From Pseudomonadota bacterium (lineage in GTDB: Bacteria; Desulfobacterota; Desulfobulbia; Desulfobulbales; Desulfocapsaceae), in contig JAHIUA010000098.1 in assembly GCA_018817385.1 (NCBI GenBank), forward strand, positions 124,001-188,000: 64,000 nucleotides of DNA. Direction: 5' to 3'. The notes under the pieces were generated by a model, which was not told where the DNA came from, did not search any database, and worked only from the letters and a program-made list of their open reading frames with translations. Within the stretch, counting starts at the first letter, position 1. Every line of letters begins with the position of its first letter. Positions 1 through 64,000 of the stretch are shown here, one piece after another. Position numbers and translations under genes: made by a program.

Positions 1-353
1 ATCGTCGCCAGAATCTTCGCCTTGCACTCTCGTGCTCTGTTGCCACTGTCCTCCTGGACAGCAAAGGAGAGGTTACGGAAACCACATTTAAAGGCGAGGG
101 GAGTGACATCTCTCTGGGAGGAGTATCCTTTTTCTCCAAAATTTCCCAGAGGAAACATGCACGTATGCTTCTTGGCCGGCATGTGAAAATTTCCTTTAGC
201 CGAACAAAGCAAGATGTCCTGGAAACAAGGGCTTCAGGAATTGTAGTGGCCGTTCGTTCCCATCACTCCCCGGATCTCAGACGTTCTATTCATATCTGTT
301 TTGATACCCCTCTGGGGGAAGAAGAACTGCAGGCCCTTATTGATGAAAACTGA
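1..353 (+). CDS. PilZ-domain protein, C-terminal part (5' end outside window)
   Basis: The frame is open from base 3 of the window to a TGA ending at 353, so the first in-frame ATG at 165 is an internal Met, not the start. The fragment begins with RRQNLR and carries DISLGG about 33 residues later. This is the RxxxR plus [D/N]xSxxG pair that binds cyclic di-GMP in PilZ domains. The remaining C-terminal half is the expected beta-barrel (KISFSR, ASGIVVAV, IHICFD). No further domain follows, so this is either a stand-alone PilZ protein or a larger protein ending in PilZ. What it controls cannot be told. A second PilZ gene lies at 34369-34680. Confidence 0.8.
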   Translation, partial: RRQNLRLALSCSVATVLLDSKGEVTETTFKGEGSDISLGGVSFFSKISQRKHARMLLGRHVKISFSRTKQDVLETRASGIVVAVRSHHSPDLRRSIHICFDTPLGEEELQALIDEN

Positions 354-386
354 GTTCTTCTGCCACTCGGGACCTCTGTTAGTCAG

Positions 387-505
387 GTAATGGCCGCTAA
401 TTGGTAAACAACCGCTCTGTACCTGTGCAGCAGTGCTTGAGCTTCGTTCATTCAGGACTCCCAGGCATACCCGTGCTATTCGAGAAGACCTCAATGGACG
501 AAGAT
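387..505 (+). repeat. Intergenic repeat family 1, copy A
   Basis: This is one of three related copies. A 14-base block AATTGGTAAACAAC (399-412) is followed 90 bases later by CCTCAATGGA (489-498). Between them lie CTGT..AGCAGT, a TTCGTTC block and GCATAC-C-CGTGCT. Copy C (22500-22620, minus strand) has the same blocks at 91-base spacing. Copy B (16005-16100) shares mainly the first 50 bases. Copy A lies just upstream of the primase/helicase-like gene, which shows that the frame before 550 is not protein. Its function is unknown. Confidence 0.6.
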
Positions 506-549
506 GGATTGCCGCTGCCCAGAGACAATTTTTCAAGAGATTGACACGT

Positions 550-2331
550 ATGGATCAGCATGAAGCTATAGCAAGTCTCTATCGACGCAATCTTTCTAAT
601 CCGCAGGTTGAAAAAAACTTTCTTACTGCCGATTGTCCTTTCTGCCGTGCAAAAGGATTTGATCCGCAGGGGCGCTTTGTCGTCTTCCTCAAGAGAGAAG
701 GCTTTTTTCATGGCTATTTCCGCTGTCTCAATCGCTGCGTTCCCGGAGGATTTCCCCTCTGGTTCGCCAAACTGTCAGGGATTGATCCGGCCCAGGTGCC
801 TGGTTTTGATCCAGATCGGGAGCCGTTACTCAAGAAAACCGATTATCCCGTTACAAATCTCAACCAGGAGATCAGGTCCTTTCAGGGCAGTATGACCAGC
901 GCTCTGCTGGCTCACTTTCACGAGGCTGGAATAGAAGAAGAGCTTCTGGCTGAGCAAGCTGTCGGATTTAATGGCCGCTATCTGGTCTATCCGTATGTTC
1001 AGGAAGATGGGAATTGTTATGCGGCTCGCTGCGTCTTCCCGGGACGAAAGGCGGATTTCTTCTGGCATGGTGATGAGACGACCTTTGCCGGGAAGTCTCG
1101 GATTTTTAATGTCCAGGATATAGGCTATTGTGAAAATGGCAGCCTCTTCCTCTGTGAGGGAGAAGACAATCTTCTCGCCCTCAAGCAATTGGGCTATCCC
1201 GGCGTTGCCGTGCCAGATCATCAGAATCTGGAAAATATTGATCCGCAGCAGTTTGCCTTTATCAAGACCCTTTTCCTGGTCACCACCAACAGCGGCGAGT
1301 CTGATATCAGTATGCGCAAGGTCGCCTCTCGCATTGGCTATAAGGTCCGTCCTTTCAAGTGGCCTGTGGGGCTGGCGAAAGAGTATACACTCTGGCAGCT
1401 GGCAAAGGATAAGGGCAAAAATTTTCGCAGTGCCGTCTCCGCACTGATCAAGAGTTCCCGGGCCTTTTCTCCCTTTGCCACGCCTGCAAGAGAACATGAT
1501 CGTTTTTTTGAGCAGCTCTCCATGGAGGCAGGGACCTCTTATGCAGCCCTGAGGTCAGGATTTCCCCTCCTGGATCAGGCCCTGGACGGTATCCACGGAA
1601 TCAATATTATAGGTGGCGCTCCTAAATCTGGAAAGTCCATGTTTATGATTCAGATGGCAACAGAGATGGCCCTGCGCAAGATCCCGGTACTCTATTATGA
1701 TTTTGAAAATGGCAGGCAAAAGATCTATCAGCGAACTCTGAGCCGTCTCAGTAGATTGTCGACAGAGGCCATACGGCAACATGAATTCGGGGAGATGGAA
1801 GAGGAGCGTTATGAGCAGGCCTGTTCCCGTTTTAAAGAGATGCTTACCTTTTTTCGAGTGATCAATGACAGGCAGGTGACTCCTGAAATCATGCGTCGGC
1901 ACATTGATTTTATTCGTCATGAGACCAACTGTGAGTATACCGTTGTGGTCATAGACAGCCTCCATAAATTGCCTTTCAAAGATTTTTCCGAGCGCAGGAC
2001 AGGCATTGATGCCTGGCTCAGACATCTGGAATCCATCCGTGATGAGTTGCATGTTTCTTTTTTGGTTATTTCAGAACTTTCCCGTGGGAATGGCGACAGT
2101 TATGGAGAGACCCCACACCTGGGTGTCTTTAAAGGCTCGGGGGATATCGAATACAGTGCTGACAATGCCATGGTTCTTTTTCCTGACTGGGATCCTTTGC
2201 GTTCTGTTGCCGAGCAGCAACGCAAGAATAAACTCTGGCTGGTTGCCAGTCGTGAGCATAGTCCCGGCCTGGTTGCCGACTATGAGTTGGATTATCCTTT
2301 CTGGGGGGTTGTAGAACGTGAACATCGGTGA
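550..2331 (+). CDS. Zinc-finger / Toprim-like / RecA-like helicase fusion (primase-helicase-like)
   Basis: This is a 593-residue protein that resembles phage- and Twinkle-type primase-helicases in layout. From the ATG at 550 it has a zinc-ribbon-like set (C29-x2-C32 and C59-x3-C63), a Toprim-like stretch around 198-211 (LFLCEGEDNLLAL, Glu 203), and a RecA/DnaB-like ATPase with Walker A GGAPKSGKS at 355-363. The Walker B-like strand VVVIDS is at 465-470, and there is a late SREHSPG segment. An open frame runs back to a GTG at 433, but that part is repeat copy A and does not look like protein, so ATG 550 (AAGAGA upstream) is preferred. Family knowledge suggests DNA unwinding or priming. Residues for primer synthesis are not proven. 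It could be a domesticated phage replication gene or a DNA repair ATPase. It stands alone between a PilZ gene and a convergent secreted protein. Confidence 0.65.
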   Translation: MDQHEAIASLYRRNLSNPQVEKNFLTADCPFCRAKGFDPQGRFVVFLKREGFFHGYFRCLNRCVPGGFPLWFAKLSGIDPAQVPGFDPDREPLLKKTDYPVTNLNQEIRSFQGSMTSALLAHFHEAGIEEELLAEQAVGFNGRYLVYPYVQEDGNCYAARCVFPGRKADFFWHGDETTFAGKSRIFNVQDIGYCENGSLFLCEGEDNLLALKQLGYPGVAVPDHQNLENIDPQQFAFIKTLFLVTTNSGESDISMRKVASRIGYKVRPFKWPVGLAKEYTLWQLAKDKGKNFRSAVSALIKSSRAFSPFATPAREHDRFFEQLSMEAGTSYAALRSGFPLLDQALDGIHGINIIGGAPKSGKSMFMIQMATEMALRKIPVLYYDFENGRQKIYQRTLSRLSRLSTEAIRQHEFGEMEEERYEQACSRFKEMLTFFRVINDRQVTPEIMRRHIDFIRHETNCEYTVVVIDSLHKLPFKDFSERRTGIDAWLRHLESIRDELHVSFLVISELSRGNGDSYGETPHLGVFKGSGDIEYSADNAMVLFPDWDPLRSVAEQQRKNKLWLVASREHSPGLVADYELDYPFWGVVEREHR

Positions 2332-2367
2332 GGAAGAGACTAAGGTGCTGTCGCGCTGCCCCTTGTT

Positions 2368-3390
2368 TTACTCTTTGTCCTCTCTGTGGTCACTGACCTG
2401 GTCATGCCGTATCGGTGCCGTGCGGACGAAGGTCTTGTTGGCTTCCCTGCTGTACAGGAACCACTTCTCTCTCTCTTTGTCGAGAAATACGGTTATGCCT
2501 TCTCCGCCTGCAAAACCGTCCCATGTCCTTGCCTTGCTCAGTTTGTCCGGGGTCTCGGCACTCGCCGTATAGACCTCAATCCGCTCCCAGTTACTTCTTT
2601 TCTGGAAGAACATTACACTCTTGGTGTCTGATAGCCAGTGAATATCTCCGCCGCTGCCGTAGAAGGCAGGTTCCTCTAGCAGGAGTTTACTCCTGACAAA
2701 GGATGTCGAAGAGTCTCCTGTCGCCAGACAGAGTCGCCAAGCAGAAATATGGATGCCTTTGGCGAAATAATAGAGCGACCATTTGCCATTGCTATGGCTG
2801 ATGCCGGTTGGGCCGAGTTCATCGCCATAGCCGACGACAGAGGGATTACTGTGATCCAGAACCAAAATCGGCCTGCTGAAATGTTTTCCGTCCCTGGAGG
2901 TGACCAGATGGATATCAGCCCACACTTGATCCGTACGGGCATTTTTTGCGGACATGGTGTTGAGGTAAAGAAGGATCCTGTCGTCGACGACGATGGCCTT
3001 GGCCCCGAATATACCCTCTTCGTCATTATTGGCGGGTGACCAGGAGAGTATTGGATTCCCATCATACCTGGTGAAATCAATGCCATTGGAACTTGTTGCC
3101 AGACCCAGCTTTCTGTGTGCCGGTCCCTTGTCATGGGCACGTTTCCCATCGGATCCGATATAGTAGAGATAGTAGGTTCCGCTGAGCTTTACGACAGTAC
3201 ATGGGGTGATTGCTCCGGGTGGGGAATCATCCCAGGACCCTTGCCCTCCCAAACGCAAACCGACTATCTCTTTGGGGGGGGACCACTCATCTCTTTCGGG
3301 GATCAAAACTTCGGCGTCAGACACAGAGCCTAAGCTCAAGTTGACTGCTAAGAGAATGGTGAGAACAATTTTGCTATGAGTCAGCTGCAT
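2368..3390 (-). CDS. Secreted five-bladed beta-propeller, glycosidase-like (GH43/GH32-like fold)
   Basis: This protein of about 340 residues has a clear signal peptide (MQLTHSKIVLTILLAVNL..., cleavage near SDAEV). The rest shows repeated blades with motifs typical of GH43/GH32/GH68-like propellers: YYLYYIGSDGKR, GLATSSNGIDFTRYDGNPIL, LVTSRDGKHFSRPIL, KWSLYYFAKG and EKWFLYSRE. The start is ATG 3390, preceded by GGGACAGG. The frame also runs to a TTG at 3414, which lacks a good ribosome site. Such propellers bind or cleave sugars in the periplasm or outside the cell. The catalytic acids cannot be assigned by eye, so hydrolase activity is inference. It is convergent with the primase/helicase-like gene, separated by only 36 bases. 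Confidence 0.6.
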   Translation of the reverse strand: MQLTHSKIVLTILLAVNLSLGSVSDAEVLIPERDEWSPPKEIVGLRLGGQGSWDDSPPGAITPCTVVKLSGTYYLYYIGSDGKRAHDKGPAHRKLGLATSSNGIDFTRYDGNPILSWSPANNDEEGIFGAKAIVVDDRILLYLNTMSAKNARTDQVWADIHLVTSRDGKHFSRPILVLDHSNPSVVGYGDELGPTGISHSNGKWSLYYFAKGIHISAWRLCLATGDSSTSFVRSKLLLEEPAFYGSGGDIHWLSDTKSVMFFQKRSNWERIEVYTASAETPDKLSKARTWDGFAGGEGITVFLDKEREKWFLYSREANKTFVRTAPIRHDQVSDHREDKE

Positions 3391-3895
3391 AGACCTGTCC
3401 CGGCCTTGGTTCAATGTTCAGATTGAGGAATGTTTTTTGCGTATGTATGCCCTTGTGACTCCATCCCTCCTCTAGAGGCTTCGACCGTGGAGCTGGTTTT
3501 TTACCCATTCATTGGTTGGTTGGCGATACTCAAGGGCTATATGAGGTATCCCTTAGCCCGCAACGAATAGTTTTTCACCTGTACTGCCTTAGCTCAGTTG
3601 CATTTTTCAGTTGAACTGGAAGATTTTACCACGCAACACCTGGACCAACAACAGGTTCCCAGCTGGTTGTAATGGGGTGTCTCCTGGAGGGCCAATTGTT
3701 GTGTATTTAAAAAATTGGTTTGTGGAGAGGATAATGAAGAGGATAAGCAAGGAACAGTTTTTGACAAGTCCTTTTTTTTTTTACAGTAAATGTGATATAA
3801 TACCAGTAAGTCAAGTGGATACTCTGTGTTGTGGCTCGTTGAGTCAAACAGACATCCAGAGAACGGGCAGGACAGACGATGGGGAGCAGACCAAG
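3391..3895. other. Intergenic region between divergent secreted-protein genes
   Basis: About 500 bases separate the propeller gene (minus) from the protease gene (plus). It contains a short GGGCTA...TAGCCC inverted repeat (about 3533-3560), T-rich tracts and a T12 run at 3769-3780. An open frame upstream of 3896 in the protease frame (from 3611) has no signal-peptide or family character and lies before a good start, so I treat it as untranslated. I see no known RNA motif. Confidence 0.5.
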
Positions 3896-4528
3896 ATGGA
3901 TAGACGTGATTTCATAAAAATATCATCGAGCACAGTCGGTTTAAGCCTCTTGAGCCTCAGTAGCAGCGCGCAGGCCTTGTTGAATTGTAGCCCCTTTGAT
4001 GCCTTGGGCAGACAACAATGTGAGGCAGGCATTGATTCATTGCTTGCTGCCCAAACTTCTAGCATCACTGGTGGTCAGTATGTGTCTCGATGGTGCTGGG
4101 TGGCCTGTATCGAAATGGTTTTTGGGTATCATGGTCTTAATCTGTCTCAGGAGCAAATAGTCCAAAACGCCTGGGGCAATATTGAAAGGATGCCCGGTCA
4201 ACCTCGCGATATTGTTACGGGCTTAAGTCGAAATTGGCGCGATTCCAGTCGGGTGAGGTTTTTTGTCTCAGGTGAGTCGTATCCTCCTAATCCAATAACT
4301 GTCTCACAGGACCTGTCTAGAAACTTTCCATTGATTATCGGGAATATGGGCCATACCATGGTGGTAACGGCAATGAAATATGAGCTCGACAAATGGGGCA
4401 ATGGCCAGGTGAAAGAAGCTGCTGTAAGAGATCCCTGGCCAGGTGAAGGACGACGAACACTTTCCGCTCAGGAGTGGTTGGGGACCTCTTTTGTGACCTG
4501 CCTTCGAGTCACCTGTGATTGTATCTAA
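3896..4528 (+). CDS. Tat-type exported papain/C39-like cysteine peptidase
   Basis: This 210-residue protein starts at ATG 3896, with GGGGAG nine bases upstream. The N-terminus MDRRDFIKISSSTVGLS is a twin-arginine signal (RRDFIK), followed by a hydrophobic stretch and an SAQA cleavage site. The mature part has the papain-like active-site arrangement: Gln in GGQYVSRWCWVAC, with the nucleophile Cys in WCWVAC, a His in NMGHTMVV, and a late R-D-PW segment that may hold the third catalytic residue. This matches the Peptidase_C39-like / papain-like families used for bacteriocin leader cleavage or secreted proteolysis. The substrate is unknown and no bacteriocin or ABC transporter gene is adjacent. 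The gene stands alone. Confidence 0.65.
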   Translation: MDRRDFIKISSSTVGLSLLSLSSSAQALLNCSPFDALGRQQCEAGIDSLLAAQTSSITGGQYVSRWCWVACIEMVFGYHGLNLSQEQIVQNAWGNIERMPGQPRDIVTGLSRNWRDSSRVRFFVSGESYPPNPITVSQDLSRNFPLIIGNMGHTMVVTAMKYELDKWGNGQVKEAAVRDPWPGEGRRTLSAQEWLGTSFVTCLRVTCDCI

Positions 4529-4548
4529 CCAATATGTCTCCTCAAAAT

Positions 4549-4705
4549 CCGCCGCCAAGCAGGCAAACAGAGCATTTCCCTTGCTTCAGGAACAAAACCG
4601 TTGTCGCCATACTGACAGGTTTGCCTGCGAGTAGTTTTGTTCCCGGCCGGAAATATGCACCATCTTCCAGCTTCTTCTGCCGATCTTGCTGGCCAAGGTA
4701 ACACA
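4549..4705 (-). repeat. 3'-UTR repeat family 2, copy 1
   Basis: On the plus strand this region holds TTGCCTGCGAGT (4621-4632) and ATCTTCCAGCTTCT (4662-4675). The same two exact blocks occur at 11642-11653 and 11694-11707, and weaker similarity extends further out on both sides (GCCA-GC, AGAG-AT-TC-CTTG, CAGG-A-AAAACC). In both copies the block ends exactly 36 bases short of the last base of a minus-strand gene: the amidotransferase gene here and trmFO there. The element therefore lies at the same place in two 3' untranslated regions. No open frame is conserved between the copies. Confidence 0.6.
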
Positions 4706-4710
4706 CTGTC

Positions 4711-5841
4711 TCAGCGAGGAAATGTTTCGAACTGAGACCAGACCTCATATTCTTGTCGATGGGCAGGAACAACGATTGTGTTTTCACGCATAGGCTGAAA
4801 ATCAAGGGAGCGATCCCTGTCTGGAATCATGGCATCGACTCCGCATATTTCTGAGGCCATGGCCCATTCACCCGGTTTGCCGCCAATGGAACCTGGGCGC
4901 ATTTTTTTGTGGTCCATGACCATAAGTGTTGTTTCATCCGGTAGCGTCCCTATTACACAATTGGGACCGTCTATGATGAGACGTTTACAGGCATTTTTCA
5001 GTCCCTTGAGGAAAATTCCCTGGGGATGACTAGCAAGTTCGTCAATGTTCAGGGGGGTGATCACATGTTTGAATGCCGCCAGAGGAAGTTTTAATTCTCG
5101 CAGGAGATAATGAAGGATGTGGGTGAATACCTCGCTGTCACTCTGGTAGCCGACATATCCAGGAAATTGTCGGCTTTCCAGCCATTCCCTGATTGGCCAG
5201 AAGGCTGTGTTCTCACCGTTTGTCATTGTGGCGACGCCTTGAAGGAAAAAGGGATGACAGGCGTGCAGATTGACACCCCAGTTGGTATTCTGCCTTCCCT
5301 GGGCCATGACTATACGTGCCTTGAGCCTGTTGTCGTGAAGGGAAAGTGCATCGCCGATGGCGAGGGGCCAGCCTATCTCCTTGATCATGATGACATCCGG
5401 CCAAATGGAAAATACCGAGAGATCCCCTCCGTGTTCTTCCCCGTCTTGTCGGAGCGATAGTCTGGTCATCATTAATTCGTATTCGATCTCCTCCTTGCTG
5501 TATCCGTCCCAATGCTCGGGCAGGCGGTAGACGCGTAAAAAATATTTGTGGCGGTCTTTTGCCTCTATCTTTGAGAAATCGGTTTTAAATTCGTGATCGT
5601 ATTTTTCAGAAAAACCTTTTCCCTCCATATAGTGGTTGAGTCGTTTCAAGGCATCCATCGTATGGGCGACTCCGGACAGTATCGGGTCATAGTTTTTGTA
5701 GTTGAAATCGGCGAATTCGACACCTCGAAGCAGCAGTCCCAGTCCGCTGCCATCATATCCTTCCTGCATGGACTCCATTGCCTGCAGGACACTGTATGGG
5801 GAAAAGGGCGAGGATGCTGTTTTGAGAGCTAAGCGGCACAT
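4711..5841 (-). CDS. Glutamate-synthase-type class II glutamine amidotransferase, orphan paralogue
   Basis: This 376-residue protein starts MCRLALKTAS, so the catalytic Cys2 is exposed after Met removal, as in class II (Ntn) amidotransferases. Other family features visible are GYDGSGLGLLLRG, GIAHT-type GVAHT, QGRQNTNWGVNLHACHPF and MTNGENTAF. It is close to the amidotransferase at 27556-28698 along its whole length, so the two are paralogues. The other copy sits in an operon with the FMN and NADPH subunits, while this one has none next to it. The domain releases ammonia from glutamine. Here it may serve a different synthase-like partner, compete for the operon-encoded partner, or act as a regulated glutaminase. 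The upstream gene on the same strand ends 36 bases before its start, so the two are probably cotranscribed. Confidence 0.75.
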   Translation of the reverse strand: MCRLALKTASSPFSPYSVLQAMESMQEGYDGSGLGLLLRGVEFADFNYKNYDPILSGVAHTMDALKRLNHYMEGKGFSEKYDHEFKTDFSKIEAKDRHKYFLRVYRLPEHWDGYSKEEIEYELMMTRLSLRQDGEEHGGDLSVFSIWPDVIMIKEIGWPLAIGDALSLHDNRLKARIVMAQGRQNTNWGVNLHACHPFFLQGVATMTNGENTAFWPIREWLESRQFPGYVGYQSDSEVFTHILHYLLRELKLPLAAFKHVITPLNIDELASHPQGIFLKGLKNACKRLIIDGPNCVIGTLPDETTLMVMDHKKMRPGSIGGKPGEWAMASEICGVDAMIPDRDRSLDFQPMRENTIVVPAHRQEYEVWSQFETFPR

Positions 5842-5877
5842 AGTATTTACTCCATGAGTAGTAACGGTAAGGCGTTA

Positions 5878-8511
5878 TTATATTTGTAATGTATGTTCAG
5901 GAATTGATGTCTTCGTCTGAAAGACAATTCCTTCCTGATTGAGCGTGTTGGCGTGGATGAAGACACTTTTCACTGTATTGTCGATATCTGTGACATGTAT
6001 CGCTTCGGCGATACGGTCTGTCTTTTTATAGAGTGTAGCTAAGGCGTTAGGCCCTTGCAGGATCAGCTTTTCATTCAAGGCATAGCCCTCATCTCCTGGG
6101 TAGATCCCCATGTAGACAATCCCCATTTCAACAATGTCATTAAAGAAATGGGTGCCCAGGGAAATGTCTGGAGACAGTTTTTTATGCATGATGGCAAGTT
6201 CACAGAGAACTGAAACCTTCCTGATATCATTGAAGGAAACAGGTACGCCCAGCTCCGGCATCTTGCTGCCCCAGCGTCCCGGACCGATCAGCATGGTGTT
6301 TTTGTTGTCAGGGAGGGCATTGCTCATTTCTCCGACCAGCCTGGCCACCGAAAAACGTTGCGAAGGTGTTAAGGCACTGTATTTTTCTGGGATGACATAA
6401 ATAATCCGGTGGATTCGCTTGGCAACTGCCTGTCCTATGATGGGGCCAATGGTCTTGAGCAGGGTATCTTTTTCCCTGATGTTTTCAGGCAGGTTTACCC
6501 CATCCGTTTCTACCTTGACCTGAAAAGGTCTGCACTGGAGAAGGTTGATCCTGTAGGAGTTGTCATCGGAAAAATTCACCGCAAATTCGATATCTACCGG
6601 ACAGTTATAGGCCCGGGCAATGGTGTCGAGCATGTCTCGCATATCGTCAACCAATGGTGTCTTGGTGAGGACATTTTTAAAGGTCAGCATCCAGGAAAAT
6701 ACGTCTTTGACCCCGAATTGTCTGGCTCGTGTTTCCATTTCCTTATCGCGGACGGCAAAGAGTTCCAGGGGGAGGCTGGGGGTTGATCTGGCAAGGGATT
6801 CAAAATTGGTACTCGTCTGAGTGTTCTTTTCCAGATCAAGAACGTCGACAATATGCTGACTGTATCTGTGGACATCCTCCGTGTTGATTTCTGGGCGTTT
6901 CATAGGGGCATTGAGCGCTACAATGCGGGTGTAATCGTCATCGTGGCGGTCCACAGCACGGGTGCCGAGGCCAAATACCAGGCGCAGGACCCCCTCTGAA
7001 GGATTGATTTCCGGATCCCAGGCGAAAGGGTTGAATGAGTATCCCACCCCGGCCAGTTGCGGCATATAAAAGTTGCCATAAAAGGCACCAGAGACTCGCT
7101 GCACCAGCAGGGCCATCTCTTCATAGCGATTCCATAACCCTCGGTGTGAGCGGTACATCAGGACATTCCGACTCAATGAGCTTGCATACACAGTCCGTAC
7201 TGCATCCTTGAACTGTTCTAACCGTTCTTTAGGGGTCCCCTGGTTGACACAGAACACGCTTTCATATTTACCGGAAAATGCATTGCCATAGGCATCCTCG
7301 AGCAGACTGCTTGAACGGACGATTATTGGTGATTGCCCGAAATAGTTCAGTAATTCCTTGAATTGGGCGATGATCTCCCTGGGAAATTTGCCGTGCAGGA
7401 GTTTTCCGCGAATCTTTTTGGCTTCCGTATAGGGGGCATCAGACGCTTTGAGCTGGTGTCGTTCCCACCAGCATTTATTATTGATCACAAAGGAATAGAA
7501 GACATCGGAGCCGACAAAGAAAGAATCATGAATTTCAAGTCGTTCTTCCCACTTAGGGGCAGCATTCTTCAGAATAGCGCGAGCCAGGAGCATTCCTGTG
7601 GATTTTCCACCAATCAGTCCTGTGCCGATTATGCGTTTGCCAATGGAGACAAGGTCGGAAAGTGTAAAATGATCTGCGCAGAGTTGTGAAACTGTTTTAT
7701 TGCGGCTGATCATCATCTTGATCAGCTGGTTTCGGAGAAGGATATGGTTTTCCGTACCATGGCTTCCATTTTCTGTGCAGGCGGTCTGCGACTTGTTCAG
7801 AATTTTTGTCCAGGCGTCCTGGTGGGTGATGTTTCCGTCAATCCATGGCTGCGGGGTAGTGGATAATATTTCAGAGACGATGGTGCTCTTGGTTACCGGT
7901 TTGAGATCGTTTCCTTCCAGGGCGTGAAACATATACATAGTGGGCGTGTGGCGGCCCTTGACCTTTAACGGCAAGATATAATCCCTCTCCTTGATCCTGT
8001 GCAGGTCGAGGACAATCTGAGCTGTGGCCTGAATGATATTGATTGAATGGGGTGTATGTGCGTTTCGTTGCAGGGAAAAATAGGCTACCGTATCTGCTGC
8101 GTAGAGATAAGGGCAGGCCAGTTTGAAAAAATTAGCGAGAAGCCTGTCGCTGTACCAATCTTCCGCCAGCTCTGAGAGACAGTCGAATACGTAGCAGGCA
8201 CCTTTGCCACTCTCTTTGATAATATCCAGGATCTTGGTGATAAATTGTTCAAATCCTGCCCTGGCGTCCAGGCTATGGACCTCGGGGGCAAATTGAGTGG
8301 GCACAAGTGGTTCATGGTCAGCAAATCTGAAATATACCAGCTTTTTGCCGTCGAGGTGGGCACATCTGCAGAAGGAGTGGACGAATGGTATCTGATCTTC
8401 TACGGCATTGAGCTGCCAGACAACATTGTCCCCAGCGATGACCCCCTGTAAAATTTCGTCGAGGGCCTCGATTCCGGAACTGAATAATGGCTTTGATCCT
8501 TTTTTTTGCAT
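5878..8511 (-). CDS. RecA/KaiC-like domain fused to a PEP-synthase-like ATP-grasp protein
   Basis: This is an 877-residue two-part protein. Residues 1-210 follow the KaiC/RAD55-like pattern (FSSGIEALDEILQGVIAGDNVVW, then ACYVFDCLSELAEDW and IVLDLHRIKERDYILPLKVKGR), but the Walker A lysine motif is absent, so ATP binding by this half is doubtful. Residues about 290-880 resemble the ATP-grasp half of PEP synthase or pyruvate phosphate dikinase: IGGKSTGMLLA near 300-310, SPIIVRSSSLLEDAYG near 394-409, and AFSGKYES near 411-418. A late GPGRWGS...LGVPV segment follows. No phosphohistidine swivel or PEP-binding barrel motif is visible, so it cannot be a full PEP synthase. The reaction is unknown; ATP-dependent phosphoryl transfer or sensing is inference. 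It lies between an orphan amidotransferase gene and gdhA, all on the minus strand. Confidence 0.6.
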   Translation of the reverse strand: MQKKGSKPLFSSGIEALDEILQGVIAGDNVVWQLNAVEDQIPFVHSFCRCAHLDGKKLVYFRFADHEPLVPTQFAPEVHSLDARAGFEQFITKILDIIKESGKGACYVFDCLSELAEDWYSDRLLANFFKLACPYLYAADTVAYFSLQRNAHTPHSINIIQATAQIVLDLHRIKERDYILPLKVKGRHTPTMYMFHALEGNDLKPVTKSTIVSEILSTTPQPWIDGNITHQDAWTKILNKSQTACTENGSHGTENHILLRNQLIKMMISRNKTVSQLCADHFTLSDLVSIGKRIIGTGLIGGKSTGMLLARAILKNAAPKWEERLEIHDSFFVGSDVFYSFVINNKCWWERHQLKASDAPYTEAKKIRGKLLHGKFPREIIAQFKELLNYFGQSPIIVRSSSLLEDAYGNAFSGKYESVFCVNQGTPKERLEQFKDAVRTVYASSLSRNVLMYRSHRGLWNRYEEMALLVQRVSGAFYGNFYMPQLAGVGYSFNPFAWDPEINPSEGVLRLVFGLGTRAVDRHDDDYTRIVALNAPMKRPEINTEDVHRYSQHIVDVLDLEKNTQTSTNFESLARSTPSLPLELFAVRDKEMETRARQFGVKDVFSWMLTFKNVLTKTPLVDDMRDMLDTIARAYNCPVDIEFAVNFSDDNSYRINLLQCRPFQVKVETDGVNLPENIREKDTLLKTIGPIIGQAVAKRIHRIIYVIPEKYSALTPSQRFSVARLVGEMSNALPDNKNTMLIGPGRWGSKMPELGVPVSFNDIRKVSVLCELAIMHKKLSPDISLGTHFFNDIVEMGIVYMGIYPGDEGYALNEKLILQGPNALATLYKKTDRIAEAIHVTDIDNTVKSVFIHANTLNQEGIVFQTKTSIPEHTLQI

Positions 8512-8573
8512 ACTCTTGTTTGATGGGTTTTGTCCTTATTTTCCAGGAGCAGGTGTTCCATGGGAGAGCCGGG

Positions 8574-8627
8574 AGGCATCAAGAGAGATCACCTGGCCAC
8601 GGCAGCGACCGGGGACCTCTCTTGCCT
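8574..8627 (-). terminator. Hairpin downstream of gdhA
   Basis: AGGCA-TC-AAGAGAG (8574-8587) pairs with CTCTCTTGCCT (8617-8627), giving 11 base pairs with a two-base bulge. The interior is GC-rich and can pair further. It lies 27 bases past the gdhA stop. There is no clear T-tract, so it may slow or stabilise the transcript end rather than act as a strong intrinsic terminator. Confidence 0.45.
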
Positions 8628-8653
8628 CTTCAGCGTTGCTGGCTCAAGACTGC

Positions 8654-9994
8654 TTAGACGACACCCTGGTCAAGCATGGCGTCCGCCACCTTTACGAAAC
8701 CAGCTATGTTCGCACCGATTACATAATTGATATAGCCATCTTTTTGTCTGCCATACTGAACACAGCTTTCATGAATGTTGATCTTGATCTGTCGCAGTTT
8801 CTGATCAACTTCTTCGCGGGTCCAGGCAGTTCGTATGCTGTTCTGGCTCATTTCGAGACCGGATGTTGAGACACCGCCGGCATTTGCTGCCTTGCCTGGT
8901 GCATAGAGTATCCTGGCCTTCTGAAAAACCCTGACACCATCTGGGACTGTCGGCATGTTTGCACCTTCACCAATGGCGTAACAGCCGTTTTTGACTAATG
9001 TTTCAGCATCGTTTTCGTCGATTTCGTTCTGGGTGGCACTGGGGAAGGCGATATCACAGGGGACACTCCAAGGTCTTTTCCCTGCATAGTAGCTACAGCC
9101 CTTGAGGGCCTTAGCACATTCACTGATGCGGCCGCGTTTGACATTTTTGAGTTCAAAGACAAATTGGAGATCTTGCTCTGTCAATCCCTCTTCTTTATGG
9201 ATAAAGCCGTCGGAGTCTGACAATGTGACTACCTTGGCCCCGAGTTGAAGAAGCTTTTCAAGGGTATATTGGGCCACATTGCCGGAACCAGACACTGTGC
9301 AGATCTTTCCTTCAAGGTTTTCCCCCCGGGTTTTCAGCATTTCATGGACAAAATATACACAGCCGTAGCCAGTGGCTTCGGGACGGATAAGGCTGCCTCC
9401 CCAGTTGACGCCTTTCCCGGTAAGGACGCCGGTAAATTCATTTTTCAGTCTTTTATACTGGCCGAACATGTAGCCGATTTCGCGTGAACCGACACCGATA
9501 TCGCCGGCAGGAACATCAGTATTTTCACCAATATGTCTGAATAATTCGGTCATGAAACTCTGACAGAACTTCATGACCTCCATTTGTGATTTCCCCTTTG
9601 GGTCGAAATCAGACCCCCCTTTCCCCCCCCCCAGGGGCAAGGTGGTGAGGCTGTTTTTAAAGACCTGCTCAAAAGCGAGAAATTTAAGAATGCCGAGATT
9701 AACGCTGGGATGGAAGCGTAACCCACCTTTGTAGGGGCCAATAGCACTGTTCATCTCGATGCGGTACCCTGTGTTCACCTGTACCTCTTGTTTATCATTC
9801 AGCCAGGGCACTCTGAAGATCACAACCCTTTCAGGAATAATGATTCTTTCTAAGATTTTTGCTTCGGCGTATTGGGGGTTTTCTTTCATGAACGGGAAAA
9901 TGGATTCAGCAACCTCTTCAACGGCCTGATGAAATTCAATTTCTCCTGGATTCTTGCGAATAACCCCAGTCATAAACTCTTTTACATTCTCCAT
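8654..9994 (-). CDS. gdhA: NADP-type glutamate dehydrogenase
   Basis: This 446-residue hexameric-type enzyme makes glutamate from 2-oxoglutarate and ammonia. Family motifs are PYKGGLRFHPSVN, LPLGGGKGGSDFDPKGKS (catalytic and glutamate-binding lysines), PAGDIGVGSREIGYMFGQY, TGYGCVYF and VSGSGNVAQY for the dinucleotide fold. Start ATG 9994 follows AAAGGAGAACATC, a near-perfect ribosome site; an upstream in-frame ATG at 10024 lacks one. The GGGKGG codons form a run of ten consecutive G bases (about 9623-9632 on the complementary strand), an unusual choice. The gene is divergent from nrpR across a 440-base spacer with dyad symmetric sites, which suggests nitrogen control. Confidence 0.93.
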   Translation of the reverse strand: MENVKEFMTGVIRKNPGEIEFHQAVEEVAESIFPFMKENPQYAEAKILERIIIPERVVIFRVPWLNDKQEVQVNTGYRIEMNSAIGPYKGGLRFHPSVNLGILKFLAFEQVFKNSLTTLPLGGGKGGSDFDPKGKSQMEVMKFCQSFMTELFRHIGENTDVPAGDIGVGSREIGYMFGQYKRLKNEFTGVLTGKGVNWGGSLIRPEATGYGCVYFVHEMLKTRGENLEGKICTVSGSGNVAQYTLEKLLQLGAKVVTLSDSDGFIHKEEGLTEQDLQFVFELKNVKRGRISECAKALKGCSYYAGKRPWSVPCDIAFPSATQNEIDENDAETLVKNGCYAIGEGANMPTVPDGVRVFQKARILYAPGKAANAGGVSTSGLEMSQNSIRTAWTREEVDQKLRQIKINIHESCVQYGRQKDGYINYVIGANIAGFVKVADAMLDQGVV

Positions 9995-10086
9995 GATGTT
10001 CTCCTTTAATAAAGTATGTATCAATGCTGACGAGTACCTCGTATCGTTTTTGATTAAGGGCTTGTCATATGTGGTATAATAAGTAT

Positions 10087-10102
10087 CGGCACTTCATTGC
10101 CG
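10087..10102. promoter_or_regulatory. nrpR: Candidate NrpR operator, site 1 (GGCA-N6-TGCC)
   Basis: CGGCACTTCATTGCCG is a dyad with perfect five-base arms around six bases. It lies 94 bases upstream of the gdhA start. NrpR operators in methanogens have four-base arms around six bases (GGAA-N6-TTCC or GGTA-N6-TACC), so the architecture matches while the arm bases differ. Its position near the gdhA promoter fits repression. Assignment to NrpR is inference. Confidence 0.5.
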
Positions 10103-10197
10103 TGTTTATGTTGATAAAAAATAATATATAAAAACAATTAGTTGATATGTTTTAGCGTCGTCGTTTCCCTTTTTGTGGGGCTGATTATAGTTATATA

Positions 10198-10213
10198 CGG
10201 CAATCAATTGCCA
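10198..10213. promoter_or_regulatory. nrpR: Candidate NrpR operator, site 2 (GGCA-N6-TGCC)
   Basis: CGGCAATCAATTGCCA contains GGCAAT and ATTGCC around CA, a second GGCA-N6-TGCC dyad about 110 bases from site 1 and about 225 bases before nrpR. Two equal sites in one divergent spacer support cooperative binding by a dimeric regulator. Confidence 0.5.
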
Positions 10214-10308
10214 CTGACCATACCATAAAAAAAATCTTTTTCACTCGCTAAAACCTATGGATGGGGGAGGTTGTCAGGGTTCTTCATTGCCTGAGCATGG
10301 CCGTTATT

Positions 10309-10392
10309 GGCATCTTTGCCGGTTTTTTTATCGCTGACGGATGTTCTGCTGACCTGTTGTCTGGTATTTTTGATTTATTCGGCAAAATTGCC
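10309..10392. promoter_or_regulatory. Two further GGCA-N4-TGCC dyads upstream of nrpR
   Basis: GGCATCTTTGCC (10309-10320) and GGCAAAATTGCC (10381-10392) keep the same arms but have four bases between them. They are close to the nrpR start at 10437 and could be weaker autoregulatory sites. The spacer difference of two bases makes them less certain than sites 1 and 2. Confidence 0.3.
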
Positions 10393-10436
10393 TTATTTTG
10401 TTTGCAAACAGTCCTCGTCTTGGGTAGCTTATTTTT

Positions 10437-11444
10437 ATGAGTGAAAAAACTAAAAGAAAAGAGCTGGCAATATTGCGTATTTTGCAACACGCGGAAACGC
10501 CTGTCTCCAGTTCCAAGTTGTTGGAAAATCTGCGTGCCATGGGCCAGGAGTTCAGTGAGCGGACGGTCAGGTATTATTTTCAGGCCCTTGATGAAAAAGG
10601 GATGACTGAAAATCATGGGAAAAAGGGACGGCTCATCACTGAACGGGGACTTAATGAACTTGCCAGGGCCAAGATTTTTGACAAAGTCGGTTTTCTAGGG
10701 GCCAAGATTGACCAATTGACCTACAGGATGGGGTTTGATCTCTATAAGAGAAGCGGTACGGTTATAACCAATATCAGTTTTATTGAGACCAATATGTTGC
10801 CGCGTGTTGCGCCTATGATCTGCCAGGTGTATGAAGCTGGTTATTCAATGGGCACCATGATGGCCCTTTTTAAGTCCGGTGAGAAAGTGAGTGGGACAAA
10901 GGTCCCACCGGGGATGACTGGGTTTGGGACAGTCTGTTCTCTTACCTTGAATGGAATTCTTCTTGCCCATGGCATACCTACCCATTCGAGCTTTGGAGGT
11001 CTTCTCGAGCTGCAAAATCATACGCCGACGCGATTTGTCGAAATTATCAAGTATGACGGCACCAGTATCGATCCCTTGGAGGTATTTATCAGGAGCGGCA
11101 TGACAGATTATGCCGGAGCCATTAAGAATGGGAATGGAAGGATTGGTGTCGGTTTCAGGGAGGTGCCAGCCGACAGTCGAGAGAGTGTGATCGATCTGAT
11201 TGAAAAAGTGAAGGATGTGGGGCTGGGTGGCTTCCTCCTGGTTGGTTGGCCCGGTCAACCCCTGTTGGAAATTCCAGTTACTGAAGGAAGAGTCGGGGTT
11301 GTGGTCATAGGTGGATTGAATCCGGTGGCGATTCTCGAGGAGACAGGGATTAAAATAAAATCCCGGGCCATGGCCGGTATCGTTGAATACGAAAAACTTT
11401 TTCACTACAGAGAGATGAGTGAACGCATCAGTACCATGTTTTGA
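10437..11444 (+). CDS. nrpR: NrpR-type nitrogen regulator (winged helix + one DUF128 domain)
   Basis: This 335-residue protein has an N-terminal winged helix-turn-helix (about 1-75: LAILRILQHAETPVSSSKLL, FSERTVRYYFQALDEKG). One NrpR regulatory domain follows, with KVGFLGAKIDQLTYRMGFD, VPPGMTGFGTVCSLTLNG, HGIPTHSSFGGLLEL and RFVEIIKYDGTSIDPLEVFI. NrpR represses nitrogen assimilation genes in methanogens and is released by 2-oxoglutarate. Archaeal forms often have two such domains; this one has one. ATG 10437 gives the usual length, though the ribosome site (GGGTAGCTTATTTTT) is weak. It is divergent from gdhA, and the dyads between them are its likely targets. Confidence 0.8.
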   Translation: MSEKTKRKELAILRILQHAETPVSSSKLLENLRAMGQEFSERTVRYYFQALDEKGMTENHGKKGRLITERGLNELARAKIFDKVGFLGAKIDQLTYRMGFDLYKRSGTVITNISFIETNMLPRVAPMICQVYEAGYSMGTMMALFKSGEKVSGTKVPPGMTGFGTVCSLTLNGILLAHGIPTHSSFGGLLELQNHTPTRFVEIIKYDGTSIDPLEVFIRSGMTDYAGAIKNGNGRIGVGFREVPADSRESVIDLIEKVKDVGLGGFLLVGWPGQPLLEIPVTEGRVGVVVIGGLNPVAILEETGIKIKSRAMAGIVEYEKLFHYREMSERISTMF

Positions 11445-11458
11445 TCTTGGCACGGTGC

Positions 11459-11518
11459 GATTGGTGCTTGTGGAGGCAGTTTTTCAGAGAAACAGAGAGG
11501 TCCCTGCCAAGCACCATT
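11459..11518. terminator. Inverted repeat between convergent nrpR and trmFO
   Basis: ATTGGTGCTTG...GCAG (about 11460-11484) pairs with CTGCCAAGCACCATT (about 11503-11517), giving roughly 14 base pairs with a five-base bulge on the left arm. It begins 15 bases after the nrpR stop, so it is a plausible nrpR transcript end. No T-tract follows. Confidence 0.4.
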
Positions 11519-11569
11519 GTCTCCTCCGTCGTTCCCCGGCCCTGAATTCTTGGCCCGTGGTTCCTCATC

Positions 11570-11735
11570 ACTTTCCACTGCCAGGCGGATAGGTAGAGTA
11601 TCTCTCTTGGCACAGGCATAAAACCATTCTCCCCAGAAGCGTTGCCTGCGAGTGTTGTTATCTCTTGGCTCCGGATCTGCAGGATCTTCCAGCTTCTGGT
11701 AAGGACCTTGATGAGAAAGGGGAGCCCTTTTGGAA
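11570..11735 (-). repeat. 3'-UTR repeat family 2, copy 2
   Basis: This is the second copy of the element seen at 4549-4705. It has TTGCCTGCGAGT at 11642-11653 and ATCTTCCAGCTTCT at 11694-11707, and the latter ends exactly 36 bases short of the final base of trmFO (11743). Outer similarity covers GCCAGGCGGATAGGTAGAG and CAGGCATAAAACCATT against the other copy. The frames across the two copies do not give the same peptide, so a non-coding element is more likely than a decayed gene. Confidence 0.6.
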
Positions 11736-11742
11736 TGGTTTC

Positions 11743-13059
11743 TTAAAACGCCTCGTTCTGCCAGCGTTCAAGTGCCGCCAGGGCGATTTCCTTACGTTGT
11801 TCTCCGCGTAATCGTTTAGGGACTTTTTCGTCCCATGGAGGAAAGAGTCCGAAATTGACATTGGAGGGTTGGAAACAGGCCGGATCAGTCTTGGTGAGGT
11901 GGGTGATCAGGGCCCCGAGGGCAGTTTCCGGTGGGGGAATGACGGCAGGTTTTCCCAGCAGGCTACGGCCTGCATTTAATCCCGCCAGAAGGCCCATGGC
12001 GGTGGATTCCACATAGCCCTCCACTCCCGAAAGCTGGCCGGCCAGATAGATAGCAGGTGCTTTTTTGAGTTGCAGGCTTGGTTCCAGCAGTTCCGGGGCG
12101 CAGACAAAGGTGTTGCGGTGGATGGAACCGAGACGAACAAAATCCACCTTTTCCATCCCTGGGATCATGCGGAAAATTCTTTTCTGTTCAGGGTAGGTGA
12201 GCTTGGTCTGAAAACCGACCAGGTTGTAGACTGTTCCCTCCTTGTTTTCTTTTCGCAGCTGGACTACTGCATAAGGGTCCTGTCCGGTACGAGGATTCCT
12301 CAGTCCTACTGGTTTCATGGGTCCGTAGCGCAGGGTATCTTCTCCCCGGGAGAGCATCACCTCAATGGGCAGACAGCCTTCAAAATATTTTTCATCCTCA
12401 AAGGCTTGCAGGGGCACTGTTTTTGCGTCGGCGAGGGCGTGAATAAAGGAAAGATACTGTTCTTTGTCCATAGGACAGTTCAGGTAATCACCGGGGCCGT
12501 CCTCCCAGCGTGACTTGGAATAGATGATCTCCATGTTGAGAGATTCTTCTGTAACAATGGGGGCAATGGCATCGTAAAAGGCGAGACGTTTCTGGCCTGT
12601 GATCGTTGCCAGGGCCTCGGCCATGCCTTCAGAGGTTAGAGGACCGGTAGCCAGGATGATTGGGTTCGCTGTATCTGCCTGCAGTTGTATTTGTTCCTCG
12701 TGAATCACTTCTATGAGTGGGTGGTTTTCGATGAGTTCTGTAATTCTGGTCGAGAAATCTTCCCGGTTTACGGCCAGAGCCTGTCCGGCAGGAACCGCAG
12801 TCTCATCGGCAATCTGGATAAGAAGAGAGTGCAGACGTCGCATTTCCTCTTTGAGCAGTCCTACGGCTGAGGTTACAGCATTGGAGCGGAGTGAGTTGCT
12901 GCAGACCAGCTCAGCCAGGAGGGGTGAGTTGTGAGCCGGGCTGAATTTTTGTGGTTTCATCTCATAGAGACGTACCGGGCATCCTTGGTGGACGACCTGC
13001 CATGCGGCCTCACAGCCGGCCAGACCGCCACCGATAATATGAACGTGTTGTCTTGTCAT
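11743..13059 (-). CDS. trmFO: tRNA (uracil-54-C5) methyltransferase, folate/FAD-dependent
   Basis: This 438-residue enzyme makes ribothymidine at position 54 of tRNA, using methylene-tetrahydrofolate and FADH2. The N-terminal FAD site is HVHIIGGGLAGCEAAWQV, followed by LYEMKP, NSPLLAELVCSNSLRSNAV, VNREDFS, ATGPLTSEGMAEAL, YYDAIAPIV-like AFYDAIAPIVTEES, GCLPIEVMLSRGEDTLRYGPMKPVGL and GQLSGVEGYVESTAMGL. ATG 13059 puts the FAD motif at the usual distance. An upstream in-frame ATG at 13089 also exists, and neither has a strong ribosome site. Ribothymidine synthesis by TrmFO rather than TrmA is typical of Desulfobacterota and Firmicutes. Confidence 0.93.
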   Translation of the reverse strand: MTRQHVHIIGGGLAGCEAAWQVVHQGCPVRLYEMKPQKFSPAHNSPLLAELVCSNSLRSNAVTSAVGLLKEEMRRLHSLLIQIADETAVPAGQALAVNREDFSTRITELIENHPLIEVIHEEQIQLQADTANPIILATGPLTSEGMAEALATITGQKRLAFYDAIAPIVTEESLNMEIIYSKSRWEDGPGDYLNCPMDKEQYLSFIHALADAKTVPLQAFEDEKYFEGCLPIEVMLSRGEDTLRYGPMKPVGLRNPRTGQDPYAVVQLRKENKEGTVYNLVGFQTKLTYPEQKRIFRMIPGMEKVDFVRLGSIHRNTFVCAPELLEPSLQLKKAPAIYLAGQLSGVEGYVESTAMGLLAGLNAGRSLLGKPAVIPPPETALGALITHLTKTDPACFQPSNVNFGLFPPWDEKVPKRLRGEQRKEIALAALERWQNEAF

Positions 13060-13219
13060 GATAGTTGCTTTGTCAGTAAAGTTTAGCATTGAGGAGTTGG
13101 TGCTCAGGAGAGAGATTGGATCTGCTCTCTATAATAAGCTGAATTATAGGAACGGGATGCAGGTCTCTGATTGATGCTTTGTTTTTCACCTTCTGCCCTT
13201 AATTTTCTTGTCTCTTCAG

Positions 13220-13804
13220 TTACGGTCTGATAATGGATGTTGGAAGCTTACGTCGTCCCCATCCCAGGGCGTCTGCGTGGGAGTCGAAGTAGAGATCAAT
13301 CCTGTCCGGTCCCTTGATGGCTCCTCCTCTATCCTCGACCGTACCCCAGCCATAGCCGGGAATATACATCCTGGTGCCGAATGGATAATACTTGGTATCG
13401 GCCGCAATGGTGCCGTCTTCGGGAAGAAAATACCAAGGGAAAAAAACCAGGCGAAGAGGAATTAACCACGGCCGCTGTATTGAATCCACAGAGAAGAAAC
13501 CTGCCTGAGGTTCTCTCGGGTAGGTACCACTGGCCGTTTTCCCGTCGTAAGATCGTCCTGCCTCTTTTCCAGTGCTGACATATTGATTCCAGAAATCCAG
13601 TCTGAGATAGGCCCAGCTGCCCCGTTGCCAGCTGCAGCACCAGGAACAACCGCAGTAGGCAGTTGTCTCCATTATACGGCTGACTGGTTTTTGGGCGCAG
13701 CCGCTGAGAAAGAGGAAGAAGACGCTGCAGACGAGGACCAAACCTTTTTGTCTGGAGAGGGGGGGGCTGCTCACAGACTGCTGCATGCTATCCTTCTCTC
13801 TCAT
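13220..13804 (-). CDS. 3D-domain lipoprotein (MltA-like double-psi barrel)
   Basis: This 194-residue protein starts at ATG 13804, which overlaps the mutL stop in an ATGA arrangement, so it is translationally coupled to mutL. Its signal peptide ends in the lipobox LSGC, making it a lipoprotein. The C-terminus has the 3D domain of the MltA/YabE family with its aspartates: GTVEDRGGAIKGPDRIDLYFDSHADALGWGRR. An unusual Cys-rich stretch AYCGCSWCCSW precedes the domain. 3D domains occur in lytic transglycosylases and resuscitation factors, so a role in murein cleavage is likely. The partner for mutL is probably only positional. Confidence 0.75.
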   Translation of the reverse strand: MREKDSMQQSVSSPPLSRQKGLVLVCSVFFLFLSGCAQKPVSRIMETTAYCGCSWCCSWQRGSWAYLRLDFWNQYVSTGKEAGRSYDGKTASGTYPREPQAGFFSVDSIQRPWLIPLRLVFFPWYFLPEDGTIAADTKYYPFGTRMYIPGYGWGTVEDRGGAIKGPDRIDLYFDSHADALGWGRRKLPTSIIRP

Positions 13805-15696
13805 GGGCGATGAAACCATTTTTTGATATCGCTTTCAGAAAAAGCCTTGAGCACAGGTCTGCCGTGGGGGCAGTGGGAGAAGAGATCCGCCCTGGCCATT
13901 TTATCAAGGAGGGCCTCGATTTCAGGCAGAGTCAGGGGGTCGCCTGCCTTTACAGCCGCTTTGCAGGCCATGGAGGCAAGGATGTCTTCCAGCATGGACC
14001 CTTTCCTGCTGGCAGTGTTGGAGCTGTTGAATTGCTCAAGGAGGTCAAGGAAGAGATCTGTGGGGGAGCTATGTCCCCCAAGGGCCGGGACGGCAGAGAC
14101 GACATAGGAACTGCCCCCGAATTCCCGGATGGTAAAGCCCATTTTATCTATGGTGTCGCCATACTGTTCTACTTTGTGTATATCGTCGACAGAGAGTTCC
14201 ACGGTTTCGGGAAAGAGCAGGGTCTGGCGAACAATACCATTCCGGAGAAATTGTTGTTTCAGTTCTTCAAAAAGTAATCGTTCGTGGGCAGCATGCTGAT
14301 CTATGACGACGAGACCGCTGCCGGATTGGCAGAAGATATAGAGATTGGCAAATTGGCCGACGACCTGGAGGCCATGGTTTTTGCGGCCAGGATCAGCAAA
14401 AACAGGTTGTGAGCTGTTCAATTTCTTGCCCATCGCCCTCTCGGGCGCGGCTATGGGCTCTGCGGTTGTCGGAGGGGCAGGTTGGAGAACAACAGATGAT
14501 GAGGGATTCCTTTTCTGCTCCTGATTCGTTTCTACTGCTGTTTGCAGAGGGGGGGGCGGCTGCTGACTCTTCTTGGTTTCCCAGGAAAAACTGTTTTGAG
14601 CAGTGTTCTTCGCATCAGGTTTGTGAAGTTGCGCATTTTCCGTTCTCGCTCTTTCAGGCTGGGCAGGGGCAGAGGAGGAAAAGAATGATTTTTTCAGGGT
14701 CTGCTGGTAACCGTGGAGGGCCTGTTGAATGGCTTGAACAATAAGCTGGTGGATATCGCGGCTGCGGCGAAAGCGGACCTCCTGCTTGGTGGGGTGAACA
14801 TTGACATCCACATCGGCGGGGCTCAGCAGAAGATGGATAAGGCCGGCGGGGTTTTTGCCCTTCATCAGAAAACCCCGTAATCCTTCTGTCACACCGTGGG
14901 TCAGCATTCTGTCTTTTACTGAACGACCGTTGACCAGGATCCTGATGCGCGCGGACCCTTGGATGGGATGATCGGGTGGTACCAGATAGCCACGCAGCTG
15001 AGGCAGGGATGTGCCTGGCTCAGAGTGGTTGATCTCTATGAAGTCTCCAGAGTAGTGCATGATGGCGGCAAGACGGTCGGTCAGGCTCTGACTTGAGTCC
15101 AGGTGCAGTGTCTCTCGGCCGTCAACACGGAGGACAAAACTGACCTTGGCAGCGGCCAGGGCATAATTTTTGATGACCTCGTCGATATGTCCCAGCTCTG
15201 TGCGCTGGGTGCGAAGGAATTTTCTCCGAGCAGGCGTGTTGCCGAAGAGGTTGCGAATCTCGATGATGGTACCCCGAGCGCACCCGGTTTCATGGATTTT
15301 TGTTAATTGGCCATAGTTCAGGATGGCAGTTGTTCCCAGCTCAGCTGACTGCAGTCTGGAGCTGATAGTCATTCGTGAGACCGAAGCAATGGAAGGAATG
15401 GCCTCCCCGCGAAAACCCAGGGATTTGATCTCGTCCAGATCCTGATCAACAGAAATTTTTGAAGTCCCGTGTCTCTCCAGGCAGAGGAGAACATCATCCT
15501 CATCCATTCCCTCACCGTTGTCAATGACCCGGATGAGTCTGGTCCCTCCTCCCTCAATTTCGACTTCGATTCTCTCCGCGCCAGCATCCAGGCTGTTCTC
15601 AATGAGCTCTTTGACAACAGATGCAGGACGTTCTACCACTTCTCCTGCGGCAATGCGGTTGGCAAGTTGTTCGGGGAGGACACGGATTTTGGACAT
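13801..15696 (-). CDS. mutL: DNA mismatch repair protein MutL with endonuclease motif
   Basis: This 631-residue protein has the N-terminal GHKL ATPase (IAAGEVVERPASVVKELIEN, NGEGMD, GFRGEAIPSIASV, GTIIEIRNLFGNTPARRKF), a poorly conserved Pro/Gln-rich linker (about 340-430) and a C-terminal dimerisation domain. It carries DQHAAHERLLFEE, the DQHA(x)2E(x)4E metal-binding nuclease motif. It should therefore nick DNA itself, as in organisms without MutH. It ends in an ATGA overlap with the 3D-domain lipoprotein gene. No mutS is in the window. Confidence 0.95.
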   Translation of the reverse strand: MSKIRVLPEQLANRIAAGEVVERPASVVKELIENSLDAGAERIEVEIEGGGTRLIRVIDNGEGMDEDDVLLCLERHGTSKISVDQDLDEIKSLGFRGEAIPSIASVSRMTISSRLQSAELGTTAILNYGQLTKIHETGCARGTIIEIRNLFGNTPARRKFLRTQRTELGHIDEVIKNYALAAAKVSFVLRVDGRETLHLDSSQSLTDRLAAIMHYSGDFIEINHSEPGTSLPQLRGYLVPPDHPIQGSARIRILVNGRSVKDRMLTHGVTEGLRGFLMKGKNPAGLIHLLLSPADVDVNVHPTKQEVRFRRSRDIHQLIVQAIQQALHGYQQTLKKSFFSSSAPAQPERARTENAQLHKPDAKNTAQNSFSWETKKSQQPPPPLQTAVETNQEQKRNPSSSVVLQPAPPTTAEPIAAPERAMGKKLNSSQPVFADPGRKNHGLQVVGQFANLYIFCQSGSGLVVIDQHAAHERLLFEELKQQFLRNGIVRQTLLFPETVELSVDDIHKVEQYGDTIDKMGFTIREFGGSSYVVSAVPALGGHSSPTDLFLDLLEQFNSSNTASRKGSMLEDILASMACKAAVKAGDPLTLPEIEALLDKMARADLFSHCPHGRPVLKAFSESDIKKWFHRP

Positions 15697-16173
15697 GGGT
15701 TTCAGTTTTTGGAGGTGTATACCCTCTCATGGGCTTAGAAGAAGATTCTGTAATCTATAAAAATCTGGTTTACCTGGATTAAGGCTTCATGGTAACCTGA
15801 ATCATCTCGAGAGTGAGTGTCTGACTATAACTGTCTCTGTTGCCCCCTGACAAAATTTAATTCTCGGCATATCAGCAAGATGCCTGCCTTTTAATGTGTC
15901 GCGGGCCTCGGCTGAGAAAAAGATATCTGATTTGTGAACAGACAGTAGGTACTATATATACCAGTTTTTATACGTTTACTTTAGTTTTTTTGCACCTATT
16001 CCGCTAATGGCCAAAAATTGGCAAACAACTGCCCTGGAACTGTTTCGCAGTGTTGCAAAACATGCCGACTTGAAACATTCTCGAGTAATGGCCAGGAACC
16101 GGGCTGAGATTGCAGGTGGTTGCTGAGCAGGGACTGTTTTTTTATCTGAAAAGGCTGAAAGAAAGGGCTGACA
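15697..16173. other. Intergenic region between divergent mutL and the P-loop/FHA/phosphatase gene
   Basis: This holds 477 bases without a gene. It is AT-rich near 15940-16000 (TACTATATATACC, a possible promoter) and contains repeat family 1 copy B. A T7 run follows at 16138-16144, about 30 bases before the start at 16174. No known RNA family is recognisable. Confidence 0.5.
16005..16100 (+). repeat. Intergenic repeat family 1, copy B (divergent)
   Basis: TAATGGCC, AATTGGCAAACAAC (16016-16029), then GC-CTG-A-CTGT and CAGTG follow the order seen at 388-440. About 40 of 55 bases agree by eye. The second half (ATTCTCGAGTAATGGCC) is only loosely like copy A. As with copy A, it lies upstream of and in sense with a gene for a multi-domain ATP-binding protein. 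Confidence 0.45.
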
Positions 16174-18255
16174 ATGATTGATCCTCTGAAAAAAAAGCTT
16201 GTTCCCATTGCAGAACTCCAAGATATCCGGGGAGTGAAGCTCCCTCTTGGTCTTAATTTTATTCAGCTGGTGGTTACCGGCCCTCCCGGGGCAGGGAAGA
16301 CCTATTACATTAACCATGTTCATGGCTGGCCCAATGAAGGGTATGTCGATTTAACCCGTAAGGGATGGTGGAAAGACCAAACCCTCACCTATCGTCCCCG
16401 GGAGGTGCATCTTGGCTTTCCTTTCAAGGGGTTTGCTGAGGCCCTGACTGTTTTTGATAAGGAGTGGCTGGAAGCGGAAGAACCACTTTTCCTTGAGTTG
16501 GAAAGGATTCAAATTCCACCGGTCAGTCATAATATCTTTCAGACAAACTGGAGGCATCGCTATATCTTTGAGTTCTTACTCCCTAATCCTGAAACAATCT
16601 TTGCGCATCGTATGGAGAGACATAAGGAAGGGTATTTTCCTGTCGATAAAAACCTGACGTTGGAAATGGTTATTCGTCAGTCGGCTATATACCGTGAAGT
16701 TGCTTTCTATATGCACCAGGCAAACATGCAGGTTTATGTTCGGGAAAGTCTGAATAAGCCTCCCATGCGTATTGCAGAAAAAGATGATATCAATATCCCT
16801 GGATGGGTAACGACCGATTCTGATTTAAGGCCTGATCTGACCACTCTGACCGGTTGGAAGCAACTGATTTTTCGCGAGGATCCCATTGAGTGGATTACGC
16901 TCAGCAAGGAATTACAGTTCTTAAAAAATGAGTGTCGTATTCCTCACGACGGGAAGACATTTGAGATGATCATTGGAGAACAAAAGCTTGTTTTTCATCC
17001 TGAAATTCCCCTGGGGGTCAAGAAAAAGAATATTCAAAAAAACTGGCTGATTGCCACATCCAAGGTCTGTGCCACCGATACGATCCATGGCTTTGCCCGT
17101 ATTAAAGTCGGGGAGACGGTACTCATCGGTCGCGATAACCAGCAATATGATGATATCTTTCAATTTTCAAAGTGTGTGGCCAAAAGGCATTTGACTGTCA
17201 CCAATATTCGAGGGGATTTGAAAATTACTCCTTTAGCCGATAACTATCCGATTCAAGTAATGCGAAGCGAAGAGCAGGATATCCGGGAGCGAATTGGCAC
17301 TAATCGCTATAAGTCAATTTGTGGTATTCGGCAGATCTATGGCAGAAGCATTACTCTGTTGTCTCCAGACGAGGCCTTGTCCACCATCAGGGAAGTGAAT
17401 GAAATTCTCATCCGAGAGGCCTATCGGGAAAAAGATGAATCCGGGGTGCCAGGTGCCCTGCTTGAGCCCCCTGAAGGGTTGACCCTTCTTCTTGTCGGAG
17501 ATCTCCATGCTCAGGTGGATAATCTGCTCAAAATTTTGACAGAAAATTGCCTGTTGGCTCATCTTGCTGCCAATAGTGCCTGTCTGGTCATACTCGGAGA
17601 TGCGGTTCATTCGGATGTTCCAAACGAAATGGAGGATATGGACAGCTCCATTTTGCTAATGGACCTGATTCATAAAGTGAAATGCCAGTTTCCTGAAAAT
17701 TTCTTTTATCTCCTCGGTAATCATGATAGTTTTGATAATACAATCAGCAAAAACGGGCTGTCGCAAGGGGTGTTAATGCGTAAACGCCTCCAGGAATTAC
17801 GTGGTGAGAACTATGTGGCAGAGATGCGGAAGTTTCATGACCTCCTTCCTCTGATTCTGAAAACAGAGTCATGTGTAGCCTGTCATGCTGCTCCTCCCCG
17901 CAAAAGCATTACCCGGCAACAGCTGGTGAATCTTCGCAGGTATCCGGAGATTTGTCATGAAATTCTGACGAATAGAATTAAACGTTCCCATTATCTTGCC
18001 GGGTATGATAAGAGGGATGTGAAACAGTTTCGTAAGAGTCTGCAGCTTCCAAAACGGGCTCCGTTTGTGGTTGGTCATACCCCGCTTGACCCATTCAATA
18101 GCTTTTGGAAAAACGCTGGTAATATTAAAGGGCATCATATCTTATACAGTGGCCATCGGGATGGACCAAGTCTGTTCATTCAGATAAATAAGAGGATGAT
18201 TCCTTTGAGCTACCCCGCAGAGCCGCTGGTAAAAATCATTAATGAAATGAGATAA
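16174..18255 (+). CDS. P-loop NTPase / FHA / calcineurin-like phosphatase fusion
   Basis: This 693-residue cytoplasmic protein has three recognisable parts. A P-loop (GPPGAGKT, residues 36-43) opens a kinase-like region to about 200. An FHA-like domain lies at about 310-365, with LIGRDN at 317-322 and the KRH phosphothreonine-reading turn at 337-339. A metallophosphatase follows, with GDLH (442-445), ILGDAVHSD, LLGNHD (513-518), a late CHAAP and VVGHTPLDP. The metal ligands of PPP-type phosphatases are mostly in place, though the usual GDxxDRG is altered to GDAVHSD. FHA domains bind phosphothreonine. P-loop plus phosphatase recalls polynucleotide kinase-phosphatase, but protein or nucleotide substrates are equally possible. 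The DUF47/PhoU-like gene starts 39 bases later, followed by the Pit transporter, suggesting phosphate-linked signalling. The exact function is unknown. Confidence 0.65.
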   Translation: MIDPLKKKLVPIAELQDIRGVKLPLGLNFIQLVVTGPPGAGKTYYINHVHGWPNEGYVDLTRKGWWKDQTLTYRPREVHLGFPFKGFAEALTVFDKEWLEAEEPLFLELERIQIPPVSHNIFQTNWRHRYIFEFLLPNPETIFAHRMERHKEGYFPVDKNLTLEMVIRQSAIYREVAFYMHQANMQVYVRESLNKPPMRIAEKDDINIPGWVTTDSDLRPDLTTLTGWKQLIFREDPIEWITLSKELQFLKNECRIPHDGKTFEMIIGEQKLVFHPEIPLGVKKKNIQKNWLIATSKVCATDTIHGFARIKVGETVLIGRDNQQYDDIFQFSKCVAKRHLTVTNIRGDLKITPLADNYPIQVMRSEEQDIRERIGTNRYKSICGIRQIYGRSITLLSPDEALSTIREVNEILIREAYREKDESGVPGALLEPPEGLTLLLVGDLHAQVDNLLKILTENCLLAHLAANSACLVILGDAVHSDVPNEMEDMDSSILLMDLIHKVKCQFPENFFYLLGNHDSFDNTISKNGLSQGVLMRKRLQELRGENYVAEMRKFHDLLPLILKTESCVACHAAPPRKSITRQQLVNLRRYPEICHEILTNRIKRSHYLAGYDKRDVKQFRKSLQLPKRAPFVVGHTPLDPFNSFWKNAGNIKGHHILYSGHRDGPSLFIQINKRMIPLSYPAEPLVKIINEMR

Positions 18256-18294
18256 AAGCTAAAGCATTAAACTCATCTAACAGGAGCAAAGTAT

Positions 18295-18981
18295 ATGGTA
18301 TTGAGGACAACAAACCCTTTGGCAGGTCTCCTGCGAAAATCGCCATTTAAGCCGATTCAGCAACATATGAGAGTCGTATTCTCCTGTGTCATGTTGTTAC
18401 CGGCCTTATTTGACGCTGTCTATAGAAAGGATCAGAAGGAGGTGCTTGATATCGCAAAACAAATAAATAAGCTCGAAAGTGAGGCAGACGTGATAAAGTC
18501 CGAGTATCGTCACAATATGCCCAATACTCTCCTCCTCCCCGTGGATAGAAAAGATCTTCTCAGTCTGATTCATGAGCAGGATTTTATTTCTGATGATGTT
18601 GAAACAGTCAGCCAGATTTTAACAAATCGTGATATGATCGTTCCAGACGCCATCAAGGATGGACTTGATGAACTTCTTGAAGGGACCATGGAGATCAGTA
18701 GTCTGGCCATGACCATGATAGAAGAGCTCGATGAGTTGGTGCATGTCGGGTTCAGCGGTAAAGAGCATGATAGAGTAGCGTCTATGATCAAAGGCGTACG
18801 AAAAAGTGAACATAATATTGATAAAATTTTGCGGAAGGTGAACCGGAGGCTTTTTACCGTAGAACATGAGCTAGACCCTGTATCCGTCATATTCTGGTAT
18901 AAAATAATAGAAGAAGTTGGCAATATCTCTGACCATGAAGAGAACATGGCCGATCGCTTACTGTTGTTCCTGTCAAAATAA
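18295..18981 (+). CDS. PhoU-like DUF47 family protein
   Basis: This 228-residue all-helical protein is of the DUF47 (TIGR00153) family, which commonly sits directly before Pit-type phosphate transporters and modulates them. Visible features are the LLRKSPFKPIQQHM start, helical heptads with EADVIKSEYRHNMPNTLLLPVDR, and the DLLSLIHEQDFISDDVE motif. Start ATG 18295 follows AGGAGC. The pit gene begins 175 bases downstream. The upstream P-loop/FHA/phosphatase gene ends only 39 bases before it, so all three may form one transcription unit. Confidence 0.88.
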   Translation: MVLRTTNPLAGLLRKSPFKPIQQHMRVVFSCVMLLPALFDAVYRKDQKEVLDIAKQINKLESEADVIKSEYRHNMPNTLLLPVDRKDLLSLIHEQDFISDDVETVSQILTNRDMIVPDAIKDGLDELLEGTMEISSLAMTMIEELDELVHVGFSGKEHDRVASMIKGVRKSEHNIDKILRKVNRRLFTVEHELDPVSVIFWYKIIEEVGNISDHEENMADRLLLFLSK

Positions 18982-19156
18982 AAAAGCGGTAACTGTTCAG
19001 CACTACTGCATCTGCCTTGATCAGACTTTTTGGGGGGAGATAGATTATTTCTCATAAGTCTGCTTGGGCACATGTGGAATCCGGCTGAACAGTTACATTC
19101 CTGTGTTATTGCAATTTTTTTTGCATGCACCTGAATCGTTATCCAAAGAGAGAAAA

Positions 19157-20422
19157 ATGGAAGTTATAGCTGCATATGGAACAATTCTGATTGTTATGGC
19201 CGTGGTTTTCGGTCTCTTTATGACCTGGGGGGTCGGGGCAAACGACCTGGCAAATGCCATGGGCACCTCCGTGGGAGCTGGTGCTGTTACCGTGAAGCAG
19301 GCGATTGGTATCGCTATCGTTTTTGAGTTTACCGGTGCTGTGCTGGCCGGTGGCAATGTCACCAAAACCATCCGCAAAGGAATTATTGATCCGACAGCCA
19401 TTATCGCCACACCTGAAATTTTGGTCTACGGTATGCTTGCGGCACTGCTTGCGGCAGCTGTGTGGTTGCTGATTGCCTCCAGTAGAGGTTGGCCTGTATC
19501 CACAACCCACTCCATCGTTGGCGCCTTGGTTGGGTTTGCCATTGTTGGTATCGGACCAAGTGCGGTGAATTGGGGGAAAATAGGTGAAATTGTTGCCAGT
19601 TGGGTCATTTCTCCACTGATTGGTGGTACCATCTCTTTTCTTCTGGTGATGACCACACGAAGACTGATTTTTAACAGTGATAACCCATTAAAAAGTGCCA
19701 AAAAATATGCACCTGTATATATTTTTCTCGTCGGTTTTGTGATTTCCCTGATAACCTTGTTTAAGGGATTGGCACATCTTCACATCAACCTCACGGCTGG
19801 CCAGAGTTTTGCTATGGCAATTCTGATTGGCCTTCTTGCCAGCGCTGTCAGCTGGATATTTATCAGAAAAATTAAAGAAGATGTGGTAGCGGACCGGGAT
19901 TTCCATTACGCAAGTGTGGAAAAGGTGTTCACTCCCATGATGCTTTTTACCGCCTGTTCCATGGCTTTTGCCCACGGATCCAATGATGTGGCCAATGGTA
20001 TTGGCCCGCTGGCAGCAGTCATCAGTATTGTCAGTTCTGGTGGTGAGGTCATGCAGAAGTCTGAGATGCCTATCTGGATACTGGTGGTTGGTGGAACTGG
20101 TATTGTCCTTGGTCTTGTAACCTTAGGTTACAAGGTGATGTTGACTGTGGGTACCAAGATTACTGAACTCACTCCGTCTCGTGGCTTTTGCGCTGAACTG
20201 GCCGCTGCCAGCACGGTCGTTTTGGCTTCACGCACCGGCTTACCGGTATCTACAACCCATATCCTGGTCGGAGCCGTCCTTGGTGTGGGGCTGGCTCGGG
20301 GCATAGGGGCCCTTGATCTGCGTGTGGTGATGAATATTATCATTTCATGGATTGTCACCCTGCCGGCAGGGGCCATACTGGCAATGGTCTTTTTCTTTTT
20401 CTTGAAAGGAGTCTTCGGCTGA
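19157..20422 (+). CDS. pit: Pit-family inorganic phosphate transporter
   Basis: This 421-residue inner-membrane carrier has two copies of the PiT signature: GANDLANAMGTSVGAGAV near the N-terminus, and SMAFAHGSNDVANGIGPLAAV in the second half. Both halves carry GRPVSTTH-like motifs (GWPVSTTHSIVGALVGF and TGLPVSTTHILVGAVLGVG). About ten hydrophobic segments are visible. ATG 19157 follows AAAGAGAG and starts directly before the first membrane helix; the longer frame from 19064 is not needed. It imports phosphate (or metal-phosphate) with a cation gradient. A strong hairpin lies 50 bases after the stop. Confidence 0.92.
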   Translation: MEVIAAYGTILIVMAVVFGLFMTWGVGANDLANAMGTSVGAGAVTVKQAIGIAIVFEFTGAVLAGGNVTKTIRKGIIDPTAIIATPEILVYGMLAALLAAAVWLLIASSRGWPVSTTHSIVGALVGFAIVGIGPSAVNWGKIGEIVASWVISPLIGGTISFLLVMTTRRLIFNSDNPLKSAKKYAPVYIFLVGFVISLITLFKGLAHLHINLTAGQSFAMAILIGLLASAVSWIFIRKIKEDVVADRDFHYASVEKVFTPMMLFTACSMAFAHGSNDVANGIGPLAAVISIVSSGGEVMQKSEMPIWILVVGGTGIVLGLVTLGYKVMLTVGTKITELTPSRGFCAELAAASTVVLASRTGLPVSTTHILVGAVLGVGLARGIGALDLRVVMNIIISWIVTLPAGAILAMVFFFFLKGVFG

Positions 20423-20473
20423 GAGAATCTGTTATCAGTTTTCCACTCCTGCAGGTCCACCTTGAGTGTTTTG

Positions 20474-20507
20474 AGAACGTTACCCCGCAGAGCGGGGGTA
20501 ACGTTCT
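20474..20507 (+). terminator. Hairpin after pit
   Basis: AGAACGTTACCCC-GC (from about 20474) pairs with GCGGGGGTAACGTTCT (to about 20507), giving 15-16 base pairs with one bulged base and an AGA loop. It is stable enough to end or protect the pit transcript. The following bases (TCGCCTGTCTTCT) are only moderately T-rich. Confidence 0.6.
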
Positions 20508-20605
20508 TCGCCTGTCTTCTCCGCCAAGAATTAAGGCTCTTCCCATGCCCCTTCCTCTTTTACTAAAAAGATGCAAGCTTCTCGCTGGGTCTCCTTTCCT
20601 TCTCT

Positions 20606-22474
20606 TTGCTGATTCTTGTGCCTCCTTCTAAAGCCCAATCCGCCTCCGGTTCTTCGCCAAGGCGAAAACGGACATCCTCAAAACCTCTGAACGAAAAGCA
20701 TATCATTGGGTTTCTTTTTGCCATCAGTCTTATCCTGACCCTTTTTCTTGGCGGTCTCCTGTTGACTCTGGCCCTGTTGAAGATACCGGATATCAGAACT
20801 GTAGCCGAGTATCAGCCTGCCCAGGCCTCGGAAATTCTTGATCGTCATGGGAATGTCATTGAACGAATATATGCGGAAAATCGAACGGTTGTTCCTCTTT
20901 CCGCTATGCCTTCCTATCTTCCCCAGGCCTTTGTGGCAGCCGAAGACAGTCGTTTTTATGAGCATCCCGGACTTGATCTGTGGTCGGTTTCTCGCGCCGC
21001 TATCAACAATATGAGGAGTGGACACCGGGGGCAGGGAGGATCGACCATTACCCAGCAGGTGGCCCGTTCTCTTCTCCTTTCTCCTGAGAAAACCTATCTT
21101 CGTAAGTTTAAGGAGGCGATTCTGGCCTGGCGGATTGACACCCTCTTGAGTAAAGATGAAATCCTTTTTATCTATCTGAACCAGATCTATCTTGGCGATG
21201 GGGCATATGGTGTGGAGGCAGCTGCCCAGGCCTATTTTGGCAAACATGCCCGGGAACTGAGTCTGGGGGAGGCTGCCATCCTTGCCGGTCTTCCCCAGGC
21301 CCCCAGTCGCTACTCTCCGCACCATCACCTGGAGGCGGCCCAATCGAGACAGCGTTATGTCCTCAATCGGATGGCAGGCGATGGGGTTATCAGTTCCGAA
21401 GAGGCGCGCAGGGCCTATACCCGACCCTTGTCTTTGCGCAGAGAAAGCATTGAGGAAAGGGGCGTCAATGGCTATTTTGTCCAACTGGTGAGAAAGCAGG
21501 CGGAAGAGATCCTGGGCATTTCACTGAACCGTGCCGGTGTCAGAGTTCAGACCACCCTGGATCCTGAGCAGCAGAAAGAGGCGGCCCTTGCCCTTCGTCG
21601 TGGGGTTGATTCATTTTTTCCGGGAAACGGGAAGGTCCAGGGGGCAATCATCTCTGTTGATGCCTGCAGTGGCAGGGTCAGGGCTCTGAGCGGAGGGCTT
21701 GATTTTAATGAGAGTGCCTTTGATCGAGCGACCCAGGCCAGACGTTCAGCCGGTTCCCTTATTAAACCTCTGCTCTATGCCGCTGCCTTTGAAAAGGGGT
21801 TTACCCCCCAGACGACAGTCCTCGATTCTCCGTTTTCTATTCGCGGCGGTGACGGGAAGCTGTGGCAGCCAAGAAATTTTTCCGGCAAACATTTCGGCGA
21901 GACAACCTTACGCGAAGCCTTGGTCCATTCCCGGAACATTGTTGCCATCAAACTGTTGCAGAAAGTGGGTATTGCCAGGGTGCAAAAGCTTGCTGAAGAG
22001 TGTGGAATTCGACCTCCCATCACTTCCGATCTTTCCCTGGCCCTGGGGGCGACAGGAGTCTCTTTACTGGAGATGACTACAGCCTATTCCCCCTTTGTCT
22101 GCCAGGGGAAATATAGCCCTCCTGTCTTGCTCACTGCCATAGAGGCCAACGATGGGAAAAAGATTTATGGCGCCAAACCTGGAGGCAGACAGGTATTGAA
22201 TAGATCGGTAGCCACAGAGATGAAGGGGCTTTTGCAGGCCGTAATAAGCGAAGGGACCGGCAAGAAGGCCGCAGGCCTATCGCTTCCTGCCGGTGGTAAG
22301 ACCGGAACCACCAATGATAATCGAGATGCATGGTTTATTGGATTTGCTGGGTCACGACTTGGTGGCGTCTGGCTTGGCTATGATGACAACACAAGCCTGG
22401 GCAAGGGCAGAAGCGGCGGTGTCGTGGCAGCCCCTATTTGGCGTGATTTCATGGCAGGATTTGAGAAAGAGTAG
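20606..22474 (+). CDS. Class A penicillin-binding protein (transglycosylase + transpeptidase)
   Basis: This bifunctional murein synthase has about 620 residues. It has an N-terminal basic tail and one membrane helix (about 33-59). The GT51 domain has the catalytic Glu in AAEDSRFYEHPG (near 113), GGSTITQQVARS and LNQIYLGDGAYGVEAAAQ. The transpeptidase has Ser in SAGSLIKP (SxxK, near 384), SRN (near 442) and KTGT (near 565). The frame opens with TTG at 20606, and the exact start is uncertain because no good ribosome site is visible. The length and lack of a C-terminal extension fit a PBP1a-like rather than PBP1c enzyme. The second class A PBP in the window (61659 onward) is much more divergent. 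Confidence 0.88.
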   Translation: MLILVPPSKAQSASGSSPRRKRTSSKPLNEKHIIGFLFAISLILTLFLGGLLLTLALLKIPDIRTVAEYQPAQASEILDRHGNVIERIYAENRTVVPLSAMPSYLPQAFVAAEDSRFYEHPGLDLWSVSRAAINNMRSGHRGQGGSTITQQVARSLLLSPEKTYLRKFKEAILAWRIDTLLSKDEILFIYLNQIYLGDGAYGVEAAAQAYFGKHARELSLGEAAILAGLPQAPSRYSPHHHLEAAQSRQRYVLNRMAGDGVISSEEARRAYTRPLSLRRESIEERGVNGYFVQLVRKQAEEILGISLNRAGVRVQTTLDPEQQKEAALALRRGVDSFFPGNGKVQGAIISVDACSGRVRALSGGLDFNESAFDRATQARRSAGSLIKPLLYAAAFEKGFTPQTTVLDSPFSIRGGDGKLWQPRNFSGKHFGETTLREALVHSRNIVAIKLLQKVGIARVQKLAEECGIRPPITSDLSLALGATGVSLLEMTTAYSPFVCQGKYSPPVLLTAIEANDGKKIYGAKPGGRQVLNRSVATEMKGLLQAVISEGTGKKAAGLSLPAGGKTGTTNDNRDAWFIGFAGSRLGGVWLGYDDNTSLGKGRSGGVVAAPIWRDFMAGFEKE

Positions 22475-22499
22475 AAAGACGGTAATGATTCAGCAGCCC

Positions 22500-22620
22500 C
22501 CGTCTTCATCCATTGAGGTTTGCTCTAAAAGAGCACGAGTATGCTTTGAAGGCCTCACGGAACGAATATAAAGGACTGCTGACAGGTAGAGAAGCGTTGT
22601 TTACCAATTATTGAGATTTA
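22500..22620 (-). repeat. Intergenic repeat family 1, copy C
   Basis: On the minus strand this contains AATTGGTAAACAAC (22609-22596), CTACCTGT-CAGCAGT, ATTCGTTC, GCATACTCGTGCT and CCTCAATGGA (22518-22509), in the same order and spacing as copy A. It fills most of the gap between the PBP gene and the YkgJ-like gene and is antisense to both. Copies A and C are the closest pair. Confidence 0.6.
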
Positions 22621-22642
22621 GCTGAAGAGCGACGGAAAGAAT

Positions 22643-23164
22643 ATGAATTATAGAGAGATTGTCAACAGCTGCTACTGTGGAAATGGCTCGCTAAAGCTGG
22701 AACTGGCTGAAAGGCTGGGCAAAGAGTATGGGCGTAAGCTGCTGCAGCATGTTGCAATCCAGGCCCAGCTGACAGTGCTTAAAGAAGCGGTTACCGCCCT
22801 TGATCTCCATATGGGCGCAATGGAGATGGGGAAGACCTGTAGCCATTGTGCTGCAAAACCAGATGGCGGCTGCTGTAGTGCCTATATGGGGAATGAAAAC
22901 AACGATGCCCTGCAGCTGCTGATGAATATCCTTGCCGGAGTGACGGTCAAACAGGTTCGTCATGATGGGGTGGAGTGCGGTTTTTTGGGAGAGACAGGGT
23001 GTCTCTTGCTTTTTAAACCGATTTTCTGTCTCAATTACCTCTGTGCTCGGATTCAAAACGAGTCATCAGTGGAGGTCCTGCGCATCCTTGAGCAAAAAAC
23101 TGCCACTCTCCTGGGAGCCCAGGTGAACCTTGAACAACAACTCATCCAATTCCTGCAAAAGTAA
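22643..23164 (+). CDS. YkgJ-like cysteine cluster protein
   Basis: This 173-residue protein has eight or more Cys residues in the central and C-terminal half: CSHCAAKPDGGCCS, then CGFLGETGCLLLFKPIFC and NYLC. The spacing resembles the YkgJ family, thought to bind zinc or an iron-sulfur cluster (CxxC...CC...C.....C....RP..C..Y.C). The N-terminal 70 residues are helical (LAERLGKEYGRKLLQHVAIQAQL). Function is unknown. Start ATG 22643 lies 23 bases after repeat copy C. A symmetric terminator follows and the next gene is convergent. Confidence 0.6.
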   Translation: MNYREIVNSCYCGNGSLKLELAERLGKEYGRKLLQHVAIQAQLTVLKEAVTALDLHMGAMEMGKTCSHCAAKPDGGCCSAYMGNENNDALQLLMNILAGVTVKQVRHDGVECGFLGETGCLLLFKPIFCLNYLCARIQNESSVEVLRILEQKTATLLGAQVNLEQQLIQFLQK

Positions 23165-23241
23165 TCGCTTCGCTAAAGAGGGGAGAACGGCTGATATAAA
23201 GCCGTGAGCTTTTCTTGGAACAGGAGTATATCCTACCACCC

Positions 23242-23280
23242 AAAAACCCCAATGCATGAGAATCATGCATTGGGGTTTTT
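23242..23280. terminator. Bidirectional intrinsic terminator
   Basis: AAAAACCCCAATGCATG (23242-23258) and CATGCATTGGGGTTTTT (23264-23280) form a perfect 17-base-pair hairpin with a five-base loop. A runs on the left and T runs on the right give a T-tract on either strand. It serves the YkgJ-like gene on the plus strand and the glutamate synthase operon on the minus strand. Confidence 0.88.
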
Positions 23281-23293
23281 GAGTATACTACCA

Positions 23294-23400
23294 CTAAGAG
23301 GAGAGCAGTGGTGCAGGTTTCAACGATCAGGCTGGTGAAGCATAGCCCGCTATGTGATCCAGTCTGATCGTTGAAAGATGTGCTGCTGCTCTCCTCTTAG
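23294..23400 (-). repeat. Long imperfect hairpin containing the stop codon of the glutamate synthase operon
   Basis: CTAAGAGGAGAGCAG...TTTCAACGATCAG..CT (23294-23334) pairs with AG.CTGATCGTTGAAA...CTGCTCTCCTCTTAG (23361-23400). About 35 of 40 positions pair, and a small inner CATAG-CCCG-CTATG hairpin forms the loop. The right arm includes the TAA stop of the gene at 23397-25760. Directly beyond it lies the bidirectional terminator, so the transcript would end in two stacked hairpins. Confidence 0.75.
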
Positions 23401-25760
23401 AAGGGTTTCATGGTCCAGATTCCGCAAGGACAGGTATCGGAACAGAAACCGCAGGCGATACATTTCTTATCATCCGAAACATACTCGTAGGAACAGCCAT
23501 GGCGGGATTCATAGCCGTTGGCATGGGCATATCCCAGTTCCCGTCGGCTGATGGCCCCTTCCGGGCAGATGGTCTCACAGAGATGGCAGTCACGACAGGA
23601 GGCACAGGAAAGACAGCGATCTGCTGAGTTCTGCTGACTGTGTTCATGGGCCTGATCCGGGGTGTAATGGGTGATGGTCAGGGCCTGCTGGGTAATGACC
23701 TCCTTGGTGAAAGGTTTCCACTCTTCCCCTTTGAACTTGGCAATAATATACTCTGCTGCGGTCTTACCGGCACCCAGGGCATTGGTGGCCAGACCGGGTT
23801 TTTCCACATCACCGATGGCCAGGACCTTGGCATCGGTGGTCAGGTGGGCTTCATCGGTCTTGAGCCAGGCTGCCCCGCCTACAGTGACGGTTTCCACGGA
23901 GTCGGGCAGGAATTTCAGTCTGGGAACATCACCGATGGAGATGATCACGGTCTGGGCTGGAATTACTTCGCCGGTATCCATGACCAGACCTTCAGCGGTG
24001 ACCTCTTTGGTCATCACCGGCCAGCGGAACTGAGCCCCTAAGGTCTCGGCGGCCTCTTTTTCCTTGCCAAAGGCCAGTGGTTTCTGGATATCCACCAGGG
24101 TGACTTTTTCGGCACCCAGTCGATATGCTTCGCAGGCCACGTCGCAGCCAACATTTCCGGCTCCGATGATGACAACTTCCTTGCCGACCTTCTCAGGCTT
24201 TGCCCTCTTGGCCTGTTTGAGGAAGTCCAGGGCCGGAATGACCGCTTCGTGTCCTGGGAAGGGGATCTTACGCGGCTTATGGGTACCAACCGCCACAATG
24301 ACATAATCAAATTCTTCTTTGAGCCTGGCAAAGGTTTCCTTGTCCATGTCTACGCTGAGGTTGGCATGGATATTAGGATTTTCGAGGAAGCGTGTGACTT
24401 CTTGATCCCAGATGGCCTGGGAGAGTCGTTCCCAGGGAATAACCTGGGCCAGCTTGCCGCCGATCATCGTGTCTTTTTCAAAGATATGGGCTTCAACACC
24501 TGCCAGGGCCAGTTGCCAGGCCGCATTCATTCCTGCAGGACCACCACCGATGATGGCCACTCTTTTGCCAAGAGAGGGGGCAACGGCCGGGGCTTTGGCA
24601 TCGCCTACCGCACGACCGAGGACCTGTACTTCAATGGGATCATCCACTTCTCCACGAGAACAGTTTTCCATACACAGGTTAGGGCAGACCGCTCCACAAA
24701 CGGAGGCTGGAAGTGGCGAATAACGAAGCAGCATTTCATAGGCTTCGTCGATCAGTCCTTCCCGGATCAGTCGTAACCTGTCCACCGTCGGGATATGGAC
24801 GGGGCAGTAATAGGTACAGGGCGCTGCGGATTCCCGGTTGGCCCAATAGGGTCTTCTTCGCCTCATCTCGCCTGCCGGTACGGCACCGATGGGACTGCGG
24901 TCCAGTCCGGGTGAGAGGTCGCGCAGGGGGTCGCCGCCGCCAAAGGCCTTGCTCCAGAATTTGTTACGGAACTCGGCCATGGGCATGGGACCGGAGAACA
25001 TGAGTGCCCGTTCCTGGGGCGTAACGGCATTGAGGACCTGCCACTCCTCACGGACCAGGAGTGTCTCCAGGAGATCCTGACGGCAAATCTTGGTCAGATA
25101 GATCGGCATGTTTTCTTGCAGCCACTGCCATTGCTCATCGGTGAGCGGGGCCTGCCGGGAATTGGTTTGAGAATAGGAACCATCCGTCTTGCCCCGGTAG
25201 AAAATGGTGCCGCCTACCAGACCGACGCAGGGACGATAACCGAGGATGTTGTCCGGGTTTTTGGCATCAATGCCGCAGACCACAGCCACGCCTCCGCAAT
25301 TGAATTCGGCAAAGGAGTCACCGGTAGAGCCCAGGACCCAGAGTTCGGGCCTCTCATAGTCCGGGTTCCATTTGGTCATGGTCAGACCGCGGGCACCAAT
25401 GGAACCCCTGATGTAGACCTTGCCGTTTGCCATGGCATTGCAGACGCCGTTGGTGGCATCGCCAAGGACCGTTATCTCGGCCCCGATATTCAGGTATCCC
25501 ACATCATCAGATGCTGCACCTGTGCAGGTGATGGTCGTTCCCGGCAGACCCATGCAGCCCAGGCGTTGTCCGGTAGGTCCGGAGACCTCTATGGAAAGCC
25601 CATCTGCATGTTGCAGTCGAATACCAAGGTTATGCTGGCCCATGGATTCGATTTTGAGAGTATTGTTCTTCTCGGCCGCTGCTCGGACCAATGCCTCAAA
25701 ATCCATGGAATTGATTCTGTGGCCATTTTCGTCCAGGCCTTTTACAACAGTCGCACTCAC
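23397..25760 (-). CDS. Glutamate synthase GXGXG domain fused to NADPH oxidoreductase with ferredoxin tail
   Basis: This is a 787-residue fusion. Residues 1 to about 250 are the GXGXG beta-helix that in other bacteria ends the large GltB subunit (MGQHNLGIRLQHADG, GLPGTTITCTGAASDDVGYLN, GDATNGVCNAMANGKVYIRGSIGARG). Residues about 300-700 are GltD-like, with an N-terminal cysteine cluster (CTYYCPVHIPTVDRL, CGAVCPNLCMENCSRG), FAD site VAIIGGGPAGMNAAWQLA and NADPH site VVIIGAGNVGCDVACEA. The C-terminus has two ferredoxin-type clusters (CRDCHLCETICPEGAI, CIACGFCSDTCPCGIW). It would feed electrons to the FMN subunit encoded upstream at 25958-27598. The fused GXGXG domain marks the split archaeal-type enzyme. 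The stop lies in a long hairpin. Confidence 0.88.
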   Translation of the reverse strand: MSATVVKGLDENGHRINSMDFEALVRAAAEKNNTLKIESMGQHNLGIRLQHADGLSIEVSGPTGQRLGCMGLPGTTITCTGAASDDVGYLNIGAEITVLGDATNGVCNAMANGKVYIRGSIGARGLTMTKWNPDYERPELWVLGSTGDSFAEFNCGGVAVVCGIDAKNPDNILGYRPCVGLVGGTIFYRGKTDGSYSQTNSRQAPLTDEQWQWLQENMPIYLTKICRQDLLETLLVREEWQVLNAVTPQERALMFSGPMPMAEFRNKFWSKAFGGGDPLRDLSPGLDRSPIGAVPAGEMRRRRPYWANRESAAPCTYYCPVHIPTVDRLRLIREGLIDEAYEMLLRYSPLPASVCGAVCPNLCMENCSRGEVDDPIEVQVLGRAVGDAKAPAVAPSLGKRVAIIGGGPAGMNAAWQLALAGVEAHIFEKDTMIGGKLAQVIPWERLSQAIWDQEVTRFLENPNIHANLSVDMDKETFARLKEEFDYVIVAVGTHKPRKIPFPGHEAVIPALDFLKQAKRAKPEKVGKEVVIIGAGNVGCDVACEAYRLGAEKVTLVDIQKPLAFGKEKEAAETLGAQFRWPVMTKEVTAEGLVMDTGEVIPAQTVIISIGDVPRLKFLPDSVETVTVGGAAWLKTDEAHLTTDAKVLAIGDVEKPGLATNALGAGKTAAEYIIAKFKGEEWKPFTKEVITQQALTITHYTPDQAHEHSQQNSADRCLSCASCRDCHLCETICPEGAISRRELGYAHANGYESRHGCSYEYVSDDKKCIACGFCSDTCPCGIWTMKPF

Positions 25761-25957
25761 TGAAAACTCCTTATAAAAAAAGGTTAGATTCTTGCTCGGA
25801 TAGGGGAAGAATTCGTGTCTTGTGTCTAAAACACGCTTGAATCCACAAGGTATGGCCTCTTCACAAGAATCTTGTCTTTTAGGGCTTTGGTCTCGTTATG
25901 TTCAGTAGCCAGAAGGGACAATACCGTCTGTCTTTTCTGAGTACTGAAAACCATTCA

Positions 25958-27598
25958 CTAACAAACATATTTGATATTTAAACGTTCGGCCGCATCTTTG
26001 TCGCCGATACCAAGGGCATCAGACATGCCGATGGGCAGGGTCTGGGACCGGCCCAGGGGGGCCATGATCTTCTTCATCTCGGTACGAATGGACATGAAGA
26101 CGTCTCCTACCCTCTCTGCTACCATGTCTGGATCAAGACGACGATACAGTTTCGGGTTTTGACTGGTGATACCCTTGGGACAAATACCTACGTTACAGAC
26201 GTTACAGCGATTCTTCTCGTTGCCCAGACAACCTGCCACAGACTGCATGATGTATTTGCCGATGTGAACACCGGAGGCGCCAAGCATGATCAGGGCCATA
26301 CCGTTCTGGGTGACATTGCCGTTTTTGCCGATGCCCCCTGCTGCAAAGATGGGGATCTCGTTCTGTTTTCCTTGGGCAACCAGATCCAGGTAGCACTCGC
26401 GGACATTAGAGGCAATGGGATGACCGGTGGCGTCCATGGAGACGTTATAGGCTGCTCCTGTGCCGCCGTCAATTCCGTCGATGAGCAGACCCGAGGCGTA
26501 GGGATTACGGACCAGGTTGTTCAGTACTGATTTGGCCGAGGTAGAGGCCGAAATCTTGGGATAGACCGGCACCTTGTGACCAAAGGCCGTGGACATGGTC
26601 TGGATCATCTTCATCACCGACTCTTCAATGGAGTAGAGAGTCTGATGAACCGGAGGTGAGGGAAGGTCCACACCCTCGGGTACTCCGCGCAGACGGGCGA
26701 TGAGCTTGGAAACCTTGAACCACATCAAGAGTCCGCCATCGCCAGGTTTTGCCCCCTGACCATATTTGATTTCGATGGCGGCGGGGTCACACTGCATCTC
26801 CGGGATGGCCCGAATGATCTCATCCCAGCCAAAGTAGCCGGAGGCGATCTGGAGGACAATGTATTTGAGGTAGGGGCTCTTCAGGACCCATGGTGGGCAG
26901 CCGCCTTCACCAGTGCACATGACCACAGGAATGCCCAGGACCTCGTTACAGTAGGCCACACCCTGGAGCAGTCCCAGCCACATGTTGGGAGAGAGGGCGC
27001 CAAAGGACATGGAGCCGATGACAAAGGGGAAAATCTCTCTGGTCGGCGGAATCCAGCCTCCTTCGGGATAGCGTTTCAGGTACTCTGCGGGATCAAGGAC
27101 GCGACCGAGGGTGGTGGTCACGTTGAACTCGTGCCGTCCGGCATCAAGGGCTGGATCAGTGAGCATGGAGATACGGTCAAACATGATCCGGTCGAGGAGG
27201 GTGGGACCGGGCTTGTTGCGGCGACCGCCTCGTTTCATCGGTTCACCCTTCTGGTTGTTAAAGAAGAGGGTTCTGTGCTCGTTGGTATTGGGGACCGGCA
27301 TGATTGCCTCGTTGGGACAAACCATGGAGCACATGGAACAACCGATACAGGCATTGGCCATGTTTGGTTTCTGGCGAATACCGACAAAGGTGCGGTATTC
27401 GTTGCCACGTGATTTTTTGAGGACGTCCAGTTTCGGCATTCTCTGCCGTCTGTAGGCCAGATAGATGGCCTCTTTAGGGCAGACTGCGGTGCAGTGACCA
27501 CAGAGGGTACATCTATCTTCCCGGTGCTGGACTATCCAAGGCAGGTCGGTGTAACTTAAGCTGCCTGGGCCAATGGATACGGATCGTGCTGGGACCAT
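25958..27598 (-). CDS. Glutamate synthase FMN/3Fe-4S catalytic subunit, ferredoxin-extended
   Basis: This 546-residue protein is the central glutamate-forming domain of GltB as a separate chain. An N-terminal extension has two 4Fe-4S motifs (CTLCGHCTAVCPKEAI and CIGCSMCSMVCPNEAI). The TIM barrel shows SFGALSPNMW, GEGGCPPWVLK, IEIKYGQGAKPGDGG, AAGGIGKNGNV and the cluster ligands CNVCNVGICPKGI. The start ATG 27598 (AGAAAGGAACTGACAAT upstream) lies 43 bases inside the amidotransferase gene, so the two are translationally coupled. It condenses 2-oxoglutarate with ammonia and reduces the product to glutamate, with electrons from the next gene's product or directly from ferredoxin. A 197-base gap with an ACAAGA-A-TCTTGT palindrome separates it from the next gene. 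Confidence 0.9.
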   Translation of the reverse strand: MVPARSVSIGPGSLSYTDLPWIVQHREDRCTLCGHCTAVCPKEAIYLAYRRQRMPKLDVLKKSRGNEYRTFVGIRQKPNMANACIGCSMCSMVCPNEAIMPVPNTNEHRTLFFNNQKGEPMKRGGRRNKPGPTLLDRIMFDRISMLTDPALDAGRHEFNVTTTLGRVLDPAEYLKRYPEGGWIPPTREIFPFVIGSMSFGALSPNMWLGLLQGVAYCNEVLGIPVVMCTGEGGCPPWVLKSPYLKYIVLQIASGYFGWDEIIRAIPEMQCDPAAIEIKYGQGAKPGDGGLLMWFKVSKLIARLRGVPEGVDLPSPPVHQTLYSIEESVMKMIQTMSTAFGHKVPVYPKISASTSAKSVLNNLVRNPYASGLLIDGIDGGTGAAYNVSMDATGHPIASNVRECYLDLVAQGKQNEIPIFAAGGIGKNGNVTQNGMALIMLGASGVHIGKYIMQSVAGCLGNEKNRCNVCNVGICPKGITSQNPKLYRRLDPDMVAERVGDVFMSIRTEMKKIMAPLGRSQTLPIGMSDALGIGDKDAAERLNIKYVC

Positions 27599-28698
27599 AT
27601 TGTCAGTTCCTTTCTCTCTGGTGGGACAATGATTGTGTGTTCACGCATGGGTTGAAAATCGAAGGAGGGATCACGGTCAGGGACCATAGCATCAACTCCG
27701 CACATCTCGGAGGCAATGGCCCAGGCACCTTCACGGCCACCAACAGTTGCGGGCCGTAGTTTTTTCTGATCCATCACCAGCATACATGTCTCATCGGGCA
27801 GGGTGGCGATGACTGCATTGGGGCCGTCAATGATAAGACGACGGCAGGCATTGCGCAGACCGGTAAGAAATTTACTCTGTGGATGGGTAGCCAGTTCCTC
27901 GCTTTTCAAAGGGGTAATGATATGTTTGTAGGCCTGCAGCGGCAGTTTCAGCTGCTTCAGCGTGTAGTGGAGGATATGGGTGAAGACCTCTGAGTCGCTC
28001 TGGTATCCGGTATACCCGGGAAAATGCTTGCCCAGCAGCCAGTCGCGGATGGGAACAAAGGCAGTATTCTCACCGTTGGTCATGGAGGCGATCCCCTGGA
28101 TAAAGAAGGGGTGACAGGCATAGAGGTTGATACCGTAATTGGTGTTCTGCCTGCCCTGGGCCATGCAGACCCTTGCCAGGATGCGGTTGTCGGAAAGGCC
28201 AAGGCTATTGCCAATGACCAGCGGCCAACCAACTTCCTTGATGGTGGCCACGTCGGGCCAGAAAGAAAAAACAGTAAGGTCGTTTCCGTGTTCTTCTCCG
28301 TCCCGGCGCAGGGCCAGCCGGGTCATCATCATATCGGTCTCAATTTCTTCTTGGGACAGCGAGGCAAAGGATGAAGGGAAGTTGTAGACCCGGAGGAAGT
28401 AGCGATAGCGATCTTTTGCCTCAATAAGGGAGGGGGTGGTTGCGAACTCATGGTCATATTTCAGTTCGTATCCTTGATCCTGCATGAACCTGTTCAGGCG
28501 GTGCAAGGCCTCTTCTGTATGGGCAATACCTGAAAGAACGGGGAATTTCGAGTTATATTTGAAATCCTCAAAATGAAGACCGCGAAGGAGAAGACCGAGG
28601 CCGGAACCATCGTATCCTTCCTGCATGGCCTCCATAGCTTCAAGCACCTCGTAGGGTGAGAAGGCCTCGCTGGCGGTTTTCAGGGCTAAACGACACAT
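27556..28698 (-). CDS. Glutamate synthase amidotransferase subunit (class II GATase)
   Basis: This 380-residue protein is the first gene of the glutamate synthase operon. ATG 28698 follows AGGAGAAATGC and gives MCRLALKTASEAF, so Cys2 is the nucleophile. The frame runs further upstream to 28845 but without family similarity. Conserved blocks are GYDGSGLGLLLRG, QGRQNTNYGINLYACHPF, MTNGENTAFVPIRDW and GYQSDSEVFTHILHY. It releases ammonia from glutamine and passes it to the FMN subunit. The 3' end overlaps the FMN subunit gene by 43 bases. It is a close paralogue of the orphan protein at 4711-5841. A CTGCTCT-GTGA-AGAGCAG hairpin lies in its leader (28727-28744). Confidence 0.88.
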   Translation of the reverse strand: MCRLALKTASEAFSPYEVLEAMEAMQEGYDGSGLGLLLRGLHFEDFKYNSKFPVLSGIAHTEEALHRLNRFMQDQGYELKYDHEFATTPSLIEAKDRYRYFLRVYNFPSSFASLSQEEIETDMMMTRLALRRDGEEHGNDLTVFSFWPDVATIKEVGWPLVIGNSLGLSDNRILARVCMAQGRQNTNYGINLYACHPFFIQGIASMTNGENTAFVPIRDWLLGKHFPGYTGYQSDSEVFTHILHYTLKQLKLPLQAYKHIITPLKSEELATHPQSKFLTGLRNACRRLIIDGPNAVIATLPDETCMLVMDQKKLRPATVGGREGAWAIASEMCGVDAMVPDRDPSFDFQPMREHTIIVPPERKELTIWSQHDPYPLAQAA

Positions 28699-29174
28699 GC
28701 ATTTCTCCTGATTTGCTAAAAGTGAACTGCTCTGTGAAGAGCAGAGGATGTTTTTTGTCGATCTGGAACACGACAAGATATCTTTTGCTGTTTGTTTTTT
28801 CTTCCTGTTTTTTCGAAAAAGAAGAGAAGAAATTGGGCAAACCAAAATGCTTACAACGAAACACTGACCTTGTCAAGATGAAAGAACCGCCCATGATGCG
28901 GTGTAAATATTCTCGTGGAACAGCCGATATGATTGTTTAGAGCTCTTTCCCATGGATAGGAAAGGGGAATCGGCCAGTGGTCATCATCTACAGGGCAGGA
29001 GTAACCAGAAATACCCATTGCTTACATACCTGTAAGGGACGCGGGTGCAGGAGCTTTTAACGATCATGCCCTGTTACTGTCACCACTATGCTCGGCCTTT
29101 TGATTGGCAAGAGATTCGCTAGCGCCCCCCCCTTACAGTCAGTGGCCAAAACTTTTTTGACGCAGGAGGGTGGC
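28699..29174. other. Divergent intergenic region, glutamate synthase operon versus EF-hand-like gene
   Basis: This holds 476 bases without a supported gene. It has the short leader hairpin at 28727-28744, AT-rich tracts on the operon side (28745-28860), and no GGCA-N6-TGCC dyad like those at gdhA, so I cannot link the operon to NrpR. No riboswitch class is recognisable. Confidence 0.5.
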
Positions 29175-30434
29175 ATGAAAATAAACACCTCGCAGGTCAG
29201 CATGGACGCGTCAGCAGAACACAGGGATGTGAGCGAACGATTGGGGCAGGGAGTCTGGCGCCAGGAAGGGCAAGAGCAGCAGTTTCGCCTGAACTTGCCT
29301 GGTATCAGAGAGTACAGATTGACAAGAGTTGGAGAAAACCAGCAATCTCAGGAGGTGAGGGCGACAAGCTCCACCCGCTGTCATGGGCAGGAGATAAACT
29401 CCTTTCTCGAGGCAGACCGGGTCATGGAACGTATGGTTGAGGAGGTCGTCGGACAGCCGGTCCGTCTGCGCAAGAGAGATGGCTTGGAGAATCGCGGAAG
29501 TGGTTTTCAGGGGAAACCTCTCAGGTTGTCTCCTCAGCAGGGCTTATTCTCTTTTGCTTCCCATTCTCTCCAGTATGAGTACGAACGAGTCTCTGTCTAT
29601 TCCGCAGGTGCAGTACAACTAGCTGATGGCCGCTCCATTGATTTTTCTCTGGAACTGACCATGGAGAGGGAATCTCTGGTTCGGGAGAGTGTGGCCTGGC
29701 AGGCGGCAGGTAGGGTCCTCATGGATCCCCTGGTTCTTAACTTCGACTGTGACCTGAGGGGGCTGGCGAACAGGGAATTCCAGTTTGATCTTGACTGCGA
29801 TGGGAAGGCGGATGAGGTCTGTTCCTTACAGCCGGGAACTGGATTTTTGGCCCTGGATTTGAATAATGACCGGAAGATAAATAACGGTCTGGAACTCTTC
29901 GGTCCCAGCAGTGGTCATGGCTTTGCAGAGCTTGGCCTCCATGATCGAGATGCTAATGGCTGGATTGATGAAAACGATCCTGTCTTTGACCAGTTGCGGA
30001 TCTGGAAACAGGGAGAGGCAGGGGAGTCAGCTCTGCTCACCCTTGCCGAGGCTGGAGTGGGAGCAATTTGTCTGGCCCATAACCAGAACAGTTTCCAGCT
30101 AAAAGATAGTGATAACGGGCTCATGGGAGAAGTGACTGCCAACGGGCTCTTCCTCACCGAAGGAGGAGAGGTGAGACCCTTGCAGGAGATCAAATTTGCC
30201 TTGAAAACGGCAGAGAATGATCCTGTAAGAGGGGAAAGAGGAGAGTTGGAGCCGCTGCATTTTCTCAGCCAGATGATAGCTATCCGCCAGGCAGAGGTGC
30301 AGGCCCTGGCCCGTATCCGTCTCTCCAGGCAGGAGTGGGAGCGGGAAGGTGATCTCCTCAGTAGATTGTTTCCGGAGTGGCGGAAGGAAACGGAATTGGC
30401 CTCCGTGCAGGCAAGGAGAAAGCACCCCAGTTAA
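29175..30434 (+). CDS. EF-hand/dockerin-like calcium-loop protein of unknown function
   Basis: This 419-residue protein has no signal peptide. ATG 29175 follows GGAGGGTGGC; the frame also extends to 29088. The middle (about 220-310) carries three Asp-rich loops like EF-hand or dockerin calcium sites: DLDCDGKADEV, LDLNNDRKINNGLELFG, and DRDANGWIDENDPVFDQLRIW. The last combination is common in large RTX-like and VCBS-type bacterial proteins. The N-terminal half has beta-rich segments (LQYEYERVSVYSAGAV, GRSIDFSLELTMERESL). Related genes are often annotated only as hypothetical. Without a signal peptide it would need type I or another leaderless export to act outside. No transporter is adjacent. 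Confidence 0.6.
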   Translation: MKINTSQVSMDASAEHRDVSERLGQGVWRQEGQEQQFRLNLPGIREYRLTRVGENQQSQEVRATSSTRCHGQEINSFLEADRVMERMVEEVVGQPVRLRKRDGLENRGSGFQGKPLRLSPQQGLFSFASHSLQYEYERVSVYSAGAVQLADGRSIDFSLELTMERESLVRESVAWQAAGRVLMDPLVLNFDCDLRGLANREFQFDLDCDGKADEVCSLQPGTGFLALDLNNDRKINNGLELFGPSSGHGFAELGLHDRDANGWIDENDPVFDQLRIWKQGEAGESALLTLAEAGVGAICLAHNQNSFQLKDSDNGLMGEVTANGLFLTEGGEVRPLQEIKFALKTAENDPVRGERGELEPLHFLSQMIAIRQAEVQALARIRLSRQEWEREGDLLSRLFPEWRKETELASVQARRKHPS

Positions 30435-31213
30435 GCCGGGAAAAGGCCTGATCCGGGGCAGAGGGGTGAGCGAGTGGTGACGGCTTCCTCTGTCCTGGGG
30501 AGGTTGAATGGCCTGCTTCTTTCCCAAACTCCTATGGCTCCTCCTCTTCCACCATCCTCACCACCATATCCCCAGCATCTCGATTCTCTGTTGCCGGTTT
30601 GCCATGGCTGATGGGCAGCATCTAAGGCGTTTTCTTGGAGGAAATCCTCAATCCGTTAGGGGACCAGTTCTCGCCATCTGTTTTGAATCGCAGCTATTGG
30701 AGGAGGGAATCCGCAGGGCATCATTTAACCTGGGCAGCACTTTATTGCCAGCCAGAGGCAAGCTCTTCAGCTGTTAACGGTTTCCAGGTGCAGGTCAGTT
30801 ATGTCGCCTGCGCTAATATATCGCTTCCTCGCTGAGACATCGAGAATCCCTGTCCCAGTCCCTGCCCATTTTGGAGAATGGTTGCCGGTTCTGGCCTCTT
30901 CTCGGACAGGCCTCTCGTTGATCGTTTCACACGTAACTGCCCCTGTTTTTTGCCATATGCCAAGACAGGGGGAAGAGAAGGGGAATATGTTTTTGGCAAC
31001 TCTTTTTGTAAGTGAATATTTTTATCAGATCATTTGTGATAAGATTTTGAAAGAGGGAGCATGGGGTTTTTTTGACTCCTAGGGAGAGATTGAAGTTACG
31101 GGCATTCTTTTCTGATCAGGCCTCTTCTGGTTTTTGCTGATACCTTTGGGGGCAATAGGCCTCTAAAAAAATGAGAGGAAATGATGTATGATAGAGCAAA
31201 CAGTCACGTGTCA
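30435..31213. other. Long intergenic region without a supported gene
   Basis: About 780 bases. Open frames of 66-93 codons exist on both strands but have no recognisable composition or ribosome sites. The last 200 bases are AT-rich and could hold the promoter of the small cytochrome gene. I find no repeat-family copy, tRNA or inverted repeat of note. It may be a decayed gene. Confidence 0.4.
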
Positions 31214-31522
31214 ATGAGAGAAAAAAGGGCAATGATATTGACTCTTTTTTGGGCGGTACTATTTTTTTCTTCAGGATCTGTTCAGGCAGAGGCTGAATCC
31301 ATGCCGGGCTGTCTTGAACTCTTACAGGACCGTTGTCAGGTTTGTCATTATCTCACTCGTGTCTGCCAGGAGGTTGGAGAAAAATCCAAGCGGCGCTGGG
31401 CTGCAACTCTGAAACGAATGGTGAAGCGGCGAGGAGCAACTTTGAGCGCTCAGGAACATGATTTCCTTCTCAACTGTTTGGTGACTCCTGCTCCTGCCAT
31501 CAAGGAGGAGTGCGGGAAGTAG
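31214..31522 (+). CDS. Small periplasmic monohaem cytochrome-like protein
   Basis: This protein of about 102 residues has a signal peptide (MREKRAMILTLFWAVLFFSS, cleavage near VQAEA) and one CxxCH haem motif (CQVCH), followed by a helical basic segment (KSKRRWAATLKRMVKRRG) and a late Cys-rich tail. It probably carries one c-type haem in the periplasm, where sulfate reducers use many such proteins. In-frame ATGs exist at 31181, 31184, 31214 and 31232. The chosen start gives a normal signal peptide, but the start is uncertain. The flavoenzyme gene starts 216 bases later. Confidence 0.6.
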   Translation: MREKRAMILTLFWAVLFFSSGSVQAEAESMPGCLELLQDRCQVCHYLTRVCQEVGEKSKRRWAATLKRMVKRRGATLSAQEHDFLLNCLVTPAPAIKEECGK

Positions 31523-31738
31523 GGTCCTTGTTTTTTTAATGCCGGGCAGGCCGTTTCCTCGGTGGAAACATAGGATTGAGCCGGTGTGGAAAAACGGACG
31601 AATTGAGGGGCCTGGTACCTGTTTTCAGTTGTGCATGGCAGCAGGGGGGAGGTCTCTGCTGAATGATTTTTGTAAGCCAGTACAATGCGTGCGACGAGTC
31701 TGTTTCTCACATCAAGGACTACTCCAAGGGAGGTTGTT

Positions 31739-32809
31739 ATGAAAACTGATATCCTTTTTTCCCCGTTCACCATCAAAAATCATAGCTTTCGTAATCGAAT
31801 TGGCGTGGCGCCCATGACTCGAATGTCGGCTGGGGCTGACAGTATTCCCCGCCACGATGTCCTCGATTTCCTGATTCGTCGTGCCGAGCGAGGAGCCGCT
31901 CTGGTCTATACCGAGGCAATTGTTACCGATTATGAGAGTGGCCAAGGGTATCCGGGACAGGCAAGGCTGACCAATCAGGCCCAGATCGATGCCTGGTTTG
32001 CTGTGGTTCAGGCCATCCACGCCCATGGGGCCAAGGCAATCATGCAGATGTTTCACTGCGGCCGGATGGCCTGGCCTGAAGTGAATCCCGCCCATCGGGC
32101 CATTGCTCCCAGTGCTGTGTCCCCGAGCCAGAATAATCCCCTGACTGGCTTTCCCTACCCTCGTCCTGAAGAGATGAGTCATTTTGATATTGATCATGTT
32201 ATCCAGGGGTTTGTCGAGACGGCACGAGGGGCAGTGGCAGCAGGATTTGATGGTGTAGAGATTCACGGGGCTCATGGCTATCTGATCAGCCAGTTTCTTT
32301 CATCTTACTCCAATAAGCGTCACGACGAGTATGGCGGCTCGGTGGAGAATCGCTTTTCTTTTGCCCGGGAGATTATCCGGGCAGTGCGCCGGGTGGTCCC
32401 AGGTGACCGGCTGCTTCTGTTTCGTGTTTCCAACTGGGGAGTGGCGGATAGGGAGGTGTCACTCTTTGCCTCTCAGCAGGAGTGGCAGGCCATGATCGCT
32501 CTCCTGGACAGGGAGGAGCTCGATGCTCTCTCTCTGTCCACTTATCGTTTCAGTGACCTGGCCTTTGCCAGTGGCCAGAATATGGCTCAACTGACCCGTG
32601 CTGTCACCTCCCTGCCGCTCTTGATCTGTGGCCAGATCCATGACCGGGCAACGGCTGAGGCTGCACTGAAGAATGCGGACCTTATACTCAGCGGCAAGTC
32701 CTTACTCCTTAATCCCAACTGGGTTGAGGGGGTACGTGATGGAAAAGTGATGCCTCTCTATTCTTCGGATGAGGCCAACATCGCCTATACAGAGGAACCT
32801 CTGCCTTGA
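31739..32809 (+). CDS. NADH:flavin oxidoreductase, Old Yellow Enzyme family
   Basis: This 356-residue FMN enzyme has the OYE barrel. Blocks seen are LFSPFTIKNHSFRNRIGVAPM, MQMFHCGRMAWPE (with the usual HxGR region), AARGAVAAGFDGVEIHGAHGYLISQFLS, NKRHDEYGGSVENR, and LICGQI...AEAALKNADLILSGKSLL near the phosphate site. Members reduce activated C=C bonds or nitro groups; the physiological substrate is not evident. ATG 31739 follows AGGGAGG. No C-terminal iron-sulfur/NADPH extension is present, so it is the short form. It is convergent with hgcB, with only 37 bases between the stops. Confidence 0.85.
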   Translation: MKTDILFSPFTIKNHSFRNRIGVAPMTRMSAGADSIPRHDVLDFLIRRAERGAALVYTEAIVTDYESGQGYPGQARLTNQAQIDAWFAVVQAIHAHGAKAIMQMFHCGRMAWPEVNPAHRAIAPSAVSPSQNNPLTGFPYPRPEEMSHFDIDHVIQGFVETARGAVAAGFDGVEIHGAHGYLISQFLSSYSNKRHDEYGGSVENRFSFAREIIRAVRRVVPGDRLLLFRVSNWGVADREVSLFASQQEWQAMIALLDREELDALSLSTYRFSDLAFASGQNMAQLTRAVTSLPLLICGQIHDRATAEAALKNADLILSGKSLLLNPNWVEGVRDGKVMPLYSSDEANIAYTEEPLP

Positions 32810-32846
32810 CTCAAGCGGCTTGGCGGCAGGCACTGGAACTCTGCTG

Positions 32847-33134
32847 TCAACAGCAGCCGGGCATGATCTTGCGTCCCACAAGCCTGTTGACCCATCTGGC
32901 AATAATTTCGGCGGCGCAGCCGACACCAGGGGTGACGTTGATGGCCTGTACCGGGCAATTTTTGGCGCAGGCGCCGCACTCCATACAGGCATCGTGATCT
33001 TCTATGGTTGCCTTATGGTCTTTAACCGTAAAGATACGGTGTGGACAGACGATGACGCAGCTGCCGCAGCCGATACAGGTGTCTCGGTCCAGGCTGAGAG
33101 TGGCCACCTTGTCGATATAACGAAAATTCTCCAT
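32847..33134 (-). CDS. hgcB: HgcB, ferredoxin partner in mercury methylation
   Basis: This 95-residue protein has two 4Fe-4S motifs: C20-x2-C23-x2-C26-x3-C30-P and C50-x2-C53-x2-C56-x3-C60-P. An additional Cys lies at 73 (PGVGCAAEII), and the protein ends in PGCC (Cys94-Cys95). The extra Cys after the second cluster and the C-terminal Cys pair separate HgcB from ordinary ferredoxins. It reduces the corrinoid of HgcA and is thought to help handle Hg(II) through its free cysteines. ATG 33134 lies 17 bases after the hgcA stop, with AAAGAGA as a moderate ribosome site. Position directly after hgcA is the usual arrangement. Confidence 0.93.
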   Translation of the reverse strand: MENFRYIDKVATLSLDRDTCIGCGSCVIVCPHRIFTVKDHKATIEDHDACMECGACAKNCPVQAINVTPGVGCAAEIIARWVNRLVGRKIMPGCC

Positions 33135-33151
33135 TCTCTTTCTCAGGTCGG

Positions 33152-34345
33152 CTAATTGCTAAAGGGGGCGAATAGCCAGAGGAGCAGGCCCATGGCCGTG
33201 GCAACGGATTGGATTGGAATCCCTCGCCGCATCTCATGTTCGACCCCGGTGGGTGAAGTAAAGGGGGTGGAGCCGGTAAAGTTCATGGCCTGGTAGGAAC
33301 TGAGTGCAGTGATCCAGAAGAGGAGAGCCAGACCTTCAAGCGTGGGCATCTGTCCGGCATATATTCCAAAGCAGGCAAGCCCTCCAGCCAGCCCAGGCCA
33401 TAGGCCCTTGATCCAGAATTGACGCCCAGGCAGCCAGGGCAGGATGAGGGGCACGAGAATGGTTCCGCAGCCGATACCCATCAGGGTGGCAGCCATGAGA
33501 CGGAGTCCTCGGGTCCAGGCAGAGGCAGCTGAGAAGACGGTGGGGCCGATTCCCGAGAGCAGGAGCCCGGCCAGCAAAAAAATGGTCAGCGGCTTCAGAA
33601 GCAAGAAAAGTTCCACTGGGATCAGCACCGCACGTTCTCTGAGGGTAAAGGTCACGGAACGCATGGCCGCATCGGCCTGGTTGTCGTTCTTGAGAAAAGC
33701 CGGCAGGTCACTGCTTCGCACTGGTCCGTAGAGGATCTTGAAGCCGCACTCTTTTTTTACCTGAAAGGCAGCGACACCAGTGGCGCTGAGCTGGGGGAGA
33801 ATCAGGACCCGGTGCTTGAGCAGTTCCTGCAGGTGGCATTGCTGGATACTGGTGAGTATTTCCTGGGTGGAGAAGGTTCCCTTGCCGGCAGCACACCAGA
33901 CATTGATTCCTCGGGTGTCGACTACCAGCAGCCAAGCATCTATGGAGTCCAACTGAAAACGAAGCCCATCAAAGGAGAGCTTGTAGTTGGCGGTAACCAG
34001 CACTGGTGATTCCGGGCCTGGTCTGCCCACTGCGTAGAGGCCAGGAGTAACCTTGTAGTGGTTACGGCCGAGACCGATCCTGGTCAGAATCGTCCCCAAT
34101 CTGTCAGCCGTATCCGGTCGAGAGGCCACTTGCGGTATCGGTCCTATGGAAGTCTGGAGAAAATCGGTGACAAAGGGATGGATGACATAGCCAGCCCGTT
34201 CATGAACCCCGGCCCGGGGTTCGGTTTTTGGGCCTCAGCAAGGGGCATCGTCTGTTGCTGGAGAGGGGGGAGGACACCTTTCGGGGTGTTGTGGCTGCGA
34301 ATATATGGGCAGGAATTGCCTGTTGTTACCGGTAGAGTTCTTCAT
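33152..34345 (-). CDS. hgcA: HgcA, corrinoid mercury methyltransferase with in-frame TGA (candidate selenocysteine)
   Basis: HgcA transfers a methyl group from its corrinoid to Hg(II). The signature cap helix NVWCAAGKG is present, with Cys151 as the lower cobalt ligand. Around it are SPVLVTANYKLSFDGLR, LILPQLSATGVAAF and YGPVRSSDLPAFL. The C-terminal 150 residues form about five membrane helices. The uninterrupted frame starts at a poor GTG (34129), which would cut off GPIPQVASRPDTADRLG, a region I recognise as conserved HgcA N-terminus. The same frame continues upstream to ATG 34345 with AGGGAACT before it. It is crossed by one TGA (34235-34237, codon 37) right after a Cys codon, and a SECIS-like hairpin follows. 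With TGA read as Sec the protein has 397 residues. A sequencing error (TGC to TGA) or real interruption remain possible. Confidence 0.85.
34204..34237 (-). promoter_or_regulatory. hgcA: In-frame TGA codon plus SECIS-like hairpin in hgcA
   Basis: On the mRNA, TGA (34237-34235) follows TGC. After 12 bases comes GAACCCCG-GGC-CGGGGTTC (34222-34204), a perfect 8-base-pair stem with a GGC loop (or 7 pairs with a GGGCC loop). The loop begins 20 bases after the TGA and starts with G. Bacterial SECIS elements have the apical loop about 16-37 bases after the UGA, with a G at the first loop positions and a short stem, so this fits. SelB recognition has not been shown. Confidence 0.6.
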
Positions 34346-34368
34346 AGTTCCCTGTCGAGTAGGCAGGA

Positions 34369-34680
34369 TCAGGCATACAATTCATTCATAAACTGATAAT
34401 AGGCGGAATTGATCTTCAGGAAGGTGCAGCCCAGTCCCTGGGCGTCGCTGTGACAGATAGATCCGTAGATTTCAGTTACCACCTCTTCATCTCCCTCCTT
34501 GAGGATGAGCCTGATGATACATTCTGTACCCTCAGCAATGCCAATGTCGGATGCACACTCGATAAAGGCACCGCCCATGCTTATGTCGCGGGTCTGTCCT
34601 TCAAAGGTGTCGCCATTGGCGAGTTTGAGCAGAGCGAATTTGCGGATCAGGTGACGTTCATAATTGCGGCGGTCTGACAT
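34369..34680 (-). CDS. Single-domain PilZ protein upstream of hgcA
   Basis: This 103-residue protein consists of one PilZ domain. It has RRNYERHLIRKF at the N-terminus and RDISMGGAFIE about 25 residues later, the two cyclic di-GMP-binding motifs, then the beta-barrel (ECIIRLIL, VTEIYGSICH, LGCTFLKI). It ends 23 bases before the hgcA ATG on the same strand, after a good promoter and a terminator that separates it from tatA. It is therefore probably the first gene of a pilZ-hgcA-hgcB transcript. A functional link between cyclic di-GMP and Hg methylation is inference only; PilZ genes occur in many contexts. Confidence 0.85.
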   Translation of the reverse strand: MSDRRNYERHLIRKFALLKLANGDTFEGQTRDISMGGAFIECASDIGIAEGTECIIRLILKEGDEEVVTEIYGSICHSDAQGLGCTFLKINSAYYQFMNELYA

Positions 34681-34746
34681 AAGAGGGTCCCTTTGCTACA
34701 AGAAGGAGCATTTGCTGACCGATAAGGTGCAGCGATCTTTCTTTCA

Positions 34747-34775
34747 GGATATGACAGCATTATGGTTGTTGTCAA
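34747..34775 (-). promoter_or_regulatory. Candidate sigma-70 promoter of pilZ-hgcA-hgcB
   Basis: On the minus strand a perfect TTGACA (34775-34770) is followed 17-18 bases later by ATATCC/TATCCT as a weak -10 box. It lies between the tatA terminator and the PilZ start at 34680, the only space for a promoter of this group. Confidence 0.45.
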
Positions 34776-34799
34776 GGAGAGGAACTCTCTGCGCCTGGC

Positions 34800-34829
34800 A
34801 AAAAAAAGGAGAACCGATTGCGGTTCTCC
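34800..34829 (-). terminator. Intrinsic terminator of the tatA genes
   Basis: On the minus strand GGAGAACCG-CAAT-CGGTTCTCC forms a perfect nine-base-pair hairpin (34829-34808) followed directly by eight T (34807-34800). It lies 47 bases past the stop of the second tatA gene and separates it from the pilZ-hgcA-hgcB group. Confidence 0.92.
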
Positions 34830-34875
34830 ACAAGTTGAGAGAATAAGGTGGGAAGAGGCGAGCCAATCCGACAAA

Positions 34876-35121
34876 TCACTTGAGAATTTTGCTGATGTTT
34901 TTTACGGCGTCGACTTTATCTTTAACGGCTGAGACTTCTTTGATACCAGGGATTTCACCCAGTGCATTTTTTCCACCTTCTTCAATGTCGCTAATGCCCT
35001 TTTTAAAGGAGGAAATGGCCTTACCCAGGCCTGACCCCAGTTCAGGGAGTTTTTTTCCGCCAAAAACAAGTACGGCAATACCTAAAATAACGATGAGTTC
35101 CGGGGTTCCGAGTCCAAACAT
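34876..35121 (-). CDS. tatA: TatA/E-type twin-arginine translocase subunit
   Basis: This 81-residue protein has the TatA layout: a short N-terminal membrane helix (MFGLGTPELIVILGIAVLVFG), the hinge GGKKLPELGSGLGKAI, an amphipathic helix (SSFKKGISDIEEG) and a variable tail. TatA oligomers form the pore through which folded, cofactor-loaded proteins cross the inner membrane. It is the second of two adjacent tatA genes, 44 bases after the first. No tatB or tatC is nearby. Confidence 0.92.
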   Translation of the reverse strand: MFGLGTPELIVILGIAVLVFGGKKLPELGSGLGKAISSFKKGISDIEEGGKNALGEIPGIKEVSAVKDKVDAVKNISKILK

Positions 35122-35165
35122 GGTGTCCTCCTGTTCAAGGGGGCAATGGGAATGAGCCTTTTGAC

Positions 35166-35351
35166 TCAGGCCTGCGAATCGCCTTTGGTGTCGTCGTCAA
35201 TTTTTTTTGCTTCTTCTTTTTTTGTGGCGTCTTTAAAGTTCTTGATGCCTTTACCGATCCCGGATCCGATTTCCGGAAGTTTGCCAGCGCCAAAAATGAT
35301 AACAATGATGACCAGAATAACAATTAATTCCGGCATGCCTAATCCAAACAT
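35166..35351 (-). CDS. tatA: TatA/E-type twin-arginine translocase subunit, first copy
   Basis: This 61-residue TatA paralogue starts [31 protein letters not shown], with a short charged tail ([15 protein letters not shown]). It is closely similar to its downstream neighbour over the first 40 residues, pointing to tandem duplication. Two TatA forms are common in Desulfobacterota, which export many Tat-dependent metalloenzymes. It lies 130 bases downstream of mtaD and probably has its own promoter in that gap. Confidence 0.9.
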
Positions 35352-35481
35352 AACAGTACCTCGATGTGGTAGCGGTTGGAATAACTCTCGTTTGTGTCCT
35401 GTCAGGTATCAGAGTAGTGGAACTGACAGACAAAATATCTTCTCTTAAGGTATCTAACTTTAGAGCAGTAAGGGCAGAATG

Positions 35482-36813
35482 TCAATCCTTTCCATGCCTG
35501 TTGATGCGTTGTCCTACTTCTCGCATCTGTGCCAGAATTTTATCTTCATCAAGGGTCAGGAGTCTGCGGCTCTCCATGACTACACGGCCATTGATGACAG
35601 AATGGATCACATCTGCGCCACGGGCAGCATATACCAGGTGTGAGGGGATATTGTAGAGTGGCGTCAGATGGGGTTGGTCCAAGTCAAGGACGATCAAATC
35701 CGCCTTTTTTCCCACGTCGAGGGAACCGATCTGCTCTCCTCCACCAAGCGTTCTGGCTCCGCCCAGGGTCGCAGTATGCAGGGTCTGTTCCGCATTCATG
35801 GCTGTGGGATCCATGCCCGCAACCTTGTGGATCTTGGCCACTGTGTTCATCTCGCCGAACATGTCCACGTCGTTGTTGGAGGCGGCTCCGTCGGTTCCTA
35901 TCCCGACCTTGATCCCGGCCTGGAGCATCTGGACCACGGGTGCGGTTCCGGAAGCGAGTTTCATGTTTGATTCCGGACAGTGGGAAATACAGACTCCACG
36001 GCGGGCCAGGAGCTCGATTTCCGTGTCGTTGAGCATGACGCAGTGGGCTGCCAGGGTCTTTGGGGTGAGCAGACCAAGGTTTTCGAGGTGCTCTACCGGG
36101 GTACAGCCGTATCGGACCCGGCAGCTATTGAGCTCTGCCTCATTTTCCGAGAGGTGAATGACATAGAGACTGTCATTGTCGTGGGCAACAGCGCCTAAGC
36201 GGGTGAGAAGCTCTGGCGAACAGGTATATACCGCGTGTGGATCGGAGGTGATGGAGATTAGGGGGTGGTCCTTGTAGTGGGCAAAGAGGTCAGTGACATA
36301 GGAGAAACCGTTTTCCAGTTCCCCGTAGCAGGGAGAAGGGAAGTCGTAGAGGACCTCGCCAATCCATGCCCGCATACCAGAAATTTCCGTGGCCCGGGCC
36401 ACTTCCTTGGAAAAGAGATACATGTCACAGAAACTGGTCGTTCCGGATTTGATCATCTCGGCAAGGGAGAGGAGGGTGGACTGGTAGACCATATCCGGGG
36501 TCAAGCGGGCTTCCACTGGAAAGATATGTTCTTCAAGCCAGGTCATCAGCGGCAGGTCATCGGCCAGACCCCGGAAGCAGGACATGGCTGCGTGGGTGTG
36601 GGTGTTGACCAGGCCGGGCATGATCAGACCATGATTTGTGTGGATATGCCTGGCCGTGGAATAGTCCGCAAGGATTTGCTCCATCGTGCCGATTCCAGCT
36701 ATCCGGTCAGCACTGATGGCTATGGCACCGTTTTTGATAACCGTGTCCTGGCGGGAGTCGGGAAGGAGATATCTGCCAGAAAGGATAAGGTCTGCGCGTT
36801 GTTGTTGGGTCAT
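35482..36813 (-). CDS. mtaD: 5-methylthioadenosine / S-adenosylhomocysteine deaminase-type amidohydrolase
   Basis: This 443-residue amidohydrolase has the metal-binding HxH in VNTHTHAAMSCFRGLADDLPLMTWLEEHIFP, then HLSENEAE, AHCVMLND, SHCPESNMKLASG and GTDGAASNNDVDMFGEMN. This matches the MTA/SAH deaminase branch rather than guanine or cytosine deaminase. It would convert MTA, SAH or adenosine to the inosine form. The purine nucleoside phosphorylase gene lies directly upstream (50 bases), so the two could act in sequence: deamination, then phosphorolysis. Both follow thrC in one minus-strand run. Confidence 0.88.
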   Translation of the reverse strand: MTQQQRADLILSGRYLLPDSRQDTVIKNGAIAISADRIAGIGTMEQILADYSTARHIHTNHGLIMPGLVNTHTHAAMSCFRGLADDLPLMTWLEEHIFPVEARLTPDMVYQSTLLSLAEMIKSGTTSFCDMYLFSKEVARATEISGMRAWIGEVLYDFPSPCYGELENGFSYVTDLFAHYKDHPLISITSDPHAVYTCSPELLTRLGAVAHDNDSLYVIHLSENEAELNSCRVRYGCTPVEHLENLGLLTPKTLAAHCVMLNDTEIELLARRGVCISHCPESNMKLASGTAPVVQMLQAGIKVGIGTDGAASNNDVDMFGEMNTVAKIHKVAGMDPTAMNAEQTLHTATLGGARTLGGGEQIGSLDVGKKADLIVLDLDQPHLTPLYNIPSHLVYAARGADVIHSVINGRVVMESRRLLTLDEDKILAQMREVGQRINRHGKD

Positions 36814-36863
36814 GGTGAAAAGCGGGTTCAGGTTAAGGGGGATCAGGGAGTAATGGCCTCTGT

Positions 36864-37703
36864 TCAGGTCTTCATCCTATTGACGATCTCCTCGATCAGT
36901 TGCTCCAGTAAGGGTTTCATCGACTCTGCTGTGGCAATAATATCTTCAAGGAGAATGGGCTGGAAGTTTTCAGGATCGTTGACATTGGAGACTGCGGAGA
37001 GGCCAAGGACCTCCATGCCGGCATGCCTGGCGACGATGATCTCAGGGACCGAAGACATTCCGACGGCATCTGCACCACAGTCGCGCAGCCATCTGGTTTC
37101 AGCGGGTGTCTCTAAGCTGGGGCCGGGAATACAGACATAAACACCACTGACCACCTTACTGATCTTGCAATGGCTGGCACTGTCCAGGGCGATTTTGATA
37201 AGTTCAGGATGATACGGGGTGGAGAAGTCGGGAAAACGTGGTCCCCAACTGTCAACGTTGGGTCCGCGCAGGGGATTTTCTCCCAGGAAGTTGAGGTGGT
37301 CCCGCAGCACCATGATGGATCCGGGAAGAAAAAGCGGGTTGAGTCCACCGGCAGCATTGGTGACAAGAAGTGTTTTTGCGCCAAGGAGGGAGAGGACCCT
37401 GATGGGAAAGGCGACTTCTTTGCTGGAATAGCCTTCGTAGGTGTGAAATCGTCCCTGGAGAACAGCTATTTTTTTCCGGCAGAGACGACCAAAGATCAGG
37501 TTCCCGTTGTGACTGTCGACCGTTGATTGGGGAAAATGAGGAATTTCTGAGTAGGGCAGGGTGAGCTCTTGCTCTATCCGATCAGCAAGGCCACCCAGCC
37601 CAGTCCCCAGCTGGATGACCAGATCGGGAGCAAAAGGGATGATGGCCTTTAGAAAGGCCACGCACTCTTCAACCCGGACTTGGTAGTCCCCTCTCTTTTT
37701 CAT
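36864..37703 (-). CDS. Purine nucleoside phosphorylase (trimeric PNP family)
   Basis: This 279-residue protein is of the PNP/MTAP family. Blocks visible are LGTGLGGLADRIEQE for phosphate binding, VLQGRFHTYEGYS, LLVTNAAGGLNPLFLPGSIMVLRDHLNFLGENPLRGPN (near the signature), GVYVCIPGPSLETPAETR and GADAVGMSSVPEIIVARHAGMEVLGLSAVSN. The GMS...E and N in SAVSN residues fit inosine/guanosine specificity. It splits nucleosides to base and ribose-1-phosphate. It lies 11 bases after thrC and 50 bases before mtaD, which supports a purine salvage pair. Confidence 0.9.
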   Translation of the reverse strand: MKKRGDYQVRVEECVAFLKAIIPFAPDLVIQLGTGLGGLADRIEQELTLPYSEIPHFPQSTVDSHNGNLIFGRLCRKKIAVLQGRFHTYEGYSSKEVAFPIRVLSLLGAKTLLVTNAAGGLNPLFLPGSIMVLRDHLNFLGENPLRGPNVDSWGPRFPDFSTPYHPELIKIALDSASHCKISKVVSGVYVCIPGPSLETPAETRWLRDCGADAVGMSSVPEIIVARHAGMEVLGLSAVSNVNDPENFQPILLEDIIATAESMKPLLEQLIEEIVNRMKT

Positions 37704-37714
37704 CCCAACGGTAT

Positions 37715-39121
37715 CTATGTAGTGGGTCTGTGAATAGCGTGCTTCTTGAGGAAATCCTGAATCTGGTTCCTGTCGGCTTCCATGAGTTCACAGCGTGACT
37801 CTTTGTCCAATATGTGGACTATGGAGGCGGGAAGCTCAAGGGGCTTGCCGATGGCCTTTTCCACTGTCTCGCCAAATTTTGCCGGATGGGCGGTTGCCAG
37901 GCAGCAAATGGGGATTCCTTTTTCCTGGTGTCGAAGGGCACAGTGGACACCGACTGCGGTATGCGGATCCATGATGTAGCCATATTGCTGGTAGAAGCTG
38001 CTAATGGTTGCCAGTACATCTTCTTCAGATGCTGCTAACGCATTGAAATCCCTTTGTATCTGATCTTTAAGGGCGCTGAGGTCTATCTTGCCGGTTTCAG
38101 CAAGCCGGGTCATGGCCTGTTTGGTTTGATCCGGTTCTTTGTCCAGGAGATAGTAGAGATAGCGTTCAAAGTTTGAGGCTGACTGAATATCCATGGAGGG
38201 ACTTGAGGTGGCTATGACCTGACTCAAGGAGTAGTCTCCGTTTGTGACCATTCGGGTCAGGATATCATTTGAATTGGTGGCCAGCAATAATTTGCGGATA
38301 GAACCTTCAGGAAGCATCCGTTTGGCGATGTAACCGGCAAAGATGTCGCCAAAATTTCCGGTGGGTACCGAGAAATCCGTGGTTTTGTCATTTTCGTGAC
38401 TGTTAATATGGAGGCAGCTGTAAACGTAATAGACCACCTGGGCCAGTACCCGGGCCCAGTTGATGGAATTGATGGCCCCCAGGTGTTGTTTTTCTTTAAA
38501 GTCCAGGTCATTGAAGATGGACTTGACAATTGCCTGACCATCGTCAAAGGTGCCGTGGATGGCAATGTTGTAAACATTTGCATCCATCACTGTGGTCATC
38601 TGTTTTTCCTGAACTTTGCTGACCCGCTGGTGAGGGTGGAGGATGAAGATGTTGATTCGCTCCTTGCCACGAACACCATAAATGGCGGCACTGCCGGTGT
38701 CCCCTGAGGTGGCTCCGAGGATGTTCATGACCGAGTCATTTTTTTTCAGCAAATACTCAAAGAGGTTGCCGAGAAACTGGAGGGCAACGTCTTTGAATGC
38801 CAGGGTGGGACCGTGAAAGAGCTCCATGATGTGGAGGGATCCCTGATGGACCAGAGGGACCACCTTTTCCGTGTCAAAGGTGGCGTAGGAACGGTTGATC
38901 AAATCCCGAAGATCCGATTCCGGAATATCGTCGATGAACCGGGACATGATTTCAAAGGCGAGTTCCTGGTAGGAAAGATTTTGCCATCCGGCATAGGTTT
39001 CGCTGCCGATCCGGGGAATGGTTCTGGGGAGGATGAGGCCGCCATCATTGGCCAGGCCCATCATCACTGCCTGCGTAAAGGGGACGGGGTCGATACCGCC
39101 TCGTGTGCTTATGTATTGCAT
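37715..39121 (-). CDS. thrC: Threonine synthase
   Basis: This 468-residue PLP enzyme converts O-phosphohomoserine to threonine. The N-terminal YISTRGG start, the cofactor lysine in HGPTLAFKDVALQFLGNLF, LGATSGDTGSAAIYG, NIAIHGTFDDGQAIVKSIF, INSINWARVLAQVVYY and VPTGNFGDIFAGYIAKRM are all present. It is the longer bacterial/fungal form. It lies 13 bases downstream of rsfS. No homoserine kinase or dehydrogenase gene is in the window, so the pathway is scattered. Confidence 0.95.
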   Translation of the reverse strand: MQYISTRGGIDPVPFTQAVMMGLANDGGLILPRTIPRIGSETYAGWQNLSYQELAFEIMSRFIDDIPESDLRDLINRSYATFDTEKVVPLVHQGSLHIMELFHGPTLAFKDVALQFLGNLFEYLLKKNDSVMNILGATSGDTGSAAIYGVRGKERINIFILHPHQRVSKVQEKQMTTVMDANVYNIAIHGTFDDGQAIVKSIFNDLDFKEKQHLGAINSINWARVLAQVVYYVYSCLHINSHENDKTTDFSVPTGNFGDIFAGYIAKRMLPEGSIRKLLLATNSNDILTRMVTNGDYSLSQVIATSSPSMDIQSASNFERYLYYLLDKEPDQTKQAMTRLAETGKIDLSALKDQIQRDFNALAASEEDVLATISSFYQQYGYIMDPHTAVGVHCALRHQEKGIPICCLATAHPAKFGETVEKAIGKPLELPASIVHILDKESRCELMEADRNQIQDFLKKHAIHRPTT

Positions 39122-39134
39122 AGTTTAGTGATTG

Positions 39135-39512
39135 TTAGAGATCGTCTATTTCTATCCTGGGGGCGTTGTGCCAGAGTCCTTCCAAGTCGTAAAAAGATCG
39201 TTGCTCATGGTAGAAAATATGAACCACTATATCGTCAAAGTCAAGAAGAACCCACACGCCCTCCTTGATACCCTCTGCCTTGGCGGCACTTATTCGTTTT
39301 GAGCGCATTGCTGTTTCCATGGCTTCGGCAATTCCCTGGACATGGCGGGTTGAGCGTCCGTTCATGATGAGGAAATAGTCGGCGAATGAGGCGAGTCCTC
39401 TGACATCGAGAATAACCAGGTCTTCGGCCTTGGAGTCAATAGCGACCTGGGCACAGATCTTAACTCGTTCGAGACCACTTTTGTTCTGTATTTCTTTTTT
39501 TAGTTGTTTCAT
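39135..39512 (-). CDS. rsfS: Ribosome silencing factor (RsfS/Iojap)
   Basis: This 125-residue protein has the Iojap fold and motifs: DLVILDVRGLASFADYFLIMNGRSTRHVQGIAEAM and EGIKEGVWVLLDFDDIVVHIFYHEQRSFYDLEGLW. It binds uL14 on the large subunit and blocks joining in starvation. The start ATG 39512 lies 23 bases after topB. In many genomes it follows nadD; here it is coupled to topB and thrC instead. Confidence 0.93.
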   Translation of the reverse strand: MKQLKKEIQNKSGLERVKICAQVAIDSKAEDLVILDVRGLASFADYFLIMNGRSTRHVQGIAEAMETAMRSKRISAAKAEGIKEGVWVLLDFDDIVVHIFYHEQRSFYDLEGLWHNAPRIEIDDL

Positions 39513-39535
39513 GGTTAAAGGTGTGCCTGCGGCAC

Positions 39536-42004
39536 TTATTTATTTTCCTCTTTGGTTTTGGTTTCCCGTTTTTTACGCGGGGGAAATTCAAAGCTGATTT
39601 TCCCTGTCTGATTCAGGAGAAGAAAGGCATCAAAGGGCCTTTTCTTTTTCGAGATAAATCCGTTGATCAGTTCTGTCTTGCCCTCTGCCAACAGCTGTTT
39701 GATGTGTTGACAGGTGATGGCCCGGTCGAGAATTATTTTACTGATCTGTAATCCTTTTTTCTTGTCCCCGTCAAGCAAAGAACTCGACATATAGGCAGCG
39801 GGTGTTTCGAAAACAGGAGTGCTATCCACCGGGGAGAGACCAAGGGGTTCGGTTTTTTTGATGGCCTCAATGTCCAGATCGTCGATGGAATCAGCAAAGA
39901 GGAATTCTACCTTGTCTTTCAGGCGAACAGAGGCGCTGAAAGGTTTTCCTCGTTTGCTTCTAAAATTATTGAATGGTCCCAGAGTGTTGCCCTGAATAAG
40001 GCTGACAATTTCCTTCTGGCTCATTATCCTGCCTCCAAGGATTTTACGCAAGCTGATTTTTTTGTCTTCTGAGATATAGGCCGTGGGCGTTTCAAAAAAG
40101 CGGATGTTGTCAATGGGACTGAATGGGGCTTCTTTTTCAGTGGGAGCCTGTTCAAAGTCCCGTACCTGGGAGACAATATGGCTGGTGAGATCACGGATCT
40201 CATTCATGAATTGTTTTCGGGTGAAATCTCCTCGCAGGATCTGGTTCAGTTTGAACTCCCATTCGCCGGTCATCTGAGGCGAGGAAAGGACATCAATTTT
40301 TATGGCTTCGAGCAAAGAGAGCAGCTCAAAGGCCTTGCCTGTGGGGGTGAGTTCCTTGCCTTCACGGACAATATATTTTTCTTTGAGCAGTTTTTCAATG
40401 ATAGCAGCCCGAGTGGCTGGTGTTCCCAGGCCTCGTTCTTTCATGGCATCGGCCAGTTCCTCATCTTCCACAAATTTGTCTGAGTTTTCCATGGCAGAGA
40501 GCAGGGTCGCTTCGTTAAATCGTGGTGGAGGTTTGGTCGCCAATTTTTCCTTCACTACATCTTGGCAGAGGACATCGGTTCCCTTGGGTACAGGGATCAG
40601 CAGCTGTTCGGCTTCGTTGCTGCTCGCTCCTCCATACACGGCCTTCCAACCTGGATCGGTAATGATCTTTCCTTCGGTGAGAAAGGTCTCTTTATTGACC
40701 ACTGATAGCCTGGTGGTATTGAGAAATCTGGCTGGAGGAAAAAATACGGCCAGGAAACGTTGCACCACCATGGTGTAGATTTTGTGCTCCGCTTCACTGA
40801 GAGAGCCGGGCAGCTTGTTGGTGGGGATAATGGCGTGATGGTCTGATATCTTCTTGTTGTTAAAATTGCGTTTGTCTTTTTTGATGTAGCCCTTATCCAA
40901 TGCTGTGCGGGCATGCTCTCCCAGTTGCCATTCCTGCTGCTGTCTGACGGTATTGAGCACCGTGTCCAGATAGTCTTCTGGAAGGTGGCGGCTGTCTGTT
41001 CGGGGATAGGTCAGGACCTTGTGGCGTTCATAGAGAGCCTGGGCAAGGGACAAAGTGTTTTTGGCGGAGAAGCCGAAACGGTTGTTGGCCTCTCGCTGCA
41101 GGGCGGTGAGGTCATAGAGCTGGGGTGCGCTCTGACTGGATTTTTTGCTCGTCTCAGAGACCAGTGCCGGCTTGGCCGTGCATTTTTCAACCAGGGAGTC
41201 AGCCTTTTCCTCATCCCAGATTCTGTTGGCACGACTATGCTCGTTGCTGGGGTCTTTGACCCATTGTGGATCGATCCACTTGCCGTTGTAACTGGTATCT
41301 GCGAAGGTGAATGTTGCCTGTAAGGTGAAAAAATCCCGTGGTTCAAAGGCTAGACGGAACTGTTCCCGCTTGACCAGAAGAGTAAGGGTGGGGGTCTGCA
41401 CTCTTCCGCAGGGGGTAAGGAAGAACCCTCCCTTTCTGGAGTTAAATGCGGTAAGGGCACGGGTGGCATTGAGGCCGATGAGCCAGTCTGACTCTGAACG
41501 ACAGAGGGCGGCATCTTCAAGGAGTTGCATCTCTTTATTGTCACGCAGGTGGGCAAAACCATCCTTGATGGCATCTTTGGTCATGGAGTTCAGCCAAAGT
41601 CTTTTAAATCTCTTTTTGGCAACTGATTGATTCCAGACATAGCGGATGACGTATTTGAAAATCAGCTCTCCTTCACGCCCAGCATCGCAGGCATTGATAA
41701 TCTCCACGACATCTTTGCGACGGATGAGTTTCTGCAGGCAGTTCAGTTGACCCTTGGTGTTGGTGAGTCCCTTTAATGGAAACTCCTCAGGGATGATGGG
41801 GAGATTTTCCAGGGTCCAGCTCTTGTACTTGGGATCGATTTCTTCAGGATATTGGATGGCAACCAGATGTCCTACGGCGTAGGAGACGATATGGTTATCA
41901 CTCTCGTAGTGTGTTTTGCTCTTGCTGAAATTGCCGGGAAGGACCTTTACCAGGTCAGCTGCGACACTCGGTTTCTCGGCAATAATAAGGATCTTGTCAG
42001 TCAT
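39536..42004 (-). CDS. topB: DNA topoisomerase III-type (type IA), with two C-terminal Crpt-like repeats
   Basis: This 822-residue type IA topoisomerase has an N-terminal Toprim domain (ILIIAEKPSVAADLVKVL, NACDAGREGELIFKYV). The active-site Tyr is in VLTYPRTDSRHLPEDYL, and GLGTPATRAAIIEKLLKEKYI follows. The tail has two repeat units of the topoisomerase C-terminal repeat type (RKILGGRIMSQKEIVSLIQGN and the matching stretch around QISKIILDRAITCQHIKQLL), but no zinc fingers. It relaxes or decatenates DNA by single-strand passage. ATG 42004 overlaps the stop of the alpha/beta hydrolase gene (ATGA). Confidence 0.93.
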   Translation of the reverse strand: MTDKILIIAEKPSVAADLVKVLPGNFSKSKTHYESDNHIVSYAVGHLVAIQYPEEIDPKYKSWTLENLPIIPEEFPLKGLTNTKGQLNCLQKLIRRKDVVEIINACDAGREGELIFKYVIRYVWNQSVAKKRFKRLWLNSMTKDAIKDGFAHLRDNKEMQLLEDAALCRSESDWLIGLNATRALTAFNSRKGGFFLTPCGRVQTPTLTLLVKREQFRLAFEPRDFFTLQATFTFADTSYNGKWIDPQWVKDPSNEHSRANRIWDEEKADSLVEKCTAKPALVSETSKKSSQSAPQLYDLTALQREANNRFGFSAKNTLSLAQALYERHKVLTYPRTDSRHLPEDYLDTVLNTVRQQQEWQLGEHARTALDKGYIKKDKRNFNNKKISDHHAIIPTNKLPGSLSEAEHKIYTMVVQRFLAVFFPPARFLNTTRLSVVNKETFLTEGKIITDPGWKAVYGGASSNEAEQLLIPVPKGTDVLCQDVVKEKLATKPPPRFNEATLLSAMENSDKFVEDEELADAMKERGLGTPATRAAIIEKLLKEKYIVREGKELTPTGKAFELLSLLEAIKIDVLSSPQMTGEWEFKLNQILRGDFTRKQFMNEIRDLTSHIVSQVRDFEQAPTEKEAPFSPIDNIRFFETPTAYISEDKKISLRKILGGRIMSQKEIVSLIQGNTLGPFNNFRSKRGKPFSASVRLKDKVEFLFADSIDDLDIEAIKKTEPLGLSPVDSTPVFETPAAYMSSSLLDGDKKKGLQISKIILDRAITCQHIKQLLAEGKTELINGFISKKKRPFDAFLLLNQTGKISFEFPPRKKRETKTKEENK

Positions 42005-42606
42005 ATTTTCGGGACAATCGTTTTGGCAAAATTAAGCAGTGTTTTGTGGAAGAGTTGAGGCTGCTCCAAATAACATGGATGCTTGGCTCCTGCAAAAATC
42101 ACAAGTTGGGAGCCTGGAATTGACTCATGGAGGAGGGCACCATTGCTTGGATCAGAAATTTGATCGTTTTCTCCCCATATAATAAGAGTGGACGACGGCA
42201 GTTTGCTGAGACGCTGCCGATTTTCTCTAATTCCTACTGAACCGATAAGGACCAATCCAAGTATTTTCTCGGGATGTTCAAGGGAGTATTCCAGACCTAT
42301 TTTCCCCCCCATGGAGGGAGCAACCAGAATGGCCTTGTCAATACCCGCAGCCTCCATTACCCCATTAATGACCCGTTCAGATGACAGCGGGGCTTGAGTG
42401 CTCTTGCCATATCCGGGGAAGTCTAAGGCGACCACGAACAAGTCTTCCCCGGCAATTTTTCCAAGTGTTCCGAGCTCTCGCCATGTCTCTGCCTGAAAGG
42501 ATTTTCCGTGGAGGAGAAGAATGGCCGGGCTAGAACTTTTTCCAGCCTGGAGGGTATTGATGCTGTGACCGTCTATTTCGATTCTCTTATTCTGGACAGA
42601 TTGCAT
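42001..42606 (-). CDS. Alpha/beta hydrolase (ABHD14-like)
   Basis: This 201-residue protein has an alpha/beta hydrolase fold. The oxyanion region is LLLHGKSFQAETW, followed by ALDFPGYGKS, the nucleophile elbow VAPSMGGKIG (Ser), GLVLIGSVG, an acid near WGENDQISDP, and the His in GAKHPCYLEQP. This short form resembles the ABHD14/CIB type. The substrate is unknown. It is the first gene of the long minus-strand operon that continues with topB, and translation is coupled by an ATGA overlap. Confidence 0.8.
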   Translation of the reverse strand: MQSVQNKRIEIDGHSINTLQAGKSSSPAILLLHGKSFQAETWRELGTLGKIAGEDLFVVALDFPGYGKSTQAPLSSERVINGVMEAAGIDKAILVAPSMGGKIGLEYSLEHPEKILGLVLIGSVGIRENRQRLSKLPSSTLIIWGENDQISDPSNGALLHESIPGSQLVIFAGAKHPCYLEQPQLFHKTLLNFAKTIVPKI

Positions 42607-43165
42607 AGTAATAGAGACAGGGGAAGAAATTGTTTGAAATATGGTAAGTCAACCGGGAATATTGAATGGCGAAAAAAAGAGTTCTGGGTTCGATTGGTTC
42701 TCTTCGCTAAACTCTTTTTTACTGAGCTGGCAAGAACGATTCTGTTTTTTTGTAATTTTCCCATGCTAGCCTTAAAGTTTCAGATGTTGTATAGGTCCCT
42801 TTCTGGTTTGTCAATCGCTAATTGTGCTCTTTTTTTTCCACAGGCGGGACAAGAGAGTGGTGTCATGTCTTTTTAACTCACTGTTTTTGTGATGGTATTG
42901 CTTGCTGAGAGGTGAGCTGAAAAAAATGTTCTCGTCTGCCTGGCAGGATACCGCAGAGATGGTTCATCTCTGGCCATTGTCTTTTTTTATCTCCTTTAAA
43001 GCGTTATCGTAGGCAGAAGCCGGTGCTGCTCCCGATATCCGTTTTTACAAGTAAGCTGCTGTTCCAGTGGGGATATGAGCAGGCGGAATTGGAAATCCTT
43101 TTACAATCCCTTTCTTGACAGTTGCTGGTTTTTGTGGTTTAGTCTAGATTTGGCACAGGATTCCA
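42607..43165. other. Intergenic region upstream of tRNA-Gly, with promoter
   Basis: This region of 559 bases separates the minus-strand operon from the translation cluster. I see several T-tracts but no gene. A perfect TTGACA at 43115-43120 is followed by TTTAGT (17 bases later) or TAGTCT (19 bases later), placed 20-30 bases before the tRNA. It is a likely promoter for tRNA-Gly and perhaps the whole rimP-nusA-infB cluster. Confidence 0.55.
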
Positions 43166-43241
43166 GCGGGTGTAGCTCAGTTGGTAGAGTACAAGCTTCC
43201 CAAGCTTGGGGTCGCGAGTTCAAACCTCGTCGCCCGCTCCA
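43166..43241 (+). tRNA. tRNA-Gly (anticodon CCC)
   Basis: This sequence folds as a 76-base cloverleaf. The acceptor GCGGGTG pairs with CGCCCGC (one G-T pair). The D arm contains TAGCTCAGTTGGTAGAG, and the anticodon stem CAAGC/GCTTG encloses the loop TTCCCAA (anticodon CCC, glycine GGG codons). The T arm is CGAGTTCAAACCTCG. Discriminator T and an encoded CCA follow. It precedes rimP by 134 bases. Confidence 0.95.
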
Positions 43242-43375
43242 GTGTTGGTGGATGCAGTTCTGCCCCATCGATGTCATACCACAACCCTGAGGGGAAGGTG
43301 GCTTTGAAAGTGGGCTATGCCCGCTTTTTTTTATGTCTGTTTCCCGGAGCTAGGAAGAACGACCAGGGTGAAACC

Positions 43376-43831
43376 ATGAGTGAATTTATTGTAACCAGGG
43401 TTCAGGAGTTTGCTGAAAGCCTCCTCCCTTCCATGGGCCTGGAGCTGGTGGAGGTCCAATTTCGCCAGGAAAGTCAAGGCTGGGTTCTTCGTCTATTTAT
43501 TGATGGGCCTGAGGGCGTTTCTCTTGGTCAATGCACCAAGGTAAGCCGGGAACTGAGTGTTTTTCTGGACGTTGAAGATCTGATAGCTCAAGCCTATACC
43601 CTGGAGGTATCATCTCCAGGCCTTGAACGTCCGTTGCGCAGCTGTGCGGATTTCAGACGTTTTGTCGGGAAAAAAGCTCGAATTAAACTGCGGGACATGG
43701 CCACGGAGCAGAAGGTGTTTGTTGGGCTGATAGGGAGTTCAGATGATAAGGGAGTTGAATTGCTCCTCGAAGACGGGACAAGCAGATATTTTTTGCTGGA
43801 ACAGATACGGAAGGCCAGGTTGAGCCTGTAA
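43376..43831 (+). CDS. rimP: Ribosome maturation factor RimP
   Basis: This 151-residue 30S assembly factor starts at ATG 43376. Family motifs are FAESLLPSMGLELVEVQFRQE, WVLRLFIDGPEGVSLGQCTKVSRELS, VFLDVEDL...YTLEVSSPGLERPL and the C-terminal SH3-like barrel (FVGKKARIKLR, FVGLIGSSDDKGVELLLEDG). The longer frame overlaps the tRNA and is not translated. It opens the conserved rimP-nusA-infB cluster. Confidence 0.94.
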   Translation: MSEFIVTRVQEFAESLLPSMGLELVEVQFRQESQGWVLRLFIDGPEGVSLGQCTKVSRELSVFLDVEDLIAQAYTLEVSSPGLERPLRSCADFRRFVGKKARIKLRDMATEQKVFVGLIGSSDDKGVELLLEDGTSRYFLLEQIRKARLSL

Positions 43832-43936
43832 ATGAGACTTCTGGTTGCGAACACAATATATATATATAAGATAAACTCGAGAGAGTCTGCCCCCCTTCTG
43901 CCGAAGGGGTGAGGATTGTCTTTATGGGGAATGAGC

Positions 43937-45460
43937 ATGTTATCGGATTTAAAACGCATCATTGATCAGATCTGCAGGGATCGTGGTTTTGATAAAAAGC
44001 TTCTGATTGAGGCCATTGAAGAGGCAGTGCAGTCAGCAGCCAAAAAGAAACTTGGATCCAGACGGGATATTGAGGTGCGCTACAATGAGGAATTCGGTGA
44101 GGTCGAGGTCTTTCAGTTTCGCAGCGTGGTAGAGGAAGTGGAAGACGAGCAGACTGAGATTGCCTTTGCAGATGCGAAAATTCTAGACCCTGAGGTGCAA
44201 CTCGATGATGAGCTTGGTGAAAAAATGGAAAACATCGAGGACCTTGGTCGTATAGCTGCCCAGTCCGCAAAACAGGTTATTATCCATAAAATGAAGGATG
44301 CCGAGCGTGATGTCATCTATGAGATGTTCAAAGACCGTAAAGGTGAGATCGTTGGTGGTATAGTTCAGCGTTTTGAGCGTGGAAATATGATTGTTAACCT
44401 TGGGCGTACTGACGCCATCCTTCCCAAGGATCAGCAAATTCCCAAACGCTCTTTTAAACAGGGCGATCGTATCCGGGCCTACCTCCTTGATGTCCGTCAG
44501 AATAGCAGGGATTCACAGATTCTTCTCTCACGGACCTGTGATGATTTCCTGGCTAAGCTCTTTGCCATGGAGGTCCCAGAGATTGCCGAAGATATCGTCA
44601 AAATCATGGGAGTCAGTCGTGAACCTGGATTCAGAGCCAAGATTGCCGTGAGTTCAACTGAGACCGATGTCGATCCAGTGGGTGCTTGCGTCGGCATGAA
44701 AGGATCTCGGGTCCAAAATGTGGTCCAGGAGCTGCAGGGGGAGCGAATCGATATCGTTCCCTGGAGTCCGGATCCGGCCAAATATGTGTATAATGCCTTA
44801 GCACCGGCTCATGTGTCAATGGTTATGGTGGACGAGGAGGAACATACTCTTTTTGTCGTTGTTCCTAATGATCAGCTTTCTCTGGCCATTGGCCGCCAGG
44901 GACAAAATGTTCGTCTGGCTTCACGGCTTCTTGGCTGGCGTATTGACGTGAAGAGTGAACAGCGATATGCTAATTTAGAAAATCCCGCCTATCAGCTACT
45001 GTTGACCATAAAAGGGATTGACGAATCTTTGGCTGATCAGTTTTTATCCCGTGGAATTTCCTCCGTTGAAAAACTGGCTGAAACCGCGGTTGAGGATCTG
45101 ACGGTGATTCGCGCCATTGATGACGAAAAAGCACAATATCTGATTGAGACTGCCAAAAAGATGGTTCAAACAGGTAAGGGAACACCAGGGGCTGCTGCAA
45201 CTGCAGAGGCGTTGGGGAGTCCCGAAAGCAACATTGTAAGTGCTGAAACTCTGGAAGGTCAAGGAGAACCCAGTGGGAGCGAAGCCGATGCTCCTTCTGA
45301 AAAGGAACAGCCTGCAGGAAACCAAGCCGATACTGTTTCTGAAGATGAACAGCCTGCAGTGAGCGAAGACAATACTGTTGCTGAAGAGGAAGAGTCTGCA
45401 GGGACTGAACAGACGGTCTCGGTAGAGGAACAATCCGAAAAGGATGAGCAAAGCAAGTAA
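43937..45460 (+). CDS. nusA: Transcription termination/antitermination factor NusA
   Basis: This 507-residue protein binds RNA polymerase and nascent RNA. In order it has an N-terminal polymerase-binding domain (LSDLKRIIDQICRDRGFDKKLL), an S1 domain (GEIVGGIVQRFERGNMIVNLG), two KH domains (GACVGMKGSRVQNVVQELQGERIDIV; LAIGRQGQNVRLASRLLGWRIDV), and a helix-hairpin-helix region (IKGIDESLADQFLSRGISSVEKLAE). It ends in a tail of about 60 residues of imperfect acidic repeats (SExEQPAG.. units) encoded by roughly 45-base DNA repeats at 45270-45440. ATG 43937 gives the usual family N-terminus. The stop overlaps ylxR. Confidence 0.94.
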   Translation: MLSDLKRIIDQICRDRGFDKKLLIEAIEEAVQSAAKKKLGSRRDIEVRYNEEFGEVEVFQFRSVVEEVEDEQTEIAFADAKILDPEVQLDDELGEKMENIEDLGRIAAQSAKQVIIHKMKDAERDVIYEMFKDRKGEIVGGIVQRFERGNMIVNLGRTDAILPKDQQIPKRSFKQGDRIRAYLLDVRQNSRDSQILLSRTCDDFLAKLFAMEVPEIAEDIVKIMGVSREPGFRAKIAVSSTETDVDPVGACVGMKGSRVQNVVQELQGERIDIVPWSPDPAKYVYNALAPAHVSMVMVDEEEHTLFVVVPNDQLSLAIGRQGQNVRLASRLLGWRIDVKSEQRYANLENPAYQLLLTIKGIDESLADQFLSRGISSVEKLAETAVEDLTVIRAIDDEKAQYLIETAKKMVQTGKGTPGAAATAEALGSPESNIVSAETLEGQGEPSGSEADAPSEKEQPAGNQADTVSEDEQPAVSEDNTVAEEEESAGTEQTVSVEEQSEKDEQSK

Positions 45461-45674
45461 GAATGTACCTGTGCGGACCTGTGTTGTTTGTCGTAAACAG
45501 GTTGCCAAGAGTGGACTGCAGCGATTTGTCTGGGAACCTAAGACAGAAGTAGTAGCACTGGACAAGACACAGGTGATGCCGGGAAGAGGGGTTTACTGTT
45601 GTTTAGAAGATGCGTGTAAACAACGTTTTTTTACTCAGAAACAGCGGTGGAAAAAGGCCTTTCGACTTTTATAG
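45444..45674 (+). CDS. ylxR: YlxR (DUF448) RNA-binding protein
   Basis: This 76-residue protein has the family signature RTCVVCRKQVAKSGLQRFVW and the loop PGRGVYCCLEDACKQRF. YlxR is a small RNA-binding protein always found between nusA and infB; it has been linked to RNase P and stress expression in Firmicutes. It starts inside the nusA end (17-base overlap), so the two are coupled. infB starts 75 bases later. Confidence 0.88.
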   Translation: MSKASKNVPVRTCVVCRKQVAKSGLQRFVWEPKTEVVALDKTQVMPGRGVYCCLEDACKQRFFTQKQRWKKAFRLL

Positions 45675-45749
45675 AAGGATTTTCGTAGTTTGTTTTTCAA
45701 ACAAAACCAGGAATACAATACTGCAGAGCATGATAGACAGGAGTGGGGA

Positions 45750-48443
45750 ATGAGCAGGGTGAGGATTTATGAACTGGCTAAAGAAGCCGGAATGGGCAGT
45801 AAGGCTTTGGCCGAGAGACTGATTGAGCAGGGATATGACATCAAGGGTCATAGCTCAACGGTTGATGAAGAAACGGCTGCAAAGATCCGTTCCTCAGTGT
45901 TGCAGAGTTCTGATTCTAAATTGGTTGAAAAAAGAATTGACGCCGAATCCGGTGGGGCGACGGTAATTCGTCGTCGAGCAACCATCATTCGTCGTCCCAA
46001 AAAGGTTCTTGATGAAGAACCCCAAGAGGAGAAAGAGATTTTAGTTGATTTAGTTGATCATCCGGAAGAGAAAAGTATCGAAGAGGTGCAAGCTCCTGTG
46101 GAACCGATTGTAGCATTGGAAAAAGAGAAAGTTGTGGAACAAACTCCTGTTGAAAAAGAACCTGTTGCAGAGGAGATGGTCGAGAAACAACCTCAAACGG
46201 AAGAAACAGTAGAGGAACCGGAACAGAAGAAAGAGACGTTTGTGAAAACGCTCATCACCCCTGTTCAGGACAAACCTCTTCGCAAGGGGGTTGCCCGGGT
46301 TATTGGAACCATTGAAATCCCCGTGGAAGCACCTCGAAGTACACCGGTACGAAAAAAAGCCAGTCGTCCTTCTGCCTCTCCGGGGAGGCCTGCGCAACCC
46401 AGGGCTGAGCAGAAGGAGAGTGTCGTGCCAGGAGAGGTGCAGCCAGTCCGTGCCAAAAAGAAAGGAAAGCGCCCTGTTGAAGTTGAAACGGAGACTCCCA
46501 AAAAGGCTGGGTGGAAGAGTGCCAAAAAGGATCGTAAGAATATGCGGGTAACTCGTTTTGGTGATGATTATGATAGCTATACCAAGAGGGGAAAAAGAGG
46601 TAAAGGAAAGGCGAAGAAGTCTATCCAGCCTGCCGCAGAGATGAAGGCCATCAAGAAACGGATCAAAGTTGCTGATACCATCAGTGTCGGTGATCTGGCC
46701 CACAGAATGAGAATAAAGGCCAACGAAATTATAGCCAAACTGATGGGGCTTGGGGTCATGGCCACACTCAATCAGGCCTTGGACGTGGATACAGCTACTT
46801 TGGTTGCTGCCGATTTTGGCTATGAGGTGGAGCAGGGTTTTACTGAAGAAATCGGAGTTCAGCAGCTCATTGAGCAGGAAGAAGGTGGAGAGGAAGTATT
46901 CAGACCTCCAGTTGTCACTGTCATGGGGCATGTAGATCATGGAAAGACTTCGATCCTTGATGCTATTCGCCATACAGATGTAGCGGATGGTGAGGCGGGA
47001 GGAATCACTCAGCATATAGGGGCCTATCATGTCAGTTCTAAGGCTGGTGATGTGACCTTTGTCGATACCCCTGGTCATGCCGCATTTACCGAGATGCGTT
47101 CTCGTGGTGCTCAGATAACAGATATTGTTATTCTGGTGGTGGCAGCAGATGATGGGGTTATGGATCAAACCCGTGAGGCCATCCACCATGCTCAGGCTGC
47201 AGAAGTACCTATTTTGGTGGTCGTGAACAAGATCGATAAGGCCAATGCTGACCCCGACCGGGTGAAAAGAGAGCTCGCAGAACTCAATTTGTCTCCTGAG
47301 GAATGGGGGGGGGATACGATCTATTGTGAGACCTCGGCCAAGAAAAATATCGGTATTGATAAGCTGATGGAAAATATCGAACTCATGGCGGAAATGCTGG
47401 AGCTTAAAGCCGATCCTAATCGCAAGGCAAGAGGTCGTGTAATCGAAGCCAAGCTTGATAAGGGGCGGGGGGCTGTGGCCACTATTCTGGTGCAGGAAGG
47501 AACGCTCAAGACCGGTGATTATTTTGTTGTTGGTCAGTTCAGTGGTAAGGTCAGAGCCCTGCTTGATTACCGGGGGAAGCCGGTCAAAAGTGCGAAACCC
47601 AGTATTCCGGTTGAGGTGCAGGGCTTAAACGGTGTTCCTTCTGCTGGTGATGAGTTTGTCGTTGTCACCGACGAGAAGATGGCCAAGAGTGTGTCTCAGG
47701 TTCGGGCCTTGAAGGCTCGCGAAAGTGAGCTTGCATCCAACACCAAGGTTTCTCTTGATAAACTTTTTGAGAAGCTGAGTGAGGGAGAGGTTCAGGAACT
47801 GCGGGTGGTGCTCAGGGCAGATGTACAAGGCACCTTGGAGGCATTTGGTAATGCAGCTGAAAAACTTTCCACCGATGAGGTGAAGGTACGGGTGCTTCAT
47901 GAAGGGACAGGGACTATTACCGAGTCCGATATTCTCCTTGCTTCAGCTTCCGATGCCGTTATCATAGGTTTCAATGTTCGTCCCACCAGTAAGGTCAAGG
48001 AGCTGGCAAGCAAGGAAAATGTGGATGTACGCTCCTATGACGTTATTTACCACGCCCTTGATGACATCAGAAAGGCAATGGTTGGTCTGCTTGAGCCCAC
48101 TTTTGAAGAGGAAGTGATCGGGAGTGCCGAAGTTCGGGATATCTTTCGTGCCCCTAAAGTCGGGACCATTGCCGGTTGTTTTGTTACTGACGGGAAGATG
48201 CAGCGTAATGCCTCTCTTCGAGTTCTCCGTGAGGGGGTCGTGGTGTACACCGGCAAGGTTGGATCTCTCAGACGTTTTAAAGATGATACCAAAGAGGTCT
48301 TGTCTGGCTACGAGTGCGGTATAACCATTGAAAACTTTAATGATATTAAATTAGGTGATATCATGGAGGCCTTTGTCTTGAAAGAGGTTGCGGGGACCCT
48401 TGGTGCCACGCAGCAGGAAAAAGAAGACGGAGGCGAAAAATAG
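45750..48443 (+). CDS. infB: Translation initiation factor IF-2
   Basis: This 897-residue GTPase brings initiator tRNA to the 30S subunit. Start ATG 45750 follows AGGAGTGGGGA and gives MSRVRIYELAKEAGMGSKALAERL, the usual IF2N domain. A long Glu/Pro/Lys-rich linker (about 70-300) follows, then a second IF2N-like region (ISVGDLAHRMRIKANEIIAKLMGLGVM). The G domain has VTVMGHVDHGKTSILD (G1), AGGITQHIGAY (G2), FVDTPGHAAFTEMR (G3), VNKIDK (G4) and CETSAK (G5). The C-terminal domains (GTLEAFGNAAEKL..., GCFVTDGKMQR) are complete. A nine-G tract occurs near 47307. Confidence 0.96.
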   Translation: MSRVRIYELAKEAGMGSKALAERLIEQGYDIKGHSSTVDEETAAKIRSSVLQSSDSKLVEKRIDAESGGATVIRRRATIIRRPKKVLDEEPQEEKEILVDLVDHPEEKSIEEVQAPVEPIVALEKEKVVEQTPVEKEPVAEEMVEKQPQTEETVEEPEQKKETFVKTLITPVQDKPLRKGVARVIGTIEIPVEAPRSTPVRKKASRPSASPGRPAQPRAEQKESVVPGEVQPVRAKKKGKRPVEVETETPKKAGWKSAKKDRKNMRVTRFGDDYDSYTKRGKRGKGKAKKSIQPAAEMKAIKKRIKVADTISVGDLAHRMRIKANEIIAKLMGLGVMATLNQALDVDTATLVAADFGYEVEQGFTEEIGVQQLIEQEEGGEEVFRPPVVTVMGHVDHGKTSILDAIRHTDVADGEAGGITQHIGAYHVSSKAGDVTFVDTPGHAAFTEMRSRGAQITDIVILVVAADDGVMDQTREAIHHAQAAEVPILVVVNKIDKANADPDRVKRELAELNLSPEEWGGDTIYCETSAKKNIGIDKLMENIELMAEMLELKADPNRKARGRVIEAKLDKGRGAVATILVQEGTLKTGDYFVVGQFSGKVRALLDYRGKPVKSAKPSIPVEVQGLNGVPSAGDEFVVVTDEKMAKSVSQVRALKARESELASNTKVSLDKLFEKLSEGEVQELRVVLRADVQGTLEAFGNAAEKLSTDEVKVRVLHEGTGTITESDILLASASDAVIIGFNVRPTSKVKELASKENVDVRSYDVIYHALDDIRKAMVGLLEPTFEEEVIGSAEVRDIFRAPKVGTIAGCFVTDGKMQRNASLRVLREGVVVYTGKVGSLRRFKDDTKEVLSGYECGITIENFNDIKLGDIMEAFVLKEVAGTLGATQQEKEDGGEK

Positions 48444-48449
48444 CAGGGT

Positions 48450-48863
48450 ATGTGGGATCCTAAAGAGACTATTGAGTCCGTCGGCCTCGGCAAACAGGAA
48501 CGAAAGCGATCTACGCGAGTGGCTGATGCTATCCGGATGGAACTTTCCGTCCTCTTTTTGCAAAAGGTCCGGGATCAAATGTTGCATGATGTGACCGTCA
48601 CCGGGGTGACGATGACGGATGATCTGAGAAGTGCTTGTATTATGTATACGGTTCCCGGTAATGAGAAGAAACAAAAAAAGGTGGCCGATGCCCTGACGGG
48701 GGCAGCGGGATTTATGAGAAGCCACCTGGCCCGGGTACTGAATATGCGCTATACGCCTTCACTGCAATTTGTCTATGATACAAAAGCAGAAAAAGTGGCA
48801 GAGATGGAAAAACTTTTTCAGGAAATTGCTACTGAGAGGAGCAAGAGTGAAGAAAATCTCTGA
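48450..48863 (+). CDS. rbfA: Ribosome-binding factor A
   Basis: This 137-residue KH-like protein is needed for 16S 5'-end maturation. Motifs are [44 protein letters not shown] and [25 protein letters not shown] 48450 lies six bases after infB. The 3' end overlaps the next gene by 17 bases. Confidence 0.94.
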
Positions 48864-49839
48864 GCAGGTCCTCAAGATCGTCAATGCGGCCACCCATGTG
48901 GTCCTGGTCACTCATATTCACCCGGATGGGGACGCTCTCGGCTCTTTGCTTGCCTTGGCCGATATTTTGGAGGGCCAGGGAAAAAAGGTTTTTCGTTATC
49001 TTGAGGAACCGGTCTCTCATCTCTATGATTTTCTGCCGGACTGTGATCTTATCGAGACCGATTTGACAGCCTTAGAACGATTTGCGGAGATGGCTGGCCA
49101 GGGGAATGTTATCAGTATCTCTCTGGATTGTGGAGATTGTGACCGTTTGGGAGAGGCAAAGAGAGACCTGCTCGCCATTTCCCCCTTTATTGTTATAGAT
49201 CACCATCATGGGCATCGTGCCTTTGGTGACTTGCTCTGGCTTGAACCTGATCGTTCCTCCACAGGAGAGTTGGTTTACGAATTGGCTCAGTTAATGGGGG
49301 CTGCGGTATCAAAAAAAGCGGCATTTTCTCTCTATGTTGCTATTTCTACAGATACCGGATCGTTTCGCTATGAAAATACCAGCTCCAGAACCTTACAGAT
49401 AGCTGCAGATCTGGTGGACTCGGGTGTTCATCCTGAAGAGGTTGCTGATAAGGTCTATGATAATTATACCCTTGAGCGCCTGCGGTTGATGGAAATGGTT
49501 CTTGCTACCCTGCAAATTTATGCAGCAGGACAGATCGGCTTGATTCAAGTAAGTGCCGAGATGTTTGAACGCAGTGGGGCAACTGCAGCTGATGTTGAGG
49601 GATTTGTAAATTATCCTCGAGCCCTCCGTTCGGTAAGAGTAGCCGTTTTTCTCAAAGAAGTTAAAAAAGGCATGATATCCGTCAGTCTTCGAGCAAAGGG
49701 CGACTGTGATGTGGCTGTCATCGCCGGTTCCTTTGGTGGAGGAGGACATCGGAATGCGGCCGGATTCCGCGTTGTTGATAAGAACTTGGCTGAGGTGCAG
49801 AAAGCAGTCTTAGAGGCCTTGGAGAAGGCCTTGGCCTGA
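48847..49839 (+). CDS. nrnA: DHH/DHHA1 phosphoesterase, NrnA-like
   Basis: This 330-residue protein has DHH motifs [43 protein letters not shown] and [14 protein letters not shown], and the DHHA1 tail [24 protein letters not shown]. NrnA-type enzymes degrade short oligoribonucleotides (nanoRNA) and pAp. A GTG start at 48847 with GAGAGGAGC upstream fits the family N-terminus; the frame from 48769 overlaps most of rbfA's end. It lies between rbfA and truB, a standard position. Confidence 0.92.
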
Positions 49840-49880
49840 ATCAGTATCCCTTTGTTGGATTTCCGGGTATATTTTTTATT

Positions 49881-50621
49881 ATGGATACTGATTTCGAAGC
49901 CGGCACTTTTCTCATTGATAAACCGGAAGGTGCGAGTTCCTTCTTTATGGTTCGTCAGGTAAGACGGGCGTTAGGCATGAAGAAGGTTGGCCATGCCGGA
50001 ACACTGGATCCTTTTGCCACCGGGTTACTGGTCATTTGTGCAGGTCGTCCGGCAACGCGAATGATCAGCGAAATCATGGCAGGGGACAAAGAATATCTGG
50101 CCACCCTCCGTCTTGGCATAGAGACAACGACCCTTGATCCTGAAGGTGAGGTGACTTGTGAGCAATCGGTGGGGCAGGTGTCACCGCAACAAGTAGAAGC
50201 GTGCCTGCAGCGTTTTCGGGGCGAGATTGATCAAGTCCCGCCTCTGTATTCTGCCTTGAAGCACAAGGGGAAGCCCCTTTATCATTATGCCCGGCAGGGT
50301 ATTACTATTGTCAAACCTCCGCGCCGGATCTTTATTCATACCTTGGAGCGAACAGACGGAGAGTGGGAATTGAGTGATGCTTCACCTTTTCTCACCATAC
50401 GGGTGATTTGCAGTAAGGGGACCTATATTCGAACCTTGGGCGCAGATATAGGCAGGGTTTTGGGCTGTGGGGCCTATTTGACGGCTCTGCGTCGTACGCG
50501 GAGTGGCTGTTTTCATGTCCAGGATGCTATTACAGGCCAACAACTCCGCGAGGATGATGCCCGAGAAAGATTGATGGAGAAGGTCTTATCTGTGTCCGAT
50601 ATGCGTAATCTGTTGCAATAA
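49881..50621 (+). CDS. truB: tRNA pseudouridine-55 synthase
   Basis: This 246-residue enzyme has the TruB motifs LIDKPEGASSFFMVRQVRRALG, KVGHAGTLDPFATGLLVICAGRPATR (with the catalytic Asp), KEYLATLRLGIETTT.D.EG, VPPLYSALKHKGKPLYHYARQG and CSKGTYIRTLGADIG. It makes pseudouridine 55 in the T loop. ATG 49881 is preceded by TTTTTTATT, a weak site. It ends 229 bases before rpsO. Confidence 0.94.
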   Translation: MDTDFEAGTFLIDKPEGASSFFMVRQVRRALGMKKVGHAGTLDPFATGLLVICAGRPATRMISEIMAGDKEYLATLRLGIETTTLDPEGEVTCEQSVGQVSPQQVEACLQRFRGEIDQVPPLYSALKHKGKPLYHYARQGITIVKPPRRIFIHTLERTDGEWELSDASPFLTIRVICSKGTYIRTLGADIGRVLGCGAYLTALRRTRSGCFHVQDAITGQQLREDDARERLMEKVLSVSDMRNLLQ

Positions 50622-50719
50622 TAGTAAGACATGGTAAGTGTAATAGATGAAGTAGTGTTCTCGTTCGGCTAACCTGTAAGGAAAGGCATTGTATTCTTTT
50701 GCCATCCCCCTTGCGGGGT

Positions 50720-50744
50720 AAAATTATTTTTATGAAATAATTTT
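50720..50744 (+). promoter_or_regulatory. rpsO: Hairpin in the rpsO leader
   Basis: AAAATTATTT (50720-50729) pairs with AAATAATTTT (50735-50744), ten A/T pairs with a TTATG loop, after a small CCCC/GGGG hairpin. The truB-rpsO gap (229 bases) is the usual site for S15 autoregulation and for the rpsO promoter. I cannot match it to a named S15-leader class. Confidence 0.35.
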
Positions 50745-50850
50745 CTGTCGGGAACACACTGAAAATGAATTTTAAGGTATCTAAATATCCCGCCACCGGA
50801 TAGCTAACAGAAAAAATAAGGTTTTTTATATAAAGAAACGGAGGTTTGTT

Positions 50851-51120
50851 TTGGCACAATCAGCAGTTAAAAAAAATGAAATCATCGAGAAATTTAAGCT
50901 TCATTCTAATGATACCGGATCGTCTGAGGTACAGATCGCTTTGATTACTGACAGGATTCAGTATCTGACCGATCATTTTAAGATTCACAAGAAAGACCAT
51001 CACTCTCGTCAGGGCCTGTTGAAGTTGGTTGGACAGAGAAGAAGTCTTCTTGATTATCTGAAGAAAAAAGATATTAACAAGTACCGGGAGCTGATTCTGG
51101 CACTAGGCATCAGAAAGTAG
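50851..51120 (+). CDS. rpsO: 30S ribosomal protein S15
   Basis: This 89-residue protein starts with TTG at 50851. The site GGAGG lies nine bases upstream and the product reads [21 protein letters not shown], so a TTG start is well supported and unusual for a ribosomal protein. The conserved [37 protein letters not shown] and [10 protein letters not shown] are complete. S15 organises the central domain of 16S rRNA. Confidence 0.95.
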
Positions 51121-51124
51121 TCCT

Positions 51125-51263
51125 GAAGAGAAATGCAATGTCATTTCTCTTCATTGTACGTCTTTAGGATTCATGGCTAAGCATCAGCGCATAAGGGCGC
51201 TGAATGCAAGTTAAAACATTCAGGTGTATTGTTGCCGTTGTGCAGCGATACGCCTGTTTTAAC
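51125..51263 (+). promoter_or_regulatory. pnp: Structured pnp leader (three consecutive hairpins)
   Basis: There are three stem-loops in the 200 bases between rpsO and pnp. The first is GAAGAGAAATG/CATTTCTCTTC (51125-51152, 11 pairs). The second is GCAT-CAGCGC/GCGCTGA-ATGC (51181-51207). The third is GTTAAAACA..GGTGTAT/ATACGCCTGTTTTAAC (51210-51263, 16 pairs with a four-base bulge). In E. coli the pnp leader hairpin is cut by RNase III and mediates PNPase autocontrol; a similar role here is inference. Confidence 0.5.
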
Positions 51264-51324
51264 TTTGAGCAAATCAATTGGCCTTGAATCAGTAACCATG
51301 CTGCACAGGGCAGCTGGAGAACCT

Positions 51325-53397
51325 ATGTATACAAAAGTTGAAGTTGAAATCGGTGGCAAGACAATTTCTGTAGAGACCGGAAAAATTGCCAAACAGGCAG
51401 ACGGTGCAGTTGTCATGCAATATGGCGGAACAGTAGTTCTTGTTACTGCTGTAGCGGGCAAGGAAAACAAGCCGGAATTGGGTTTTTTGCCTCTCACAAT
51501 AGAATATCAGGAGCGAATGGCCGCAGTTGGACGCATTCCTGGGAACTATTTTCGCCGTGAAATTGGACGGCCGAGTGATCAGGAAGTACTTACCTGTCGT
51601 ATTATCGATCGTCCGCTGCGTCCCTTGTTTCCGGATGGATACTTTTCCGAGACTCAAGTTATTGCCACCGTTCTCTCTGCCGACCAGCAGAATGATCCCG
51701 ATATTCTCGCTCTGAACGGAGCCTCGTGTGCTTTGAGCATTTCTGAAATTCCTTTTAACGGCCCCGTAGCCGGTGCCCGGGTTGGGTATGTCGATGGAGA
51801 GTATGTCCTCAACCCAACCAAGGCTGAACTGGCAACATCGAGAATGGACATCATTGTCGCCTGTACCCGTAATGCGGTGGTCATGGTGGAAGGTATGGTT
51901 GATGCCATGAGTGAAGAAGAGGTACTCGATGCCATCTTTTTTGCCCATGAGCTGGTGCAGCCATTGATTGATATGCAAAACGATATGCAAAAATCAAATG
52001 GTATGGAAAAACGGTCCATTGAGATCCCCAAAATCGACGAAGAACTGCGGGCCAAGGTCCAGGAAATCGCTGCCGAGGGTATGCTCGAGGTTATCGGTAC
52101 TGCCGATAAGATGGCACGTGGACGTTGCTATGATGACTTGAAAAAGTCGGTTGTTGCAGCGCTTGATCCTACAGGTGAGCGCTCCAAGGAAGTTGGCAAT
52201 CTGCTCTCCGACTACAAGAAAAAGACTATGCGGGCTAAGATCGTTGATGAGCAGATCCGCCTCGATGGTCGTTCTCTTGATCAGGTCCGTCCCATAGCCT
52301 GTGAGGTGACCTATCTGCCCCGTACCCATGGCTCTGCTCTTTTCACTCGTGGTGAGACCCAGGCCCTGGTAACAGCTACACTTGGCAGCGAGCGAGATCA
52401 GCAGCGGCTTGAGACCCTGCAGGGAGAAGAGTATAACCGTTTCATGCTCCATTATAATTTTCCTCCATACTGTGTTGGTGAGGCGCGTTTTCTGCGCGGT
52501 CCTTCACGACGCGATGTGGGACATGGAACTCTGGCCATGCGCGGACTCTCGGCCGTGCTGCCCAGCATTGAAGATTTTCCCTATTCCATTCGAGTGGTTT
52601 CTGATATCACCGAGTCAAATGGTTCCTCGTCCATGGCAACGGTCTGTGGCGGAAGTATGGCCATGATGGATGCTGGAGTACCAATCAAGGAACCGGTATC
52701 CGGAATTGCCATGGGGTTGATCAAGGATGGTGAGAAAATTGTTATTCTTTCCGATATCCTTGGCGATGAGGATCATCTTGGCGACATGGATTTTAAGGTT
52801 GTCGGTACCACGGCGGGAATTACCGCTCTGCAGATGGATATCAAGATCGATGGTGTTGATCGAGAGATCATGAGAAAGGCTTTGGCCCAGGCCAAAAATG
52901 GACGGCTCCATATTCTAGGCGAAATGGCCAAGGGGATTACAGTATCACGAGATGATGTTGCCGAGCATGCTCCCAAGTATTTCAGTCACAAGATCAATCA
53001 GGATAAAATTCGTGATATCATCGGCCCGGGTGGTAAAATCATCAAAGAATTGGCGGCCACATACGATGCCAGTATTGATGTGGATGATTCCGGTCTGGTG
53101 AAGATGTTCACTAAGGATGGAACCAAAGCGGCAGCTCTGCTGAAAAAGGTTCAGGAGATTACCGCTGAAGCTGAAGTTGGCAAGGTGTATAAAGGTATTG
53201 TCAAAACCATCAAGGATTTTGGTGCCTTTGTCGAAATCCTGCCTGGAACCGATGGGCTGGTTCATATCTCTGAACTTGACAATAAGCGAGTCGAGAAGGT
53301 GACCGATGTGGTCAAAGAAGGAGATGAGATCGATGTCAAGGTACTTGAGGTTGATTCCCGAGGCCGTATTCGATTGAGTCGTAAAGTGTTGTTGTAA
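51325..53397 (+). CDS. pnp: Polynucleotide phosphorylase
   Basis: This 690-residue 3'-5' exoribonuclease starts MYTKVEVEIGGKTISVETGK at ATG 51325. It has two RNase PH domains (the second includes LPRTHGSALFTRGETQALVTATLG, EDFPYSIRVVSDITESNGSSSMATVCGGSMAMMDAGVPI and GDEDHLGDMDFKVVGT). A KH domain (IIGPGGKIIKELA) and an S1 domain (VGKVYKGIVKTIKDFGAFVEILPGTDGLVHISEL) follow. It degrades mRNA with phosphate. The frame before 51325 covers the structured leader and is untranslated. A strong terminator follows. Confidence 0.96.
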   Translation: MYTKVEVEIGGKTISVETGKIAKQADGAVVMQYGGTVVLVTAVAGKENKPELGFLPLTIEYQERMAAVGRIPGNYFRREIGRPSDQEVLTCRIIDRPLRPLFPDGYFSETQVIATVLSADQQNDPDILALNGASCALSISEIPFNGPVAGARVGYVDGEYVLNPTKAELATSRMDIIVACTRNAVVMVEGMVDAMSEEEVLDAIFFAHELVQPLIDMQNDMQKSNGMEKRSIEIPKIDEELRAKVQEIAAEGMLEVIGTADKMARGRCYDDLKKSVVAALDPTGERSKEVGNLLSDYKKKTMRAKIVDEQIRLDGRSLDQVRPIACEVTYLPRTHGSALFTRGETQALVTATLGSERDQQRLETLQGEEYNRFMLHYNFPPYCVGEARFLRGPSRRDVGHGTLAMRGLSAVLPSIEDFPYSIRVVSDITESNGSSSMATVCGGSMAMMDAGVPIKEPVSGIAMGLIKDGEKIVILSDILGDEDHLGDMDFKVVGTTAGITALQMDIKIDGVDREIMRKALAQAKNGRLHILGEMAKGITVSRDDVAEHAPKYFSHKINQDKIRDIIGPGGKIIKELAATYDASIDVDDSGLVKMFTKDGTKAAALLKKVQEITAEAEVGKVYKGIVKTIKDFGAFVEILPGTDGLVHISELDNKRVEKVTDVVKEGDEIDVKVLEVDSRGRIRLSRKVLL

Positions 53398-53418
53398 CAA
53401 GTAGTCTGAAAACACTTA

Positions 53419-53455
53419 GAAAGGCTGTTCCGTATTCGCGGAACAGCCTTTTTTT
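53419..53455 (+). terminator. Intrinsic terminator after pnp
   Basis: AAAGGCTGTTCCG-TATT-CGCGGAACAGCCTTTTTTT is a hairpin of about 11 GC-rich pairs (AAGGCTGTTCC with GGAACAGCCTT) followed by seven T. It ends the rpsO-pnp transcript. Confidence 0.93.
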
Positions 53456-53480
53456 GTGGGGTTCAGCCAAGGGGAGATAG

Positions 53481-53936
53481 GTGGAACACATAACAGTAGC
53501 GTTCAGTTGGATCAATCCACAGAAAAGCAGTGATCTGCTTTTGCCACAGTACCAAACGGAATTGGCAGCAGGAATGGATGTAGGAACTTCTGTGGAGGGA
53601 TCGTATACCCTTGAGCCGGGAGCCATCCATCTCTTCCCCACTGGTTTCCGAGTGGCATTACCTCCTGGGTATGAGCTACAGGTGAGGCCGAGGAGTGGGC
53701 TTGCTGTAAGACATGGGATCACGGTTATTAACAGTCCGGGTACCATCGATGCCGACTACCGGGGTGAAATTCGCATTGGCTTGATCAATCTTGGAGGCAT
53801 TCCGTTTACGATTCGGCGTGGTGATCGTATCGCCCAGTTGATTTTGGCACCGGTGCTGCGGGCACGATTAAAGGTGGTGACTGTACTCGATGAAACGGGT
53901 CGTGGAACAGGTGGTTTCGGCCACACGGGGACCTGA
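53481..53936 (+). CDS. dut: Deoxyuridine 5'-triphosphate nucleotidohydrolase
   Basis: This 151-residue trimeric dUTPase has the five motifs in recognisable form: AGMDVGTS (1), [12 protein letters not shown] (2), [20 protein letters not shown] (3), [11 protein letters not shown] (4) and [11 protein letters not shown] (5). It removes dUTP and supplies dUMP. GTG 53481 after AAGGGGAGATAG is the start. The metallo-hydrolase gene begins four bases after its stop. Confidence 0.95.
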
Positions 53937-53940
53937 AATC

Positions 53941-54729
53941 ATGCGTTTTGCACTGCTCGGCTCAGGAAGTAAGGGCAACTCACTCTATGTGGAGGCTGGG
54001 AGGACAGCAATTCTGGTTGATGCCGGATTTTCAGGAAAGGAGATAGTCAAGAGACTCTCCCAGATTGGAAGGGACCTGGCTGATCTCGATGGGATCTTTC
54101 TCACCCATGAACATCGCGATCATATTCATGGGGTTGGTGTACTTTCAAGACGTTGTCGCCTTCCAGTGCATGCTAATGAAGGGACATTTGCGGGTGGCGA
54201 AAAAAAGATGGGAAAGTTGCACCGGCGGGTTGAATTTGAGACTGGCACCCTTCTTCAGATGCAGGATATGGAAGTTCGTTCCTTCAGAATTTCTCATGAT
54301 ACCCTTGATCCGGTGGGCTATCTTATCAGTGATGGCAGGGTCAGTCTGGCGTGTTGCACAGACACGGGAAAAGTTTCTCACCTCATTAGCAGGAGATTGA
54401 GCGGTTGCAGCGCCATCATCCTCGAATTTAATCATGATCCCTTGATGTTGAAAACAGGTCCCTACCCCTTGTTTCTTAAGCAACGGGTCCGTTCAAGCCA
54501 TGGCCACCTGGCCAATGAAGATGCCGCCACCTTTCTCAAGACTCTTGTCCATGACAGGTTGCAGCATATCATTCTTGCCCATCTCAGTGAAACGAACAAT
54601 ACAGCAGATCTTGCCTTGAAAAGTGCTGCCTCTGTGCTGGAAGAAAAATATCTTTCTTCCCTCATCGTTGCCAGACAGGATAAGCCCACTCCTTTATTCG
54701 ATCTGTCCCCCATTGCGCGATCTTTCTAG
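53941..54729 (+). CDS. MBL-fold metallo-hydrolase, YycJ/WalJ-like
   Basis: This 262-residue protein starts MRFALLGSGSKGNSLYVEAG at ATG 53941. Zinc ligands are in FLTHEHRDHIHGVGVLSRR (HxHxDH), with further family blocks FRISHDTLDPVGYLIS, CCTDTGKVS, LEFNHDPLML and SSHGHLANEDAATFL...IILAHLSETNN. YycJ-type enzymes are 5'-3' exonucleases or phosphodiesterases. It probably shares a transcript with dut. Confidence 0.88.
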   Translation: MRFALLGSGSKGNSLYVEAGRTAILVDAGFSGKEIVKRLSQIGRDLADLDGIFLTHEHRDHIHGVGVLSRRCRLPVHANEGTFAGGEKKMGKLHRRVEFETGTLLQMQDMEVRSFRISHDTLDPVGYLISDGRVSLACCTDTGKVSHLISRRLSGCSAIILEFNHDPLMLKTGPYPLFLKQRVRSSHGHLANEDAATFLKTLVHDRLQHIILAHLSETNNTADLALKSAASVLEEKYLSSLIVARQDKPTPLFDLSPIARSF

Positions 54730-54778
54730 CCATTTGTGGTTTGGCGTCACTTGACTCTGTTTTTTTCTGCTAATGGCT

Positions 54779-55102
54779 TTATTTCTTGTGCCAACCTGTT
54801 CCGTTATCGACGAATTGGCCAGTAGGGGTTTTTGCTATGGCCTTTTCTCCAGCCAGCCGTTCAACAGTTTGTAACGGGGTCTTGTTCTTTTGGGCAATTT
54901 CCTGGTAATACTGTTTTCGCTGGCTGTTTATGGAGTTGACCAGGTTCTTTACGACCTGATCAGCAGTGTTCACCGGTGCCAGATACCCCATGTTCGTTTC
55001 GCCTACCAACCCCTGTGCTTTTGCGTCACCGAGTTCCAGGCCATACACTGGTTGACAGATAAGTATGAGGCTGAAGAGTAATATTGGAACTATATTTTTC
55101 AT
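54779..55102 (-). CDS. ydbL: YdbL-like periplasmic protein (DUF1318)
   Basis: This 107-residue protein has a signal peptide (MKNIVPILLFSLILICQPVYG) and the family core LELGDAKAQGLVGETNMGYLAPV and RKQYYQEIAQKNKTPLQTVERLAGEKAI, ending FVDNGTGWHKK. ATG 55102 follows AAGGAGAAAAAT. YdbL is thought to act as a chaperone for the YdbH-YnbE bridge. It is the last gene of ydbH-ynbE-ydbL, in the same order as in Escherichia coli. Confidence 0.9.
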   Translation of the reverse strand: MKNIVPILLFSLILICQPVYGLELGDAKAQGLVGETNMGYLAPVNTADQVVKNLVNSINSQRKQYYQEIAQKNKTPLQTVERLAGEKAIAKTPTGQFVDNGTGWHKK

Positions 55103-55115
55103 ATTTTTCTCCTTA

Positions 55116-55304
55116 TTAAAATAAGCCACTTTCTTTATTGAGGATGGTATCGAGGTCTTTCTCGACCTGGACTTTTATTGCATGTTCAATTTTGACGTTG
55201 AGGTTGATAGTAATGGGCTTCTCCGGCGCTGCCACCTGGACAGTGGGTGAACAGCTTACAAGGAGAGCCAGACAGAGAAGAGGGGGAATGCAGGGTTTTA
55301 ACAT
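55116..55304 (-). CDS. ynbE: YnbE-like outer-membrane lipoprotein
   Basis: This 62-residue protein is a lipoprotein with lipobox LLVSC, then a short mature part (ITINLNVKIEHAIKVQVEKDLDTILNKESGLF). In E. coli YnbE forms a beta-stacked outer-membrane end for the YdbH lipid bridge. It lies between ydbH and ydbL, 13 bases before the ydbL ATG. Confidence 0.9.
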   Translation of the reverse strand: MLKPCIPPLLCLALLVSCSPTVQVAAPEKPITINLNVKIEHAIKVQVEKDLDTILNKESGLF

Positions 55305-55382
55305 GGCATTTTCTCGTTGAGGATTACTGAATTATGAGGCACAGAGGAACGTTCCCCTCACTCGTGATCATGAATATGGTGA

Positions 55383-57887
55383 TCATTTTTTGGACTGGTT
55401 CGAATGCAACTGGTTTTCCAGATCATCTGTTAAGTTTTTAGTATAGCGAAGACTTTGGAGAAGGGAAAGAAGATTTTGTGAGGTGTTCAGGTTCAGGTGG
55501 ATGGGGCGATTGGTATTTACTTTAGGGCTTCGTCCTTCAGTATGGATGGCGATGGTTAGGGTGCCATCAGGTTCGTAGAGAGGAGTGGTCGTGAGTGTAT
55601 TATAATGGAATTCTTCCAGGGCATGAATGGCGTATTGGGGAAGCTGTTGGAAGGTGCCGTTATCCCCTGCAGCTCTGTGGTAGCTGATGATGCCACCCGG
55701 GGCTCTACTCTTCAATTCACCCTTTGCAGTCTGTATCCTTCGGTCCTGGATGTGAACAGAAATATTGCCATCAAGGAGTCCGGTGACTGAGAGGCCGTCG
55801 ATTTTGTTGAGGTTGATAATTTCTGTTACGTTCACCCCATCCACTTGAAGGATACAGTTTAGCTCTGGGTGAGATGGGTCAAGGTGGATGTTTTTGCTGC
55901 TTATTCTCCCTCCCAGTACTTTTGCCTCTATTGAGTCAGCAAGAAGTATAGGAAAGGCTTTGGTGGAGCCAGGACTGATTTGATTACTGAGGGTAATATC
56001 TTTTATCTTGAGCATGGTGTCTAATTCACTGATAAAAATATTCCCAGGATTGAGGCTGCGCAATTGAGGAAGAAGCTGTAAGTTTTGCTCCAGTTGAATA
56101 CCGGTGAAGCCAATGTCTTTATATATCCCAATTCCGTCAGCGAGTTGAACCTTGGAATTGATAATGAGCGGTTGTCCTTTGTCCCATTCCATGGTCACAG
56201 TTGAATCCACCAGGCCACTGCTTAAGGAAAATGGTAGAGAAAAACCAGTGACCAGTTGATTGAATGCAGCCTGTCCACCTTGCAGGTCAAAGGGATTTAC
56301 CGTGGAAAATCGGGCTGTGCCAGCACCGGTTTCTAAATTGTGGGCAGCACTCCCCTCTATACGTCCGGGGATCGTTGCATGGGAAAAGGTGGTACTCAGT
56401 TCCAGATTGTGGTGATCAGCGCGAAGGGCGACTTGAATGTCTTGGAGGGGAATGTTTATGTCTTTCCATTGCACTGACATGGCCCTGTTGCGAATCAAGG
56501 CCTGCAGCTGTGAAGGGGAAGGCATGTTTTTCGGGTCCTCTATTTCCAGAGTAAGACGTGTTGGCTGGATATGCAGATCCTCGAACTGGAGCGCATTGAT
56601 GTCGGCCATGACAATACCACTCCCTACCTTCCAGCCAGCAGTCGGATCAGCTGGCACCGTGAAGGCAAGCTTTTGTTCCGGTGAAAGCTGCAGCTGGGGG
56701 ACGTTGAGTTTGTTGATATGGAGCGCTTTGATTACCGTGGTGAAATCCGGATCCAGGACAAAGGTTGTACCCAGCGGACCAGGGCCGACACTCAGGGCAG
56801 GAGTTACCTCAGCATGCTCAATACGAAAAGATTTGGTGTTAAGCTCTTCTATGATGAGTCGTGAAGCATTGTTCAGAGCGAGTGTTAGCTGTTTTTGTTC
56901 TCGGGACAGGCTTCCTGAAACTTGGAAATACAGTTTTTCCAGGTTTGCCATCTGGCTTTGTATGTCGCATATATAGAAATGGGAGCCTCGATGAAAAGTG
57001 AGTGTCTCAAAATTGTCTGTATGAAGGGCGAACTTTCCCGTCAGAGAATCGATAAGCAATCCAGGCAGGGATAGACTTCGACCGTCTACCAGCAGTTCCA
57101 TCTCCAGTGGATTTTTCGTGGTCTTACGGGCAGAAAATTGCAGTTCCAGTCTTCCCGAAACATCCGGCAGGGAGACTGGCAGAAGAGGGGAGAGAATGTT
57201 GAGTGTATCGACTAAGATGGTGAGTTTGCCAGTGGCTTCACTATGCTTCTGCTGCAGACAAAAGTGAAATAATGGTGTTGCACCCTGGTGTCCTTCGATT
57301 TGGAGATGCGTTGCGCCATTACTCAGATGCGTCAGAACGGTCTTGATGTTGATCAGCTTCTCCGGTAAGCCAAGTTTGACAGAGAGACCTGAGTCAAGGA
57401 TCTCAATCTCAAGTTGTAGTGATTTTCCTGTCAGGGGGACACTACTTGGGCCTGAGAGAATCAGGCTTTTGATAAAAATATTTTTGGGCAGATAGGCAGG
57501 AAGCAGGTTGGGAGTGAGCAGGTCTTCAACTGTCTGGTATGAGAATGTATTTCTGGAGGTTTTTCCCTGTTTTTCCAGACCGACCTCTACAAGATCTATG
57601 CTCATCCCTGCTACTTTTCCCAGCAGGAGACTACCAAGGGAAAAGTTGAGAACAACATTTTCCAGTTTTATCTCATGTACTGTGCTGTTCTCCTGAAATT
57701 TGGTGGCAAGAGAGGCTACGGTCAGTCTGTTCCTGCTCAACTCGCTGACTGTAAGCTGAACCTCTTGGCAGCCAATTGCTTTCAGCTTGTCGCTAAGAAG
57801 TTTCTCGGTGACGGTCTGGCGGTTAATGAAAAGGAGAGAAAGGGAGATTGTAAGAAGAAATGCTGTAAGAATCAAAAAAAAACGCAT
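55383..57887 (-). CDS. ydbH: YdbH-like AsmA-family phospholipid transport bridge
   Basis: This 834-residue protein has one N-terminal membrane helix (MRFFLILTAFLLTISLSLLF), then a long beta-rich periplasmic body with many short amphipathic strands (VVLNFSLGSLLLGKVAG, LDLSSQSL-type repeats). The C-terminal DUF2950/YdbH segment (GLSVTGLLDGNISVHIQDRRI, GELKSRAPGGIISYHRA) matches YdbH. YdbH belongs to the TamB/YhdP/YdbH group that carries phospholipids to the outer membrane. ATG 57887 follows AAGAGGTCTTTC. It is followed by ynbE and ydbL. Confidence 0.88.
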   Translation of the reverse strand: MRFFLILTAFLLTISLSLLFINRQTVTEKLLSDKLKAIGCQEVQLTVSELSRNRLTVASLATKFQENSTVHEIKLENVVLNFSLGSLLLGKVAGMSIDLVEVGLEKQGKTSRNTFSYQTVEDLLTPNLLPAYLPKNIFIKSLILSGPSSVPLTGKSLQLEIEILDSGLSVKLGLPEKLINIKTVLTHLSNGATHLQIEGHQGATPLFHFCLQQKHSEATGKLTILVDTLNILSPLLPVSLPDVSGRLELQFSARKTTKNPLEMELLVDGRSLSLPGLLIDSLTGKFALHTDNFETLTFHRGSHFYICDIQSQMANLEKLYFQVSGSLSREQKQLTLALNNASRLIIEELNTKSFRIEHAEVTPALSVGPGPLGTTFVLDPDFTTVIKALHINKLNVPQLQLSPEQKLAFTVPADPTAGWKVGSGIVMADINALQFEDLHIQPTRLTLEIEDPKNMPSPSQLQALIRNRAMSVQWKDINIPLQDIQVALRADHHNLELSTTFSHATIPGRIEGSAAHNLETGAGTARFSTVNPFDLQGGQAAFNQLVTGFSLPFSLSSGLVDSTVTMEWDKGQPLIINSKVQLADGIGIYKDIGFTGIQLEQNLQLLPQLRSLNPGNIFISELDTMLKIKDITLSNQISPGSTKAFPILLADSIEAKVLGGRISSKNIHLDPSHPELNCILQVDGVNVTEIINLNKIDGLSVTGLLDGNISVHIQDRRIQTAKGELKSRAPGGIISYHRAAGDNGTFQQLPQYAIHALEEFHYNTLTTTPLYEPDGTLTIAIHTEGRSPKVNTNRPIHLNLNTSQNLLSLLQSLRYTKNLTDDLENQLHSNQSKK

Positions 57888-57988
57888 GAAAGACCTCTTA
57901 GAGCTCAAGATACCCTTAATTCGTTTATGTGTCGAGACTACTCTCCTGTGGCCAGATTATTGAAAGAGAGTAGCCTGCTCTGGAAATG

Positions 57989-58321
57989 TCAAGGAAGACG
58001 AATCCGTTTGTCCTTCTCCAACTGTGTGTTTTTTTTGTAAAGGAGGATGGTTTTGCCGATGATCTGGACGAGGCTGCTTCCGGTGCCAATTGACAGAGAT
58101 TCAGCAGTCTCCTGGCAAGAAACCGGACTATTTTTTCCAACCTTGATTTTGATCAGTTCATGGCGGCTCAGTTCAAGAGCAGTTGCCTTGACGATTTTCT
58201 CGCCAAGCCCCTCCTTGCCGATAGCAACAACAGGTGTCAGGTCGTGTCCCAATCCCTTGAGAAATTTCTTTTGTTTTGCATTCAATTCGGGAGCTGTTTT
58301 TTTTTCTTCTGATGTTGTCAT
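57989..58321 (-). CDS. yhbY: YhbY-type CRM-domain RNA-binding protein
   Basis: This 110-residue protein has the CRM domain with LNAKQKKFLKGLGHDLTPVVAIGKEGL, LELSRHELIKIKVGKNSP and VQIIGKTILLYKK. YhbY-type proteins associate with the large ribosomal subunit precursor. The N-terminal ten residues are an unusual charged extension. It begins 21 bases after the TraB-family gene. Confidence 0.88.
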   Translation of the reverse strand: MTTSEEKKTAPELNAKQKKFLKGLGHDLTPVVAIGKEGLGEKIVKATALELSRHELIKIKVGKNSPVSCQETAESLSIGTGSSLVQIIGKTILLYKKNTQLEKDKRIRLP

Positions 58322-58342
58322 ATTTGTGTGAGTGACCTCTGG

Positions 58343-59539
58343 TCATCCTATTAGATTTTTAATAATTTCATAGCCTCCGACATAGGTTCCTATAGAGGAT
58401 CCGAGGCCGGTAAAAAGGAAGACAAGGAAGAGACGAAGGAGTTTGTTTTGCCACCATCCTCTTACGGTGCCCATATCATCACCAACGGTTTCAAATTCTT
58501 TAACCACGGGTGGGCAATTCATAACCTGAATAAACGCCGCCACATATCCTGCCCCGATGACAGGCGTCAGGCTGGTGATAGGTGCAGCGGCAAAGGCAGC
58601 TGCTATTGTCAGGGGATGGGCATAAGCGAGCAGACCTCCCAGAGCAGAGGGAATCCCGTTTGCCAATATCCAGTAGAGGAGATTGGATCCCATAACAGCG
58701 GCCCCTTTTTGGATGCCAATGGTGAGAAGAGAACCAATGATCAGGATGGGGATAGACCAGCCTGCAACCTTCCAGGTCGCGGAAATCGGAGGAATGGTTG
58801 AAATATTATCAATCTCTGCGCTATGATCTTCAGGGAAAAGTGCTTTGATTCCTTCCACATGGCCTGCTCCAACCACGGCCACCAGTCGCTTCCCGTTCGC
58901 TGCTTTTATCTTTTCTGAAAGATACAGATCCCGCTCATCAATGATTACCTTTTTGACATCAGGCAAGGAGTTTCCCATCTCACTCATCAGTTCGGAAAGG
59001 ACATCTTTTTGTTTCAATTCGGAAAGTTTTTCTTCACTGAGTTCTGTAGAGTCAAAGAGACTGGCGAAGAGGGTGGCGAGCAGATAACCTTTTTTGAGAA
59101 AGGAGGTGGATTTCCAGGCCCGGCGCAAGGTAATCCGGACATCACGGTCACAGAGGACAATGGGAATGTTATTACTTTTTGCCATGTTGGCGGCGCACAG
59201 TAATTCGGCTCCGGGTTGGACACCCAGCTGGTTGCCCAGCTTCTTTTGATAGGAGGCCATGAGCAGATTAATCATCAGTGTGGCAAGCTGTTTATTTTTG
59301 ATGAGTTGCTTGAGATCAAGGTCCTGCCATTTTTTTTTCTGGGTCAGAGCTTCAAATCGTTTCTCATCAAGTTCAATACAGACACAGTCTGGGTTTTCCT
59401 GTTTGATGACCGTTTCTACGAGATCCACTGACTCTTGCGAGATGTGGGCCGTGCCGATGAGGATAACGGTTTTTTCCTGGTGGGTTATAACATGGACATC
59501 TGCAGGGTAGTCAGATGATGGGAAGGAGTTGTTCGTCAT
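58343..59539 (-). CDS. TraB/PrgY-family membrane protein
   Basis: This 398-residue protein has the TraB domain motifs VILIGTAHISQESVDLVETVI, CVCIELDEKRFEAL, RDLYLSEKIKAA and VAVVGAGHVEGI, followed by a C-terminal region of four or five membrane helices. The enterococcal relative PrgY/TraB reduces pheromone activity. Bacterial family members may be metalloproteases of the Tiki type. The role here is unknown. Confidence 0.85.
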   Translation of the reverse strand: MTNNSFPSSDYPADVHVITHQEKTVILIGTAHISQESVDLVETVIKQENPDCVCIELDEKRFEALTQKKKWQDLDLKQLIKNKQLATLMINLLMASYQKKLGNQLGVQPGAELLCAANMAKSNNIPIVLCDRDVRITLRRAWKSTSFLKKGYLLATLFASLFDSTELSEEKLSELKQKDVLSELMSEMGNSLPDVKKVIIDERDLYLSEKIKAANGKRLVAVVGAGHVEGIKALFPEDHSAEIDNISTIPPISATWKVAGWSIPILIIGSLLTIGIQKGAAVMGSNLLYWILANGIPSALGGLLAYAHPLTIAAAFAAAPITSLTPVIGAGYVAAFIQVMNCPPVVKEFETVGDDMGTVRGWWQNKLLRLFLVFLFTGLGSSIGTYVGGYEIIKNLIG

Positions 59540-59698
59540 GACTCAACTAAAAATTAAAAAAAGATAGAAATAAAGTCTGCAACTCAACCCTGCATTGGCT
59601 GGCGTAAGCTGAAAATGACCCTATTCAAAGAAGTCACGATGTCTCTCGCAGTGAGGAACAAGGCGACTGAGTGAACATGGTTCGCCTGGCCAAAGCGA

Positions 59699-61405
59699 TC
59701 AAACATTTTTGATCTTGAGTTTGATCCCTGGATGGATACGATTGGACTTGAGATTGTTCCAGGATCTGAGCTGTTCTGGAGAGAGATTGAATTTCTTGGC
59801 AATGGCCCACAGTGAATCACCTTCGCGTACCTTATACCAGCTGATCTGAGATGGTGTGAGGGTGGGTTGAGCCTGACTGAATTTTTTCTGCTCGCCAAGG
59901 ACTAACAGTGATGCATCGGGATCAGGAGTTGAAACAGCAATGGAGTTTGTGGTCTTTTTCTTATGGTGCTGAGTTTGGTCAGAGTCTTCAATGTACAAAG
60001 CTAACTGCTGACCTGCTTTGATTTTATCTAAGCTTTTCAGGCCGTTCCAGGAAACTATAAGGTCTGCAGGAACATTGTATTTTTTAGCAATCTTGGAAAT
60101 AGTCTCTCCAGGTCGAATCTTATGGAGAACGAGATTATTTGCTGCGAGGCTACCTTGTTTTCCTTCTGGTAAGAGTCGATACTGAATGGCGTTATACGGG
60201 ATGCGAAGATGGTTGCCGGCAATAAGTCTGCTACTCCGCAAGTTGTTGATTTTGAGCAATGCTGTTTTGTTGATATTGTAACGTTTGCAGATGTTATAAA
60301 GGGTATCTGATTTGGCAATGATGTGTGTCTTATATTCGGTGCTGACTACACTATGCAGGCGAGGGAGATTGGATTCTGCCAGTTTTTTACTCCCCGAGGG
60401 AATCTGGACGTCATAGTAACTCTTGTTCAGAGGAGTCTTGCCGGTTTTCAGTTCCTGGTTAAGGCGTTTTATGTCCTTGTCATTTGCATCACAGAGTAAT
60501 GCCACGGCTTCCAGGCTCAGCCCTGGACCAACGCGCAGGGTGTCATATTCCAGAGGAGATTCGTAGTTGATATCGGTAAATCCGTATTCTTCTGGGTTTT
60601 TGGCGATGAGAATAGCAGCAATTAGTTTGGGAACATAGCGTTTGGTCTCCATCTGCAGATAGCCATGTTCGGCCAGACTCCAGAAATCATTGCTTTTGTA
60701 TCGTTTCATGCCCCGTCTGATTTTTCCACCCCCTGCATTATAGGCAGCCACTGCCAAATGCCAATCACCGAAATCGGCATAGAGGTCTGAAAGAAAAGCA
60801 ATAGCGGCCTTTGTCGATTTCTCGGCGTGTCGCCGTTCGTCAACGTAGTCATCAATTTCCAGGTTATATTGTTTTCCTGTGCCCTTGATGAATTGCCAGA
60901 GTCCCACTGCCTTGGCACGGGAAAAGGCACGTTGACTAAATCCGCTTTCGATCATAGCAAGGTAGGCCAGATCTTCGGGGAGGCCAGCTTCACGGAGTTC
61001 TTTGCGAAACATGGGGATGTATTTACCAGAACGTGAAAGCCAGAGGGCAAACTGTTTTTGTTGTCCGTTCTGAAAAAGATCCAGGTAGGCCTTTACCTGT
61101 TTATTGATAACAATGGGGAAGTCGTAGGTGGTTTGCTCTTTTTGGGCAGGGAACGTTGAACCTTTTTCGTGTCGCCATGCACCGGTGTGACGCAGGGCTT
61201 CGAGTTCTTCTGTCAGCAATTGTTCAGATTCGGCTTCCACCAAGAGCAGTTCTTGATCTGTGGAAATAGAGCTGACAGGAGAGGCGATTTCGTTTGCCGG
61301 AACGGGGTAATCGGCGATGAAGGCCTTGTCTGCGCAAGAGGATAAAAGTACCACTGTTCCCAAGAGACAGAACGTTTTGAGAGAATATAAAAAAAATCGG
61401 GGCAT
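59699..61405 (-). CDS. MltD-like lytic transglycosylase lipoprotein with three LysM domains
   Basis: This protein of about 568 residues starts near MPRFFLYSLKTFC, with lipobox VVLLSSC. The SLT domain has the catalytic Glu in YLAMIESGFSQRAFSRAKAVGLWQFI and the supporting VAAYNAGGGKIRRGM. Three LysM domains follow (IIAKSDTLYNICKRYNINKTALLKIN; IRPGETISKIAKKYNVPADLIVSWN; VREGDSLWAIAKKFNLSPEQLRSWN). It cleaves murein at the outer membrane. In-frame ATGs at 61405 and 61435 both lack a good ribosome site; the shorter one gives the normal signal peptide. Confidence 0.9.
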   Translation of the reverse strand: MPRFFLYSLKTFCLLGTVVLLSSCADKAFIADYPVPANEIASPVSSISTDQELLLVEAESEQLLTEELEALRHTGAWRHEKGSTFPAQKEQTTYDFPIVINKQVKAYLDLFQNGQQKQFALWLSRSGKYIPMFRKELREAGLPEDLAYLAMIESGFSQRAFSRAKAVGLWQFIKGTGKQYNLEIDDYVDERRHAEKSTKAAIAFLSDLYADFGDWHLAVAAYNAGGGKIRRGMKRYKSNDFWSLAEHGYLQMETKRYVPKLIAAILIAKNPEEYGFTDINYESPLEYDTLRVGPGLSLEAVALLCDANDKDIKRLNQELKTGKTPLNKSYYDVQIPSGSKKLAESNLPRLHSVVSTEYKTHIIAKSDTLYNICKRYNINKTALLKINNLRSSRLIAGNHLRIPYNAIQYRLLPEGKQGSLAANNLVLHKIRPGETISKIAKKYNVPADLIVSWNGLKSLDKIKAGQQLALYIEDSDQTQHHKKKTTNSIAVSTPDPDASLLVLGEQKKFSQAQPTLTPSQISWYKVREGDSLWAIAKKFNLSPEQLRSWNNLKSNRIHPGIKLKIKNV

Positions 61406-61599
61406 AAAATACCGGATTGAGAAAAGCGTGAGCATTTAATAGTATTGAGTTACAGAAAATAACTCAGGCTTCAAATGTCTGTTGAGATATACTGCCGAAA
61501 ACAGTACACTCTGCAAAAAATTTAATTACTTAAACTCGAAGTGTGTTTAAATTGCAACAAAAATACCACCCCTGTGCCCTGTTGAGGCCTCATTTTAGT

Positions 61600-61630
61600 C
61601 CTATTGAAGGGAATAATAGCCCTCAATAGG
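61600..61630. terminator. Hairpin between divergent mltD-like and PBP genes
   Basis: CCTATTGAAGGG (61600-61611) pairs with CCCTCAATAGG (61620-61630), giving 11 pairs with one bulged A, followed on the plus strand by GTTTCTTTTG. It lies 29 bases before the PBP start and could be a leader attenuator for that gene. Confidence 0.4.
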
Positions 61631-61658
61631 GTTTCTTTTGCTCCTATGCCTTATTTCT

Positions 61659-64000
61659 ATGTTTAAAAAGATAGTTTTATTTCTTCTTTTCCTGACCTTT
61701 TTGTTCAGTCTTGGATGTTGGGGACTCTTTCATTGGCTGGTTGTTCTCCATCCTGGGAAGGAGATTTCCCGAGAAAATATCCAGAATATTTTAGGAAGAG
61801 AGAGTCCTGTATTCTATAGTGATGGCAAAACCCGCCTGGGGGTGTTTTTTGACGAGGCTCACAGGCAATATGTGACCTGGGATCAGATCCCCTCTGATTT
61901 TGTCAATGCACTTGTAGCCTCTGAAGATAATCGTTTTTTTGAACATTATGGCTTCGATACGGTCTCTATTGGTCGGGCTGCCATAAAAAACTATGAGGCT
62001 GGCAGGGTTGTTCAGGGAGGGAGTACACTCACTCAGCAGACGGCCAAGAATCTGTTTAAACGAACTGGCCGTTCTTATGAAGCGAAGCTGAAGGAACTGC
62101 TTTCTGCCATCCGTCTTGAATACCATTATAGCAAAGAACAGATTTTTGAATTTTACGCTAACCAGTTTTATGTCCGGGGTAACGGACACGGACTTGGTAT
62201 TGCAGCTCGTTATTACTTTGATAAAAAGGTTGAAGATCTATCACTTCTGGAATGTGTCTTTATTGCTGGAAGTGTCAAACGTCCCAATTATTATAATCCG
62301 TTCAATCGAAAGAATGAGGCCGACAAGGAGGAAGTCCGACAAAGAATTAAGGTGCGAATGAGCTATGTGTTGGGGCAAATGAAACGACAGGGTATGCTTT
62401 CTTCCATACAGTATGAGCAGGCCATTAACAGCGATGTCCTCTTTGCAGAAGGGCAGGTTGGCTATCCCCTTGACTATGTTATGGAGATGGTAAAAGATGC
62501 TGTGGTGAGTGAAGATATACAGGCTGCTTTGGAAGAGCACGGAATCGGGAACTTGGCCACAGCTGGATTACGTGTGATCACCAGCGTTGATAAAGGCTTG
62601 CAGGAAGAGACGCTGTATGCTCTTCGCCGTGAACTGTCAAGACTCGATGTTCGTCTGCGTGGCTATGAGCATGATGAAATTCAGAAGGAATTGGCAGCTG
62701 TTAAATACCTGGGAGACAGGGTGGTTAAAAAGATGGCCTTTCTCTTTGGCAACATCACTAAGATAGAACAGGGTAATGGGAAAAAATTAGAGCACATTAA
62801 GATTGCAGTAGATTTCGGCGAGGACTTGGGAAATGGTGTTATAGACGCAGAAGGGCTCAGTCGTCAGGTAAAGGCCTTGGTCAAATGGGAACAGACCAGA
62901 TGGAGTGAGATGGTGCCATCGGATTTCCCTTTGCTCCTCGAGCAATTACAAGTTGGTGACCGGGTTTGGGTCAGTGTCCGTGCTATAAATGACGATGGAA
63001 CGGTTTCTCTCGACCTGGAACGATTTCCAAAACTACAGGGTGGTGCAGTAGTCATTCAGAAGGGAATGATCAAGGCCATGGCAGGAGGGGTAGAAAATAG
63101 ATTTTTTAACAGGGCTATTGCCGCCCGGCGAACCATGGGATCTGCCTTTAAGCCTTTTGTCTTTGCCGCAGCCCTGCAGTTGGGTTGGAATACAACGGAT
63201 ATGCTCAACAACAGCCGCGAGGTCTTTGTCTTTCAGGGGCAGCCCTATTATCCTCGGCCCGATCATAATAGCCCCCACAATCAGGTTTCCATGAGTTGGG
63301 CCGGGATCCATTCAGAAAACCTGGCATCTGTATGGCTGGTCGACCATCTCTGTGATCAGCTTTCTTCTGATGACTTTAAGGAAGTAGCAGGACAAATGGG
63401 ATTGTTGCCCAGGGTCGATAATGGAGAAAAAGAACCCTACAATCTCTATAAAACACGAATCAGAGATACCTACGGCATTGTTCTTAATCGATCTGCTCTC
63501 CAGGAGGCTGCCTATACTCTGGCTGTCAAAAATCTTGAGACCGATTTTCTCTTTGAGAATCTGATACAGGAATATACTGTTTTAAAAAACCTGCATTACG
63601 GTTTAAACTTTGATCAGTATCAAAAGGAAATAGATCATGCTCTGACAGATAAAAAAATAAAAGAGTATGAAAGAAAAGAACTCGTTCTTCGCAAAAGACT
63701 CCTGAAAACGAATTATCTCTCTCTTGTTCTCCGACAGCGGCAATTGATGAACTTTCGTCAATACATGAAGAAGAGGGCCGGAAATTTTGACCCTTTTGCT
63801 ACCCCACTGCCTCCGGTAATGGGGACACTTTATTTCGATCGGAAACAGGGGCAGTTCAGTTTTGCAGGGATTGGTCTGAATACGGACGGTATGGATCTGG
63901 TAGATTTAGATGGGCTGGTATCTCAGTTGTCGTCTCAGAACCTTAAAGAACAGGAAAAATTCTGGGGCAATGTGTTGCTGGATGGGAGAATAAGCTCTAC
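61659..64000 (+). CDS. Large divergent class A penicillin-binding protein (3' end outside window)
   Basis: The frame is open from ATG 61659 to the window end, giving at least 780 residues. It has one N-terminal membrane helix (KKIVLFLLFLTFLFSLGCWGLF). The GT51 domain has the catalytic Glu in VASEDNRFFEHYGFD, VQGGSTLTQQTAKNLFKR, FYANQFYVRGNGHGLGIAARYYF and FIAGSVKRPNYYNPF. A transpeptidase region with SAFK (in RTMGSAFKPFVFAAAL) follows. It is unlike the PBP at 20606: the region between the two domains (about 320-450) is long, and the transpeptidase motif context is atypical. Such long forms in Desulfobacterota are poorly studied. The start has only a weak ribosome site. Confidence 0.85.
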   Translation, partial: MFKKIVLFLLFLTFLFSLGCWGLFHWLVVLHPGKEISRENIQNILGRESPVFYSDGKTRLGVFFDEAHRQYVTWDQIPSDFVNALVASEDNRFFEHYGFDTVSIGRAAIKNYEAGRVVQGGSTLTQQTAKNLFKRTGRSYEAKLKELLSAIRLEYHYSKEQIFEFYANQFYVRGNGHGLGIAARYYFDKKVEDLSLLECVFIAGSVKRPNYYNPFNRKNEADKEEVRQRIKVRMSYVLGQMKRQGMLSSIQYEQAINSDVLFAEGQVGYPLDYVMEMVKDAVVSEDIQAALEEHGIGNLATAGLRVITSVDKGLQEETLYALRRELSRLDVRLRGYEHDEIQKELAAVKYLGDRVVKKMAFLFGNITKIEQGNGKKLEHIKIAVDFGEDLGNGVIDAEGLSRQVKALVKWEQTRWSEMVPSDFPLLLEQLQVGDRVWVSVRAINDDGTVSLDLERFPKLQGGAVVIQKGMIKAMAGGVENRFFNRAIAARRTMGSAFKPFVFAAALQLGWNTTDMLNNSREVFVFQGQPYYPRPDHNSPHNQVSMSWAGIHSENLASVWLVDHLCDQLSSDDFKEVAGQMGLLPRVDNGEKEPYNLYKTRIRDTYGIVLNRSALQEAAYTLAVKNLETDFLFENLIQEYTVLKNLHYGLNFDQYQKEIDHALTDKKIKEYERKELVLRKRLLKTNYLSLVLRQRQLMNFRQYMKKRAGNFDPFATPLPPVMGTLYFDRKQGQFSFAGIGLNTDGMDLVDLDGLVSQLSSQNLKEQEKFWGNVLLDGRISS

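What the first reader, a model, noticed from the sequence alone, without database searches (positions are those of the whole stretch)
34204..34345. hgcA reads through an in-frame TGA with a SECIS-like hairpin: candidate selenocysteine HgcA
Seen directly: the hgcA frame continues 72 codons upstream of its longest uninterrupted form to an ATG at 34345 with an AGGGA ribosome site, broken only by TGA at 34235-34237. The codon before is TGC (Cys). The stretch between TGA and the GTG at 34129 (YVIHPFVTDFLQTS, GPIPQVASRPDTADRLG) looks like conserved HgcA sequence, so the TGA must be passed. Twelve bases after the TGA is a perfect 8-bp stem with a GGC loop; the loop starts 20 bases after the TGA, inside the 16-37 base range of bacterial SECIS elements and with G first. 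Established: Desulfobacterota are rich in selenoproteins. Inference: Sec at position 37 next to Cys36 forms a Cys-Sec pair in the region before the corrinoid domain. I know of no described selenoprotein form of HgcA. A Sec-Cys pair could bind Hg(II), which has very high affinity for selenolates, or could be redox active.
Basis: partly seen in the sequence, partly recalled or inferred. Interest (0 to 1): 0.92.

Follow-up and report, generated by a model that had tools for sequence, protein, structure and literature searches.

The report
Selenocysteine form of mercury-methylation protein HgcA
The gene for HgcA, the bacterial protein that helps turn mercury into methylmercury, here seems to read a stop codon as the rare amino acid selenocysteine; the comparative signs are very strong, but selenium-containing HgcA had already been predicted in print, so this is one more case of a known kind.

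Summary
The window gene is hgcA followed by hgcB. Its frame runs from an ATG through TGA 34237-34235 into the conserved core. Relatives carry Cys-TGA or Cys-Cys there. Over 310 loci, where the nearest upstream stop is within 40 codons of the core and no start codon lies between, it is TGA in 104 and TAA/TAG in 1; for stops further off it is TGA in 61 of 120. A hairpin behind the TGA exceeds codon-preserving shuffles in 70 thinned Sec forms but not in 78 Cys forms. The genome has selA, selB, selC and selD. Also seen: motifs CU-P, U-C and lone U, and no HgcAB pair with Sec in both proteins (0 of 118 against 19 of 148; only two origins of Sec-HgcB, so not decisive). A role in Hg handling is inference.

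The parts
33152..34345 (-). hgcA read as a selenoprotein: 397 aa, Cys36-Sec37 in an N-terminal tail, then corrinoid-binding domain and transmembrane domain; TAG stop at 33154-33152
   Evidence: (translation with TGA=U), (NCBIfam NF040863 HgcA, 423.9 bits for the long form, cut-off 275)
34235..34237 (-). in-frame TGA, probably decoded as selenocysteine 37
   Evidence: same codon in relatives
34204..34222 (-). SECIS-like hairpin: 8-bp stem GAACCCCG/CGGGGTTC, loop GGC, loop 20 bases after the TGA
   Evidence: similar hairpins behind the TGA of relatives
34349..34353 (-). AGGGA, likely ribosome-binding site of the long form
   Evidence: read
34127..34129 (-). GTG, first start codon after the TGA; a start here would cut off conserved sequence
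   Evidence: the model NF040863 itself begins at residue 70 of the long form
32847..33134 (-). hgcB, dicluster ferredoxin with GVGC (place of Cys73) and C-terminal Cys-Cys
   Evidence: NF040864, 123.8 bits, cut-off 99

Best explanation
hgcA is a selenoprotein gene. SelB with tRNA-Sec reads the TGA at codon 37 as selenocysteine, directed by a hairpin in the mRNA just downstream, giving a 397-residue HgcA with a Cys36-Sec37 pair in its N-terminal tail. Strongly indicated by comparison: the TGA is read through and stands for a Cys of relatives. Inferred: the Cys-Sec pair is a flexible soft-metal ligand that takes Hg(II) and passes it between the HgcB cysteines and the corrinoid, in place of the Cys-Cys pair of other HgcA. 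The confidence given is for the decoding; for the Hg-ligand role alone I would say about 0.5.
For: TGA at the homologous codon: of 210 loci L019-L228, 111 show Cys-TGA (94 distinct sequences), 57 Cys-Cys-Gly (53 distinct), 42 neither; these classes were defined by those motifs. Stop test over all 310 loci: within 40 codons of the core and with no start between, 104 TGA against 1 TAG; beyond 40 codons, 61 TGA against 59 TAA/TAG. Without L321 and L328, which I judged not to be such tails, 102, of which 87 non-redundant. Hairpin: 70 thinned Sec forms average 5.97 bp against 3.44 in codon-preserving shuffles (Wilcoxon p 7e-13; 36 of 70 reach p 0.05 singly); 78 thinned Cys forms 2.46 against 2.29 (p 0.29; 2 of 78). 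Stems differ between lineages. Cys36 is conserved in 90% or more of 49 aligned HgcA: the window plus 48 of 245 eligible loci. Sec machinery in the same genome: selC 75.8 bits, selB 373.1, selA 606.8, two selD over the cut-off, each with one TGA itself. In the family, 44 of 48 genomes with TGA-HgcA have selC; the four without are under 90% complete. The review lists HgcA with motif CU.
Against: No protein-level evidence. The window's hairpin is unexceptional against dinucleotide shuffles. Nine of 70 thinned Sec forms have a stem under 5 bp by my rule, among them the congener L020 (4 bp) and L064 (2 bp). An earlier test on folding energy was weak: mean z -0.39 for Sec, 0.06 for Cys. In 44 of 131 Sec-labelled rows a GTG, TTG or ATG lies between TGA and core, so a later start is not excluded there by the sequence alone. 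The tail before about codon 24 is weakly constrained among four congeners: differences at codon positions 1, 2, 3 are 69, 86, 96. selC does not discriminate: 10 of the 12 family genomes without a TGA in the HgcA match also have it. For the Hg role: of 115 non-Sec rows with GVGC-type HgcB, 26 have no vicinal pair in the last 40 tail residues.
Confidence: 0.93

Rival explanations
1. Translation of HgcA starts after the TGA (GTG 34129 or a non-standard start); the upstream ATG-TGA stretch is a short leader.
For: NF040863 begins only at residue 70 of the long form; about the first 24 codons of the tail are weakly conserved.
Against: A start at the GTG loses the conserved GY..PFV stretch. Relatives carry Cys at the TGA place in an open frame. 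TGA against TAA/TAG is 104 to 1 where no start lies between, but 61 to 59 for stops further off. The hairpin excess goes with TGA and not with Cys.
Confidence: 0.03
2. Sequencing error or pseudogene: the TGA is a broken Cys codon.
For: The window comes from an assembly of 105 contigs.
Against: The same TGA is found in other assemblies, including a complete chromosome (L053, NZ_CP050700.1) and the named strains behind L061 (DSM 28570) and L066 (DSM 18488); the rest of the frame is intact and hgcB follows.
Confidence: 0.01
3. Sec is incorporated, but its role is redox chemistry or selenium-dependent control of HgcA synthesis rather than Hg binding: without selenium the UGA stops translation.
For: Any UGA-Sec gene depends on Sec supply (established knowledge, recalled); nothing here separates these roles.
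Against: A vicinal Cys-Sec pair in a mercury enzyme, and the link of the tail with the state of HgcB, fit metal handling better; neither is proof.
Confidence: 0.35

Closest known systems
Selenoprotein form of HgcA, NF040863 motif CU, as tabulated in PMC13188914 with references 61 and 63 (63 = Haft & Gwadz 2023)
   Same: Same family and same Cys-Sec motif
   Different: Nothing that I could establish for the window gene itself. The 2023 paper is not held, so I do not know which lineages or motif variants it lists
Cys-Cys HgcA of other Desulfobacterota (e.g. L057, L059, L140)
   Same: Same domain order; tail DDDAPCCGPKPGPPSS aligns with DDAPCUGPK
   Different: Cys codon in place of TGA; no hairpin excess in this class
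Sec form of HgcB (GVGU, NF040864 in the same review)
   Same: Selenoprotein in the same two-gene system
   Different: Sec sits at the Cys73 place of HgcB; in my set not found together with Sec-HgcA (0 of 118)
Vicinal-thiol metal carriers such as the C-terminal Cys pair of MerA (analogy made for HgcB in PMC7305189, passages)
   Same: Paired soft ligands on a flexible tail
   Different: No homology claimed or tested; Sec replaces one Cys

Membership tests
HgcA mercury-methylation corrinoid protein | Match to NF040863 over its cut-off | tested here: met
   423.9 bits against 275
HgcA mercury-methylation corrinoid protein | Cap-helix motif with Cys (NVWCAAGK) | tested here: met
   present in the translation; N148, W150 and C151 invariant in 49 sequences; role of the Cys from PMC7305189 (passages)
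HgcA mercury-methylation corrinoid protein | hgcB directly downstream | tested here: met
   NF040864 123.8 bits at 32847-33134
HgcA mercury-methylation corrinoid protein | Mercury methylation activity | not testable with these tools
   no experiment
Bacterial selenoprotein gene | In-frame TGA with Cys homologues at that place | tested here: met
Bacterial selenoprotein gene | SECIS-like hairpin close behind the TGA with G at the start of the loop | tested here: met
   the search rule itself asked for G in the first two loop bases and a loop 15-23 bases after the TGA
Bacterial selenoprotein gene | selA, selB, selC, selD in the genome | tested here: met
Bacterial selenoprotein gene | Selenium in the protein | not testable with these tools
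   needs 75Se labelling or mass spectrometry

The most novel reading that the evidence does not exclude
The HgcAB complex carries at most one selenocysteine in its mercury path, and that residue has moved between places: HgcA tail as Cys-Sec, Sec-Cys or lone Sec, or HgcB at the Cys73 place. Lineages with Sec in HgcB mostly lack the paired thiols of the HgcA tail, so the HgcA tail and HgcB Cys73 would be exchangeable parts of one Hg hand-over route, and methylmercury formation in these lineages would depend on selenium supply.
Probability: 0.3. Interest if true: 0.65.

Novelty: new member of a known kind. Interest (0 to 1): 0.38.

Why it matters
Methylmercury formation rests on HgcAB. If many sulfate reducers make HgcA with selenocysteine, selenium supply may limit or tune methylmercury formation; automatic gene calls may start at the GTG and lose 72 residues with this site (not checked in any annotation); and constructs copied from such calls would lack it. 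Recurrent Cys/Sec exchange marks the N-terminal tail, of which I saw no mutagenesis in the passages read, as a probable functional part.

Tried and rejected
Rejected: downstream start, sequencing error, and TGA as a general sense codon (hgcB and the PilZ gene beside it end in TGA; the homologous residue is Cys). Window-only folding gave no significance. The folding-energy test was weak (mean z -0.39 Sec, 0.06 Cys, Mann-Whitney p 0.004); stem length in the same call separated the classes better, and the refined test is. The independent-pairs test of HgcA-Sec against HgcB-Sec had no power: Sec-HgcB changes only twice on the tree. Other read-through frames in the window: of 18 candidates hgcA was one, 10 others were scanned against Pfam and 7 were not; none of the 10 showed one domain running across a TGA, and 57992-59539 is two neighbouring genes (TraB-like, YhbY).

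Choices and rows dropped. One search kept the best 80 of 579 relatives. I fetched 200 stretches from the matches, leaving out partial and some tail-less ones, so shares of Sec and Cys forms are not population frequencies. For the Sec label I set aside L321, L328, L114, L163, L222, L223, L300, L312, L316, L318 and L322 by eye and counted them as not Sec; L321 and L328 are inside the 104, and L114 was counted as Cys-TGA. Named and unnamed loci overlap; 284 rows are non-redundant. In one search L122 was filed as Cys; one search shows its TGA-Cys tail.

Full report
What was checked. The protein matches NCBIfam HgcA (420.6 bits for the short form; 423.9 for the long form), and hgcB follows at 33134-32847 (123.8 bits). 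The NCBIfam model begins at residue 70 of the long form, so the TGA lies outside it.

The TGA recurs. A family-wide search with the part after the TGA found HgcA in 60 of 93 genomes. Many of the listed matches start at query residue 1 with an open frame of about 356-362 codons, so a stop stands at the same place. Reading the codons upstream in the loci shows Cys-TGA-Gly-Pro in relatives from 80% down to about 43% identity, and DDDAPCCGPKPGPPSS and the like in others. Of the 210 loci L019-L228, 111 show Cys-TGA (94 distinct), 57 Cys-Cys-Gly (53 distinct) and 42 neither; the classes were defined by those motifs. A class-wide search had matches in 140 of 257 genomes and a phylum-wide one in 116 of 395, many with one TGA inside the match, also in other families of the phylum.

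A stop test. For all 310 loci L019-L328 I took the nearest in-frame stop upstream of the core. Where it lay within 40 codons and no ATG, GTG or TTG stood between, it was TGA in 104 loci and TAG in 1 (L116). Where it lay further off, it was TGA in 61 and TAA/TAG in 59; 16 loci had no stop and 3 were too short. The 104 include duplicates of one genome from two collections and two loci (L321, L328) that I later judged not to be such tails; 87 non-redundant loci remain. A leader peptide or random breakage would not choose TGA in this way.

The hairpin. I counted the longest stem whose loop begins 15-23 bases after the TGA, has 3-7 bases, and has G in its first two. Sequences were thinned to under 80% identity and compared with 300 codon-preserving shuffles each. 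The 70 Sec forms (of 131) average 5.97 bp against 3.44; 61 have 5 bp or more; p 7e-13; 36 reach p 0.05 singly. The 78 Cys forms (of 91), measured after a Cys-Cys 8-25 codons before the core, average 2.46 against 2.29; 8 have 5 bp or more; p 0.29; 2 reach p 0.05. Stems differ between lineages (GAACCCCG/CGGGGTTC, GGCTC/GAGCC, CTCCGCC/GGCGGAG), with loops mostly 17-20 bases after the TGA. Thinned rows are still related, so these p-values are too good. Nine Sec rows have under 5 bp. The window's own hairpin has p 0.013 in that test and is unremarkable against dinucleotide shuffles.

Machinery. The window's genome (5.38 Mb, 105 contigs, completeness 100) has selC (75.8 bits), selB (373.1), selA (606.8) and two selD over the cut-off, each itself with one TGA inside. 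In the family, selC was found in 44 of 48 genomes with TGA-HgcA and in 10 of the 12 other genomes with HgcA (searches compared by hand), so the machinery permits the reading but does not discriminate.

What is known. The review PMC13188914 (passages read) lists 'Mercury methylation corrinoid protein HgcA', NF040863, motif CU, with references 61 and 63, and HgcB, NF040864, motif GVGU, with reference 63. Reference 63 is Haft & Gwadz 2023, J Bacteriol e0025922 (not held). Reference 61 seems to be the 2008 ocean-sampling paper PMC2398784, in whose main text four terms for this protein had no hit; I did not read it further. [quoted passage not shown] So the window gene is a further member of a described kind. 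Searches for HgcA or HgcB with selenocysteine or selenoprotein listed no further paper on the point besides these two; searches added none by their listings. In PMC12013277 (passages) the mercury and corrinoid terms had no hit.

What goes beyond the passages I could read. Among the 118 Sec-labelled rows with an hgcB motif, the tail motif is CU-G in 94, CU-P in 14 and CU-A in 1; in 9 more, Sec stands before Cys (TUC 3, SUC 1, GUC 1) or has no Cys beside it (GUS, LUA, GUG, LUG, one each). Of 284 non-redundant rows 131 are labelled Sec and 153 not. On a quick tree of 277 rows the state needs at least 15 changes, but only 5 independent contrasts rest on well-supported branches. HgcB is GVGU in 0 of 118 rows with Sec-HgcA and in 19 of 148 without, but Sec-HgcB has only two origins on the tree, so the exclusion is an observation and not a test. 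A Cys-Cys pair in the HgcA tail is present in 6 of 18 GVGU rows and in 89 of 115 non-Sec rows with GVGC-type HgcB (one row of each kind too short to judge); a second Cys beside HgcB Cys73 (GCGC type) is found in 44 Sec rows and 1 other. These traits are clustered by descent. Whether the 2023 paper reports any of this I cannot tell.

Mechanism. Strongly indicated by comparison: the UGA is read, the residue replaces Cys, and a hairpin follows. Inferred: the pair binds Hg(II) or methylmercury. Published work proposes Hg transfer by HgcB Cys73 and its C-terminal Cys pair, whose mutation cuts methylation (PMC7305189, passages); the link between the state of the HgcA tail and that of HgcB is in line with a shared path. 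Redox use, or selenium-dependent control of HgcA synthesis, remain open.

Noticed in passing
L269, L271, L278, L299, L122: HgcA tails with Sec before Cys (U-C) instead of Cys-Sec; L288, L297, L306, L314, L315 have Sec with no Cys next to it. Stems of 5-8 bp stand behind the TGA in the eight of these ten shown (L271 and L299 were thinned out); for L122, L269 and L297 the single p is above 0.1.
   Followed up: partly
HgcB of L068, L076, L085, L090, L097, L098, L100, L102, L108, L110, L111, L112, L118, L123, L124, L125, L126, L128, L207: In-frame TGA at the Cys73 place of HgcB (GVGU), not found together with Sec-HgcA in this set; L207 is an isolated case in the window's own family.
   Followed up: partly
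L076 and L310, downstream hgcB: A further in-frame TGA in the HgcB C-terminal tail (ASCUDSGCC; PPDUSDGCG) where relatives continue; may be a second Sec or simply a stop.
   Followed up: no
window 35482-36813 and 36864-37703, minus strand: An amidohydrolase resembling MTA/SAH deaminases (the listed NCBIfam matches are under their cut-offs) and a purine nucleoside phosphorylase (over its cut-off) lie a little upstream of hgcAB; of interest because SAM is reported as methyl donor of HgcAB (PMC11588087). Conservation of this neighbourhood was not examined.
   Followed up: no
G003, G034, G044, G045, G053, G057, G074, G084, G085, G086: Two tRNA-Sec genes over the Rfam cut-off in one genome.
   Followed up: no
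L116: The only locus in the stop test with TAG instead of TGA before the HgcA core and no start between; its tail end resembles that of L089, so a frame error is possible.
   Followed up: no
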